NCBI GenBank assembly: GCA_903970425.1
Contig: CAJCIR010000072.1
Coordinates: 1 to 48,388 of the forward strand
Reading direction: 5' to 3'
Origin: Chlamydiota bacterium
Lineage (GTDB): Bacteria > Patescibacteriota > Saccharimonadia > Saccharimonadales > UBA4665
DNA length: 48,388 bases
Shown: piece after piece, positions 1 through 48,388 of the stretch
Layout: each line of letters opens with the position of its first letter
How positions within the stretch are numbered: the first letter of the stretch is position 1
Translations under genes and position numbers: made by a program
Notes under the pieces: model-generated
The model's input: only the letters and a program-made list of their open reading frames with translations
The model's database searches: none
Told to the model about the DNA's origin: nothing

Positions 1-1053
1 TGGCGCTGGATATTCTATGTTAACTTGCCAATCGGGATCATTGCTCTTATTGCCATTGCCACCCGCCTACATCTGCCTCCTCGCAAGACTGAGCATAAAA
101 TCGACTATTTTGGAGCAGGATTATTGTCTGGTGGTTTAGTGTCATTGTTGTTGGTCACAGTCTGGGGCGGCAACAACTATGCCTGGCGCTCCGAGCAAAT
201 TATCGGTTTGGCTATCGCGGGAGTTGCTCTAATAGCAGCCTTCATCTTTTGGGAGACCAAGGTGTCGGAACCACTTTTGCCACTCCGCCTATTTAGAAAC
301 AGTATATTTAGAGTTTCAGTAATGCTGTCTATGCTAGCGGGACTGGTTATGTTTGGGGCGATAATTTTCCTGCCGGAGTATCAACAGATCGTTCGTGGCT
401 ATTCGGCCACAAAGTCTGGCTTGCTACTTTTGCCACTAATTGTTGGACTGTTAACTGCTTCGATCGTTTCCGGAAGGCTTATCAGCAAATGGGGGCATTA
501 CCGCATATTCCCTATTATAGGTACAAGCATCATGGTTGTGGGTTTCTGGTTATTCAGTCACGTTAGTTTGTCGACAACTCAACTTGATCTTACTTATTGG
601 ATGATTGTTCTGGGAGTAGGTATTGGACTCTTCATGCAGGTAATGACCTTGGCTGTTCAGAACTCAGTTGACCGAGCAGATTTGGGAACAGCATCCTCGG
701 CCACAGTTTTCTTCAGAACTCTGGGTAGTGCCTTCGGTACAGCAATTTTTGGAGCAATACTTACTAATCGCCTGAATCACAACCTATTGAAATTACTTCC
801 CGCCTCGGTGGCAAAGCACGTTAACGGGGGGAGTATAGAGGGCAATCCCGCGCAGTTACATGGTCAACCACCGGCCATTGTTCATGATGTATTTCAGGCT
901 TTTGTAATGGCCTTTCATAGTGTGTTTATATGGGGAATCCCCTTCGCCATTCTCGCCGTGATAGTGGCCCTGTTCCTGAAAGAGACTCCTCTGCGGGACT
1001 CAACAAAGGATATGGCCGAGGGCGAAAGTCTTCAAATCCATCCCGCCGAATAA
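1..1053 (+). CDS. MFS drug-efflux transporter, DHA2 (EmrB/QacA) family, 5'-truncated by window edge
   Basis: The reading frame is open from base 1 and begins inside the protein with WRWIFYVNLPIG, the hallmark DHA2-family segment (compare WRWNFFINVPVG in the complete homologue at 16802). The apparent TTG start at base 25 is therefore an artefact, and roughly the first third of the protein lies outside the window. What remains contains about eight to nine hydrophobic helices and a short charged C-terminus. By family knowledge it is a proton-driven multidrug exporter in the cytoplasmic membrane; the substrate cannot be read from the sequence. The last 128 bp overlap the convergent Nudix gene. 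Confidence 0.9.
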   Translation, partial: WRWIFYVNLPIGIIALIAIATRLHLPPRKTEHKIDYFGAGLLSGGLVSLLLVTVWGGNNYAWRSEQIIGLAIAGVALIAAFIFWETKVSEPLLPLRLFRNSIFRVSVMLSMLAGLVMFGAIIFLPEYQQIVRGYSATKSGLLLLPLIVGLLTASIVSGRLISKWGHYRIFPIIGTSIMVVGFWLFSHVSLSTTQLDLTYWMIVLGVGIGLFMQVMTLAVQNSVDRADLGTASSATVFFRTLGSAFGTAIFGAILTNRLNHNLLKLLPASVAKHVNGGSIEGNPAQLHGQPPAIVHDVFQAFVMAFHSVFIWGIPFAILAVIVALFLKETPLRDSTKDMAEGESLQIHPAE

Positions 1054-1573
1054 GTTTAGGGTTCTCATCTTGTCTGATATTTTGTGAAGGTACGACAATG
1101 GGGGTCCCTCTGTCGCGCGTTTTGTAAACACTAGTACCGTGATCAATGATAGATTGGAGGTCTATATTACTCCGGAGCTGATCGAACCCACCCATGTCCA
1201 TGACTTCTTCAATATCTACCATTAGTAGAGTAGGGTGCTTCGGCGTAGGCGTAAACTCACCGCCGGTAATATGCGAAAGGTAAACAGCTCTTATAAGCGT
1301 ATTGCCACTGCGTGACATCATTTGTTGGTACCATCCTATAAAATCAATTACCTCAAATTCGAGTCCGCCTCTTCCAGTTTGCTCGTCGTACCCAGTTTCT
1401 TCGCGGGCCTCCCGTATTGCAGTATCGACGAGGTTTTCTTGTGGCATAAGGCTACCACCAAGTTCTCCATAGACTGGAGACCCAGGAACTTTTGTTTCTT
1501 GAACTAACGCATATAATCCGTTATCGCCCAGTGCAACGTTAAAACTTCCGAGCTTCACGCCCGCTTCACTCAT
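926..1573 (-). CDS. Nudix hydrolase
   Basis: A 215-residue protein with a complete Nudix box: G(x5)E(x7)REAREETGY, around residues 40-62. It would hydrolyse a nucleoside diphosphate linked to another moiety; the substrate is unknown. The box and fold fill the first ~150 residues. The last ~65 are polar and Arg-rich, and about 42 of them are encoded antisense to the end of the MFS gene, so the C-terminus may be a read-through extension. No Shine-Dalgarno sequence is seen; a TACAAT box lies 7 nt before the ATG (complement of 1581-1586), suggesting a leaderless transcript. Confidence 0.85.
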   Translation of the reverse strand: MSEAGVKLGSFNVALGDNGLYALVQETKVPGSPVYGELGGSLMPQENLVDTAIREAREETGYDEQTGRGGLEFEVIDFIGWYQQMMSRSGNTLIRAVYLSHITGGEFTPTPKHPTLLMVDIEEVMDMGGFDQLRSNIDLQSIIDHGTSVYKTRDRGTPIVVPSQNIRQDENPKLIRRDGFEDFRPRPYPLLSPAEESLSGTGPLSRREWRRGFPI

Positions 1574-1630
1574 AAGCAGTATTGTAGGCTAACTATAATA
1601 TAATTCTAGTGCTTTTTTAAATGACAGACT

Positions 1631-1957
1631 CTAGTCGCTTAGACTTTCCCTCATCCAAGCTGATACACCAATTGAGGACTTGACGATGGGGTAGGCTGTT
1701 AGCACAGGAGTGTCGTAACTGTGCAGTTTTTTTACTACTGCCTCAATTTCTGGAAACTTTTCCTCAGAAGTATCCATGATTAGTAGGGTTTCTTCATTGC
1801 TTTCTATCTTACCCTGCCATTTATAGGTCGAGTCGACAGAAGTTTGTTTGACGCAGGCCACGAGTTTCTTGGCAAACAATTCTTTCACGATCGTGTCGGC
1901 CTCGACAGTGTTGGTACAAGTTAAAAATAGACTCACAAGCTTCATATCTTTAATCAT
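1631..1957 (-). CDS. cutA: CutA-like divalent cation tolerance protein
   Basis: A short protein of about 108 residues matching CutA1 over its length: a beta-strand start (VSLFLTCTN), LVACV, the Y-K-W-x-G-K segment, and the HSYDTPVL motif. The family forms very stable trimers of ferredoxin-like fold; its role in metal tolerance is established mainly in E. coli and is less clear elsewhere. Possible starts are GTG 1966, ATG 1957 and ATG 1945. The ATG at 1957 is used here, though the one at 1945 gives the most typical N-terminus. It is transcribed in the same direction as the flanking Nudix and deacetylase genes. Confidence 0.85.
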   Translation of the reverse strand: MIKDMKLVSLFLTCTNTVEADTIVKELFAKKLVACVKQTSVDSTYKWQGKIESNEETLLIMDTSEEKFPEIEAVVKKLHSYDTPVLTAYPIVKSSIGVSAWMRESLSD

Positions 1958-2017
1958 AGCAGACACCCGCTATCTAGCGTAAAAGCAATAGATTACTAGG
2001 AGACGAAAAAACAATAA

Positions 2018-2737
2018 CTATTTCTGATAGGCGGGGACGCCTAGCAGTTTATCGACGGTAACGAAGCTATAGCCATCTTTAATTAGTTGGTTGACTACAA
2101 TTTTAGCGGCATCAATTGTTTGCTGGCGGTCACCGCCTTTGCCATCAATACCGTCGTGGAAGATGATGATGGCCCCGGGCTTAGCTTTTTTGATCGCAGC
2201 CTTGGCAATCTTCTTAGGATCTATCCTCAGTACCTCTAGAGAATGGCAAAATTCTCCCGACACTGGCTGTAGACCATAGTGGTGAATTCTTCGCAGTACC
2301 AACGGCTGACGCAACAACCATGGAGGACGAAAAAGGGCAGGTGTTTTACCGGTGTACTTTTTTATAATCGCCTGATTTTTTACTATCTCCTCATCGAAAT
2401 CCAAGCTTTGGAAAAATTTATGAAACTCATGTGATAGAGAATGGTTCCCGACGACATGGCCGCTCTTTATAATCTTTTTAGTTGTCGCGGGATAGCGTTC
2501 CACACATTTACCCACCTGGAAAAATGTTGCCTTAACACCTTTAGAGTTCAGAAATTGTAGTAGCTCAGAAGTATAAGGCTCGTTAGGCCCATCATCGAAA
2601 GTCAAAGCAATAACTCTTTCCCCGGTTTTGACTCGCCAAGGATAGGCCCCAAATATCTGAGAGTAGGATGACATGAATAGCCAATAGAGCAGACCTATGG
2701 CTAGAAGTACCACCACAATTATAAAAAGGGCTGTCAT
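2018..2737 (-). CDS. Membrane-anchored polysaccharide deacetylase (NodB homology domain)
   Basis: 239 residues with one N-terminal membrane helix (about residues 3-21), then a NodB/CE4 domain facing outside. All CE4 motifs are present: TFDDGP (46-51, catalytic base and metal Asp), NHSLSH (98-103, metal-binding His pair), RPPW (137-140) and HDG (194-196). It should remove N-acetyl groups from a cell-surface glycan such as peptidoglycan or poly-N-acetylglucosamine. Its ATG overlaps the stop of the upstream glycosyltransferase by one base (TAATG), so the two are probably translationally coupled and act on the same polymer. Confidence 0.92.
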   Translation of the reverse strand: MTALFIIVVVLLAIGLLYWLFMSSYSQIFGAYPWRVKTGERVIALTFDDGPNEPYTSELLQFLNSKGVKATFFQVGKCVERYPATTKKIIKSGHVVGNHSLSHEFHKFFQSLDFDEEIVKNQAIIKKYTGKTPALFRPPWLLRQPLVLRRIHHYGLQPVSGEFCHSLEVLRIDPKKIAKAAIKKAKPGAIIIFHDGIDGKGGDRQQTIDAAKIVVNQLIKDGYSFVTVDKLLGVPAYQK

Positions 2738-3627
2738 TATAATAGATATTTTATAACATCGCTAGCTGCATCGAAAGATCCGTACGTAACATGCTCTAGA
2801 TCGACTCTAATTGGAGCCCAAAGAACTAATATTAAAGTGGCCGACACTAACACAAAACGATAGACACGCGGGCTTCGAAGACTCAAGATAGTATTTTCCC
2901 GGTAAGCCGGCGCAGTACCTAAGATTGTACGATCAAAACGTTTGTTTAAGTTATAAGCCAAGAGGTAATAGATAAAAAATGAAACGAAAATGGTATAAAA
3001 CAAACCCTGATTTAGACGTCTTGATGAGGTAAAAGTTGGATTTGTAGCCTCGAACATAACCTTACCCTTCTGCTGGAGCTGATTAAGTAAGTACATTTCA
3101 TCTCCCCCCTGGGTTAATGCTGTATCATAACCTTCCCAGGCAGACTTCTTAAAGGCAGTATTGGTAGCAGTAATATAAAATGGTTTGCCAGTCATACGAT
3201 AGCGGATGCCAACTGCGCCGAATAGCACAAAAGTATAGAATTTTCCCCACCATGGTCCATCGGGGTATCTACAGGGTCCAGTAACACCAACAATAGATTT
3301 GTTGTCCCGAAATGTCTGATCGATACGTTTTAGCCAATCTTTGTCAAACTGCGTGTCCGCATCTGTCGATACAACGATTTGCCCCCGGGCGGCCTCAGTA
3401 CCAGCTTGACGTGCCCAACATACTCCAGTTCTGTTTTCTGTTATAACTCTTGCACCATGCTTGAGGGCGATTTTGGCGGTTTTATCAGTACTGTTGTTAT
3501 CAACAACGATGACTTCGAACTTACCTCTATAACTCTGCTTACTAAGCGATTTAAGGGTTGCGCCTATGTATGCCTCTTCGTTATAACAGGGAATCACTAC
3601 ACTAAAACGAAGCCTTCTCAATCCCAT
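2737..3627 (-). CDS. Family 2 glycosyltransferase with C-terminal membrane helices
   Basis: 296 residues. A GT-A fold begins at SVVIPCYNEE (about 9-18), followed by the nucleotide-binding DNNSTD (43-48) and the metal-binding DxD (STDAD, 87-91). A GGDE motif near residue 180 may supply the catalytic acid. Two or three hydrophobic helices follow (about 206-225 and 255-275). The Q(x2)RW motif of processive cellulose, chitin and hyaluronan synthases is not visible. It uses an activated sugar and acts at the inner membrane face. First gene of a two-gene unit with the deacetylase. Confidence 0.9.
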   Translation of the reverse strand: MGLRRLRFSVVIPCYNEEAYIGATLKSLSKQSYRGKFEVIVVDNNSTDKTAKIALKHGARVITENRTGVCWARQAGTEAARGQIVVSTDADTQFDKDWLKRIDQTFRDNKSIVGVTGPCRYPDGPWWGKFYTFVLFGAVGIRYRMTGKPFYITATNTAFKKSAWEGYDTALTQGGDEMYLLNQLQQKGKVMFEATNPTFTSSRRLNQGLFYTIFVSFFIYYLLAYNLNKRFDRTILGTAPAYRENTILSLRSPRVYRFVLVSATLILVLWAPIRVDLEHVTYGSFDAASDVIKYLL

Positions 3628-3724
3628 GAATTACATTATTGCATATAATTAAGTGATATTTAGAAAATCGATTATGTTTTTTTAAGAGAAGCTATATCGT
3701 TAAATGAATGAGCTGAAGTCAATA

Positions 3725-4492
3725 CTACTTCTTGCTCTCTTTGTTCATGAAGTCTCTTACGCTGGCCACTGTGTCCATAAACTGCGCAGGGAAGATAATC
3801 GTACTGTTCTTATCTGAGGAAATCTCGGTTAATACTTGCAGGTTTCGTAGTTGTAGGGCTATCGGGTGCTTAGAGATAACGTCAGCCGCTTTGGCAAGAG
3901 CATCGGCACTAAGGGCTTCACCCTCAGCTGCAATGATTTTTGCTCTCTTCTCTCGCTCAGCTTGAGCAGCTGCCGACATTGCACTTTGCATGCTAACAGG
4001 CAACTGAATGTCCTTAAGCTCTACCATACTCACGTATACACCCCACTTTTCAGTGGTTTTATCCAATATTGCTTTGATCGCATCATTAATTTTTATGGTC
4101 TGACTAAGTACGTCATCAAGTAAGTTTTGACCAACAATGTTACGAACAGTCGTCTGAGCAATCTGGTAAATAGCTGATTCCACATCTTGAATTTCGACGA
4201 CTGATTTAACTGGGTCGGAAATCTGATAATAAGCTACCGCAGCAACATCGATAGACACGTTATCCTTGGTTATAATCTTTTGGGAATCAACTGGTAGGGT
4301 AACAATCCGCATGGTGATTTTTCGCAAGCGATCTATTACTGGGACAATAAAAGTTATGCCAGGCTCTCTAACAGGTGTCATAACCCTTCCTAGTCTAAAC
4401 ACCACGCCGCGTTCGTACTGATTGATAATTCTCAGACTAAGCGCCAGCAGTATTATTATAAGAAAGACAATCCCCGGAATAGCACCAGCCAT
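3725..4492 (-). CDS. SPFH/band 7 protein (slipin/stomatin-like)
   Basis: 255 residues: one N-terminal membrane helix (about 5-22), then a band 7 domain with [10 protein letters not shown] and [12 protein letters not shown], and a C-terminal Ala/Glu-rich helical region (about 180-215, [19 protein letters not shown]) typical of slipins. Members oligomerise in membrane microdomains and often pair with an NfeD-type protease partner. None is seen next to it here. A clear AAGGAG lies 6 nt upstream of the ATG, so this gene uses a conventional ribosome binding site. Confidence 0.93.
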
Positions 4493-4555
4493 TTAAAACT
4501 CCTTTAGTTAAAAATATTCTGTACCTTAAATCGATATTAAGCAAGCTATAGCAGC

Positions 4556-4708
4556 TTAGTCTCTAAGAGTAGCTATTATTTGAGCGTAGCAGGATTTGCA
4601 GAGATGAAATTTCTTAACCTGGTTATTCTCATTTGGTGGGCTAAGCAGTATAGCCCCGAACTCACCCAGTTCCTCTCCGCACTTGTCACACTTTGGTTTT
4701 ATGGCCAT
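4556..4708 (-). CDS. Small zinc-ribbon protein (50 aa)
   Basis: An open frame of 50 codons plus stop, starting MAIKPKCDKCGEE and ending at a TAA at 4556. It carries two CxxC knuckles: CDKC at 7-10 and CKSC at 37-40, spaced as in a zinc ribbon. The middle reads GAILLSPP before a Lys/Phe/His segment. I recall similar tiny proteins as widespread in Saccharibacteria; function unknown, possibly nucleic-acid or protein binding. An ATG at 4714 could extend it by two residues. The regular cysteine spacing makes a chance frame unlikely. Confidence 0.75.
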   Translation of the reverse strand: MAIKPKCDKCGEELGEFGAILLSPPNENNQVKKFHLCKSCYAQIIATLRD

Positions 4709-4812
4709 AACCATATTGTAAGGCCTAGCTTAAAAAGATAAATAGTTGGGCCAATCTTTAGTTAAATTCGCTAATCTGATTGACAAGAGATGGGCAATTA
4801 TGGAGAATAGTG

Positions 4813-5877
4813 ATGCAGGCAAGCAAAAACAAAAAACATCACAATTTAATGATTAGAACCTACGACAACAGACAGGCTCCTCTTAAAACTCCTCAAACAG
4901 GCTCTGTTCATAATGTACTAATTTTCCTAGTAGTACTGGCTTTTGGCCTGTTTTTTGGTTTTAGATATTTACAAGACCATGTTTCAGCGGCCACTTCCAA
5001 GATCACCTCTGGTGTATCCGGCTATTGTCTCGATGATCATAAGGATATCGTAACCAATAGTGCTGTAGTAGATGATTGGGGATGTAATGGTACGAGTGCT
5101 CAAGACTGGGTAGCTACCGACACCACAATTACCCACGACGACAAATATTGTTTAAGCGTTCAGGATAACTCTACTGACAAGGAAGCCAATGTAACGCTTG
5201 ATAGTTGCAATGGGGCTCCGGGACAGGTCTGGCTGCGTGATCAGACTGGGTACCAAAATCCTAATAGTGGGCTATGTCTTTCAACCTCACCGTCTCAAAC
5301 CGACGGCCATCTGTTTTTAGACTCCTGTTCAAACCTCAGCAGCCAACAGGAAACATGGTCACCCGTAAGCCTAAGCGATAAGAGCGGTAAAGACAGCATT
5401 ACGTGTAGTGGTAGCGAAGATGAAAAGGTTGCTTGTTATGCTGTGAAGGAATGGACATCCTGGCAGTCGGGAACAATAAGTCATGAAAACCTACTTAATT
5501 CCTATACTGACGGAGCACCTTATGAAGAATGGTGCGCCGATTTTGTCAGCTATGTCTACAAGGAAGCCGGATATCCGTTTACTCAGGGTGAAACCAACGG
5601 CTGGGATGAAAACATCGCGGGAAACATACAAAACCAGGGAGACTTTACTATGCATAGTGCATCCTCAGGATATGTTCCACATGCTGGCGACGTTGCTTTT
5701 TTCGACTATCCAGGTGGACACGTTGAAATTGTCGTTAGTGGAGGCAAGACGCCAACTTTCGTTTACGGTGATTCTGCGACTATAGATCCATCTACTGGGA
5801 ATGGTGATATGGAAGCCAACACTATTACGAGCGAACCCAATTTGGGCCAATTGACCTATTATCTATCGCCAAATTAG
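4813..5877 (+). CDS. Membrane-anchored ricin-type lectin/CHAP amidase
   Basis: About 354 residues. A cytoplasmic lead of ~35 residues is followed by a membrane helix (LIFLVVLAFGLFFGFRYL), a ricin-B lectin-like trefoil segment (about 65-190, with three Q-x-W type repeats: QDW, QVW, QETW) and a CHAP domain. The CHAP nucleophile is Cys241 (WCADFVSYV) and the general base is His303 (GGHVEIV). CHAP domains cleave peptidoglycan amide bonds, and the lectin part should bind glycans. A TTG at 4780 would extend the frame, but GGAG 7 nt before the ATG at 4813 favours this start. It ends 14 bp before the convergent typA stop. Confidence 0.9.
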   Translation: MQASKNKKHHNLMIRTYDNRQAPLKTPQTGSVHNVLIFLVVLAFGLFFGFRYLQDHVSAATSKITSGVSGYCLDDHKDIVTNSAVVDDWGCNGTSAQDWVATDTTITHDDKYCLSVQDNSTDKEANVTLDSCNGAPGQVWLRDQTGYQNPNSGLCLSTSPSQTDGHLFLDSCSNLSSQQETWSPVSLSDKSGKDSITCSGSEDEKVACYAVKEWTSWQSGTISHENLLNSYTDGAPYEEWCADFVSYVYKEAGYPFTQGETNGWDENIAGNIQNQGDFTMHSASSGYVPHAGDVAFFDYPGGHVEIVVSGGKTPTFVYGDSATIDPSTGNGDMEANTITSEPNLGQLTYYLSPN

Positions 5878-5891
5878 GAATAGTAGAGAAT

Positions 5892-7712
5892 TTATTTCTG
5901 GCGCTTGCGCTTAATAGGATCCAATTCGGATTTTCGAAGTCGCAAAGATAGGGGAGTAACTTCCAATAGCTCATCATTCTCTATAAAGTCTAAAGACTCC
6001 TCTAAGCTTAGTCTGACCGGAGGAGTTAGCTGGACCGTACCGTCACTCGAGGAGCTACGCATGTTAGTTAGGTGCTTAGCCTTGCAGACATTCAGTTCTA
6101 GATCATCGCTTCTTTTATTCAGGCCAACAATCTGTCCGGCATAGACTTTCTCTGCAGGGCCGACAAAAACAGTACCCCTGCTTTCGGCAGTTTGCAGAGC
6201 GTAAGGGGTAGTGATTCCGCTTTCGTAGGCTATGAGTACACCATTTCGTAGTTTTTGCAGTGGGGCTCCAAGCGGTTCATAGCCGGTCATCAGACTATTC
6301 ATAATAACTGTACCCTTAGTGGCGGTTGTCAGGACATTTCGAAGACCAATCAGAGCTCTGGTAGGAATTTCGTAAACTAGCTTAGTTGATCCCTTGGAGT
6401 TGGCAAACTGTTCTTTTAGAGTTGCTCGGCGTGTACCAAGTTCCATTTGAACTGTGCCAACCTGTTCTTCCGGAACTTCGATGATTAATTCTTCTATTGG
6501 TTCAAGGATTTTACCGTTTTCTTCTTTAGTTACAACTTGCGGTCTTCCTACTTCGAATTCGTAACCCTCACGCCGCAGAGTTTCGATTAGAACACTTAAG
6601 TGAAGTTCCCCACGGCCACTTACCAAAAAGCCAATCTTTTCATCAATAACTCTCAGACCAACATTGGTCTCGAGTTCTTTTTGGAGTCTTTCGCCAATCT
6701 GTCGACCAGTTGAGAACTTACCCTCGGTACCTTTAGACGGACTAGTGTTTGGTCCGAGATAAATCTTAAGAGTTGGGGCCTCGATTTCGATTATCGGCAG
6801 GGCCTCTGGCTGTTGATCGTCGGCGACTGTTTCACCTATTTGAGCGTCAGCAATACCAGTTAGTTGGACTATTTCTCCAGCACCACTTTCACTTACCTGT
6901 GTCTTACCAACCCCATTACTTATTAGAATGCTGTCAATCTTAGCTTTAACCTGTGTCCCGTCTTTTTTACATAGGGTAACTTGATCAAATTCTTTAACAT
7001 GACCACGGTTGATTCGTCCAATAGCGTACTTACCCTTAAAGCTATCCCACGCAAGGGCCGAGACTAACATCTGGAATGGCTTATCAACTTCAACGTTAGG
7101 AGCCGGAACTTCATTGATTATTGCGTCAAAAATAACCGAGAGATCTGCGTCTTCTTCTGGATTAGTCGGTGGCTTTGTCCAGGCTTTTCCTTCTCGGCCA
7201 ATTGCGTAATATGTTGGGTAGTGCAGCTGATTTTCGTGAACAGCTAGTTCAAGGAAAAGGTCGGCGATCTCATCTTCAACTTCAGCTAGCCGCGAACCCT
7301 GTTTGTCGATCTTATTAATGATCACAATAGGTTTTAGTTCATTAGCCAAAGCCTTACCTAGAACAAATTTTGTTTGAGGCATTGGGCCTTCTTGGGCATC
7401 AACAATCAATAGACAACCATCAGCCATGTTAATAGTCCGCTCTACTTCACCACTAAAATCAGCGTGCCCTGGGGTGTCGATAATATTTATTCGGTAATCA
7501 CCGTGTTGTACAGCTGTAACTTTGGCTGTTATGGTAATACCACGTTCACGCTCTTGATCACCACTGTCCATTATCAAATCTTGACCCATCTCGGCCTGAT
7601 TGTCTCGGAATGTTTTGGACTGTTTTAACAGACCATCGACAAGTGTAGTCTTGCCGTGGTCAACGTGTGCGATAATCGCAATGTTTCGAATTTTAGTTGC
7701 GTCTTGTCTCAT
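5892..7712 (-). CDS. typA: Ribosome-associated GTPase TypA/BipA
   Basis: 606 residues, full length. The translational GTPase domain starts with G1 AHVDHGKTT (about 15-23), then DTPGHADF (G3) and NKID (G4). EF-G-like domains III and V follow, then the BipA-specific C-terminal domain ([15 protein letters not shown] region). TypA binds the ribosome and helps 50S assembly and growth under cold or stress. The promoter and an unusual leader hairpin are listed separately. Confidence 0.98.
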
Positions 7713-7721
7713 AATAAATAA

Positions 7722-7737
7722 CGGCGCCTAAGCACCG
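7722..7737 (-). promoter_or_regulatory. Hairpin in typA leader, with TATAAT upstream
   Basis: On the minus strand, arms CGGTGC and GCGCCG pair perfectly (one U-G wobble) around the loop TTAG. The hairpin ends 9 nt before the typA ATG. No Shine-Dalgarno sequence lies between hairpin and ATG; an AAGGAG sits on its 5' side instead. A TATAAT (complement of 7754-7759) just upstream makes it part of a leader of about 35 nt. A role in translation control is inferred. Confidence 0.5.
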
Positions 7738-7805
7738 CCTCTTAACTCCTTATATTATACCTTAATCGAGAGCTTATGGCTACCCCATAGCCAACTATTA
7801 TTTAA

Positions 7806-8072
7806 CTAGGCGTGTTTATCTTTGTGATCTGGTTTTGTAGCACCGGGAGCCATAGTAGATCGCTCACCACTCATAACCCACGCTCCGACTAGCAAAATAA
7901 CGGCTAGAGCAACAAAGGCTACGCCGTGCTTAAGGTGCTTAGCACTCGATCCCGCTGCATGACCGGGGAAGTAGTGAGGTAGGTTAGCGGCTGTTTTAGT
8001 AAAATAAACAACTCCTATGACGGCCGAGACGACTGCTAATAGTACAAGAATTAGAACTGATAATTTTTTCAT
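7806..8072 (-). CDS. Small two-helix membrane protein, unknown function
   Basis: About 88 residues from the Met that begins MKKLSVLILVLLAVV; two other Met codons lie upstream (8108 and 8087). The helices span roughly residues 4-24 and 50-68, joined by a His/Gly/Ser-rich loop (HYFPGHAAG), with a charged C-terminal tail rich in His, Lys and Asp. I recognise no family. A TGTATAAT at the 8108 start looks like an extended -10 box, which argues for a start further in. Divergent from the gene at 8205. Confidence 0.6.
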   Translation of the reverse strand: MKKLSVLILVLLAVVSAVIGVVYFTKTAANLPHYFPGHAAGSSAKHLKHGVAFVALAVILLVGAWVMSGERSTMAPGATKPDHKDKHA

Positions 8073-8204
8073 AGAATTGTCTTTCATTTTATCTACATAA
8101 TTATACATAAGGTTGTATTCAATCAGTAGAATATAATTATTATTAGTACATCAAGAGAATAAGCTCTTAGGGCAGCGGTCGTGGCGTTTTTTCTGTAAAG
8201 ATAT

Positions 8205-8756
8205 ATGAATGAAATCAAAAAATATCTGTTATTCTCGCAACTATCCTTAAATGGCCTACTTGCAATCTGTTGTTTGATAATTCAAAGCGTTGTAATTCAT
8301 AATGGCGGAGTTAGTAATTTTGGTAATCATGAGTCAACAGTCGCGCTCTATACGCTTGGCTTCATACTTTGCGCGTTTTTTCTATCGATAGCCGGTTGGA
8401 AATTGTTAAAGATGAAACCCAAATCAACTAGGCCAGCATACCTGTTATTTGTGTTGAGCCTACTCGACGTCTTGGTACTTATCAGCACTTTCCCCAGACA
8501 CATAAGCTATACCTATTCAGATATACATGATGATCTTGGCATTGTTCTCTTTGTATATTATCTATTTTTATCTATCTGGTTTGTGCTGAGACTGAAAAGT
8601 TATACTACGACTTCAATTTTCATTGCTGAGATAATAGGCTCCATCATAGGACTTCTCTCAATAACTAAAGTAATTCACTTTTTATTTATTGGACAATTTA
8701 TTGGAGGATTAGCCTTCGGCATATTGTTAATCATTTGTTTTCCAACTTCAGCATAG
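8205..8756 (+). CDS. Multi-pass membrane protein of unknown function
   Basis: 183 residues with about five predicted membrane helices (roughly 10-30, 48-66, 78-96, 112-130 and 150-178), connected by short loops. No catalytic motif is visible and I recognise no family. The hydrophobic pattern resembles DUF998-like integral membrane proteins, but I cannot confirm that. It stands alone between a divergent small membrane protein and the downstream hydrolase gene, with no clear Shine-Dalgarno sequence. Confidence 0.65.
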   Translation: MNEIKKYLLFSQLSLNGLLAICCLIIQSVVIHNGGVSNFGNHESTVALYTLGFILCAFFLSIAGWKLLKMKPKSTRPAYLLFVLSLLDVLVLISTFPRHISYTYSDIHDDLGIVLFVYYLFLSIWFVLRLKSYTTTSIFIAEIIGSIIGLLSITKVIHFLFIGQFIGGLAFGILLIICFPTSA

Positions 8757-8848
8757 AACTATTCAGGAATAATCCAGACTAGCTATATATGATATGGAAA
8801 GAGATTTTTAAAACAGTTACAATAAGACAAAGAAAGCGGCTATTTTAT

Positions 8849-9598
8849 ATGATGTCAGACGAATTTGGATTTCCAGTTTATATTGCTAAACCAACAGGAC
8901 CAGTTCGCGGTGGGCTTATTGTAATTCATGAAGTTTGGGGCCTGGTTGATCATACTAAGAAGGTAGCTGATAGTTTTGCCAAAGACGGCTATCTAGTCAT
9001 GGCTCCCGAACTTCTCGGTAATGGTGGGCTGAGCCCAGATGCGCTGAGCGATGCTCAAAAAGATCTATTCAGCGGGAATGAAGAAAGACGTACCCGAGTC
9101 CAACCTGTAATTCGTCAGTTGACGGCCCCACAACAGCAACCCGACTTTGCCCAGAAGACGGTAGATAAGCTAGAGAAGTTATTTAATTATCTCTATGACC
9201 AGCCAGACCTACATCAGAATGTCGCGGTTATGGGCTTTTGTTTTGGCGGTTCCTATAGCTATAGTTTGGCGGTTCATGAGCCGCGGCTTAAGGCTGCTGT
9301 GCCATTTTACGGTCACGCTGATTTTTCAGTAGACGAGTTGAAAAAGATAAAGTGCCCAATCCTGGCATTTTATGGAGAGAACGATGAACGATTGATGGAT
9401 GGACTGCCAAAACTAAGAGAAGATATGGAGGAAGCAGGCGTTAACTACTCGGCCCAAGTTTATTCAGACTGTGGACATGCCTTCTTCAATGATTCTAATC
9501 CATATGCCTACAATGAAGCTGCCGCCAAGGATGCTAGAGCTAAAGTACTGAACTTTCTGGCTGAGAACTTCAGTTCAACTGAAACGACTCAAACATAG
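8849..9598 (+). CDS. Dienelactone hydrolase family protein
   Basis: About 249 residues of alpha/beta-hydrolase fold. The triad is Cys131 in GFCFGG, Asp179 in GENDERL and His210 in CGHAFFND, the Cys-Asp-His set of dienelactone hydrolases. The IHEVWGL motif near the N-terminus belongs to the same family. The physiological substrate is unknown; many members act on small esters or lactones. The frame is open to ATG 8789, but the extra 20 residues are basic and unlike the family, so ATG 8849 (or 8852) is preferred. The 3' end overlaps the convergent gene by 29 bp. Confidence 0.88.
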   Translation: MMSDEFGFPVYIAKPTGPVRGGLIVIHEVWGLVDHTKKVADSFAKDGYLVMAPELLGNGGLSPDALSDAQKDLFSGNEERRTRVQPVIRQLTAPQQQPDFAQKTVDKLEKLFNYLYDQPDLHQNVAVMGFCFGGSYSYSLAVHEPRLKAAVPFYGHADFSVDELKKIKCPILAFYGENDERLMDGLPKLREDMEEAGVNYSAQVYSDCGHAFFNDSNPYAYNEAAAKDARAKVLNFLAENFSSTETTQT

Positions 9599-10382
9599 TT
9601 AGCACCGCTTGGAAAATTGGTGCATTTTGCCAGGTACTCCCATTAATACTTAGAGGAGTCTGAGAGGAGCCAGTGCAAGTAGGGTTAGAGCATTTATAAA
9701 AACTGGCACTAATAATCGGATCTAGTCCAGCGAGATAGTCACCACTCAACGGTTCGTTCTGAGTTAATATCTGGCTACCAGTGACCATAACTTCTTCAAA
9801 TGCTCCACTGACGTTGGACCCGTTGGAGAAATGTATGTAACTAACATAGGGGTATTGGTATTGGTTGGCGGTCGGTTGGCTGTAGGCGATTTGAGTTGAA
9901 GTGATGGCTTCAATGGGGGAGTTGGCGTTCAGCTCGTTAATAGTGGCACTGGCTGGCCTAACCTCCATAACCACCCTGCCTGTCACTGTGCTATTGGTGG
10001 CAGTAAATATTGAAGTTAGCGGAGAACTGACGGTAATTGTTTGATCGGTCGAGTTATCATGACTAGGCGGCGTGACCGACCAATTAGACGGGTAGTTAAA
10101 AGTTAAGTTTAGATCGTTACCGTTCGATACATATGTCGTGGTTGATTTGGAAACTCCACCAGTGGCCGGCTCTACAGTTTGTGTAACACTTAAATTTTTT
10201 AGCTTGCCGCTCTTATGTTTTGTTAAGAACCAAGCCCCTCCGACGACTAGAATCAATATAATTACTGCGAAAACGATAATAGTTCTACGTTTATGGGGAC
10301 TAACATTAGACTTGGACGATTTCTTTATTGATGGCAAGTAGCCTGATTCGTACCTGGACTTCAGTTTGTCTAAGTTAGCCAT
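9570..10382 (-). CDS. Single-pass extracytoplasmic protein, unknown function
   Basis: 270 residues: a basic cytoplasmic N-terminus (about 1-33), one membrane helix (IIVFAVIILILVVGGAWFL), then a Ser/Thr/Asn-rich outer domain with LTFNYPSNWSVTPP. That pattern resembles PsbP-like stress/sorting domains, as in the proteins at 14394 and 27099, but the match is by eye. Two Cys in CSNPTC may form a disulfide. TATATT ends 6 nt before the ATG with no Shine-Dalgarno sequence. Function unknown. Confidence 0.75.
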   Translation of the reverse strand: MANLDKLKSRYESGYLPSIKKSSKSNVSPHKRRTIIVFAVIILILVVGGAWFLTKHKSGKLKNLSVTQTVEPATGGVSKSTTTYVSNGNDLNLTFNYPSNWSVTPPSHDNSTDQTITVSSPLTSIFTATNSTVTGRVVMEVRPASATINELNANSPIEAITSTQIAYSQPTANQYQYPYVSYIHFSNGSNVSGAFEEVMVTGSQILTQNEPLSGDYLAGLDPIISASFYKCSNPTCTGSSQTPLSINGSTWQNAPIFQAVLTMFESFQLN

Positions 10383-10428
10383 GGCATAAATATAATAGCA
10401 ATGTAACGGTGTTTATACACTGAGGATT

Positions 10429-11277
10429 ATGATATATGCTGGACCTATGCACGACCATAACGATCGTCCAGGACATAGTTCTTGGGGAGCAAATCATCTT
10501 AATAACGCACTACGGGTAGTCGGAATTGCGATACTTATCCTAATTGCAGCGATTTTGTACCACTATTTACTACGCAATATAATAAAGGGCAGATACTTTT
10601 TAGCTTTCTTAATTATTTGGATTATTATGGCCTATGTCATATTGCCGAGAGTCTACCGAGCAGTGTCTAGACTATTTCTGCCCAACTACTTCTTTGGACG
10701 GACACAGGTTGGCGACGGCCTATTAGGTGATCCTATAAACCTTGCAGTTATTGGTAAACGCGACGACCTAGTTGCTGCCATGGAAGCCGCTGGTTGGTCG
10801 ATGGCCGAGCCACTCAACTTTACCTCTGGCCTTAAAATGATATACGCTGCTGTTCGGGGCGCGAACTACCCAAATGCACCTGTTAGTGCGCTCTTCGTTT
10901 TTAACAATAAACAGAATTTTGCTTTTGAAAAAGACCTTGATGGGAATCCTAGAAAGAGACACCATGCAAGATTTTGGAAGACCCCGGAGAAATGGTGGCT
11001 TCCCGGTGGGAGTCAAGCCGATTGGTTAGGGGCCGCAACGTTCGATAAGAACGTCGGACTGTCGCTTTTTACTGGCCAGGTCACCCATAAGATTGATGCT
11101 GATGTTGATCAGGAAAGGGATTTTGTATTGCAGACTTTAAGAGAGGCTAAAGTTACCAGTGATATTAATCTAGTTCGACACTTTACCTCCAGTTATCATT
11201 CTCGAAACGGTGGAGGCGACATGATTCACACCGACGGCGCTCTACCATTCATTACTCTAAAAGACGATATAAAATAA
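10429..11277 (+). CDS. LssY C-terminal-domain membrane protein
   Basis: 282 residues. Two membrane helices (about 28-48 and 56-76) precede a globular domain whose wording matches LssY_C: IGKRDDLVAAMEAAGW, APVSALFVF, FAFEKDLDGNPRKRHHARFW, and GAATFDKNVGLS with THKIDADVDQERD. LssY_C is often fused to PAP2-type phosphatases or found alone in envelope proteins; its biochemical role is not settled. The start may be ATG 10429 or ATG 10447. It is transcribed divergently from the gene ending at 10382. Confidence 0.8.
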   Translation: MIYAGPMHDHNDRPGHSSWGANHLNNALRVVGIAILILIAAILYHYLLRNIIKGRYFLAFLIIWIIMAYVILPRVYRAVSRLFLPNYFFGRTQVGDGLLGDPINLAVIGKRDDLVAAMEAAGWSMAEPLNFTSGLKMIYAAVRGANYPNAPVSALFVFNNKQNFAFEKDLDGNPRKRHHARFWKTPEKWWLPGGSQADWLGAATFDKNVGLSLFTGQVTHKIDADVDQERDFVLQTLREAKVTSDINLVRHFTSSYHSRNGGGDMIHTDGALPFITLKDDIK

Positions 11278-11358
11278 AACAGTCAGCATAATTAGGCGCC
11301 GTCTGCTATGTCGTAGCGACAATAGTATTCGTTACATATCTGTAAAAATCATTAGAAG

Positions 11359-11387
11359 TTTGCAGAAATAGCATGCCATGATATAAT
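11359..11387 (+). promoter_or_regulatory. Promoter of RRM protein gene
   Basis: TTTGCA (11359-11364) and a perfect TATAAT (11382-11387) are separated by 17 bp. The predicted start near 11394 leaves a leader of about 115 nt before the RRM gene. The leader contains a TATTAGAAC motif (11405-11413) seen in other intergenic regions of this window. Confidence 0.65.
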
Positions 11388-11509
11388 AATAGTCAAGCAA
11401 GTGTTATTAGAACCTCTCCGTTTTCGTAATTAGTCCTAGACTCAACTATTATCGCGGTTAGCAGACATTAAGTGCGAGCGATAAGTCATTAACGAAAGGA
11501 CAAATTAAC

Positions 11510-11794
11510 ATGGCAATGAAACTATACGTAGGCGGACTCGCTTACAGTGCAACAGAGAAAGAACTTGAAGACCTTTTCGCTGAACAGGGCAAAGTAGTAA
11601 GTGCAATCATCATCAAAGATAGAGACTCAGGTCAATCCAAAGGATTTGGCTTTGTTGAAATGGAAGATGACACAGAGGCTCAGAACGCTATCAAGAATCT
11701 GACCGGTAAAGAATTGAACGGCCGAAGTATAACTGTTAATCAGGCACGTCCTCAAGAAGATCGACGTTCTGGTGGCAGCGATTACCGACGTTAG
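11510..11794 (+). CDS. RRM-domain RNA-binding protein
   Basis: 94 residues holding one RNA recognition motif. RNP2 is KLYVGGL (4-10) and RNP1 is KGFGFVEM (44-51), both with the aromatic residues that stack on RNA. A short basic tail (RPQEDRRSGGSDYRR) resembles cyanobacterial Rbp proteins. Likely an RNA chaperone or mRNA stability factor, possibly cold-regulated as in cyanobacteria; this is inference. AAAGGA lies 9-10 nt before the ATG. The unusually long leader suggests post-transcriptional control. Confidence 0.95.
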   Translation: MAMKLYVGGLAYSATEKELEDLFAEQGKVVSAIIIKDRDSGQSKGFGFVEMEDDTEAQNAIKNLTGKELNGRSITVNQARPQEDRRSGGSDYRR

Positions 11795-11867
11795 TCAATA
11801 ATCTGCACACATTTACTATCTGAATAACTACTCCGGCTAAAAGTCGGCGGACTAGGAAGTAGGCCTC

Positions 11868-12929
11868 ATGAAAATCAAAAAACATATTGAGATAGTTCGT
11901 TCGGGAACCCCACGACTGTCGTCATTAGGACTCAAGTCTTGCGTCATGATTCGCGAAGTACTGAGCCAATATTACGACTCGGTTCGTATCACTTATATAA
12001 ATAATGAAAACGATTTGAATGATTTAATAGAGCGAAAACCTGACCTAGTATTCTTAGGTTTTAAAAACATGCCCTCAACAAAGATGGCTGGTAAAACTCG
12101 TAGTGATATTTGGATTTGTGAAGAGTTGGATAACGCCGGCATAAACTACACTGGTTCTGATAAGGAGGCCATGCTGCTCGATCATAACAAGGAAGTAGCG
12201 AAGGGGGCTGTGCAAGCAGCGGGCTTACAAACCGCAGAGTATTTTAGCGCTAAACCTAATCAATATAAGAAAGCCGAAGATTTACCTCTCGATTTTCCTT
12301 TATTTATTAAGCCTCCTCAAGAGGGTGGCGGTACTGGCATTGATGATAATTCTGTTATCCATGACTTTAGCGGCTTTGAGGACAAAGTAGCCGCAATTGA
12401 TCGTTTGTTTGGCACTCCAGCATTGGTAGAAAAGTACCTTGTCGGTAGAGAGTTTAGTGTAGCCATATTTGAGACGGACCAACGTAGCGACTTACTTGTT
12501 ATGCCTATAGAACTAATTTCAGAGCCCAATAAAAATGGTGATCAAATCCTTAGCCGCAAAGTTAAGTCCGAAGATACTGAGCACGTTATCGCCGTGGAAC
12601 CGGGGTCTTTGAGGGACGCATTAATTCTCCACGCCGCCCAAGCTTTCAGAGTACTGGGCGCTAGAGACTATGGTCGGATAGATATTCGAATGGACGAAGC
12701 TGGCACACTAAATTTTTTGGAGGCCAATTTAATACCCGGTGTAGCACAGCATGATTTTACCAGCTATTTTACCAGCGCCTGTGTGATTAACGAATCGATA
12801 AGTTACGACGATATGATTTTGAACATTATTGAACTAGGGCTGTCTCATGGTCTGTATGAGACTGAAGATACTCTCGGCCTAGAAGACAGCGTCAGCTCTA
12901 CCTCATCTCCTGTTATAACCGCTTTATAA
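11868..12929 (+). CDS. D-Ala-D-Ala ligase-like ATP-grasp protein
   Basis: 353 residues. A pre-ATP-grasp domain with a YTGSD motif (about 93-97) leads to the ATP-grasp core: LFIKPPQEGGGTGI (P-loop-like lysine and Gly loop), VEKYLVGREFSVA, DYGRIDIRMDE and NFLEANLIPG (metal-binding Glu/Asn). True D-Ala-D-Ala ligases carry E-x-N-T-x-P-G-[MF]-T where this has EANLIPGVAQ, so substrate specificity may differ. It likely joins an amino acid or hydroxy acid to an amine; the substrate is unknown. AGGAAGTAGG lies before the ATG, after a small hairpin (11833-11847). Confidence 0.85.
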   Translation: MKIKKHIEIVRSGTPRLSSLGLKSCVMIREVLSQYYDSVRITYINNENDLNDLIERKPDLVFLGFKNMPSTKMAGKTRSDIWICEELDNAGINYTGSDKEAMLLDHNKEVAKGAVQAAGLQTAEYFSAKPNQYKKAEDLPLDFPLFIKPPQEGGGTGIDDNSVIHDFSGFEDKVAAIDRLFGTPALVEKYLVGREFSVAIFETDQRSDLLVMPIELISEPNKNGDQILSRKVKSEDTEHVIAVEPGSLRDALILHAAQAFRVLGARDYGRIDIRMDEAGTLNFLEANLIPGVAQHDFTSYFTSACVINESISYDDMILNIIELGLSHGLYETEDTLGLEDSVSSTSSPVITAL

Positions 12930-12944
12930 CCCTCCTGCAGTTTT

Positions 12945-13769
12945 TTATTTATCGGCAATAGCTATAAATATTGTGCCGCTCAAAGTAGTCACGATCCCAA
13001 GAATAACAATAACCCACAGACTATCCTTAGGACGGTCTCCAAGAAATGCCAACCCAATCAGAACCGCAACTAATGTTTCGCAAGCAATCATAGTTGCACT
13101 AACGCTAGCCGCTGAGGCTCTTTGAAGGGCTATTGTAAAAAACAGTATGCCTAGCAGACCGTACGCAATAGTAGCAAATACCAATGAACTAGATAAAACA
13201 CGCAAATATGGATGAGAAAAGACAATCGCTCGTCCAGCAACCGATACCCCACCGAATGCGAGACCACTAACTGTGGCAAGGCCGTAAGCTGATCGTTTTT
13301 TTGGGATAGTAGCAAGGAATGAACCAATGACTGACAAAACAACAGGACTCAGAATAATTGCCCAACGTATGTTATGCATTAGTGCTGTGCTTTGTTGAGT
13401 AATTGATACGGAGGCAAGTAGTACGAGTCCAGTTAATATGCCTACTAGAGGAATTAGAAAATTAACTTTTAGCTTTCGCCTAAACAATACAATCTCAACC
13501 AGAAGCGTAACGATAACACTGCATGCAATAATTGGTTGAACTAAAAATAGTGGTAAGTTATGGACGGCAAAAAGAGTTAATATCCAAGCTAATAGATCAA
13601 GGATTAAACCGAGAAGGTAGGGGGTATTTCCGCGCAATCTCCATAGCAAACCAGGATGAGAAGTGTTTACCGTTTTTTCTTGACCAGCTCCGATCTTCTC
13701 AAGTATCGCGGCTATACCGTTAAAAACAGCACAGCCGACAGCTGCAAGGATAGCAAAAAATAATAACAT
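12945..13769 (-). CDS. DMT-superfamily (EamA/NIPA-like) membrane transporter
   Basis: 274 residues with nine to ten hydrophobic helices in two halves, as in the drug/metabolite transporter superfamily. The start LLFFAILAAVGCAVFNGIAA resembles NIPA/DMT members that keep a small-residue-rich first helix. The substrate cannot be inferred. Its ATG follows the stop of the TM2 gene by only 2 nt, so the two are an operon. Confidence 0.75.
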   Translation of the reverse strand: MLLFFAILAAVGCAVFNGIAAILEKIGAGQEKTVNTSHPGLLWRLRGNTPYLLGLILDLLAWILTLFAVHNLPLFLVQPIIACSVIVTLLVEIVLFRRKLKVNFLIPLVGILTGLVLLASVSITQQSTALMHNIRWAIILSPVVLSVIGSFLATIPKKRSAYGLATVSGLAFGGVSVAGRAIVFSHPYLRVLSSSLVFATIAYGLLGILFFTIALQRASAASVSATMIACETLVAVLIGLAFLGDRPKDSLWVIVILGIVTTLSGTIFIAIADK

Positions 13770-13771
13770 AG

Positions 13772-14341
13772 CTAACCCACGGAGACTGATTTACGGTCTC
13801 GGACAAAAAAGTAATAAAAGAAAACAATTATACCAAAACCGAAAATTGTAAAAATCGTGTTAACCGAAGCCCAAAACCATAATTTTTTTCTTAATGAGTC
13901 AGCAATATTAAAGCCTAGGAACATCAGAAGTCCAATAAACTGTCCTATATAAACACCCGCAATAACGGCTATAAACCACATATGTCCTTTAAGATCACTT
14001 TTTATTATTGGCCACTGACTATGATAGACGTTTATCAGTTCGTTCCGCATTATAGGTATGATGCAAACCAAGATAATAATGGGCAGGCCTTGAAGGAGGG
14101 CTGTTTGTTCATCTTCTATTCCAGACAACAAATTGCCTTCAGAGTCTTTTCGCTTACCTGAAATGGTATAAACTACATCGAATAATGTCCAAAGTCCAAG
14201 ACCTCCTAACGTCAGAAGTTTTAGTACTCCGCTCAGTGTTTCGTTTAAATAGAATCTATCAACCCCAAATACACCTAGAAAAAGGGACAACCATACCGTT
14301 GTTAGGTATTTCTTTTCGCTTTCTTTTTTCTTCGAAGGCAT
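13772..14341 (-). CDS. TM2-domain membrane protein
   Basis: 189 residues. The N-terminal half is a TM2 domain: a helix with [16 protein letters not shown], the conserved GxxGxDRFYLG-like turn, then a [18 protein letters not shown] helix. Three more helices follow (about 90-106, 120-142 and 155-178), unlike the minimal TM2 family, and a basic tail ends the protein. Function unknown. A TATGAT box lies 6 nt before the ATG without a Shine-Dalgarno sequence. First gene of a two-gene operon with the DMT transporter. Confidence 0.8.
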
Positions 14342-14393
14342 AGGTTAATCATAGCAGAATGAACTGCTCTTACCCTCTTGACCTTCTCAACAC

Positions 14394-14987
14394 TTATTCA
14401 ATGAAACGAAAGGTGTGGGCAAATGCATCGTACTTGTGTTGACTAAGACCACTGCCCATTATCATATATAGATCTGTCTTCTTTAAAAAGGCGATAACAT
14501 CGGTTGGCGAGGTGCCTTGTGCGTTTGGAGTTAGAGTTGCCTCTACTGCCGTTAAGCCATTAAATGTTATTGTTTGGCCATTACTTAGTTTGGCGTCACT
14601 GCTAGTTGCCAGTTGCTCTATGTTAGTTTGCAGATCGGCGATGGTATCTGATTTGGAAAGCAGACTAGAATTTGAATTCGTGTCACTAAATACATAGACA
14701 GCGTAATCAGCATTAGTGGATTGGTCGGCTGCGTTATAAACTATGCCACTTTCTGTTCCGCCGGTGCCATCACTTTTTGCAGCAATATTGCTGACCTTAG
14801 GAAGTTGTGGAAAAACTATTTTAAAACCCCCCTGAGTAGCAATGTATGGGGTTGGCCAAAAATAACGATATCCGTAATATCCACATACTCCAATGCCTGC
14901 TATAAGACAAATAGCCAGGATTCTAATTGCAGCATTCAACTGCACTTTCTCTAGGCGTTCGGATATATATTTATAATATGACTTCAT
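14394..14987 (-). CDS. Single-pass extracytoplasmic protein, unknown function
   Basis: 197 residues from ATG 14987 (a TTG at 14999 would add four). A short cytoplasmic part and one helix (ILAICLIAGIGVCGYYGY) lead to a Ser/Thr-rich outer domain with FKIVFPQLPKVS near its start. This resembles the PsbP-like outer domains of 9570 and 27099 in style but is not identified. TATACT (complement of 15010-15015) lies about 22 nt before the ATG, with a GTTCTAA motif immediately upstream. Confidence 0.7.
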   Translation of the reverse strand: MKSYYKYISERLEKVQLNAAIRILAICLIAGIGVCGYYGYRYFWPTPYIATQGGFKIVFPQLPKVSNIAAKSDGTGGTESGIVYNAADQSTNADYAVYVFSDTNSNSSLLSKSDTIADLQTNIEQLATSSDAKLSNGQTITFNGLTAVEATLTPNAQGTSPTDVIAFLKKTDLYMIMGSGLSQHKYDAFAHTFRFIE

Positions 14988-15040
14988 CGATTTCTGCAAG
15001 ATCCCTATAGTATAGCCTTTAGAACACTTAGCCTAAAATT

Positions 15041-15466
15041 TTACTGAGATAGTCGGGCTAATAGTCCAGCTTCTTCTTGTTGTTGAAGCTGGTTCAGAAG
15101 AAGGTCAATCGAAGTTGCTGGCACGGTTCTAGCAATTGCGGAGTCTAACTCAGCAGTCCCCATATATTGATAGAAAGTATCTTCGCCGTCTGCATTATAA
15201 GTGCCATAGAGCATTTGGTCGTCAGCCATAAAGTCTATGGAGTGGGTATACTGGCGTCTCCCCTGAAACATTGCAGACACATCGGTCACGGCAAAGCGAA
15301 CTTTGTTGACGGGGAGGATTACTTGAGTTGAGTCATTCATAACCCAGAAGCCTAGTCTTGCAAGTTCTCTATGCTTCGTTCTCATTTCGTGAGAATGATC
15401 CTCGACAAAACTTCTAAAGCGAACTGTGGTTAGAACTTCGGGGGTTTGGTCTTGCTCTTTGGCCAT
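15041..15466 (-). CDS. Hypothetical cytoplasmic protein
   Basis: 141 residues from ATG 15466. AGGTG lies 8 nt upstream, and the promoter is the minus arm of the divergon at 15492-15561. An in-frame GTG at 15475 exists but overlaps this binding site. The protein is soluble, with a helical C-terminus rich in Leu/Gln (SIDLLLNQLQQQEEAGLL). No family recognised. Its divergent partner at 15586 is also unknown, and the symmetrical promoters suggest the two are expressed together. Confidence 0.65.
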   Translation of the reverse strand: MAKEQDQTPEVLTTVRFRSFVEDHSHEMRTKHRELARLGFWVMNDSTQVILPVNKVRFAVTDVSAMFQGRRQYTHSIDFMADDQMLYGTYNADGEDTFYQYMGTAELDSAIARTVPATSIDLLLNQLQQQEEAGLLARLSQ

Positions 15467-15491
15467 TAAATACACCTAATTTACTAAATAT

Positions 15492-15561
15492 ATTTTAACA
15501 CTCTTAAGCAGAAAAGTCAATTAATACAGGGATTGACTTTAGAGTGATAAAAGTTTAAAGT
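15492..15561. promoter_or_regulatory. Back-to-back divergent promoters with inverted-repeat -35 boxes
   Basis: A perfect 9-bp inverted repeat (AAAGTCAAT at 15513-15521 and ATTGACTTT at 15532-15540) contains both -35 boxes. Plus strand: TTGACT (15533-15538), 17 bp, TAAAGT (15556-15561). Minus strand: TTGACT (complement of 15515-15520), 17 bp, TAAAAT (complement of 15492-15497). One dimeric regulator could control both genes. Confidence 0.75.
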
Positions 15562-15585
15562 AAGTCGAAACATTAGGATTATTAG

Positions 15586-16230
15586 ATGCGTAAGTGGAAC
15601 CATTTTGAAGTTGGAGAGCCCCGCTCCCAGACAGCTTTTGTATATAAGGCCGACGAACGGCATATGCTTGAACTCGCCGTCGCTGAGCAAGTATCGGAAT
15701 TGCTTGGAAATTACGGCCAGGTTGAAGAGGTAGATGTTAATGAGTCGGGGTTTGTAATGAGCGCCAAAGACATCACAGAATTCGCGTCATTCGTAAGCTA
15801 CAATGCCCTGAGCCTTGAACCGCTCCCACTCGAAGACGACAGTAAAATACAAGTCTGCCAGTTACCAATCTACGACGATGGTCGATGGGAAACCGGCCCG
15901 GGCGTTTTTTCCGTGGAGCACATTAGTGAAGACGATATACCAATGCTAAATATAATCATCCATCATCCTATGCATGGTATTGAACCGCCCGTCCAAGATT
16001 CGGCAGGCAATACGGTGGACCTAGAATTGCTCCAAGAACTCCATGAACTGCTGGGAGCATTGACGAGAGGTTACATAGAAGCCGGGGTAGTAAACAATCC
16101 ACCACACGACACAATGCAGTATCCGGTATTAATCGATAGCGAACCCATTACTTATGGCTATCGAAGCGAACTTATCACGGCACCATTTCATCCATCTTCA
16201 CATTACGAGATGGCTTATCGGCAGAATTAA
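15586..16230 (+). CDS. Hypothetical cytoplasmic protein
   Basis: 214 residues, acidic and without membrane helices. It has an MSAKDITEFASFVSYN segment, a possible metal-site stretch IIIHHPMHGIEPP (about 124-136) and a Leu-rich helix ELLQELHELLGAL. I do not recognise the family. AGGA lies 9-10 nt before the ATG. Promoter elements are shared head to head with the gene at 15041-15466. Confidence 0.65.
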   Translation: MRKWNHFEVGEPRSQTAFVYKADERHMLELAVAEQVSELLGNYGQVEEVDVNESGFVMSAKDITEFASFVSYNALSLEPLPLEDDSKIQVCQLPIYDDGRWETGPGVFSVEHISEDDIPMLNIIIHHPMHGIEPPVQDSAGNTVDLELLQELHELLGALTRGYIEAGVVNNPPHDTMQYPVLIDSEPITYGYRSELITAPFHPSSHYEMAYRQN

Positions 16231-16259
16231 TCGAGTATAAGTTTCTACAGGATACCGTA

Positions 16260-16700
16260 TTAGACGGTTCCGGGGATCTTTGTAGAGATTGTTTTGAGAA
16301 GTATAGCTTTAAGAGTGTTTATCTCTTCTTGGCTAAGATTCTCGAGGTTAGGAGCGTCTTCATCGCTTACTTTAGGAAGTAATTTGTCTCGTAATTTAAT
16401 TCCGCTTTGAGTTAGTTCAATAGTCTTTACTCGTCGATCAATGTTACTTTCACGCCTTTCAATGTACGATCCGGCAGATAGTCTCTCGACAATGCCGGTT
16501 ACATTTGAGCGATCGCATACTAGAAAATCTGAAATAGCAGACATAGGGAGAGTTTTACCAGGTTCCATCAAACAGATTGTCAAAGCTTGCATAATAGACA
16601 GATTGTATTCGTCAGCAGTTTTCAATAAACGATGCTTCGCAGAAATAGATGCTCTAATAAGGAGCCAATTAATATCATCTTGGAAGCTGTTTGTAGACAT
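16260..16700 (-). CDS. MarR-family transcriptional regulator
   Basis: About 146 residues from ATG 16700. The winged helix-turn-helix runs from LSIMQALTICLMEPG through MSAISDFLVCDRSNVTGIVERL to the wing ERRESNIDRRVKTIELT, including the conserved D-x-R in the wing. An upstream in-frame ATG at 16784 would put the promoter inside the gene and is rejected. TATAAT (complement of 16707-16712) lies 6 nt before the ATG, so the message is probably leaderless. It is divergent from the MFS exporter at 16802 and most likely represses it and itself. Confidence 0.93.
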   Translation of the reverse strand: MSTNSFQDDINWLLIRASISAKHRLLKTADEYNLSIMQALTICLMEPGKTLPMSAISDFLVCDRSNVTGIVERLSAGSYIERRESNIDRRVKTIELTQSGIKLRDKLLPKVSDEDAPNLENLSQEEINTLKAILLKTISTKIPGTV

Positions 16701-16706
16701 AGGCCT

Positions 16707-16769
16707 ATTATAGTACAAAATGATTGAAGTAGTCAATACTTGACATGCAATATAGTTAAAGTATACAAT
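16707..16769. promoter_or_regulatory. MarR/MFS divergent promoter-operator region
   Basis: Minus strand: TTGACT (complement of 16731-16736), 18 bp, TATAAT (complement of 16707-16712). Plus strand: TTGACA (16740-16745), then TATACA or TACAAT at 16762-16769 (16 or 18 bp spacing). The two -35 boxes form the palindrome GTCAA-TAC-TTGAC. The word AATGATTG occurs twice, near 16719 and 16767, once in each promoter, so either set may be the MarR operator. Confidence 0.7.
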
Positions 16770-16801
16770 GATTGGTAACTTCAACTAAATAAGGAGATTC
16801 A

Positions 16802-18250
16802 ATGAAAGAACGATCTAAATGGCTAATATTCACTCTAGTCGCCATAGCCCAATTTATGGTAGTGCTAGACTCAGCTATAACTAACGTAGCTTTGCCGACC
16901 ATAAAACAGCAACTGCATTTCACTAATAGCATGTTGCAGTGGGTGATAACCGCGTATGCACTAACCTTTGGAGGTTTTCTACTTCTTGGCGGTCGAGCAG
17001 CCGACCTATTCGGCAGACGCCGTACTTTACTTACGGGCATGCTTGCTTTCACCACTTTCTCGTTCTTAATCGGAATCTCGCACTCATCTGTAGAGCTAAT
17101 CGCTCTGCGCGCGTTGCAGGGAATGGCTGCAGCCTTTATGTCACCATCGGCTCTATCTATATTGTTGACTACTTTCAGTGACGGGCCAGATAGAAATAAA
17201 GCACTGGGCTACTGGACTTTAGTAGCCACAGGTGGTGCAGCGGTTGGGCTACTGCTGGGTGGCGTGTTGACTCAGTATGTCGGATGGCGCTGGAACTTCT
17301 TTATTAATGTACCCGTCGGAATCGTTATGTCGATTGCCATAAGCAAATTTGTTCCTAAACACGAAAGGGAAGAGGCCTACACTGGACTAGATTTGCCCGG
17401 TGCCGTGCTTGTAACTGCCAGCCTTATGGCAACAGTATTCGCTTTTAGCCAGGCCTCAAGCTGGGGTTGGAGCAGTGGGTCAACACTAGGAATCTTTGCC
17501 GGAGCAGCTGCTTTGATGGTTGGCTTTTTGTTCAACGAAAGACGAGCTAAGCATCCGCTAATGCCACTAGGGATATTTAAGATTCGTAACGTCTCAGGAG
17601 CTAACCTTATCATGGCTCCAATGTACGCGACTATGCTGGGTCTATTCTTTATCATTACCCTATACCTGCAGGACATACTGCACTACTCACCAGTCCGAAC
17701 CGGAATGGCATTCCTACCAATGCCTGTAGTGTTGGGATTTGTAGCAACCCGAATGCCAAAGCTGGTTGCGCGCTATGGCTTCAAGCGGTTCCTAATTGCC
17801 GGACCATTGTTAGTCGCAGTCGGACTCGCCTGGCTTAGTCGACTGCCAGTTCACGGTGCTTACATGGTTGATATATTGCCAGCACTTCTGATCATACCTT
17901 TCGGTATTGGAATGACTTTCATGCCATTAATCGCAGCTGCAACTTCGGGTGTACCTGCTCACCAAGCCGGATTAGCATCTGGTCTGATCACAACGTCTCA
18001 GCAGATGGGCGGAGCACTGGGCCTATCTATACTCTCAGGAGTAGCTGCTTCTGTAACCGCAGCATCAGCATACTTGGGAATTAATGGATCACTGGTCCAT
18101 GGTTTTGACAGGGCAATACTTGTTGGGCTAGCATTTATGGCATTCGCCGTAACGTTAGCTATATTTGTAATAAAGGTGCCAAAGAAACCAAAAGGCGATA
18201 CCACAATTAAAGACTCCGTGGATATCAAGCATGTTGTTTTAGAGACATAA
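16802..18250 (+). CDS. MFS drug-efflux transporter, DHA2 (EmrB/QacA) family
   Basis: 482 residues, full length. About 14 membrane helices, with the family motifs LDSAITNVALPTI in helix 1, GGRAADLFGRRR in loop 2-3 and WRWNFFINVPVG. The last is also at the left edge of the window, so two related exporters lie within 17 kb. It is expected to export hydrophobic or cationic compounds using the proton gradient. AAGGAG lies about 6 nt before the ATG. Divergently paired with a marR gene, the usual arrangement for inducible efflux, and followed by a strong terminator. Confidence 0.95.
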   Translation: MKERSKWLIFTLVAIAQFMVVLDSAITNVALPTIKQQLHFTNSMLQWVITAYALTFGGFLLLGGRAADLFGRRRTLLTGMLAFTTFSFLIGISHSSVELIALRALQGMAAAFMSPSALSILLTTFSDGPDRNKALGYWTLVATGGAAVGLLLGGVLTQYVGWRWNFFINVPVGIVMSIAISKFVPKHEREEAYTGLDLPGAVLVTASLMATVFAFSQASSWGWSSGSTLGIFAGAAALMVGFLFNERRAKHPLMPLGIFKIRNVSGANLIMAPMYATMLGLFFIITLYLQDILHYSPVRTGMAFLPMPVVLGFVATRMPKLVARYGFKRFLIAGPLLVAVGLAWLSRLPVHGAYMVDILPALLIIPFGIGMTFMPLIAAATSGVPAHQAGLASGLITTSQQMGGALGLSILSGVAASVTAASAYLGINGSLVHGFDRAILVGLAFMAFAVTLAIFVIKVPKKPKGDTTIKDSVDIKHVVLET

Positions 18251-18277
18251 TCTCTCCCTACACAGCACTGCAAGCGA

Positions 18278-18309
18278 GCGACCCCCCCAGCGGGGTCGCT
18301 TTAGTTTTT
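18278..18309 (+). terminator. Rho-independent terminator after MFS gene
   Basis: Eight-bp GC-rich arms GCGACCCC (18278-18285) and GGGGTCGC (18292-18299) around a 6-nt loop, followed by TTTAGTTTTT. It is the clearest terminator of the window and isolates the MFS gene from the ArsR operon. Confidence 0.9.
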
Positions 18310-18323
18310 AAATATAAAATCTC

Positions 18324-18372
18324 TTGACACGACTTCCCTGCTGTATTAATATTCAACCAAATGGTTGAATAT
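18324..18372 (+). promoter_or_regulatory. ArsR operon promoter and operator
   Basis: TTGACA (18324-18329), 17 bp, TAATAT (18347-18352). A 24-bp perfect palindrome spans 18349-18372: arms ATATTCAACCA and TGGTTGAATAT around AA. It covers the end of the -10 box, the start point and the first codons of the arsR gene. The ATTCAA/TTGAAT core matches known ArsR/SmtB operators. Confidence 0.85.
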
Positions 18373-18690
18373 ACATTAAACCTAGATTCTATCTTCTCCT
18401 CATTGGCTGATCCCACTCGTAGGGACATACTACGGCGTGTCTCTGATCACGAGCTCTCTGTTAGCCAAATTGCTGAGCCTTACCACCTGACATTCGCAGC
18501 AGTATCAAAACATCTAAAGGTTTTGGAGAGGGCGCGTTTGATAATTAAACGACGCAAAGGAAAAGAACAACTTGTCCAAATTGCCCCACAGACTCTTGCT
18601 AGTGCTGATGAGTACTTAGAGTTCTATCGTAAGTTTTGGGAGAACAAATTTGATTCACTAGATAATTATTTGAAAGAGGAGAAAAAGTAA
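18361..18690 (+). CDS. ArsR-family transcriptional regulator
   Basis: 109 residues. The winged HTH reads LADPTRRDILRRVSDHELSV, then SVSQIAEPYHLTFAAVSKHLKVLERARLI and a wing with RRKGKEQ. No metal-binding cysteine pair is seen, so it is the type found next to SRPBCC (AHSA1) genes and not a metal sensor. The ATG lies 8 nt after the -10 box, so the message is probably leaderless. The operator overlaps its own first codons, implying autorepression. One base separates its stop from the next ATG. Confidence 0.95.
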   Translation: MVEYTLNLDSIFSSLADPTRRDILRRVSDHELSVSQIAEPYHLTFAAVSKHLKVLERARLIIKRRKGKEQLVQIAPQTLASADEYLEFYRKFWENKFDSLDNYLKEEKK

Positions 18691-18691
18691 T

Positions 18692-19162
18692 ATGAGCGAA
18701 GACGATAAACCTGACCTAATGATAGAGCGAGTAGTGGATGCTCCGCTGGACCGTGTGTGGCGCGCATGGACAGATCCGTCAGAGTTACAAAAGTGGTGGG
18801 GGCCGCGTGGCGTAACTATTATAGAGAGTAAATGGGATCCCCACGTAGGAGGCCATATAGGGATAACTATGTTGGCGGGGAAAGAGTTAGGTCAAATGGC
18901 GGGCATGAAATGGCCAATGGACGGTCGATTTGCAGATGTCATCCCTAATCAAAAGCTTCAGTTTACAACACGTCCATTAATGAATGGCAATCCGATAATG
19001 GAGACTTTGTGCACTGTAACGTTTGAACAGCAAGGTGATAAGACTAAGCTTAAGCTGCAGATAGTTATTACAGAGAAGACGACTGAAGCAGAAGGTCCGC
19101 TAGCTGGCATGAAAATGGGCTGGAATCAGTCGATTGATAAACTTAATGAGTTCTTAAATTAA
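18692..19162 (+). CDS. SRPBCC (AHSA1-like) domain protein
   Basis: 156 residues spanning one SRPBCC/START-like fold: IERVVDAPLDRVWRAWTDPSELQKWWGPRGV at the start, a central beta-sheet, and a C-terminal helix ending MKMGWNQSIDKLNEFL. The family binds hydrophobic ligands or acts as an Aha1-like cofactor. Operons of ArsR plus one or two such proteins are common in bacteria, with ligand unknown. AAGAGGAG lies a few bases upstream in the end of arsR, and translation is probably coupled. Confidence 0.92.
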   Translation: MSEDDKPDLMIERVVDAPLDRVWRAWTDPSELQKWWGPRGVTIIESKWDPHVGGHIGITMLAGKELGQMAGMKWPMDGRFADVIPNQKLQFTTRPLMNGNPIMETLCTVTFEQQGDKTKLKLQIVITEKTTEAEGPLAGMKMGWNQSIDKLNEFLN

Positions 19163-19174
19163 CGGGGGAATAAC

Positions 19175-19636
19175 ATGTCTAAAACAGACTTTGTTGTTGA
19201 TAAGGAAAACCTAGAAGTAAGAATTACGAGAGTATTTAATGCTACACCCGAACGCTTATGGGAAGCTCATACTGATCCTAAGCAGATACCTAGATGGTGG
19301 AATGACACCAAGATAGACAAACTTGAACTGGAAGTAGGGGGAGTCTGGAGATTTGTCAGTGAAGGTGGTGATGGTCAAGAACACGCCTTTAGAGGAATAT
19401 TCAAAGAAATTGATAAGCCAAAGAAAATTGTACGCACTTTTGAATATGAGCCAATGGCAGGACACATCATGACAGAGTCGGTAATATTTGAGCCAACGAC
19501 TGATGGGCAGACTAAGCAAACGACCATTTCTAAATACGAAAATATCAATGACTTAGAAGGCATGGTCAGTATGGGTATGGAGGATGGTGCAGCTGCCGGG
19601 CTGGATCGTCTGGCCAAGCTGGTTGAGCAATCCTAA
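19175..19636 (+). CDS. SRPBCC (AHSA1-like) domain protein
   Basis: 153 residues, a second SRPBCC protein paralogous to the upstream one: ITRVFNATPERLWEAHTDP, then RWWNDTKIDKLELEVGG, a FRGIF strand, and the C-terminal helix MEDGAAAGLDRLAKLVEQ. A GGGGG run 8 nt before the ATG serves as ribosome binding site. Third gene of the ArsR operon. It ends 5 bp before the convergent orotate phosphoribosyltransferase-like gene, with no hairpin terminator between. Confidence 0.92.
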   Translation: MSKTDFVVDKENLEVRITRVFNATPERLWEAHTDPKQIPRWWNDTKIDKLELEVGGVWRFVSEGGDGQEHAFRGIFKEIDKPKKIVRTFEYEPMAGHIMTESVIFEPTTDGQTKQTTISKYENINDLEGMVSMGMEDGAAAGLDRLAKLVEQS

Positions 19637-19641
19637 GCTAA

Positions 19642-20313
19642 TTAATTATTTAGTAGTTTAACGTAACCACCCTTGTAATCTGGATGAGCCTTTTTGAATG
19701 CGTCTCCGTGCCCAATATCTTCGACAATTGGCTCACCTTTGGCGCATAGACCGTTTATTGCACAGTCTTCTTCTGTCCACACATCATACTCGATACTGGT
19801 TAGCTTAACGAGTTTGGGAACATCCAATGCTTCGGCGCTAACTCCCCTATTTGTCTCCAGACACCCTACTCCAACAACTTCGCCACCGGCTTCTCTTACG
19901 GTTTTTATCATGGCTTTGATGGACACCATCTGATTGATAAAGTCCTCAAGTATTAATACTTTTTTTCCTTTTACTGCGGCTTTAAAACCATCACGCTCAA
20001 ATATAAATTCTCTTTCGGGAGCTTCGGAGACCTTATCGGCCCAAACACCAAAGACCTCTTTATCCTTACCGTCCATGAGATGGTAGGCCCCCCACACAGA
20101 AAGTGGAATTGCTCCTACAGCTGGTGAGGCCACGGTATCTATCTCGCTATCAGCAAATGATGAAACTAGCTCCTTGACTAACGAACTAACTAATAGAACA
20201 TGTGGAAATAGCGGGTCATTATTACAGTAACCACTCAGATGCTTTGTGCTTACGCCGACAAAATGTCCGCTGAAAATACAGCCTGCCTCTTCTAACTTTT
20301 TTCGGAAGTCCAT
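19642..20313 (-). CDS. pyrE: Orotate phosphoribosyltransferase-like protein
   Basis: 223 residues of type I phosphoribosyltransferase fold. VASPAVGAIPLSVWGA is the pyrophosphate-side loop, and KKVLILEDFINQMVSIKA lies where the PRPP loop (usually DD-x-x-T/A-G-T/S) should be. The acidic pair is E-D, but the T-G-x-S part is replaced by NQMVS, so activity or specificity may differ. It follows pyrF by 9 nt on the same strand with AAGGAGAG before the ATG, which supports the pyrimidine role: orotate plus PRPP to OMP. The symbol is tentative. Confidence 0.75.
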   Translation of the reverse strand: MDFRKKLEEAGCIFSGHFVGVSTKHLSGYCNNDPLFPHVLLVSSLVKELVSSFADSEIDTVASPAVGAIPLSVWGAYHLMDGKDKEVFGVWADKVSEAPEREFIFERDGFKAAVKGKKVLILEDFINQMVSIKAMIKTVREAGGEVVGVGCLETNRGVSAEALDVPKLVKLTSIEYDVWTEEDCAINGLCAKGEPIVEDIGHGDAFKKAHPDYKGGYVKLLNN

Positions 20314-20322
20314 TCTCTCTCC

Positions 20323-21144
20323 TTATCTATACTTATTAATTTGATCTCTCAAAAATTCTGCTTTTGATCTTGCGGCATCTGCAAAGTCATCGCCTTTTGA
20401 TGCAAAGATGACTTCTCGAGATGAGTTTACCATTATGCCGGTGCCTTCTGAGTTTACCGCTGCTTTTACACTAGCCTCAATACTACCTCCTTGGGTCCCA
20501 GCCCCCGGCACCAGCATTGTGACCTCGTCACCCATTAGACTTCGAATATCTGCTAGCTCCTGAGGATACGGAGAGCCTATGACTAGCCCACAATTCTTAT
20601 TATCATTCCACTCAGTCATGACATGTTTTGCCACAATCTGATAAAGTTTTTTGCCATCAACTTCTAGATCTTGAAATTCACCAGCTCCTGGATTAGATGT
20701 TCGACACAATACAAAAATTCCTTTGTCTTTATAATTTAGGAATGCTTCGTTGGCTTCTTTACCCATGTAGGGAGCTATGGTAACAGCATCGACGCCCAAG
20801 TAATTGAAAGCAAACTGGGCGTAGTAGTCGTTGGTATTGCCTATATCTCCACGCTTGAAATCAAGTAGTATTGGGATATCAGGATATTTTTGCTTAATGT
20901 ATTCGCAAGTCTTTTGTAGCTGCTCGATACCTGCAGCACCACTCGCCTCATACATTGCTGAGTTAGGCTTAAACACACAGACTAGATCGGCTGTGGCATC
21001 AATGATAGCTTTGTTAAATGTAAGTAGTAGTTGGGGGCCATGACTTACAGAAGCGGGTATTTTTGTGAGATCGGGATCGAGTCCCACACATAGTAGGGAA
21101 TTACTCTTTGCCCAACGGGCGGCTAATTTCCGACCGAATTCCAT
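20323..21144 (-). CDS. pyrF: Orotidine 5'-phosphate decarboxylase
   Basis: About 273 residues, the long PyrF type. LCVGLDPDLTKIP opens the barrel, DFKRGDIGNTNDYYAQFAF carries the catalytic Lys/Asp set (D-x-K-x-x-D), DAVTIAPYMG follows, and LVPGAGTQGG with NSSREVIFAS form the phosphate site. It converts OMP to UMP. The frame is open to 21213, but those residues overlap the divergent pyrD start. ATG 21144 gives the family N-terminus and has TAGCAT 7 nt upstream and TTGCAC 17 bp further. Co-transcribed with the PyrE-like gene. Confidence 0.95.
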   Translation of the reverse strand: MEFGRKLAARWAKSNSLLCVGLDPDLTKIPASVSHGPQLLLTFNKAIIDATADLVCVFKPNSAMYEASGAAGIEQLQKTCEYIKQKYPDIPILLDFKRGDIGNTNDYYAQFAFNYLGVDAVTIAPYMGKEANEAFLNYKDKGIFVLCRTSNPGAGEFQDLEVDGKKLYQIVAKHVMTEWNDNKNCGLVIGSPYPQELADIRSLMGDEVTMLVPGAGTQGGSIEASVKAAVNSEGTGIMVNSSREVIFASKGDDFADAARSKAEFLRDQINKYR

Positions 21145-21205
21145 TATGACTATGCTATCTCTATATGAAGTTATGTGCAACAATATATAAAAGTTTTGAG
21201 GGAAA

Positions 21206-22270
21206 ATGATCAAGCAAATTCAGCTATATAATGACCAAATAGATTTTGAAGATAATAAAAGGGAAGGTCCATTTGGTGATTATGCAGACGACACAAAGAC
21301 ATACAAAAATGTAGGGGAGCCAAAATATGATTTTTTTGGAATTCCAGTCTATAGCCCTTTTGGCATAGCAGCCGGACCGCTGCCAACAACTAAATTTATT
21401 CGATCAGCACTTAATAAAGGCTTCGATATTGTGACGCTTAAATCTGTAAGGACTGCTCCCTTCCCTCTTAACCCCTACCCTCAAGTAAGACCAGTTCAAG
21501 TTAAGGGCGACCTTGACCCTGGCCCAGACACAAAGGTAGTAGTTGCCTATAAATACACACAACCTTTGGCAATTACCAACTCGTTCGGCATTCCATCCGT
21601 GTCACCGTCTGAGTGGCAACCAGTTATGGAAGAGTCTCTACAACTGCCTAAAAAAGGCCAGGTATTATTGGCGGCTCTTCAGGGGACAGCTCGAGGCAAG
21701 GGACGAGAAGATTTTGTGCAAGACCATGTCAAAGGCGTAGAACTTGTGCTAAAGACCGGCGCTAAAGTAATCGAAATAAACCTAAGTTGTCCCAACGAGG
21801 GCGAAGATGTGCTGGCTTGCTTTGACACTGACATTACGACTCGGATAGTCAATGCTGTACGCGACGCATATCCCGATCTCAAATTTGTAATAAAGCTGGC
21901 TTATTTCTCCGACCACAAACAGCTAAAAGATCTGGTCAAAAAAGTCGGAGATAAGGTAAGTGGCTTTAGTGCTATAAATACTATTCCGGCATTTGTTGTT
22001 GATAAAAATGGGAAAGAAGTCTATCCGGGTAGACCAAAAGCCGGGGTGAGTGGAGCTCCGGTTAAGTGGGCTGGCTTGGAAATGACCAAGCTCCTCAATC
22101 AATATCGTGGTGAACTCGGCTATGATTACAAGATTTTAGGAATGGGCGGTGTTTTAAACGCAGCTGATTTCCACGAATATCTAGCCGCTGGGGCAGATAC
22201 GGTAATGTCAGTAACAGGAGCTATGTGGAATCAGGATCTGGCCAAAGAGATTAAAGCGTCTTTAAACTAA
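21206..22270 (+). CDS. pyrD: Dihydroorotate dehydrogenase
   Basis: 354 residues of FMN-dependent TIM barrel. YSPFGIAAGPLPTTKF is the FMN loop. VTLKSVRTAPFPLNP, NSFGIPS, EINLSCPNEGED and the FMN-phosphate motif ILGMGGVLNAADFHEYLAAGA follow. It oxidises dihydroorotate to orotate, the step before the PyrE-like and PyrF enzymes encoded divergently 61 bp away. GAGG lies close upstream of the ATG. The first three de novo steps are not encoded in this window. It overlaps the convergent Nudix gene by 9 bp. Confidence 0.92.
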   Translation: MIKQIQLYNDQIDFEDNKREGPFGDYADDTKTYKNVGEPKYDFFGIPVYSPFGIAAGPLPTTKFIRSALNKGFDIVTLKSVRTAPFPLNPYPQVRPVQVKGDLDPGPDTKVVVAYKYTQPLAITNSFGIPSVSPSEWQPVMEESLQLPKKGQVLLAALQGTARGKGREDFVQDHVKGVELVLKTGAKVIEINLSCPNEGEDVLACFDTDITTRIVNAVRDAYPDLKFVIKLAYFSDHKQLKDLVKKVGDKVSGFSAINTIPAFVVDKNGKEVYPGRPKAGVSGAPVKWAGLEMTKLLNQYRGELGYDYKILGMGGVLNAADFHEYLAAGADTVMSVTGAMWNQDLAKEIKASLN

Positions 22271-22708
22271 ATCAAGCTCGCTTAATAGTTTAGCTATGCC
22301 TTCACTGCCTCCCATTGATGGACTAAGTTCCAGTTTTTCTATCTCTTCGACAGTAAACCACTTTGACTCAACAACGTCTTTAGTCGGACTGACTATATCT
22401 GCCATAAGTTCAACTGTGTAATATAAATTAGCTTTTGGTATTCCGTCGTGCACTGAGCCTATGTTTACATGCACTACTTTACTATCCGTTTTGATTTTTT
22501 CTTTAGGTACACCTAGCTCCTCTTCAAGTTCACGCCCTAATGCTTCCAGCACACTTTCGCCGTATTCAACTCCACCGCCTGGTAGACTCCAGAACTCATC
22601 ATCTTTTTCTATAACCAGCAGCAATTTTTTGTCCTCAACAATAACTGCTTTAACAGCCACTCTATAAAGACAATCAACTATTTCGGGCAGTCTGGGGTCA
22701 ACTTGCAT
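22262..22708 (-). CDS. Nudix hydrolase
   Basis: 148 residues, all one Nudix domain: WSLPGGGVEYGESVLEAL followed by GRELEEELGV gives a complete G(x5)E(x7)RE(x2)EE(x)GU box. Probably cleans up modified nucleotides or hydrolyses a nucleotide sugar; the substrate is unknown. It overlaps the 3' end of pyrD tail to tail. TATAGT (complement of 22714-22719) lies 5 nt before the ATG and no Shine-Dalgarno sequence is seen. Confidence 0.93.
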   Translation of the reverse strand: MQVDPRLPEIVDCLYRVAVKAVIVEDKKLLLVIEKDDEFWSLPGGGVEYGESVLEALGRELEEELGVPKEKIKTDSKVVHVNIGSVHDGIPKANLYYTVELMADIVSPTKDVVESKWFTVEEIEKLELSPSMGGSEGIAKLLSELDLV

Positions 22709-22752
22709 ATCCCACTATAGCAAAGACGCCTGAGGGCGCTATAATGCCCCTC

Positions 22753-23388
22753 ATGAATAGTGCAGACAAAATCAAACACTGGGATGATATGTATCTTATG
22801 CCACTTGATAATATTCCTTGGGAAATTCCACAACCACCTAAAGAATTGGTAGAGCTAATTGACTCGAGAAAAACTACGGGCGGTAGGGCACTGGACATCG
22901 CCTGCGGCACTGGTAACTATAGTTTCTATCTCGCTCAACATGGCTTTGAGGTTATAGGAGTAGATTTCTCAGAACGAGCTATCGATATTGCCAACAAACA
23001 TAACGAGGCCACAAAACTACCGGTGCACTTCTTAGTCGGCGACATAACAAATATAAAACAACTACTATCTGATACTGACTTCGACTTTATACTGGACTAC
23101 AGTATTCTTCATCACTTAGAACCCTCGGTTACCAAAGACTACGCCAGGCAATGCGCAAGCTTACTTAAAAAAGGCGGTAAATTATTGTTGGTGTGCTATT
23201 CGGATAAAGATGAGTTTGCTAACGGCAATAAGTCAGCAACCGGTAAATACGGTAATACTATGTATTACCGTACTGCCCATGAGATACGTGAGGCCTACTC
23301 AGATTTAATAGAAATCTCTTACAAAGAAACCCGTCTAGGTAAACGACTTCAGCACTTTGCACACTGTTTCCTATTTGAGAAAGTTTAG
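22753..23388 (+). CDS. Class I SAM-dependent methyltransferase
   Basis: About 211 residues from ATG 22753. Motif I ALDIACGTGNYSFYLA, motif II VIGVDFSERAIDIA, the acidic FILDYSILHHLEP region and a post-motif KKGGKLLLVCYS define a Rossmann methyltransferase of the ubiE/TehB-like type; the substrate is not identifiable. TATAAT (22740-22745) overlaps the alternative ATG at 22744 and lies 7 nt before ATG 22753, so the latter is chosen and the message is probably leaderless. Divergent from the Nudix gene. Confidence 0.9.
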   Translation: MNSADKIKHWDDMYLMPLDNIPWEIPQPPKELVELIDSRKTTGGRALDIACGTGNYSFYLAQHGFEVIGVDFSERAIDIANKHNEATKLPVHFLVGDITNIKQLLSDTDFDFILDYSILHHLEPSVTKDYARQCASLLKKGGKLLLVCYSDKDEFANGNKSATGKYGNTMYYRTAHEIREAYSDLIEISYKETRLGKRLQHFAHCFLFEKV

Positions 23389-23460
23389 CCCTAAAAAACT
23401 ACATCGTTAAACAGCGACTATATCTAATATCTATCTAGGTGTTATAGTTATGTTTAGTTG

Positions 23461-23808
23461 GTGAAAAAGAATTACAAAAAAGCTAAACCCAGAACAACAC
23501 TATGGTGGATCGGACTATGGGCCACTCTATGGTGGGCGGTCACAGGTGTATATTGCGTTCTACTAGTCTTGGCCGCAAGCAGAGCTAACTCCGCAAACTC
23601 TTACTACCCGCACTCTTTTTCTTCGCTGTCATATTGGACAACCGCAACAACCAACGTCTACAGAAATTCTAAATTCTTCATACTCACTTCGATACTAATT
23701 GCAGTGGTCTGGGTAATAGGAGCTTTAGTGTGGTTAAGAGTCTTAAGAAAACAAAAAATAAGTTACAAAGGGGCGTTTAAAGATCTTTTTATGTCAGTGC
23801 GTAAATAA
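23461..23808 (+). CDS. Small two-helix membrane protein, unknown function
   Basis: About 115 residues from GTG 23461 (TTG 23458 adds one). A basic N-terminus (KKNYKKAKPRTT) precedes a Trp-rich helix (LWWIGLWATLWWAVTGVYCV), an outer loop rich in Ser/Tyr/Asn, a second helix (FFILTSILIAVVWVIGALVW) and a basic C-terminus, so both ends are cytoplasmic. Family not recognised. It ends 5 bp before the convergent phosphatase gene. Confidence 0.65.
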   Translation: MKKNYKKAKPRTTLWWIGLWATLWWAVTGVYCVLLVLAASRANSANSYYPHSFSSLSYWTTATTNVYRNSKFFILTSILIAVVWVIGALVWLRVLRKQKISYKGAFKDLFMSVRK

Positions 23809-23812
23809 TTGA

Positions 23813-24604
23813 CTAGTTGCGCATTGTTTCTTTAATTGTTTTAAGTAGCTGGCCGTGAATGACAGAGTTTGAGATGACAAGTCCACCAGTTAGTTCGTTG
23901 TCATAACGCTGTTCTTCACCGTCTATACTTGTCACTTTGCCGCATGCTTCATCAACGATCAGTTTTACCGCTGCCATGTCCCAGGGATGTATCGGATTGA
24001 GATATATAACGGCGTCAACTAAGCCTCGGGCTACTAACATACCCTTAAATACTCCACCGTGAACAATATCGGTTTGATATGATTGTTCTGCGACTTTTTT
24101 ATATACGGCCTGACCCTCGTAAAGCCACTTCAAATTAGTGGGGAAAGCCACCCAGGCTTTATCAAGTGGTCGATTGCTAACCTTTATAGGCTTGTCATCT
24201 AAGTAAGCCCCGCGGTCTTTAGTTGCCCAAAAAGTTTCCCCGTTGTCCAGATCGGAGGTGAGCGCAAACACTGGTTCACCGTCTACTACCAATGCAATCG
24301 AAAACATAAAAGTGGGGACACCAATAGAAAAGGAAATCGTCCCATCAATAGGGTCACATACCCACAATCTCTCTCTAGAATTCTCCCATGACTCTTCTTC
24401 ACCGAGTACACCGTGATCAGGAAATTGTTCCTGAACTTTCTTGATTACCAGCTCATTTATTTGCTTGTCGGCAACAGTTACTGGAGAAGTATCATCCTTA
24501 GTTTCAAACTTCAGATCAGTTTTATAGTACTTACCCGCTATCAGCTTTGCATCCCTAGCCAGGCTTTTAGCAAAGGCTAACTCGCGTTCGTAGGTATCGT
24601 TCAT
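23813..24604 (-). CDS. Inositol monophosphatase-family phosphatase
   Basis: 263 residues with the Mg/Li-dependent phosphatase signatures: DTSPVTVADKQINELV, GVLGEEES (metal-binding Glu pair), DPIDGTISFSIG (metal-binding Asp residues) and HPWDMAAVKLIVDEACGK. The family includes inositol-1-phosphatase, HisN histidinol-phosphatase and CysQ; the sequence alone does not decide, though the length suits HisN or IMPase. TATAGT ends 7 nt before the ATG. Confidence 0.92.
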   Translation of the reverse strand: MNDTYERELAFAKSLARDAKLIAGKYYKTDLKFETKDDTSPVTVADKQINELVIKKVQEQFPDHGVLGEEESWENSRERLWVCDPIDGTISFSIGVPTFMFSIALVVDGEPVFALTSDLDNGETFWATKDRGAYLDDKPIKVSNRPLDKAWVAFPTNLKWLYEGQAVYKKVAEQSYQTDIVHGGVFKGMLVARGLVDAVIYLNPIHPWDMAAVKLIVDEACGKVTSIDGEEQRYDNELTGGLVISNSVIHGQLLKTIKETMRN

Positions 24605-24638
24605 TACTCCAACTATAACAAAAAGACTAAGTAATACT

Positions 24639-24971
24639 CTACATTGGAGGCAATGGCATGAGTTCGAATACTTCTACGCTGAACTTGCCGGACTTGTCGC
24701 TCAAAAAAGGATGATCTTTAACTAATTTTACAGCCTCATCTATGTTACCGGCTTCAATAATGCTATAGCCAGTAAACTCATCAGCTGTACCGGCTGACCC
24801 ATCATCGACAACTGATTTACCTTTGGCCATTGGCTGTCCCATATCTACTAAAGCACTTCCAACTTTACCCATCCACGTCTGCCATCCGGCCATAACTTCG
24901 TCGCCTTGTTCTTTTGTCATTTGCTCCATTGGTGTTGCTGGACCCTTATATAGCAAAATAAATTTACTCAT
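24639..24971 (-). CDS. YCII-related (DGPF-type) protein
   Basis: 110 residues. KFILLYKGPATP at the start, the MGQPMAKGKSVVDDG segment, a GYSIIEAGNIDEAVKLVKDHPFL helix and the FSVEVFELMPLPPM end match the YCII/DGPF family, a dimeric ferredoxin-like fold with an uncertain role. It often pairs with ECF sigma factors in other bacteria; none is here. AAGGAG lies 5 nt before ATG 24971, so the GTG at 24977 is rejected. Confidence 0.88.
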   Translation of the reverse strand: MSKFILLYKGPATPMEQMTKEQGDEVMAGWQTWMGKVGSALVDMGQPMAKGKSVVDDGSAGTADEFTGYSIIEAGNIDEAVKLVKDHPFLSDKSGKFSVEVFELMPLPPM

Positions 24972-25036
24972 AATCACTCCTTATTTATAGATGTATTGTA
25001 ACAGCTTTAGCCAATGATTAAACTGTGATGAATAGC

Positions 25037-26083
25037 TTAATGAGTTACGTCAGGAAATGCTGTATAGACTTTCTCGATCTCTGCCATTAGTTCTTCAGAT
25101 AGATTGACGTCTGCACTGGCAATATCAGTTTTTAATTGATCGACGCTAGTACAGCCGATAATCACTGAACTTACAAATTCACGACTAATTGCAAACGCTA
25201 AAGCCATTTGGGCTGGGTCCAATCCATGGTCTTTTGCGATCTTAACGTATCTCTTAATGGCTTCTTGCGCATGAGGCGGGTTGTATCGAGCAACATTGCG
25301 GTCGTATAGAGTAAACCTTGCCCCAGCTGGCTTTGCACCTCCTAAGTATTTACCAGTTAATACTCCCATGCTAAGTGGTGAATATGGCAGTAAGCCAATG
25401 TTTTCTCTTAGACATATTTCTGCTAGACCTATTTCAAAAGTGCGACTGAGAAGACTGTATTGATTCTGAATTGATACAATTTTTGGTAATGATTTCTCTC
25501 TGGCAATACGTAGATATTCGCTAACTCCCCACGGTGTTTCGTTAGAAACTCCGATATAACGGACTTTTCCTTCCTTAACTAACTCACCCAGTGCCTCAAG
25601 TGTCTCTTCGATTGGCGTAGAGTTATCATTTTTATCATGAGTGTAACCTCTGGTCCCAAAAAAGTTCGCCTTGCGTTCCGGATAGTGCACCTGATAGAGA
25701 TCGACATAATCTGTTTGCAGTCTTTTTAGTGAACCATCGATTGCTTCTCTAATACTTTTCCTGTCGTAATGAGGTGTTTCTCCGGTATCTCTGGTCCCGA
25801 TCGAGTTACTAGTTGCAGTTTTTGTAGCAATAATTAATTTGTCACGACCGCCATTTTTCTTAAGCCAAGTGCCTATATAAGCTTCAGTTCTTCCTTGTTT
25901 TTCTTTGTCTGGTGGGATAGGGTAAATCTCCGCGGTATCAATAAAATTAAGCCCTTTTTCAGTAATAGCGTAAGAGAGTTGTGCGTGGGCCTCAGCCTCG
26001 GTGTTTTGCTGCCCCCAGTTCATGCTGCCAAGGCAAATTACTGGTACTTCAAGATCAGAGCTCCCAATGGTTCGTTTCTGCAT
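25037..26083 (-). CDS. Aldo/keto reductase (Tas-like)
   Basis: 348 residues of NADPH-dependent (beta/alpha)8 barrel. FIDTAEIYPIP gives the catalytic Asp and Tyr, IIATKTATS the Lys, and YQVHYPERKANFFG the His. The Y-P-E-R-K-x-x-x-F-G insertion and the C-terminal VIIGCTSVDQLKTDI fit the Tas subgroup of E. coli. It reduces aldehydes or ketones of unknown identity. TAGTAT lies 6 nt before the ATG; no Shine-Dalgarno sequence. Confidence 0.92.
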   Translation of the reverse strand: MQKRTIGSSDLEVPVICLGSMNWGQQNTEAEAHAQLSYAITEKGLNFIDTAEIYPIPPDKEKQGRTEAYIGTWLKKNGGRDKLIIATKTATSNSIGTRDTGETPHYDRKSIREAIDGSLKRLQTDYVDLYQVHYPERKANFFGTRGYTHDKNDNSTPIEETLEALGELVKEGKVRYIGVSNETPWGVSEYLRIAREKSLPKIVSIQNQYSLLSRTFEIGLAEICLRENIGLLPYSPLSMGVLTGKYLGGAKPAGARFTLYDRNVARYNPPHAQEAIKRYVKIAKDHGLDPAQMALAFAISREFVSSVIIGCTSVDQLKTDIASADVNLSEELMAEIEKVYTAFPDVTH

Positions 26084-26144
26084 ACTACCATACTAACAGA
26101 CTAAAATAGCTCTGCCGATACCGGACTTCTTGGAGAGCTAAGTA

Positions 26145-26351
26145 TTAATGGAGTAGATGATAAACCAGGAATGCTGGCCAGACAAGTGCTTTTAAGAAGG
26201 CTAGTATAACGAGCCAAAAAGTGCCTGAGTGGACGTGTAAATAATAGACGAGAGCACCTATGAAACCGAGAAACCAAATTGAGTGGCCCCCTCCTTTTTG
26301 TATCATAGTCTTATTTTTGTAAATGAATTTCGGTGAATTCTCTTTTGCCAT
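26145..26351 (-). CDS. Small membrane protein (68 aa)
   Basis: 68 residues: a polar, basic N-terminus (AKENSPKFIYKNKTMIQKGGG) and two closely spaced hydrophobic segments (SIWFLGFIGALVYYLHV and FWLVILAFLKALVWPAFLVYHLL). AAGGAGAT is well placed before the ATG. The pattern is a helical hairpin in the membrane; function unknown. I recall similar short proteins in Saccharibacteria, but no named family. Confidence 0.65.
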   Translation of the reverse strand: MAKENSPKFIYKNKTMIQKGGGHSIWFLGFIGALVYYLHVHSGTFWLVILAFLKALVWPAFLVYHLLH

Positions 26352-26429
26352 ACCTATCTCCTTTTATTGGTGACATAAGTAGCGTTATACTCGTATCCTC
26401 TCAGAGAGTAAAGGTTTCAAGATAACCAA

Positions 26430-26457
26430 AAGGACCCCCGTATTAGGTAGGGTCCTT
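26430..26457 (-). terminator. Terminator hairpin for the 26501 gene
   Basis: Arms AAGGACCC (26430-26437) and GGGTCCTT (26450-26457) pair perfectly. On the minus strand the stem is followed by TTGGTT, so it would end transcription of the LANTGPG protein gene. On the plus strand it is followed by CTT only, so it is mainly a minus-strand signal. Confidence 0.75.
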
Positions 26458-26500
26458 CTTAGGATGACGATTAAACCTTTAAACTTCTATAGAAGCGGAC

Positions 26501-26905
26501 TTATCGTGCGAACTTTTTGGTATATACAATGTGGGCAAATGTACCAGTAATGGTAACGGCTGCAAATAATCCTATAGCGCTACCAGGTCCAGTGTTCGCT
26601 AATTGAGTAGGTTGTACTGATGCGGCAAGAGTAGCAGCAGGAGCTGGAGTTGTTACTGGAGCAGGTGTTGTGCTGGCAGGTACTACTGGTGTAGCTGTAG
26701 GTGTAGAAGTAACTACCGGGGCAGGAGTAGTTACAGGCGGGGTAGTCTTACTAGGACAAGGTTTAGTCGTTGAAGTCGAAACTGGTTTAGTTGTAGTAGG
26801 CTTAGTTACGTGTTTGATGTTATCACAGGCGTATGCAGCGCTACTTAGAATCATTGGTGCCAATAATATGGCGATTCCGATAAAAAGGGCGTTAACTCTT
26901 TTCAT
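26501..26905 (-). CDS. Secreted Pro/Thr-rich surface protein with LANTGPG C-terminal anchor
   Basis: 134 residues in three parts: a signal peptide (about 1-26, ending SSAAYACD), a low-complexity stalk of Pro, Thr, Val and Ala (about 35-100), and a C-terminal LANTGPG followed by a hydrophobic helix (IGLFAAVTITGTFAHIVY) and basic KKFAR. That order is the layout of a sortase-type sorting signal. The protein at 36906 ends the same way. Likely a surface spacer or adhesin stalk. GGGAGAG precedes the ATG, and a consensus promoter lies upstream. Confidence 0.8.
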   Translation of the reverse strand: MKRVNALFIGIAILLAPMILSSAAYACDNIKHVTKPTTTKPVSTSTTKPCPSKTTPPVTTPAPVVTSTPTATPVVPASTTPAPVTTPAPAATLAASVQPTQLANTGPGSAIGLFAAVTITGTFAHIVYTKKFAR

Positions 26906-26977
26906 AAATAACTCTCCCTAACCGCACCTGAGTCATTAACAGCTAACTTATTAGCCCACTCACTAATGCGACTTGCT

Positions 26978-27011
26978 ATTATATCCTAATATGGTATTTT
27001 GTCAATACCAT
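26978..27011 (-). promoter_or_regulatory. Consensus promoter with palindrome over the -35 box
   Basis: On the minus strand TTGACA (complement of 27000-27005) and TATAAT (complement of 26978-26983) are both perfect, 16 bp apart. The -35 box lies in an inverted repeat with 8-bp arms ATGGTATT (26991-26998) and AATACCAT (27004-27011). The promoter drives the surface-protein gene at 26905 with a leader of about 65 nt, and the palindrome is a likely operator. Confidence 0.8.
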
Positions 27012-27098
27012 TATGCTTAATTACAAGAGATGTGTCAACTATGTTAACAGAGGTGAGGCTGCCATTTATGCCCGTAGATCAGACTCTCTATAATAACG

Positions 27099-29519
27099 CT
27101 ATTTGGACGCTGAATCGTGAGTTTGGGTAGAAGGGGAACTATTCTCTGGCGGGATAGCTGCTGGGGTTTCCGCAGGAGTTACAGGTGCTTGTCTAGTCTC
27201 TGTGGGTTCAGAGTAGACGACCGCTTTTAGTTGCCCAGGAGCTGAACCATCAGCAGCCTCTACTTTTGTTTTCCCGGTAGCAATCTTGTAAATTTGGTGT
27301 TTGCCATGATGACGAATAATCAGAAATACAGCAACACCTACTAAAATCACTGCAGCGGCTGCTCCACCAATGATTAGTGGCATATTATAAATTGGAACAT
27401 TTTCACCTTCTTTAATGGCTTGCTGAGCGTTTTGTATGAAGGATGCGACGGTGTCGTGCTGAGGATAGGCTGCTTTAACTTTATTAAAGTATGGAATTGC
27501 CGCTGAATAATGTGAATCGTAGAAATAATCTACTCCTTTTTGCCAAAGGATTTGGGTTGGACTTAGCGGCCCATATGAGACCTGGACAGAATCTGCCAAA
27601 GTTTTAAGATCAGCAATGTCTCTAGCATAGTTAAAGGTACCAACGGTAGCGTTTCCACTCCTATCGGTACCACCACTTGCTGTGTAGGTGGCAATTCCAA
27701 CCACGTGTCCTTCGTCATCAAAGACGGGACCACCACTGTTCCCATGGCCAATTGAGGCATCCGTTTGTATCAGTTTTCGGCTATCTCCGAGCGCGTTTCT
27801 GATTGACGAAACGTGACCAGTAGTCAGGGTGACCGTGTCTGAGGTGTCGTTTACCAAGCCATTATCATCGGCGTCTGCTGGGTAGCCGAGTATCAGCAGG
27901 TCACTACCTGAAGAGATTTCACTCAGGGAACCCAACGGTACATCAGGATAGTTACTGCTTGTCCCCGAAGTCTTAATAATCGCAACATCCGAGTCTCTGA
28001 ATTTTATTATTCCATCTAACTGTCGATAGTTGTAGCCAATAACAGATGCATGGACCACATTGGAAGTTCCAGTGTAGGAAGTTAAGTTCTGGGTATCAAT
28101 GAGAAGTTTGGTGACATTTGGCTCAGCATTACTTAGATCAACAAGAAGATTGGTGACATTGTTTGTTTCTCCGAAGACACTGTCGGGCAAGTTATAAACG
28201 GCATTGCAGATAGTGTCTATGAGTGTATCAGGATCTGTAATCGCATTAAGTTCAGCGTCGGTTAATCCTCCTAACTGTGCCATGTACTGTAGTGGTTGAA
28301 GGTTCCCATCTGCTGCTTCAGTAACTGAATACAACAGAAGTAGATCCTTAGGATTACTGGTTGCGATATGACCGTTGGTGGCTATATTGCCGTTTCCATC
28401 TATAAAGAAACCCGATCCTGAAAGTGCATTACAGGCGCTCTTAAGCATATCCTGACCATTAATAGTTACATCGGTGCAGTAGGCGTTATAAATCTTTATT
28501 ACAGCAGGGGTATAAAGAGCGCTGATAAGTTGATCAGTTGTAGCATTCTTTTCGGGTGTAACTGTGGTTGGAGCTGTATAAGAAACTAAATTGAAGTTGT
28601 AGCTATTTTCAAGAGCGAGTGATTGGCTTGCCAATTTGGCGACGGCTACTGGCTGACTAACTGTCGCACCGACGGCTGTGTTACTAAATTTAAATGTATC
28701 TACTAGTGAATCGATATCACTTGAAACCGTCGATGCCGGGGAGAACTGCGCATTTGTGCGGATAATAAGGGGTTTATTATTCAGTAGAGTGACGTAGGAG
28801 ATGAAGGTAGAAGTAAGCTGTTTTTGCAGAGTCCCACTGCCGTTTTGCTGCCAGATAGTTCTTTGAAACTGTTTTCCGCTTACGTCTACTGTTGAAGTAG
28901 AGACTCTAGTGGGAGCAGGGGTGTTGCTAGTGGGTGTCGCAACATACTGATTCTCAACAGCTGGTAAGGTTGTAGGCACGGAGGTTGCTGCTATTAGGTA
29001 GCTAATATTAACTGTGTTTTGATCGAACGAGTCGCTGATCGCTGTCCCGGATAGTTTAAAACTCTCATAGGGACTTGGTGTGCTGAGTTGCTGACCAACC
29101 TCCAGACTACCGTCTTGTCCGTTAACACCGCTCGCATAAAATTGCTGAGGATCGTATGAGAAACTAAACCCGTAAGTCGAAGTTAAGGTAGCGCTAGTGC
29201 TGCTGGATGAGCCAACTAAACTATTAAAGAAGTTAGATGCGTTTCTGTTTCCTAAGTTTGTCTTAGTATATATAGAGATGAGTTGTCCAAGCAAAAACAG
29301 AGCTACCGTAAGACTAAGTACTAGAAGCCCTAGGTGACGTTTTAAATAGGGTTTAGCGTGCCGTGGAAAGATGGCCACCCTTCGATTGCCAGTGACAGCA
29401 CTGGCTACTCGTGTGTGCCTACGACTTCGGCGAGTCTGTTTTTTTGATTGATCCGCACCCTTTTTTTGTGACATATTCTCTTTTGGGATATCTTCAAGAC
29501 TTCTGTTTGATATTAACAT
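27099..29519 (-). CDS. Large membrane-bound trypsin-like (HtrA/S1C) serine protease
   Basis: 806 residues. Basic cytoplasmic part, membrane helix (about 63-83), a beta-rich outer domain with PsbP-like wording (FGFSFSYDP), then a trypsin-like protease: His384 (ATNGHIA), Asp511 (DSDVAIIK), Ser595 (GHGNSGGPVF). The His-Asp gap has a long helical insert (~400-490). A TPR-like stretch (about 655-700) precedes a second helix (~705-727) and a Pro/Ala/Glu-rich cytoplasmic tail. No PDZ domain is seen. Probably an envelope quality-control or processing protease. Alternative start at ATG 29474. Confidence 0.9.
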   Translation of the reverse strand: MLISNRSLEDIPKENMSQKKGADQSKKQTRRSRRHTRVASAVTGNRRVAIFPRHAKPYLKRHLGLLVLSLTVALFLLGQLISIYTKTNLGNRNASNFFNSLVGSSSSTSATLTSTYGFSFSYDPQQFYASGVNGQDGSLEVGQQLSTPSPYESFKLSGTAISDSFDQNTVNISYLIAATSVPTTLPAVENQYVATPTSNTPAPTRVSTSTVDVSGKQFQRTIWQQNGSGTLQKQLTSTFISYVTLLNNKPLIIRTNAQFSPASTVSSDIDSLVDTFKFSNTAVGATVSQPVAVAKLASQSLALENSYNFNLVSYTAPTTVTPEKNATTDQLISALYTPAVIKIYNAYCTDVTINGQDMLKSACNALSGSGFFIDGNGNIATNGHIATSNPKDLLLLYSVTEAADGNLQPLQYMAQLGGLTDAELNAITDPDTLIDTICNAVYNLPDSVFGETNNVTNLLVDLSNAEPNVTKLLIDTQNLTSYTGTSNVVHASVIGYNYRQLDGIIKFRDSDVAIIKTSGTSSNYPDVPLGSLSEISSGSDLLILGYPADADDNGLVNDTSDTVTLTTGHVSSIRNALGDSRKLIQTDASIGHGNSGGPVFDDEGHVVGIATYTASGGTDRSGNATVGTFNYARDIADLKTLADSVQVSYGPLSPTQILWQKGVDYFYDSHYSAAIPYFNKVKAAYPQHDTVASFIQNAQQAIKEGENVPIYNMPLIIGGAAAAVILVGVAVFLIIRHHGKHQIYKIATGKTKVEAADGSAPGQLKAVVYSEPTETRQAPVTPAETPAAIPPENSSPSTQTHDSASK

Positions 29520-29583
29520 CGCAATTAATTAATAACAATTATGCTAATGCTAATTAGGGTTCTTTATTGAAAACAAAAGATTA

Positions 29584-29757
29584 TTACAGAGCTAAATGTA
29601 GATTTACACCCAGCAAAACAAGAGGCCATAGAAAGACTGCCAAAAAACCTGAGAGCAGATGCGAAACTGTCCCGAGATCCCCTAGGTAACCTCTGTTACT
29701 GGCCACTATTATTCCAATTATAAGATAGACAATGCCCGGAAGGGATACGCGATTCAT
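29584..29757 (-). CDS. Small two-helix membrane protein (57 aa)
   Basis: A frame of 57 codons plus stop: MNRVSLPGIVYLIIGIIVAS opens a first helix, a short polar turn NRGYLGDLG follows, then a second helix with SGFLAVFLWPLVLLGVNLHL. The spacing and the LAVFLWPLVLLG phrase resemble short membrane proteins common in Saccharibacteria and actinobacteria. A TACAAT box ends 9 nt before the ATG. Function unknown. Confidence 0.65.
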   Translation of the reverse strand: MNRVSLPGIVYLIIGIIVASNRGYLGDLGTVSHLLSGFLAVFLWPLVLLGVNLHLAL

Positions 29758-29807
29758 TATCTTTCAATTGTACTTTATGGAGATACTAATTAATAGGGGT
29801 GCCTAGC

Positions 29808-30161
29808 TTAACTCACGGCTTTCTTGACTAGTTCAGCGACCTTTGTCTCTTCGTTAGCGTTCAGCTCCGTGATTGCATAAACGATAGGCCACATATGACC
29901 TTCGTCTAGCTTCGCAACGTCGTTAAAGCCAAACGTCATAAACCTCTCGCCAAACTTCTTCCTGCTGCGGAAGTAACATACTATCTTATTACCATCACTA
30001 TAGGCAGGCATTCCATACCAAGTTCTCGGCAATAGCTCTGGCGCATTGGCCAATATAAGGGCGTGGAGCCGCTCGCCAATAGCACGGTCTGATTCTGGCA
30101 TGTCAGCGATTGCCTTGATTACGGCCTCTTCATCACTCTTCTTCTTATCACTAGCCGGCAT
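29808..30161 (-). CDS. DUF1801 (YdhG-like) family protein
   Basis: 117 residues from ATG 30161. [34 protein letters not shown] is the DUF1801 signature, followed by [19 protein letters not shown] and the C-terminal helix [13 protein letters not shown]. The family adopts an iron-chaperone YdhG/frataxin-like fold; its function is not established. AAAGGGG 7 nt before ATG 30161 supports this start over ATG 30185, which would place that site inside the coding region. Confidence 0.88.
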
Positions 30162-30282
30162 ATTAGGACCCCTTTCTGCTGTCATTTATCGAAAATACTC
30201 TAACATTATACGTGCATAATCAGAAATATTCTCTGGCCAATTAAATTGTGTTTAACCCAAGAAAATGTTACAACTGTGAATT

Positions 30283-31203
30283 ATGAGTCTTGGTTCAGAG
30301 TCACAGGGACAAGCGGCCGGGTATGTTGACGTGCAAGGAGCACAGGCCTATGCAGAAAATCGTCACGGAATAGACGGAGCCGTACTTCTCGATCCTTACT
30401 TCACGGCCCATATAATGGCTATTTGTTCTGAGGGTGCCGCAGTTGCAGACATTGGATGTGGTGCGGCCCCCTGGTCAATCTATGCTGCAAGGTGGGGAGC
30501 TAAGGCAGTTAGGGGATTTGAAAATTCACAGCAAATGCTGGATCAGGCAGAGATAGCACTCGCTCAACAAGATCCTGAGATATCGGGGGTAATCGAGGTA
30601 GGCTATGGAACGGTTAAGGAAATAGCAGCTGAGGATAGTTCATTTGATCTTGCTTTGAGTATTAATGTCGGATGCGCACTACCTAGTAGTGATGAAACAC
30701 AAACTTTGGGCGGAACTCTGATGGATCACTTTGCAGAGATGAGGCGAGTAATGAAACCGGGTGGGTATGCGGTAGTTACAGCTCCAGCATCACTCGAGAC
30801 AGTTTTTACAACTTATGGAGACGAAGAGAATAAAGTAGCGCAGTTAAGAGAGGTAGTGGGGCGAGTTGCAACCGAAGCAGAACTTCGAGACGCCGTGGGG
30901 TCAAATACTGATATATTAAGGGCGACGATTTCTAGGGGGGAAGACGGTTTTACACTGGCTGATGAAAGAGGTGCTTTGCCTTTGGGCAGCGCGGTCTTGC
31001 GCAAAATTCCAGGCCTGGTTGTTCCAAACTATTTCCACGATCAGGGCGAGTATCAGGACGCAATAATCGATGCTCAACTTAGAGTGGTAAATTTGGATAC
31101 ACCAACCCTCCACGAGACTAGCTATCATGAGGGTACTGGCTTGGGATGGAAATATGTGACAGATAATCCTTTCAACATCTATCTACTTTCGAAACCAAAA
31201 TAG
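30283..31203 (+). CDS. SAM-dependent methyltransferase
   Basis: 306 residues. VADIGCGAAPWSIYAARWGA is motif I, with AVRGFENSQQMLDQAE as the acidic loop. FDLALSINVGCALP and MRRVMKPGGYAVVTAPASLE follow. The second half (about 190-306) is longer than in the minimal fold and may recognise the substrate, which is unknown. No Shine-Dalgarno sequence is present; a weak TACAAC box lies 8 nt upstream. The esterase gene follows after 25 bp. Confidence 0.85.
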   Translation: MSLGSESQGQAAGYVDVQGAQAYAENRHGIDGAVLLDPYFTAHIMAICSEGAAVADIGCGAAPWSIYAARWGAKAVRGFENSQQMLDQAEIALAQQDPEISGVIEVGYGTVKEIAAEDSSFDLALSINVGCALPSSDETQTLGGTLMDHFAEMRRVMKPGGYAVVTAPASLETVFTTYGDEENKVAQLREVVGRVATEAELRDAVGSNTDILRATISRGEDGFTLADERGALPLGSAVLRKIPGLVVPNYFHDQGEYQDAIIDAQLRVVNLDTPTLHETSYHEGTGLGWKYVTDNPFNIYLLSKPK

Positions 31204-31228
31204 ACTTAAGGGTATAATGAGTCTAACC

Positions 31229-32134
31229 ATGCCCAGTAGACGCAGTAAGATAACAAAATCAATGATAAGACTCTTCCATCCAAGAATCTTTAGCTATAAA
31301 ACTTCAGCTATTCCAAGCTATCGTCGTCGGTTCAATAGGGCGATTAAACTTAGTGCGCCAGTACCACGCAATACCAGTGTCACTAAAGATAGAATTGACG
31401 GGGTACCTATCGAGTGGGTGGTTGTTCCAGAGTCAACTGCCAAAACCGTAATATATATTCATGGCGGCGGCTTTGTACTGGGTTCTCCACGAACCGGTCG
31501 AGGGTTAATCGCAAATATAGTTAAGACGTCACATACAAAAGCTTTGGCAATAGACTACAGTCTCGCGCCTGAACATCCTTATCCAGTAGCACTCGATGAG
31601 ATTGAGAAAGTTTGGCTGAAGTTCTTGAACAATTCAGCACTCGATCCTAAAACAATCGCTATGGTAGGTGATTCTGCTGGAGCGACACTGGCCTTAACGA
31701 GTGTTTTGAGATTAAGAGATAGAAAACTTCCTATACCTGGTTGTATCGTACTTATTTCTCCAGTGCTAGATACTTCTATGAGTGGTACGACGTTCACCAC
31801 CAATAACCACAAGGATCCTTTATTAACCAATAGGACGCTTAAGTTTCTACGTGATTCTTATTTACAAGGAGCCCCCCTAAACGATCCCTATGTATCGGCG
31901 TTAATTGCTGATTTGAGGGGTTTACCACCAATTTTAGTACATGTTGGGAGTGAGGAGATACTGTTAGGCGATAGCAAACAACTCGTAGAAAAGGCGAAAT
32001 CGTACGATGTTCCAACAGAACTTTTTGTAGGAGAAGGCATGTGGCATAACTGGCATATGTTCTCCCACTTACCTGAAGCAAAGTCCGCCCTTGGGGCTAT
32101 AGGTGATTTTATTAGCCGCAATACCTCTTATTAG
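31229..32134 (+). CDS. Alpha/beta-hydrolase, hormone-sensitive-lipase-like esterase
   Basis: About 301 residues. YIHGGGFVLGSPRTGR is the HGGG oxyanion motif of the HSL family, VGDSAGATLAL the nucleophile elbow, GSEEILLGDS the acid loop and MWHNWHMF the His region. It hydrolyses short-chain esters; substrate unknown. TATAAT at 31213-31218 overlaps the upstream ATG at 31217, so ATG 31229 is preferred. A basic N-terminus without a signal peptide suggests a cytoplasmic enzyme. Confidence 0.9.
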   Translation: MPSRRSKITKSMIRLFHPRIFSYKTSAIPSYRRRFNRAIKLSAPVPRNTSVTKDRIDGVPIEWVVVPESTAKTVIYIHGGGFVLGSPRTGRGLIANIVKTSHTKALAIDYSLAPEHPYPVALDEIEKVWLKFLNNSALDPKTIAMVGDSAGATLALTSVLRLRDRKLPIPGCIVLISPVLDTSMSGTTFTTNNHKDPLLTNRTLKFLRDSYLQGAPLNDPYVSALIADLRGLPPILVHVGSEEILLGDSKQLVEKAKSYDVPTELFVGEGMWHNWHMFSHLPEAKSALGAIGDFISRNTSY

Positions 32135-32182
32135 AATCAGGGTTAAATCCAGGGCGAACTACCGCTAGGCTATAATGCTCAT

Positions 32183-34069
32183 ATGACCAAAACAAAGAAG
32201 GCTTTTACTCCTCTAGCTATTGTTGCTCTTGGCGTTGTGTTTGGCGATATCGGCACTAGTCCGTTATATGCTCTCCAAGCCGTTTTTGGTTCTTCAGGGC
32301 GAAATTTAACGCTTAACCAAGGTAATGTATATGGGATCATATCCCTTATCATTTGGGCAATAACCATTGTTGTATCGATTAAATTCGTCGGTCTTATAAT
32401 GCGAGCAGACAACGAAGGTGAAGGCGGCATTATGGCATTAGTGTCACTCATTAAGGGTAAAGTAATAAAACATAAATGGTTCTTCATTACCCTGGGTCTC
32501 GTGGGTGTCTCGCTATTTTACGGTGATAGCATCATTACTCCTGCAATTTCAGTCTTGTCCGCTGTCGAAGGTTTAAAAGTTGTTGCCCCACATCTAAATT
32601 CATTTATCGTTCCGATCACTATTGCCATTCTTGTATTTCTATTCTGGATTCAAAAATATGGTACTGATGCAATCGGAAGATTTTTCGGACCTACCATGTT
32701 GGTCTGGTTTGCGGCTATTGCTGCGGGGGGTACATGGCGTATCTGGCAGTATCCTAGTGTGCTGCGAACTCTGTCGCCAATAACTGCAATTGACTTCTTT
32801 GCAGATCATCCCCTGACAGCATTTCTGTCACTGACCGCCGTAGTTTTGGCGATTACCGGTGCCGAGGCTCTATATGCTGACTTGGGACATTTTGGTCGTC
32901 CGCCGATCACAAAAGCCTGGTTCTTTATTGTTTTTCCGGCCTTGTCGCTTTGCTATATGGGGGAGGGCGCCCTTATTCTTCATCACCCGGGAGTTTCCAA
33001 TAATGTATTGGTTCAGCTTTTCCCAACTAGTCTGCGCCTTGTTTTCGTGCTGCTAGCAACGTTAGCAACTTTGATAGCTTCTCAGGCTGTCATATCCGGG
33101 GCATTTTCATTAACTAGGCAAGCAGTACATCTTGAATTCTTACCAAGAATGCTTGTCCGGCATACCTCGATCAGTGAAACAGGACAGATATATATGCCAT
33201 TTATAAATTTCTTGCTCTTTATCTTAGTGCTTCTGCTGGTCTTGGTCTTTGGTTCTTCGGCACGGCTGGCTAATGCATATGGTATTGCAGTCAGCGGTAC
33301 CATAGCAGCCGATACCATATTATTTCTGGTCGTTGTTCGGAATATATGGAGAAAATCACTCTTCTATACAGTGTTAGTGGGTGCAATTTTCGTCCCTATT
33401 GATCTATTGTTTGTATCGTCTAACATGCAGAAGCTACTGCATGGCGGACTTTTTCCTATAATCGTAGGATCGGTAACCTTTCTACTAATTAATACTTGGA
33501 CCAAGGGTGAGAAAATCATTGATGCAGAACGCCGGACTATAGAAGGGCCACTTCCTAAATTTATTCAGACACTTCATTCCTCGAGCCATCCAATTAGAAG
33601 ACTGCCTGGAGCAGCTGTTTATATCGGCCATCATCCTGATTTCGTACCGCTGGCGCTGCGGGCTACCGTCGAGGATCTTCACGAACTGCCTGAAAAAGTA
33701 GTCATTATCACCGTTCAGACGACAACTGCCGCCCATGTTCCTGTGGCGAAACGAGCAATAATTGATAATCTGGGCGATGACAGGGATGGAGTCAGTCACC
33801 TGATGTTATTTTATGGCTATCACGACAGTGTTAATATCCCTAAAGTCTTGAGATTTTTGATGGGATCGAATCCAGAGCTTGATTTTAACCTTGACGATGT
33901 AACCTACTTCATTTCATCTAGTAAAGTTATACCCTCGAGACGGCATAGTATGGCAAGGTGGCGCAAATCCTTATATTACCTGATGGCCAAAGGTGCTCTG
34001 AGTAGGAGCGACTACTACAAATTGCCCATCAAACAAACTGAGGAAATGCAGACACCCATTACGTTGTGA
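32183..34069 (+). CDS. kup: Potassium uptake protein Kup
   Basis: 628 residues, the normal length. GVVFGDIGTSPLYALQ is the Kup signature at the first helix. About twelve helices follow, including GVSLFYGDSIITPAISVLSA and ITGAEALYADLGHFG, then a C-terminal cytoplasmic region from about residue 460. It takes up K+ with protons at the inner membrane. TATAAT (32171-32176) lies 6 nt before the ATG and no Shine-Dalgarno sequence is seen. No c-di-AMP riboswitch-like structure fits, as the leader is absent. Confidence 0.97.
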   Translation: MTKTKKAFTPLAIVALGVVFGDIGTSPLYALQAVFGSSGRNLTLNQGNVYGIISLIIWAITIVVSIKFVGLIMRADNEGEGGIMALVSLIKGKVIKHKWFFITLGLVGVSLFYGDSIITPAISVLSAVEGLKVVAPHLNSFIVPITIAILVFLFWIQKYGTDAIGRFFGPTMLVWFAAIAAGGTWRIWQYPSVLRTLSPITAIDFFADHPLTAFLSLTAVVLAITGAEALYADLGHFGRPPITKAWFFIVFPALSLCYMGEGALILHHPGVSNNVLVQLFPTSLRLVFVLLATLATLIASQAVISGAFSLTRQAVHLEFLPRMLVRHTSISETGQIYMPFINFLLFILVLLLVLVFGSSARLANAYGIAVSGTIAADTILFLVVVRNIWRKSLFYTVLVGAIFVPIDLLFVSSNMQKLLHGGLFPIIVGSVTFLLINTWTKGEKIIDAERRTIEGPLPKFIQTLHSSSHPIRRLPGAAVYIGHHPDFVPLALRATVEDLHELPEKVVIITVQTTTAAHVPVAKRAIIDNLGDDRDGVSHLMLFYGYHDSVNIPKVLRFLMGSNPELDFNLDDVTYFISSSKVIPSRRHSMARWRKSLYYLMAKGALSRSDYYKLPIKQTEEMQTPITL

Positions 34070-34086
34070 ATAGGAGCCCCCCTGTA

Positions 34087-34782
34087 TCACATTATGTCTA
34101 ACACTTCTTGCAGAGCATCATAGACAGATTGAGCAGTAAAGCGAATTAAGGAGAAGTTCGACTTGTTTAGATCATTAAAGTCCTCAATAAAGCCGAGTAA
34201 TCGGTCAGACGTCTGAAGTTCGCTACGTAATTTCAGGACACGCTCTCTAATGGGTAGAGGTATTACATACTCATATAGAATCAGTGTTTGCTCTAGTTCA
34301 GCTTGAGCCATCTCCAGGCGCTCCATATAGCGCGGTAATGACTTTACGTCGACTTTTGTAGCCTTATCTGTGAATTTATTATCTTGGAGATAATCATCAA
34401 CAATTTTAGAAGCGTATTCTAGAAATTCCTGGACATCCTGGCGAGTAGCTATATCCTGACGTGCTGAATATAGAATCTCTCTTTCTAGCCCAAATAGCCA
34501 AGCTAGTCTCATCTTAATTCGGTAACAGGTTGCCCTAATTTCTTCCTCGCCCAGACTAGCAACATTTTTGGTCCTATTACTTTGCTCTTTCAGGCCAAGG
34601 TAATCTATGATCAGAGCAGTAAAGATAATCGTTACGGATGAGGCTGCCAGGTCGACAGATAGGTCCCCCCAGAGGGATGATAATCCTGCAGCATGGGCTA
34701 TCAACAAGGACAGAGTGAAGAGCGCGACACCAATTATAAATATAGCTACTCGCTGGCGGGTTATGAAATCTTTAAACCTCAT
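34087..34782 (-). CDS. Two-helix membrane protein with helical cytoplasmic domain
   Basis: 231 residues from ATG 34782. Two N-terminal helices (VAIFIIGVALFTLSLLIAH and LAASSVTIIFTALIIDYL) are followed by about 165 mostly helical, charged residues without Cys or obvious catalytic motif. It resembles bacterial proteins with a short membrane hairpin and a coiled cytoplasmic domain; function unknown. TATACT is 8 nt upstream with GAGGGAC in between. Convergent with kup and close to the membrane protein at 34835. Confidence 0.7.
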   Translation of the reverse strand: MRFKDFITRQRVAIFIIGVALFTLSLLIAHAAGLSSLWGDLSVDLAASSVTIIFTALIIDYLGLKEQSNRTKNVASLGEEEIRATCYRIKMRLAWLFGLEREILYSARQDIATRQDVQEFLEYASKIVDDYLQDNKFTDKATKVDVKSLPRYMERLEMAQAELEQTLILYEYVIPLPIRERVLKLRSELQTSDRLLGFIEDFNDLNKSNFSLIRFTAQSVYDALQEVLDIM

Positions 34783-34834
34783 GTCCCTCAAGTATATAAG
34801 AAATATCCAAAAGCGTGTTCGTAATTGACTAAGA

Positions 34835-35800
34835 CTAGGCTGCAGACGTACTTGTGTCAGGAGCCTGATTATCAGGTGGTTGTGGACTTGCCAATCTATC
34901 GAGCGTTGGTCCGATATGTCTTATAAGGTCTTCAACCGCAGATACGAGCGGATCTTGTTCGGTATTTTGTCTATCGATATTAGCTTGTGAAACGTACATT
35001 GTGTCATCAAACACCTCTAAATCGTATACTCGGCAAAAATCTACCAAGAAAGCCATAATATCCGGCGCCAGGATTTCTCTCAACTCTATCTGTTTGTCGG
35101 GTGAGCAATATAGGTGGAAATAATCAGGGAAATCTCCCTCCAGACTTACTGGAGTCAAATACTTGTTTTGTACTTTTTCGGTTAAAGGCAGACTAAGTTT
35201 ACTTTGATCGCCTATAGCTACTACGTGTATCTCGGCATTGCCGTGCAAAGCTATAAAGACCATCGTTCGGTTGTCACTATTTGCCATAATATTGTAGGTA
35301 AAACCTCCAATCGTGCTTTTCGACATAGATGTCAAACCTCCCTCATTGAGCAGGTCAGATGAAGAAATAATCGGTCCATCTGTGTCTGCCACCGCATCAG
35401 TAAGATCTGGTGCTAAATCATCTATTTTGGTCTGATTTCGTTTATAGACTATGTATACTCCCAGACTTAAAACTATAAGCAGATCAGCATTTAAACTAAG
35501 AGAGCTAGAATCTTCACGGCTAAGAGGTATACCATCATCAACCTGTTGGTAATTAATCCCACCATCACCATTGAATTTATATTGTAGAAGAGCGATAAAT
35601 GGCCAGCCTGTATGATTGATAGTTACTCTTACATTACTACACCTGTTGCCTGTAAGAATTTGGTTTGCGGTACTACACTCGGGTATCGATGTGTTTTCAA
35701 CTGATCGTGATATCCGGTCTAAAAATACGTTACTAACTACTAGGCAAACAATGACAATAGCCAAAACTGTTGAAGCCTGCGCAGAGGTGAATATCTTCAT
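34835..35800 (-). CDS. Two-helix membrane protein, unknown function
   Basis: About 321 residues from ATG 35800. A first helix (VLAIVIVCLVVSNVFL), an outer loop of ~60 residues with two Cys (IPEC, NRCS) and a second helix (LLIVLSLGVYIVY) are followed by a cytoplasmic domain of ~200 residues ending in a Pro/Ala-rich tail. An extended -10 (TG-T-TATACT) lies 7 nt before this ATG, so the longer frame to 35851 is rejected. Family not recognised. It lies 52 bp upstream of the gene at 34087 on the same strand. Confidence 0.7.
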   Translation of the reverse strand: MKIFTSAQASTVLAIVIVCLVVSNVFLDRISRSVENTSIPECSTANQILTGNRCSNVRVTINHTGWPFIALLQYKFNGDGGINYQQVDDGIPLSREDSSSLSLNADLLIVLSLGVYIVYKRNQTKIDDLAPDLTDAVADTDGPIISSSDLLNEGGLTSMSKSTIGGFTYNIMANSDNRTMVFIALHGNAEIHVVAIGDQSKLSLPLTEKVQNKYLTPVSLEGDFPDYFHLYCSPDKQIELREILAPDIMAFLVDFCRVYDLEVFDDTMYVSQANIDRQNTEQDPLVSAVEDLIRHIGPTLDRLASPQPPDNQAPDTSTSAA

Positions 35801-35866
35801 TGGAAAAAGTATAACATCTGAGAATTTGCTTAAGTTTTGAGCCAAAGCCAATAACAGAGAAAGACC

Positions 35867-35940
35867 ATATTAGAACACATATTTTTTATACAAAATCGCC
35901 CCAAATTTGACAAATAATAAATCCAAATATGTTCTAATAT
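35867..35940. repeat. Inverted repeat with 11-bp arms, possible operator
   Basis: ATATTAGAACA (35867-35877) and TGTTCTAATAT (35930-35940) are perfect complements, 52 bp apart. The sequence between is AT-rich with one CGCCCC patch. It lies upstream of the minus-strand gene starting at 35800, in a 431-bp gene-free stretch (35801-36231). The arm sequence recurs in other intergenic regions. Confidence 0.7.
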
Positions 35941-35974
35941 TTGTACTTGTTTTAATGCTTTGTATGATATATAT

Positions 35975-36096
35975 TGGCATTAGCGTTAAAGACTGTGTGA
36001 AAATAAAAATCTACCGCCTTAGTACGCTATAAGAGGTTTATGTGTGGGATCGAGGGCTGGTTGTCGGACCTAAAATTTAGGTCCTTATATTATTTT
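35975..36096 (+). ncRNA. Candidate small RNA or orphan transcript
   Basis: A plus-strand promoter-like pair (TTGTAC 35941-35946, TATGAT 35963-35968, or extended -10 TGATATATA at 35966-35973) is followed after about 110 nt by an intrinsic terminator pointing the same way. Both flanking genes are on the minus strand, so this terminator serves no annotated gene. The RNA would include GC-richer patches near 36000-36062. I match it to no known RNA family. A 31-codon frame starting MCGIEG also lies here but runs through the terminator. Confidence 0.35.
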
Positions 36097-36097
36097 T
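36066..36097 (+). terminator. Intrinsic terminator without an upstream gene
   Basis: A perfect stem GGACCTAAA/TTTAGGTCC (36066-36084), effectively 7-8 bp with a tight loop, followed by TTATATTATTTTT. The U-rich tail is only on the plus strand. Confidence 0.65.
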
Positions 36098-36231
36098 GTT
36101 ATTCTAACCAGATTGTAGAAATGAGTGCCGTTTAATCTGCGCCTTGTTTTAGATAAATAGCTTAGATTATTGCAATCAAGAGAGTGTTATTGGCAGGTCA
36201 AGGGTTCTCCGCCACTCAAGTTCCTAACAGT

Positions 36232-36762
36232 TTAACCGAGTCCTTGTCCTGTGTTGCTCATGCTTGCTTCGTTAGTTGCCACAGCATCATTTGCTACCCC
36301 CTCGGGGTTCGGAGCATAACGGAACACAAAGTACACATTTTCGCCCGCTGATTGAGCAGTTACATTTCCGTAATTAAGAATCGTTGCAAAAAAACCTCTA
36401 CGACTACCTGATATATCCTGTTCACGATTAAAACTAACTTGTGATATGACCCGGCCAAAGAGCCCATTTTGCTCGACCTCAATAAGATGCAGGTTGGTAA
36501 AAATCAAAACGTTATGACTATAGATATATATACCAGCCATTAGCATAATTACTGCCAACGCAAATACGCATACGGTGATAACAAAGACATTGTCTTGTCC
36601 CAAAGATATGCGCTGGGGGTCGATACTATAAGAATAGCTCAATCCGAAGCCAATAGTCGTGAGAAGTGCGGCTACAAAGACATATGGCACAAGACTAATA
36701 AAGCTCCTATGGATAACTTTATCAATTGTCTCGCCAGGCTGTAGGGTAAATCCATAGTTCAT
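36232..36762 (-). CDS. Bacterial PH-domain membrane protein
   Basis: 176 residues. Two helices (about 24-44 and 62-84) precede a beta-rich domain with FTNLHLIEVEQNGLFGRVISQVSF, EQDISGSRRGFFATILNYGNVTAQSAG and FRYAPNPEG, the wording of bacterial PH (YdbS/DUF304-like) domains. Function unknown; such proteins are often envelope-stress related. TAGAAT lies 6 nt before the ATG with no Shine-Dalgarno sequence. Divergent from the LINTGPG protein gene 143 bp away, with a GTTCTAA motif between them. Confidence 0.8.
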   Translation of the reverse strand: MNYGFTLQPGETIDKVIHRSFISLVPYVFVAALLTTIGFGLSYSYSIDPQRISLGQDNVFVITVCVFALAVIMLMAGIYIYSHNVLIFTNLHLIEVEQNGLFGRVISQVSFNREQDISGSRRGFFATILNYGNVTAQSAGENVYFVFRYAPNPEGVANDAVATNEASMSNTGQGLG

Positions 36763-36905
36763 ATAATGATTCTAGCGCACATATTTAACATTAGAGAAAG
36801 AAGTTGTTCTAAAATACTATCAAACTGCGCATAAACTACTTATTTTGTATAAATAGCAAAACTAAGATTAAATAGCAGTAGTTTGAGAAGCGAGGCGCAC
36901 CTAGT

Positions 36906-37268
36906 GTGAAGAAAGATAGAAAACGGTCTCATATGTTAACTGAATTATTTGCAGCTATCTTGATTATTCTTTTGATAGTCATTGTTATTGGTGGTATTAG
37001 CTACGGAATTCATTACTTGACTAAAATTAATTCCAGTCACAAAGTTTCATCCAACACTTCTTCAAAAGCTAGTGATAATACCACAACTAAGTTGCACCAT
37101 CCTTCGACTAATAAGAGTATAAGTCTGACCGAGCCTAGCGATAACTCGAATAATCAGTTAATAAATACTGGCCCAGGCTATACCGAGTTTGTCGTATTTG
37201 CCGCAGCCTCATTTAGCGGTATTTTATTGCACTATATTTGGCGAATGAAAAAAAGAGTAGATACTTAA
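36906..37268 (+). CDS. Surface protein with LINTGPG C-terminal anchor
   Basis: 120 residues from a GTG start with GAGG 8-9 nt upstream. Basic N-terminus, one helix (ILIILLIVIVIGGISYGI), a Ser/Thr/Asn/Lys-rich stalk of about 55 residues, then LINTGPG, a hydrophobic helix (FVVFAAASFSGILLHYIW) and basic MKKRVDT. The tail matches the protein at 26501 (NTGPG, then FAA, G, and H-Y/I). The retained N-terminal helix suggests both ends may be membrane-embedded unless cleaved. Function unknown. Confidence 0.75.
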   Translation: MKKDRKRSHMLTELFAAILIILLIVIVIGGISYGIHYLTKINSSHKVSSNTSSKASDNTTTKLHHPSTNKSISLTEPSDNSNNQLINTGPGYTEFVVFAAASFSGILLHYIWRMKKRVDT

Positions 37269-37370
37269 CGATCATCAGCTGGGCTCCAGAGCGATTTACA
37301 AACCAGCTAACTATTAACCGTTAAGCAATAATAATGTAACCTGGTAACTAGAACTGATGAGGAAAGAATT

Positions 37371-37723
37371 ATGCCGAACCTAATACCTTATATATAAATT
37401 TTAAAGATAGAAGCCAGGATGCCGTTAAGTTTTATAAGGCTTTTTTTGGTGGTGATGCTGACGTGCAGTTAGATGGCAAGAGAGTCATACAGCTCGAGTT
37501 CCACGCGGGTGATATACATTTCATGGGTAGTGATGGTGAAGGAGATCAAGCAAGTCTCGTACTGAACTGTGACAACGAGGATCAATTGAGAGAGTTCTAT
37601 AAAAAGCTAGTAAAGGATGGAAAAGAAGTTTTTGGCCCAGTTGATAGTGGTTGGGGAGCCATTGTTGCACACTGCATAGACCAGTTTGGCATCACTTGGA
37701 TGTTGAATTACGACAAACCCTAG
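37371..37723 (+). pseudogene. VOC-superfamily (PhnB-like) protein, frameshifted near the N-terminus
   Basis: An ATG at 37371 with GAGGAAAG upstream reads MPNLIPYI and then stops at a TAA (37395). Two bases out of frame the protein continues as NFKDRSQDAVKFYKAFFGGD and runs to 37723 (GITWMLNYDKP), a full PhnB/glyoxalase-like VOC domain. The break is in TATATATA (37389-37396): one TA fewer would restore MPNLIPYINFKD. So the gene is intact apart from a 2-bp change in a TA tract, by mutation, phase variation or sequencing error. The GTG at 37463 would give only a truncated domain. Confidence 0.85.
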
Positions 37724-37796
37724 GTTGATAAACTAAGTACACCTTTTATAACTAATACGATTGGATGGGGATAGGCTACAGCTCGATTTCAGATCT

Positions 37797-38180
37797 TTAC
37801 ACTATTGATCGACCAAGGATAAGGACGATTATTACTAACGCACCGGCTAAGCGGATACTATCTATAACGGTCAATATTATAACTGGACGACCCTTTACCT
37901 TATAGTCAGCATAGGTGGACATGTATGATGCGCATACTAGCAGTATTGGTATGGACAACAATGTTAGCAAGGCTACTCTAGTCCATCTTACTAAAAGTGT
38001 TAAGGCAACTGCCTGTAGAATTTTCTCTGCGATTGCTGCCCATATTGGAAAACTTTTGGTATCGCGAGATATATGGCCAAAATGTTTTTGATTCCATTTA
38101 TTTAAGACGCCCACGTATACAAATATGCCGCTGCCAAATAACCACAATCCAGATAAAATTATCGCAACTAAATCTTTCAT
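37797..38180 (-). CDS. Four-helix membrane protein, unknown function
   Basis: 127 residues with four hydrophobic helices (about 5-25, 48-66, 70-90 and 103-123) and a short basic loop (LNKWNQKHFGHISRDTK) after the first. Both ends are short. Family not recognised. AGGTAG precedes the ATG. A minus-oriented copy of the intergenic repeat (38253-38286) lies about 75 bp upstream. Confidence 0.65.
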   Translation of the reverse strand: MKDLVAIILSGLWLFGSGIFVYVGVLNKWNQKHFGHISRDTKSFPIWAAIAEKILQAVALTLLVRWTRVALLTLLSIPILLVCASYMSTYADYKVKGRPVIILTVIDSIRLAGALVIIVLILGRSIV

Positions 38181-38252
38181 AACGACTACCTATATATCAA
38201 CATTAACAGTATAACACCCATGTATCAGTGTTGAATTTAGATAAGATATGGT

Positions 38253-38286
38253 GTTTTAGGCCGATACTCAAGTCGGAATTCCGAAC
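38253..38286 (-). repeat. Intergenic repeat copy F
   Basis: Read on the minus strand it starts GTTCGGAATTCCGACTTGAG and then CGGCCTAAAA, aligning with copies A and E of the 44.8-48.3 kb family over about 33 bp. It lies upstream of the minus-strand membrane protein gene at 37797-38180. Confidence 0.5.
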
Positions 38287-38329
38287 AACATGTGACATAA
38301 TTAGGCATAAGTAAGATACGAAGTAATTG

Positions 38330-39295
38330 ATGTCTCAGCAATCTTCCAAAAATAAGTACAAACCTATTATTACAATTTTTATTGTAGTGGCCGTTGCCGT
38401 CCTAGGTGTTAGGCTACTCACCTTAGGTCATGCCCAAACCCCATATGTTTCCAGTTATGCTGCTAATGGTCAGCGCACCGGCTCAGCAAGCCTCGTAGCT
38501 GGCGGTAGTAATGCTAATAATCAGGCTGTCCAATTTGGCAGTGCCTCAACAACTCCAACTGGGCCTCAGGGGGGCTGTACAAACAACGGAGTAGTAGCTC
38601 CATGTATTGGTAACGATACCACCGGGGCAGGTGGCTGGGGTACTCCTACGTTCGATGACGAGTTCACTAAAGACAGTTCGCTCAATACTTCTAAATGGTC
38701 TCCAACTGTCTATTTCGGAGGCAATGTTCAGAACTACACGACCATGTATGCCTCTAACGTCAGTGTTGCTGACGGCTACCTTAACCTTGAGGCACATGGC
38801 GCTGAGGATCAATCCGGAAGTTTTCTCGATACCGACCCAGACGATGGGGTAGCTGGTCACACAGGATATCAATTTACCTATGGCTATATGGAAGCCCGAA
38901 TTTATTTCCCAGCCTCGGGCAATGAAATTGCTAATTGGCCTTCTTTTTGGGCGGTCGGTCAGGTTTGGCCGAATGATGGAGAGTTAGACGTTGTGGAAGG
39001 TCTTAATGGCGCGGCTTGTTACCACTTTCACTGGGGTACTTCTTCTAATCCTCAAGCTCAAGGAGGCTGTACAAGCGGCAACTATGCGGGGGGTTGGCAC
39101 ACCTTTGGAGCTGATTGGCAGCCAGGCAGCGTAACTTGGTACTATGACGGGGTAGACGTAGGGTCCGTGACTAGCAACATTACCTCACAGCCGCTGTTTC
39201 TTATTCTAGAGAATTCAACAGGTTCATACGGCCTTCTTCCTGTTACGACACCTGCTGACGTACAAGTATCATATGTTCGAGTTTGGCAGAATTAG
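38330..39295 (+). CDS. Secreted GH16-family glycoside hydrolase
   Basis: About 321 residues. One N-terminal helix (ITIFIVVAVAVLGVRLL), then a 40-residue module AQTPYVSSYAANGQRTGSAS to AVQFG shared with the proteins at 41262 and 43331, a Thr/Gly linker, and a GH16 beta-jellyroll: FDDEF, YMEARIYFP, WPSFWAVG, catalytic ELDVVE (E218, D220, E223) and YVRVWQ at the end. GH16 enzymes cut beta-1,3 or beta-1,3/1,4 glucans and marine galactans; the fold resembles laminarinase types. It probably attacks host or environmental polysaccharide outside the cell. Confidence 0.92.
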   Translation: MSQQSSKNKYKPIITIFIVVAVAVLGVRLLTLGHAQTPYVSSYAANGQRTGSASLVAGGSNANNQAVQFGSASTTPTGPQGGCTNNGVVAPCIGNDTTGAGGWGTPTFDDEFTKDSSLNTSKWSPTVYFGGNVQNYTTMYASNVSVADGYLNLEAHGAEDQSGSFLDTDPDDGVAGHTGYQFTYGYMEARIYFPASGNEIANWPSFWAVGQVWPNDGELDVVEGLNGAACYHFHWGTSSNPQAQGGCTSGNYAGGWHTFGADWQPGSVTWYYDGVDVGSVTSNITSQPLFLILENSTGSYGLLPVTTPADVQVSYVRVWQN

Positions 39296-39405
39296 TAGAA
39301 CAAATATGTCGTTGAATGGGTTCCGAGCGGGTACTAACAGTTTTCAAGACTGATTAATTACTATACAATGTATAGCTTAGACAATTAACAGACGGAGGCT
39401 ATATC

Positions 39406-39969
39406 ATGGCTAAAAAAATTGGTATTATACTTGGCTCAACACGACCTGGTCGGATCTCGCCAGCAATAGCTGATTGGGTTGCGGCAGGTATTGCCAAGCA
39501 TCCTGAGCTCTCAGTTGAAATGCTTGATCTCAAGCAGATCAATTTACCATTCTTTGATGAGCCAACCATTCCCTCGGTTGCGGCAGGAGTTTCAAAGGCG
39601 GCAGTTGCCTGGAGAGAAAAAGTGTTGAGTCTCGACGCGTTCATTATTTTAACTGCTGAGTACAACGCTGGTTATACAGCACCGCTTAAGAATGCACTCG
39701 ATTATTTGAAGACCGAATGGGCAAACCGTCCAATCTTCATCGTGTCCTATGGCTTTGGTGGTGGTGCATCCGCCGCACATCAGTTAAGTGAAGTCTTGAC
39801 TCGCATTGGTACTGTGCAGATTGAACCAAACATCGCTATCCTCATCGGCGATAAACTAAACGCCAATGGCGGTATCGATGACCCACACACGAGTCTTGCA
39901 ATACATAATGATGAACTTGATATCGCGCTTAACGCTATTGAGGCTTGGACTCCTCCAGAAGAGAAATAA
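39406..39969 (+). CDS. NADPH-dependent FMN reductase-like flavoprotein
   Basis: 187 residues of flavodoxin-like fold. GIILGSTRPGRISPAIADWV is the FMN-phosphate loop, DLKQINLPFFDEPT follows, and ILTAEYNAGYTAPLKNALDYL is the family signature. The group covers ChrR/SsuE-type azo-, quinone- and FMN reductases. ACGGAGG is well placed before the ATG. It stands alone between the two GH16 genes. Confidence 0.92.
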   Translation: MAKKIGIILGSTRPGRISPAIADWVAAGIAKHPELSVEMLDLKQINLPFFDEPTIPSVAAGVSKAAVAWREKVLSLDAFIILTAEYNAGYTAPLKNALDYLKTEWANRPIFIVSYGFGGGASAAHQLSEVLTRIGTVQIEPNIAILIGDKLNANGGIDDPHTSLAIHNDELDIALNAIEAWTPPEEK

Positions 39970-40000
39970 TTCTGTTGACTGGAATTGGAGTCGCATCACC

Positions 40001-40243
40001 TCAAATCTCAGTTTTATATGGTAGAGCGTTTCTCAATCTTTGAGCATTTCGCTTAATACGTTGTCTAATTATTAGATAATATCTATCTGATTGTTTTTGT
40101 AGCTTAATGTTTTGCTCGCGTCCATCTGCATCATCTCGATCTATCGGATCTTGGGGCTCATTATAGTCACCGATATATTGTATAGAATTTACTCCTAAGT
40201 GTTTTTGCTGTTTGTTCTTTTTAGACATAATTGAATGAGACAT
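40001..40243 (-). CDS. Small basic hypothetical protein
   Basis: 80 residues from ATG 40243, with AAAGGTG about 10 nt upstream; a longer frame to 40279 exists. Polar and charged, no membrane helix: Lys/Gln-rich start, an acidic DPIDRDDADGRE segment, and an Arg-rich C-terminal helix (IIRQRIKRNAQRLRNAL) that could bind nucleic acid. No family recognised. Confidence 0.5.
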   Translation of the reverse strand: MSHSIMSKKNKQQKHLGVNSIQYIGDYNEPQDPIDRDDADGREQNIKLQKQSDRYYLIIRQRIKRNAQRLRNALPYKTEI

Positions 40244-40337
40244 ATCTGTGTCACCTTTCGTTATTTCGTTATTGAACAAAGCTCAGCAGTTTTCCGTAAC
40301 ACCCTCCTTTTCAATAATGTGCGTAATAATGTTTAGC

Positions 40338-40400
40338 CCGTAATTGATAGCATAATGCTACTGTCTTCAGTAGTATGTGCGCATAGTCACGGGATTAATC
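40338..40400. other. Potential folded element between divergent genes
   Basis: CTACTG (40358-40363) and CAGTAG (40368-40373) form a hairpin with a TCTT loop, extendable to about 9 bp with a wobble. An outer CCCGT/ACGGG pair encloses it. No U-tract follows, so it is not a simple terminator. It lies upstream of the Crp-like gene. Confidence 0.35.
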
Positions 40401-40425
40401 TGCAAGAGAGAATACAATTAGATTC

Positions 40426-41099
40426 ATGCCAATAGGTTTATCAATAAATCCGACCACCAAGACTAGGGACAAAAGTATCATCTCTCACTTTAGTGATGGA
40501 TTGACTATGCGATTCGAGAAAGACCAACTATTATTGATGGCTATGAAGAGCCAGATGGAGTTTATTTAATTAAGCAGGGTTTCGTTAAAGCGTATTCTAT
40601 ATCACAGAACGGGAGCGGTAAACTTCTATTAATACATGAAGCAGGCGAATTTGTACCTTTGCCATGGGCCCTGAATGACTCTAACTTTACCGGCCTATCA
40701 TACGCTGCAATGTCCGACGTTTTAGTGATAAAAGCTTCCAAAGATAGGCTACGTGACGCAATGGGGAACATTCAGTGGCTGTCTCAAGAAGTTCTCAGCC
40801 AAACTGTGAATATAATTGCACTTTACACTCAGAGAATCCAAACTCTGGAATTTCGATCGTCTAGAGAAAGAATTATTTCGGAGTTAATATATCTTGCGAA
40901 GAGATTTGGGAAGCATCAAGGAACTGACATATTTATTGACGCTCCGATAACACATCAAGACATAGCAGATTCTATTAATATGAATCGGGAAACAGCAAGT
41001 AGGGCATTGGAGTTACTATTTCAAGAAGGATTAGTCAGTCAAAAGAATCATTACTTTATAGTTAGAGACGTCGGCGAATTACAGGAAGCTCTGGGTTAA
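40426..41099 (+). pseudogene. Crp/Fnr-family regulator interrupted by a frameshift
   Basis: ATG 40426 lies 7 nt after TACAAT (40413-40418) and reads to MRFEKDQLL, then in this frame ends at a TAA after 46 codons. The next frame continues the same domain: IDGYEEPDGVYLIKQGFVKA, then KLLLIHEAGEFVPLPWAL (cNMP-binding-like beta-roll) and a C-terminal helix-turn-helix (THQDIADSINMNRETASRALELL) to 41099. The switch falls in CTATTATTG near 40528-40536 and needs a 1-2 bp indel. The TTG at 40659 would give only the dimerisation helix and HTH. Possibly a pseudogene or a sequence error. Confidence 0.85.
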
Positions 41100-41261
41100 G
41101 GACGTCTGGAATATTTTAGAGTTGAACTCAACTTAGTTCAGACTAGCAGTTATCGGACCGAACGTAGAACTATCTAGTCAAGCTCTTTGATTGACATATG
41201 CTATGGTGTAAACATAAGCTGTAGACAGTCTAATAACTTCGCTAGCAAAGATATATAGAAA

Positions 41262-42305
41262 ATGAGAAGTAAATTCGATTTACAAAAAGCTGCGGGAGTA
41301 TTCGCCATACTAGTCGTAGTTATATTAGGGGTGCACTTATTGAGAGCTAGCCGTGCCCAATCACCTTATGCTGCAGTTGGGGCATCCTCCGGTACTTTAA
41401 CTTCGCCTGCTAATCTTCAACCTGATAATAACGCCTCTGGCGGCAAGTCTGTCCAATTTGGCCAGTATCTAAGTTATAGTATTGTCTACGACTCCAACCG
41501 AACCGGTAATTATGAAATATATAAAATGGACCCGGGTGGTAAAGTTACGCAGCTGACATCCGACACAACTTACGATTCGTGGTGGGCAAAGCCTTCACCA
41601 AATGGAAGTCAGATATTATTTTACCGAACGCCTGCTGGAGTCCACGACACCAATTACGCCAAGACTAGTTTATGGATGATGAATAGTGATGGTAGTAATC
41701 TGAGGGAGATATTACCAGTTGGTGCAAATGGTTGGACTCTTCAAGGTCACGGCGAATGGTCCCCGGATGGTACCGAACTGGTAATGTTCGGTAATACCAA
41801 CATTTATATTACTGATCTCAACGGAAACATTATTAGCACGGTTGCGACGTATGGTCTGGATCCAACATTTACCCCAGACGGAAAACAGATAGTCTATATA
41901 AGCTGTAGCGACCGACCGACCTGCCCGACTAGTGATTATAGAGTCTATAGAGTCAATGTTGATGGCAGTGACCCTACTCAATTAGAGAATCTACCCTACC
42001 GAGCCGATGACCCCTTTACCTCTCCCGACGGCAATACCATAGTTTGGGAAGTTAATATTAGTGGCTTAGTCTGGGACATTGCCAGCATGAATACCGATGG
42101 ATCTAATGCAAGTATCCTATTCGGCGACAACAATATAAACACTAACCCCACCTGGTCGCCTAATAATGTCATCTATTTCTTCAAAACTGATCCAGGTAAA
42201 TATGACAATTATGGGTTGTGGCTAATGAACCGTGATGGAAGTGGGCTACAATGGATTTCGCAGGGACAGACGGGCAGCAATGAATATGTTAGCGTTGTGC
42301 CATAA
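41262..42305 (+). CDS. Secreted TolB-like beta-propeller protein
   Basis: 347 residues: one N-terminal helix (VFAILVVVILGVHLL), then the shared module (AQSPYAAVGASSGTLTSPAN to SVQFG), then a propeller of PD40/WD40-like blades: IYKMDPGGKVTQLTS, WSPDGTELVMFG, FTPDGKQIVYISC, SPDGNTIVWEV, WSPNNVIYFF and LMNRDGSGLQWIS. Such propellers bind proteins or glycans; no enzymatic residues are evident. It lies between two GH16 genes with the same N-terminal module and may act with them. Confidence 0.88.
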   Translation: MRSKFDLQKAAGVFAILVVVILGVHLLRASRAQSPYAAVGASSGTLTSPANLQPDNNASGGKSVQFGQYLSYSIVYDSNRTGNYEIYKMDPGGKVTQLTSDTTYDSWWAKPSPNGSQILFYRTPAGVHDTNYAKTSLWMMNSDGSNLREILPVGANGWTLQGHGEWSPDGTELVMFGNTNIYITDLNGNIISTVATYGLDPTFTPDGKQIVYISCSDRPTCPTSDYRVYRVNVDGSDPTQLENLPYRADDPFTSPDGNTIVWEVNISGLVWDIASMNTDGSNASILFGDNNINTNPTWSPNNVIYFFKTDPGKYDNYGLWLMNRDGSGLQWISQGQTGSNEYVSVVP

Positions 42306-42370
42306 GCCAGGCATTGTAGATCGATTTCAGAAGTTCTGATAGATATACGATTTATTAAGCAGGAGCTACA

Positions 42371-42421
42371 GCAATTGAGGGTAGTACGTTCCAGCTGCAG
42401 CCCAGCCTCCAAACCAATTGC
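42371..42421. repeat. Inverted-repeat-bounded intergenic element
   Basis: GCAATTG (42371-42377) and CAATTGC (42415-42421) bound a GC-richer patch with a CAGCTG palindrome and GAGG/CCTC complement. It lies between the convergent propeller and NmrA-like genes and may be a transcript-end structure, though no T-run follows on either strand. Confidence 0.4.
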
Positions 42422-42427
42422 TAGCGG

Positions 42428-43051
42428 CTAAGGCTTTCCAATAATGGGAGCTTGTTTTATGAAACTACGTCGTTCGAGTACTTGTAGGACTGCCTGAGCG
42501 ACTTCTTTTCTACTAACGTATAGTTTTGTTGGCCCGTGTTCGAGTAACTCAAACGGTTTAGCTGAAACGTCCTGTAATTTTAATACTCGTATGACTGTCC
42601 AATCTAAATCACTATTCTTGAGTACTTCTACATGGTTTTTGCCATCTTTGACCCTAGCCGGATCAATAATACTGATACTTAAATTCAGAATTCTGTCTAA
42701 TACTGTAATTATGTCGCCAGGGAATCGAACCCCAGTACCCGTTAGGCTTATTAACCGTTTAATTCCCAGTACGTTCATAACACCTGCAACTTTTTGAATT
42801 GCGATAGTTTGTACATTTGGCTCTGAGCCCTTAACGTGTCCAATAAAGCTAGCCACTGCCTCTTGCCTTAACATTAAATTCTTTAGTTGAGACTCATTAG
42901 TAGCGTCACATTCAACTATCACTAGGCTAGGGTGTGGTTGGAGGTGACTTTTGCCACGAACTCCAGCTCTAATTGAGTGACCTGCAGCTAGTGCTGCCTC
43001 AACAAAGGCTTGTCCCGATCGTCCACCGGCTGCGATAACGGCTATTTTCAC
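42428..43051 (-). CDS. NAD(P)-binding Rossmann (NmrA-like) protein
   Basis: 207 residues. KIAVIAAGGRSGQAFVEAALAAGH is the dinucleotide loop, and RAGVRGKSHL supplies basic residues that favour NADP. LISLTGTGVRFPG and KNHVEVLKNSDLDWTVIR complete the atypical-SDR pattern. Many members are redox sensors or reductases; the substrate is unknown. It starts with GTG, with AGGA 7-8 nt upstream. Confidence 0.88.
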   Translation of the reverse strand: MKIAVIAAGGRSGQAFVEAALAAGHSIRAGVRGKSHLQPHPSLVIVECDATNESQLKNLMLRQEAVASFIGHVKGSEPNVQTIAIQKVAGVMNVLGIKRLISLTGTGVRFPGDIITVLDRILNLSISIIDPARVKDGKNHVEVLKNSDLDWTVIRVLKLQDVSAKPFELLEHGPTKLYVSRKEVAQAVLQVLERRSFIKQAPIIGKP

Positions 43052-43095
43052 TTAATTTCCTGAATTAATTATGATCATTGCTCTTATTAGAATGA

Positions 43096-43115
43096 GCGTA
43101 TTAACCATGATACGC
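43096..43115. repeat. Palindrome upstream of the NmrA-like gene
   Basis: Perfect arms GCGTAT (43096-43101) and ATACGC (43110-43115) around 8 nt, about 45-65 bp upstream of the NmrA-like start at 43051, with a second inverted pair GCTC/GAGC overlapping it on the left. Operator-like; no T-run follows. The rest of 43052-43330 holds no gene that I can support. Confidence 0.4.
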
Positions 43116-43277
43116 AAATGATTAAGCTGTTGTGCTATGTCTAACCGGCAGGTTTCTAACCACTTAATACGAATATTATTTTTGTTCTTCTGTGTATTTG
43201 TTGCTATATTTATTACCATAATTAGTATTTAATTAATAACACAGTGTTCTATAAATTAAGCACTACGAGTAGAGGGA

Positions 43278-43319
43278 GTTCTATTAGGATAATAAACTGA
43301 ACCAGTTTGTTCTAATAGG
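43278..43319. repeat. Tandem GTTCTAWTAGG direct repeats
   Basis: GTTCTATTAGG (43278-43288) and GTTCTAATAGG (43309-43319) differ at one base and are 31 bp apart, about three helical turns. The palindrome AAACTG-AAC-CAGTTT lies between them. They end 11 bp before the GH16 start at 43331 and look like tandem regulator sites. Confidence 0.55.
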
Positions 43320-43330
43320 CGTTTGTTAAC

Positions 43331-44332
43331 ATGCCTAAGCCTGCTTTAAAGCATCTACTCCAAAAAGAAATGTCACGCAAAGACTTTCTTCGTATTAGTG
43401 CTCTAGCTACTATCTCTCTTATCGGCATAGGAGGATTACTAACCGAACTTCTATCACACGCAGCTTCTCCCTATGCAGCTGGAGAAGCAGAAAATGGAAA
43501 ATTAACGGGGCCAGCGAGCGTAACCAATGACACCACAGCTTCTGGTGGTAAGGCCGTAGAGTTTGGAAAGAACAGTACTGGTGGCGGTGGAACCGGAGGA
43601 AACCCGGTACCGACAGTTCCCTCTGGCACGACTGTGCCGAGCAAGGTCATACTCAACAGTACGTGGGAGAGCCCTGGAAACAACACAACCACACTTGAGC
43701 CATATTGGGTTGATACTTGGGGCCAGAACGATGGCTCTCAGAACCCCAATGCTCAGGTTGTAGATTCGGCGTACACCACGATTACCTCAGATGGTGTGCA
43801 GATGATTTGTCCCACTACTTCGCCATCATCAGCTGGTTTGATCTGCACCCAGTCTTCTGGGCAGCAAACTCCTTTCACCTTCACCCCAAGCGCTAGCGCA
43901 CCTGTATTTGTTGAGTTCAAGGCCTACATTCCCTGCCAGTCGGACGGCACAATCTATAACTGGCCCGCTCTTTGGGTTGTCACGCCAGATACGTGGAATG
44001 CCGAGATCGACATATTCGAGGGACTTGGTGGTTCAGCCGCAGCGCACTACCACTTTAATAATGGAGCGAATCAGGCTGGCCTTAGCTATCACATCAATCC
44101 TAACGCCGACAATGTGTTTGGACTACTGTTTGCTAACACCGGGACAGCTGAATTCTTCGTCAACGGGGAGTCAATCGGATCACTGTCACCACCCGTACTT
44201 TCGTCGGGTACGCTATCTCAGACTAATGGCTTCCAACTTGTTGCCGAGAACTCCAACGGTTCTACCGCAACAGGTCCAACTGACACCTCAGCAGTGTTAA
44301 TACTACGTTATGCCCGAGTCTGGCAAGATTAA
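43331..44332 (+). CDS. Secreted GH16-family glycoside hydrolase (second copy)
   Basis: 333 residues. The N-terminus has MSRKDFLRISALATISLIGI, a Tat-like motif with R-K in place of R-R, before a hydrophobic segment. The shared module (ASPYAAGEAENGKLTGPASV to AVEFG), a Gly/Pro linker and a GH16-type jellyroll follow: NWPALWVV, catalytic EIDIFE (E225, D227, E230), HYHFN, and YARVWQD at the end. It differs enough from the enzyme at 38330 to suggest another glycan. An internal ATG at 43370 is an alternative start. Confidence 0.85.
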   Translation: MPKPALKHLLQKEMSRKDFLRISALATISLIGIGGLLTELLSHAASPYAAGEAENGKLTGPASVTNDTTASGGKAVEFGKNSTGGGGTGGNPVPTVPSGTTVPSKVILNSTWESPGNNTTTLEPYWVDTWGQNDGSQNPNAQVVDSAYTTITSDGVQMICPTTSPSSAGLICTQSSGQQTPFTFTPSASAPVFVEFKAYIPCQSDGTIYNWPALWVVTPDTWNAEIDIFEGLGGSAAAHYHFNNGANQAGLSYHINPNADNVFGLLFANTGTAEFFVNGESIGSLSPPVLSSGTLSQTNGFQLVAENSNGSTATGPTDTSAVLILRYARVWQD

Positions 44333-44386
44333 CTCAGTGCTTACTCAAGCGGTTTTAACATTGATTTATAATTAGAGTAATTAATT

Positions 44387-44773
44387 ATGATTAAACCACG
44401 CTATATAGCAATATCTCTCGCAAGTGCCGGATTAATCGGCTTAAGTACACTTGGTATCGCCAGCGCAGCATCTCCTACAAGTACAAGCACTACTATCGGT
44501 AAGAGTGGTATCCCTCGCTCGACCTTTAAACAAGATCGCCTCACGGCTGTAGCGCAGGTACTAAATACCACTACAGCGAATGTACAAGCTGCCCATAAGA
44601 ATGAGACATTCTCTCAGCTTGTTGCAAATGCCGGATTAACCAAGAAGACATTTGCCCAAAAACTGAAGATACAGATAACGAGCGACCTTGAGGGACAGGG
44701 CTATAGTCAAGCTCAAGTTACTATAGCATTACAACATCGCACGATCGTGCGATTACGACATCATGAGAAGTAA
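44387..44773 (+). CDS. Small secreted helical protein, unknown function
   Basis: 128 residues with a signal peptide (about 1-28: ISLASAGLIGLSTLGIASAAS, AxA-type end). The mature part is helical with two similar units: DRLTAVAQVLNTTTANVQAA and LEGQGYSQAQVTIALQH, ending in a basic RLRHHEK. Repeats of this style occur in secreted DUF proteins of several phyla. Function unknown. TATAAT (44367-44372) gives a leader of about 8 nt. Confidence 0.7.
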   Translation: MIKPRYIAISLASAGLIGLSTLGIASAASPTSTSTTIGKSGIPRSTFKQDRLTAVAQVLNTTTANVQAAHKNETFSQLVANAGLTKKTFAQKLKIQITSDLEGQGYSQAQVTIALQHRTIVRLRHHEK

Positions 44774-44808
44774 GACATCTCTAAATCTAATACTGAACCA
44801 ACAAAATA

Positions 44809-44845
44809 GTTCTAACTTCGTCACAGATGCCCAGCCATAAGCGTA
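44809..44845 (+). repeat. Intergenic repeat copy D
   Basis: Begins GTTCTAACTTCGTC and ends CCCAGCCATAAGCG. Its last 11 bases (AGCCATAAGCG) are identical to copy B. It lies 36 bp after the preceding stop and 44 bp before the antitoxin start, bracketing the toxin-antitoxin pair together with copy A. Confidence 0.5.
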
Positions 44846-44889
44846 ATAAAAAGTCTTTACAACTGGCACACTTTTGATACACTATATGT

Positions 44890-45114
44890 ATGAGTACAGC
44901 AAAAACTAGAATTAATGTTAGCGTCCCTGAAGACGTTAAGAACGCTTTAGCCGACTTGGCTAAGCGAGATCAAGTGCCAACTGCTACCAAAGCACAGCAT
45001 CTAATAGAAATAGGTCTTGAAACAGAGGAAGATGAAGCATGGGATAAGATTGCTTCCTCAAGAGACAACAAAAATACTGTCTTTCATACCCATACTGAAG
45101 TATTTAAATCTTAG
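44890..45114 (+). CDS. Ribbon-helix-helix antitoxin
   Basis: 74 residues. KTRINVSVPEDVKNALADLAKRD is an RHH DNA-binding domain, then a longer acidic tail (ETEEDEAWDKIASSRDN) of the kind that wraps a RelE/ParE toxin. It should neutralise the downstream toxin and repress the operon. TACACT lies 6 nt before the ATG. The toxin ATG follows after 3 nt. Repeat copies D and A flank the pair. Confidence 0.9.
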   Translation: MSTAKTRINVSVPEDVKNALADLAKRDQVPTATKAQHLIEIGLETEEDEAWDKIASSRDNKNTVFHTHTEVFKS

Positions 45115-45117
45115 AGT

Positions 45118-45390
45118 ATGTATGAAATTCTCTATAGTGACGAGGTAGTTAAAGAAGATATACCTAAACTAGGTAAGCCATGGAAGAGTAAGATTGAAAA
45201 AGCTATTGAATCAAAACTCATGACTCGACCCGAGGTATATGGGAAACCCCTAAGACGATCTTTAAAAAATTACCAGAAACTACGGGTTGGTGATTACCGG
45301 GTCATATTTAGAATTGAAGAACGAACAGTTAAAATCTTCGTTATAAAACATAGGTCAGTCGTATATTCTGTAGCGTCAAAAAGACTGTAG
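45118..45390 (+). CDS. RelE/ParE-family toxin
   Basis: 90 residues, typical for the family: YEILYSDEVVKEDIPKL at the start, IEKAIESKLMTRPEVYGKPLRRSLKNYQKLRVGDYRVIF in the core, and KIFVIKHRSVVYS at the end. The conserved RxGDYRV(I/V)F motif and the basic/aromatic end fit an mRNA interferase (RelE) more than gyrase-directed ParE, but this is not certain. Second gene of the pair. Confidence 0.92.
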   Translation: MYEILYSDEVVKEDIPKLGKPWKSKIEKAIESKLMTRPEVYGKPLRRSLKNYQKLRVGDYRVIFRIEERTVKIFVIKHRSVVYSVASKRL

Positions 45391-45404
45391 AGTTTTAAAT
45401 AGAA

Positions 45405-45441
45405 GTTCGGAAGTCAGTCTGGAGCGCATACTTAGCCAAAA
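45405..45441 (+). repeat. Intergenic repeat copy A
   Basis: GTTCGGAAGTCAGTCTGGAG, then CGCATACTTAGCCAAAA. It matches copy B at 28 of 37 positions without gaps. It lies 14 bp after the toxin stop and 37 bp before the signal peptidase gene. Confidence 0.65.
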
Positions 45442-45478
45442 TGCTTAAACTAACATCAAGCTGCTAAAATAATTTCTG

Positions 45479-46096
45479 ATGCCAACAAAAGATATACAGT
45501 CTTCGCCAGCTTCTGTAGAGATATTCTCTGAGTATAAGCATTCAAAAAAAATATGGCGTCTACCATTAATTATGGTAATCGTCATTGTGGCTCTCTACGT
45601 CATAACAGCCTACGTCGTTACTCCCGTTGAAGTCCGCGGAATCTCTATGCAACCCACACTTCACACTGGCAACATTGTATTGGTATGGGAATGGCCTCAG
45701 ACCTGGGCTAGAATCACTAATAGTCAATATATTCCTAAGCGAGGCAGCATTGTGGTACTGCAGAAAACACCGGTTTCTGGAGAAGAGCTAATTAAACGGG
45801 TTATTGGTCTACCTGGGGATAACGTGTCAATTGGTAGCGGTAAAGTAACTGTTTCTAATAATCAAAACCCTTCTGGTTTTGATCCTGACGTGGCTCCTTA
45901 TGGGAAGAGCCTGGTGCCTATTTTCGGTAGCTATAGTACCGCAGTTCCCCCGGGTCAAATTTTCGTGCTCGGAGACAACCGCAGTCTAGGCGCCTCCATT
46001 GATTCACGCTCCAGCATCGGCAGTATAGAATCAACAGATATAATTGGACAGGCTATTATTAGGGTATTCCCTTTTGATCAAATCAAACTCTTCTAG
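45479..46096 (+). CDS. lepB: Signal peptidase I
   Basis: 205 residues. One N-terminal helix (LIMVIVIVALYVITAYVV), then the catalytic Ser56 in RGISMQPTL and Lys106 in LIKRVIGLPGD, and the family box GDNRSLGASIDSRSSIG. It removes Sec signal peptides outside the membrane, consistent with the many secreted proteins nearby. TAAAAT lies 8 nt before the ATG, with no Shine-Dalgarno sequence. Its last bases overlap the convergent gene by 4 bp. Confidence 0.96.
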   Translation: MPTKDIQSSPASVEIFSEYKHSKKIWRLPLIMVIVIVALYVITAYVVTPVEVRGISMQPTLHTGNIVLVWEWPQTWARITNSQYIPKRGSIVVLQKTPVSGEELIKRVIGLPGDNVSIGSGKVTVSNNQNPSGFDPDVAPYGKSLVPIFGSYSTAVPPGQIFVLGDNRSLGASIDSRSSIGSIESTDIIGQAIIRVFPFDQIKLF

Positions 46097-47052
46097 CCAC
46101 TAATAACGTTATCAGTCGGATCTGTCTTGTCATCTTTGCCGTGCTTGGAGAGCTGATTTAGCCCATGCTCAACTTTAAACAATCTATGTTTATAAACAAG
46201 CCTGGCTATCCACAGTAACTCTAAGATTATTACGAATACTAGAGTCGGTATTATAAAGACTAAAGCCTTATTACGAGTTCGGTATATTAGACTTTTTATA
46301 AACAAGGTCCCAGTGTAGTCGGTTCCCATATTGATGGTTTGATTGATTGTTAAGGTTTGTTGATCAGAGAGATCAACTTGAATACTAATATTGTGCAGGC
46401 CTCCATCAAGATAACCACGGTTAATAGGCTGTAGTCGTGTAGAGGCATAAAGGAACTGGTTATCTGAGTAGTAAGTGACCTTGTTGTAATCTACACCGCT
46501 CAGTGGACTGGCTAGATAAACTGCAACCTCATCTGTAGCTCCAGATATAATCTGTGGTGATAACACACCTTTATACCCTTGATAGGTCACTTGACAATTT
46601 GCGCTGGGGGTACAAACCGCAGGATTAGGCAATATTAACAGTGAAGCTACCGCTTGATAGGGGAGAGCGCCAAGTCCGTTCCCTGCGACCACAAACGATC
46701 CTCCATGAGTGGTATCTAGATTATAGTCGCCTACTTTACTCCAGCCACCGTAAGAGGGGCTATTGGTACCTATAAGGTGACATTGACTATCGCTAAACGA
46801 CTGGAAGTAGACGGTTACGCTTGAGCTGTGCTCATTAACATTATTTAGCTTGATGTACAACTGGGCGTCAGGGGACACTTGATTTAGTAGTACACTGTAT
46901 TGACTATCACTAGTACCACATTTTCCGATAAGACTCAGGTTTGGAGGCGCAGCTTGGGCACTTGCTTTGCCACTGTACACTCCCGCCAATCCGGTAAAGA
47001 CCATGGCAAGCAACAATAAACTTAATAGGCTTTTGTTATAGAAGCGTTCCAC
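46093..47052 (-). CDS. Type I membrane surface protein, unknown function
   Basis: 319 residues: signal peptide (about 1-33, GKASAQA end), a beta-rich outer domain of about 220 residues with three Cys pairs (KCGTSDSQ, SQCHL, VCTPSANC), a C-terminal helix (ALVFIIPTLVFVIILELLWIA) and a basic, then acidic cytoplasmic tail. No family recognised. Start is a GTG at 47052 with AAAGAG upstream. It follows the pilin-like gene by 28 bp on the same strand. Confidence 0.75.
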   Translation of the reverse strand: MERFYNKSLLSLLLLAMVFTGLAGVYSGKASAQAAPPNLSLIGKCGTSDSQYSVLLNQVSPDAQLYIKLNNVNEHSSSVTVYFQSFSDSQCHLIGTNSPSYGGWSKVGDYNLDTTHGGSFVVAGNGLGALPYQAVASLLILPNPAVCTPSANCQVTYQGYKGVLSPQIISGATDEVAVYLASPLSGVDYNKVTYYSDNQFLYASTRLQPINRGYLDGGLHNISIQVDLSDQQTLTINQTINMGTDYTGTLFIKSLIYRTRNKALVFIIPTLVFVIILELLWIARLVYKHRLFKVEHGLNQLSKHGKDDKTDPTDNVISG

Positions 47053-47080
47053 ACTCTTTTAAAGATACATTATTTACGGC

Positions 47081-47584
47081 TTAGCACTGTGCGACATTTG
47101 CAGGATTTACGAGACCAGTACCCTCTGTACCGTTTACTCCAGAACCTACAGTGTCACCAGAATTAACAAAAGCCCTGAATCTCTGGTTAGAGTATTTTGA
47201 TACATAGAATTGTGCGGAGCCAGATACATTTAGCCAATAAGCATTCCCACCAGCGCCAGTACCAGTGCCGCCTACTGCGTTATCGTTAGTGTAAAAAGCT
47301 GCCGCGTCGTAGTATTTGGGTGCTCCGGATGCCGGTTTATTAAAGTAAGTGGTAACGTGGTATACGTCATAATAACTATCGAAGGTCGCACAAGCGGAGA
47401 CTGTTACTCCATAGTAGTAACCCAGATATGTAGTACCCGAGGCGTGGGCCACAGTAGTCTTGTGACTGTGCTTATAGACAAAGAATCCTCCGGCACCTAT
47501 TGCTAATACGACTACTATGAGAAGCACTATTTCCAGGTGGCCAAAGCCCTTTTCATTAAGTTTCGTTTTTCGAAGTAATTTCAT
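47081..47584 (-). CDS. Type IV pilin-like protein
   Basis: 167 residues. A basic leader (MKLLRKTKLNEKG) is followed by FGHLEIVLLIVVVLAIGAGGFFVYK: Gly at -1, Phe at +1 and Glu at +5, the prepilin peptidase signature, then the hydrophobic pilin helix. The mature domain is Tyr/Gly/Thr-rich with a Cys in VSACATF and one at the end (VAQC), probably paired. A minor or major pilin, exported by a type IV pilus system not encoded here. Co-directional with the gene at 46093. Confidence 0.85.
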   Translation of the reverse strand: MKLLRKTKLNEKGFGHLEIVLLIVVVLAIGAGGFFVYKHSHKTTVAHASGTTYLGYYYGVTVSACATFDSYYDVYHVTTYFNKPASGAPKYYDAAAFYTNDNAVGGTGTGAGGNAYWLNVSGSAQFYVSKYSNQRFRAFVNSGDTVGSGVNGTEGTGLVNPANVAQC

Positions 47585-47653
47585 CCAATTAGTCCTATAT
47601 TAGTTTTTTATATTTATAACTGCTGACTGAATGCTACCTGAAGAGTTCTATAA

Positions 47654-47670
47654 GCACAAGTGATTTGTGC
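47654..47670. repeat. Small palindrome upstream of the pilin gene
   Basis: GCACAA (47654-47659) and TTGTGC (47665-47670) around GTGAT, about 70 bp upstream of the pilin start at 47584. Possible operator. It is within the 431-bp gene-free stretch 47585-48015, which otherwise holds repeat copies E and B and a small CAGTA/TACTG hairpin (47805-47819). Confidence 0.4.
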
Positions 47671-47722
47671 ACAGGGTTAGTTTAATGTAAGTAGTCAAGC
47701 TTCTTTTGCATCTCTATAAATC

Positions 47723-47760
47723 ATTCGGAACTACGACTCTGAGCTCAGCCTTAAGTGATA
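47723..47760 (+). repeat. Intergenic repeat copy E
   Basis: ATTCGGAACTACGACTCTG, then AGCTCAGCCTTAAGTG. The second half matches copy B at 14 of 16 bases (AGCTCAGCCATAAGCG). It contains the palindrome CTGAGCTCAG. Confidence 0.5.
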
Positions 47761-47924
47761 TGGTCTGGTAATAACAAAATCTATCAAGCGGTTCAAAGTA
47801 GACCCAGTATTTTTTACTGCGATGTGCCTGTTGTTAACTTCTGTCCTCGTATTTATAACTTGATTCCAGATAAATCATATAGCATACAGACGGCGATAGG
47901 TACCCCTACACCCCTGGTATAAAA

Positions 47925-47970
47925 GTTCTGAAATCGGTCTGAAGGGCAAGCTCAGCCATAAGCGGTTTGT
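47925..47970 (+). repeat. Intergenic repeat copy B
   Basis: GTTCTGAAATCGGTCTGAAG, then GGCAAGCTCAGCCATAAGCGG. This copy contains all segments seen in the others. It can fold: AAATC pairs with GGTTT, and GG-CTGA (one bulged T) with TCAGCC. It lies 46 bp before the gene at 48016. Confidence 0.65.
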
Positions 47971-48015
47971 TTAATTAATCAGTATTAATGTTTTTTAACA
48001 TGATAAAATAAGCAT

Positions 48016-48249
48016 ATGGCAAAAGAGGATAATTATATTGGCGTTCTGCTTGAAGATATACAGGATAAATTAACTGGAATTGCTGAAGCTGTTAGTGATT
48101 TAAATAAAAAATCGGACAAAACAGATGAAAGACTAGAAAGAATTGAGGAAAACACTAACCTCATTCCACCGGTTCAAGCTGCCATAAAAGACCAAACACG
48201 TCAATTGAATGATCACGAAACTAGAATTACTGAATTAGAAACCGCTTAA
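48016..48249 (+). CDS. Small coiled-coil protein, unknown function
   Basis: 77 residues, almost entirely helical with heptad-like leucines and isoleucines (IGVLLEDIQDKLTGIAEAV, then LERIEENTNLI and QLNDHETRITELE). No membrane segment. It may dimerise or act as an adaptor; no family recognised. TAAAAT lies 6 nt before the ATG with no Shine-Dalgarno sequence. Repeat copies B and C lie directly before and after it. Confidence 0.7.
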   Translation: MAKEDNYIGVLLEDIQDKLTGIAEAVSDLNKKSDKTDERLERIEENTNLIPPVQAAIKDQTRQLNDHETRITELETA

Positions 48250-48252
48250 AGC

Positions 48253-48297
48253 GTTCTGAACTCGGTCTGGATTCCCATCCCGGCGATTTGTGAGTTC
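48253..48297 (+). repeat. Intergenic repeat copy C
   Basis: GTTCTGAACTCGGTCTGGA matches copy B at 17 of 19 bases; the 3' half diverges (TTCCCATCCCGGCGATTTG). GAACTC (48258-48263) and GAGTTC (48292-48297) close it as an inverted repeat. It starts 4 bp after the stop of the coiled-coil gene. The last 90 bp of the window hold nothing else I can support. Confidence 0.6.
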
Positions 48298-48388
48298 AAT
48301 TATATTACTTAATTTAACCGTTATGTTGCCTATAGCAACGAAGTAAATAATATCCACTTCCGACAAAGGCTATTGATAATGTTAATGT

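Follow-up and report, generated by a model that had tools for sequence, protein, structure and literature searches.

A CBM35-derived N-terminal tag and a complementary truncated CBM35 suggest plug-and-socket assembly of secreted enzymes in Saccharibacteria

Why should secreted proteins with different outer domains carry one and the same short segment at their N-terminus? The question is raised by a 48,388-nucleotide stretch of DNA (hereafter, the window), in which an earlier note had pointed out three secreted proteins, each with such a segment after a membrane helix, and had read the segment as the first strands of a CBM6/35-type domain that breaks off after a conserved FG. All three proteins and their segments were found as described (Table 1). 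The segment, which is ~35 residues long and which we refer to as the “tag,” is present in each of them, but the ASGGK motif that was thought to be common to all occurs in two only, as the protein at 38330 reads SNANNQAVQFG. The preceding helix is present as well, but it is likelier a cleaved signal than a permanent anchor, since all three helices end in signal-peptidase-I-like sites.

Table 1. Features of the tagged proteins and of the neighboring signal peptidase in the window (a slash marks the signal cleavage site).
Feature	Position	Strand	Basis
Tagged GH16 glycoside hydrolase; ELDVVE motif intact	38330..39295	+	PF00722, E 6e-9
Signal peptide of 38330 protein, end GHA/Q	38330..38434	+	sequence; family-wide -3/-1 pattern
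Tag 1 (38330 protein): QTPYVSSYAANGQRTGSASLVAGGSNANNQAVQFG	38435..38539	+	three-row profile search
Tagged PD40/TolB-like beta-propeller protein	41262..42305	+	PF07676, E 6.5e-14
Signal peptide of 41262 protein, end SRA/Q	41262..41357	+	sequence; family-wide -3/-1 pattern
Tag 2 (41262 protein): QSPYAAVGASSGTLTSPANLQPDNNASGGKSVQFG	41358..41462	+	three-row profile search
Tagged GH16-type glycoside hydrolase; EIDIFE motif intact	43331..44332	+	paralogue alignment, AlphaFold2 fold match
Tat-like signal peptide (SRKDFLR) of 43331 protein, end SHA/A	43331..43462	+	sequence; TatC in genome
Tag 3 (43331 protein): ASPYAAGEAENGKLTGPASVTNDTTASGGKAVEFG	43463..43567	+	profile search; beta-hairpin, pLDDT 72-89
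Signal peptidase I	45479..46096	+	PF10502, E 6e-31

The ExDxxE catalytic motif and the fold of GH16 are found in the proteins at 38330 (ELDVVE) and 43331 (EIDIFE). The latter is a GH16, as had been proposed, despite having no match in Pfam: It aligns with tagged GH16 paralogues, carries the catalytic motif, and yields a predicted model that matches GH16 structures. In the propeller protein, no linker separates the tag from the outer domain. The open reading frame at 38330 has an alternative start, a TTG at 38327. The idea that the three genes form one polysaccharide locus was not supported, as unrelated genes for an FMN reductase, a Crp-type regulator, and an NmrA-like protein lie between them, so that they are not one operon, and the tag occurs genome-wide. 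The signal peptidase I encoded at 45479 is a plausible processing enzyme for the tagged proteins.

A profile built from the three window copies (three rows) and searched against the 803-kb source genome retrieved ten tag copies (E 3e-21 to 2.5e-8), three of which lie within 6 kb. The seven further copies (E 5e-20 to 2.5e-8) each sit directly behind a signal helix, and the proteins that they introduce include a third GH16-like one, a beta-helix-like one, and cellulase-like ones; related genomes hold up to 19 copies each. We aligned 71 copies from the source and related genomes and obtained the consensus A-T-P-x-x-S-x-E-A-E-x-G-T-L-x-x-x-A-x(4)-D-x-x-A-S-G-G-x-A-V-x-F-G. Directly before the tag, position -1 is Ala in 71/71 copies, position -3 is S, T, A, or G in 70/71, and position -2 is H or R in 55/71. 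This is the pattern of a signal peptidase I site, and hence the tag constitutes the start of the mature protein. A single copy is C-terminal, in a protein that ends at the conserved F; with this one exception, tags are always at the mature N-terminus, and none of the 63 complete tagged proteins has a second hydrophobic helix. Three copies follow Tat-like signals, where both genomes concerned have TatC (E 6e-44 in the source genome). A signal element specific to Sec or to Tat was ruled out by the occurrence of the tag behind both types. A scan of named genomes with a narrower alignment gave seven tag loci as the nearest named ones, six of them labelled Candidatus Saccharibacteria; no relative was found among viral contigs, and outside the class, the matches seen were all inside longer CBM-like domains.

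The regions that follow the tag are diverse. The 74 downstream regions fall into 45 unrelated clusters by BLAST, all of extracellular types, in support of the proposed direct joining to unrelated outer domains, and match 42 Pfam families. They include glycoside hydrolases (GH5, 12, 16, 39, 43, 99, and 114), alginate lyase, beta-helix proteins, phosphoesterases, M23 and M28 peptidases, propellers, and the lectins ricin-B and LamG; Dockerin_1 is absent among the commonest 25 of the 42 families. The tag is not a generic feature of GH16s, since other GH16s of the order, some in tagged genomes, are exported without it, nor of exported proteins as a whole, since sampled housekeeping envelope proteins of the source genome lack it. 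One could take the selectivity for degradative enzymes and lectins, together with the place directly behind the signal peptide, to mean that the tag is a secretion pilot, a folding aid, or a sorting signal for an unknown export or wall factor, without a role for the complementary protein described below. We consider this quite improbable, as the tag occurs with two kinds of export signal, GH16s leave even tagged cells without it, and the co-occurrence, linkage, and fusions with that second protein would be left unexplained.

Structure prediction indicated that the tag is a folded element. AlphaFold2 models of the window’s tagged GH16 and of an isolated tag from another genome both displayed a beta-hairpin with strands at ~18-22 and ~30-34 and a pLDDT of 80-91 for most tag residues; in the window GH16, a low-confidence linker comes next. 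The cysteines point to the same fold: All 18 of the 82 copies with one inner Cys have a second Cys 1-6 residues beyond the tag, another 7/82 have two inner Cys, and an unpaired inner Cys occurs in none (Fisher 6e-14, ignoring relatedness between copies). The commonest pairings, 17-37 and 23-31, have equal sums, as a single antiparallel hairpin requires. The conserved segment is hence not a disordered linker, a possibility that the predicted hairpin and the paired cysteines rule out.

The origin of this hairpin could be traced to CBM35. The top four matches of the tag profile in the PDB were CBM35 N-termini (7byx, 7byv, 7bys, and 2wz8; E 0.03-0.04, where the PDB matches of the tag and of its complement below are weak taken singly, at E 0.003-0.04), and a Foldseek search with the hairpin gave 2wz8 as first, nonsignificant match (E 5.3). 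Tags alone had no CBM family match in Pfam. The CBM35 N-terminal pattern EAE...G..........ASGG..V is nevertheless found in the tag, with the two glutamates in 52/71 and 55/71 copies, A31 and S32 in 63/71 each, and G34 in 59/71. Just the first ~33 positions of CBM35 are covered before unrelated domains follow, which excludes a whole ~120-residue beta-sandwich and supports the suggested truncation after FG. Nor is the segment found solely within full CBMs: Intact CBM-type domains in the Saccharibacteria order were seen only in three genomes (G363, G087, and G167), and the truncated form is by far the commoner one. A functionless relic, i.e., an N-terminal cassette of signal and CBM stub that spread by gene shuffling, would predict that tags are more alike within a genome than between genomes, as they indeed are even on different domains (identity 0.45 versus 0.34). 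Such an origin without function is, however, very improbable in our assessment, given that the G, A, S, and F positions are conserved across 45 unrelated contexts, that the cysteines are strictly paired, and that the tag is co-inherited with a complementary half.

Because a stub of CBM35 does not by itself suffice for a complete sandwich, CBM_35 and CBM_6 were searched in tagged and untagged genomes. The recurrent find was a family of secreted proteins in which the match to CBM35/CBM6 begins only around profile position 34-48 and runs on to the end; the matching domain forms their mature N-terminus and lacks CBM35 positions 1-37. We refer to this domain as the “catcher.” It has a signal peptide directly upstream in nearly all cases, with no tag match upstream within the same domain, and it starts with the consensus AAC-x-A-P-x-T-x-Y-G-T-V-T-S-T-V-x-V-P-S-x-G-T-Y-R-I-W and contains invariant Trp residues; Pfam CBM_35 and CBM_6 match it weakly. 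The remaining matches were the intact CBM35s in G363 and one partial match in G643; further weak ones (L169, L171, L177, L180, and L183-L185) looked unrelated and were left out. Catcher proteins (n = 27) often carry Big_7 (22/27), Dockerin_1 (15/27), and fn3 (12/27). The source genome encodes one on contig C8 (L256, incomplete because it starts at 3920 and runs off the contig), with signal, catcher, malectin, Ig, and fn3 in this order; lying outside the window, this complementary, N-terminally truncated CBM35 was missed by the earlier note. On the structure 2wz8, the tag profile covers residues 19-38 and the catcher profile residues 52-133 (on 2vzp, 38-125 of 127), and in two intact CBM35s of G363, tag and catcher profiles adjoin (497-527 and 533-633; 634-666 and 669-759). 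Accordingly, tag and catcher each represent one part of a single domain and are complementary to within a few residues of one fold.

The two parts also occur together. Across 393 genomes of the order (tag E <= 0.01, catcher E <= 1e-5), the tag was present in 55 and the catcher in 42, with both in 42, tag only in 13, catcher only in 0, and neither in 338. The tag was thus found in 42/42 catcher genomes and was absent from 338/351 others (Fisher 2e-45, ignoring shared ancestry). A stricter tag cutoff of E <= 1e-5 reduced the 13 tag-only genomes to five, and in two of these five, G087 and G167, the segment runs on into further sandwich-like sequence. Since these p-values are uncorrected for shared ancestry, contrasts within genera are the better guide: Eight genera (g2, g5, g9, g18, g25, g36, g38, and g75) include both-carrying and neither-carrying genomes, as in one genus where both are present in G024, G183, and G200 and neither is present in G048, an assembly of a single contig. 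The association is no mere by-product of exoenzymes either, as among the 46 genomes with GH16, 17 had both, 1 the tag only, 0 the catcher only, and 28 neither.

These data bear on a further alternative, namely, that tag and catcher descend from CBM35 yet act independently within one exoenzyme regulon, the tag in surface retention for another partner and the catcher in binding sugar or the wall as a shortened module. CBM-like modules often adjoin enzymes, the invariant Trp of the catcher could serve sugar binding, and the co-variation of tag and catcher is weak in a mirror-tree test (Mantel r 0.26, p 0.017; not significant within the family). We nonetheless regard independent action as unlikely, since the two pieces complement each other so closely, 28 GH16-bearing genomes do without either, and the catcher never occurs without the tag in 393 genomes.

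Genomic linkage and gene fusions point back to a joint function of tag and catcher. In 8/9 single-tag genomes with known positions, the catcher lies at most ~3.1 kb away or in the same open reading frame (G041, whose contig measures only 3.3 kb, G093, G095, G101, G106, G107, G279, and G366; the exception is G038). One open reading frame each in G101, G110, and G170 encodes signal, tag, enzyme, catcher, and Ig/fn3 in this order, and the two halves of such a fusion could pair intramolecularly. A fusion in G107 reads signal, catcher, two membrane helices, tag, and GH16.

We consider it probable, judging from sequence comparison and predicted folds, that the tag represents the first third of a CBM35 beta-sandwich, comprising strand 1 and the hairpin of strands 2 and 3, that it serves as a portable docking element, and that it docks into the truncated CBM35 of a scaffold in a natural split-domain system that works like dockerin and cohesin. 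After export by Sec or Tat and signal-peptidase cleavage, the tag hairpin, already folded, would be the free N-terminus of the enzyme. The later CBM35 strands would make up the catcher, which stands at the N-terminus of another secreted protein, in most cases ahead of Ig-like or fn3 repeats and often also of a dockerin. By inserting into the open edge of the catcher, the tag would complete the CBM35 sandwich, and docking would thereby attach many different enzymes and lectins to one or few scaffold proteins. Physical binding, surface retention, and any sugar binding by the restored CBM35 are what we infer from this arrangement, and the earlier preference for an attachment module over a sugar binder would point in the right direction. 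In CBM6/35, the EAE motif is expected to help hold a structural calcium. It is lost in 8/10 tags of the source genome, with tag 3 alone keeping it among the window’s three, and in 7/7 tags of G020; its loss in most source-genome tags counts against docking.

The candidate system resembles the cellulosomal cohesin-dockerin pair in that many unrelated secreted enzymes of one genome share a small module whose matching receptor is found on a few larger, multidomain secreted proteins, in a one-to-many stoichiometry. It differs in its parts: In place of the paired EF-hand-like repeats of a dockerin there is a CBM35 hairpin that starts the mature protein, in place of a cohesin there is a truncated CBM35, usually one per protein, and dockerins sit here on the catcher proteins (15/27). 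In the donor-strand complementation of chaperone-usher pili and in the engineered SpyTag/SpyCatcher, a peptide of one protein completes the incomplete beta-sandwich of another, as the tag would do for the catcher. Unlike in those systems, about three CBM35 strands would be donated, the sequence does not indicate a covalent bond, and in sequence the parts are unrelated to both pilins and CnaB domains. PEP-CTERM and LPXTG sorting signals likewise mark many unrelated exported proteins of a genome with one short signature, there a C-terminal motif with an anchor helix. The tag, in contrast, starts the mature protein, no anchor helix follows it, and it probably has a truncated sandwich domain as its partner rather than a sortase-like enzyme. 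CBM35/CBM6 modules themselves differ from both halves, as the tag matches their first ~33 positions, the catcher the remainder, and neither the whole module. We found no description of tag or catcher in the open-licence literature; a “simple, two-subunit cellulosome” is mentioned in one sentence for the Saccharibacterium T. rhizospherense, where such modules are not described (PMC6031116).

For the wider picture, we lean, with somewhat less assurance than for docking itself, toward a split-CBM35 docking system unrelated to cohesin-dockerin that holds many different degradative enzymes of Saccharibacteria on one or a few surface or matrix scaffolds, with dockerins as a possible second tier and sugar binding perhaps only once docked. 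A possible origin of the split is the insertion of an enzyme into a loop of CBM35 and subsequent gene fission; the order tag-enzyme-catcher (G101, G110, and G170) is what such an insertion would leave. Overall, the data suggest a previously undescribed plug-and-socket assembly of enzymes outside the cell. If true, this would be an enzyme-assembly system in the candidate phyla radiation for which we have found no description, and its recognition code would be simple, one to many. Secreted enzymes could then be found via their tag, dozens of Saccharibacteria proteins that are now uncharacterised would gain a role, and protein engineering would have a natural tag/catcher pair at its disposal. The system would also explain how ultra-small cells that secrete few proteins keep their enzymes at hand.

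At two loci in other genomes, the tag (the CBM35-start segment) was found in further arrangements. The conserved phenylalanine of the tag was the last residue of the G086 protein, the chain stopping directly after it, and from this C-terminal copy the module seems portable to the opposite protein end. The second case, a single ORF in G107, encoded a catcher (the proposed tag partner), two membrane helices and a tag-GH16 unit, in that order, and looks like a polyprotein from which the catcher would stay anchored while the tagged enzyme is set free. Many Saccharibacteria catcher proteins carried C-terminal dockerin-like repeats.

The source genome contained two signal peptidase I genes. One lies in the window, where a tagged gene precedes it by 1.1 kb, and the other on contig C62. 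Two small exported proteins of the window had NTGPG in common close to the C-terminus, followed, in the (+)-strand protein, by a hydrophobic stretch and a basic tail; both are possible sortase substrates.

Features discussed in this section
Feature	Location	Strand	Basis
C-terminal tag motif copy	L076 (G086), ORF end near 545	+	
Catcher, two membrane helices, tag-GH16	L244 (G107), ORF from 163	+	
Catchers with dockerin-like C-termini	L186, L188, L190, L193, L196, L199, L203, L204, L205, L207, L209, L212		
Signal peptidase I	window 45479-46096	+	PF10502
Signal peptidase I	C62, L156 604-1288	-	by sequence
Small exported protein, LANTGPG	window 26503-26905	-	
Small exported protein, LINTGPG	window 36906-37268	+	
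ParE-type toxin gene	window 45118-45390	+	PF05016, E 6e-7
Secreted ricin-type lectin + CHAP (cell-wall amidase-like) protein, without tag	window 4780-5877	+	

Also encoded in the window were a ParE-type toxin and an untagged ricin-type lectin-CHAP protein, the latter possibly an enzyme with which an episymbiont attacks cell walls.
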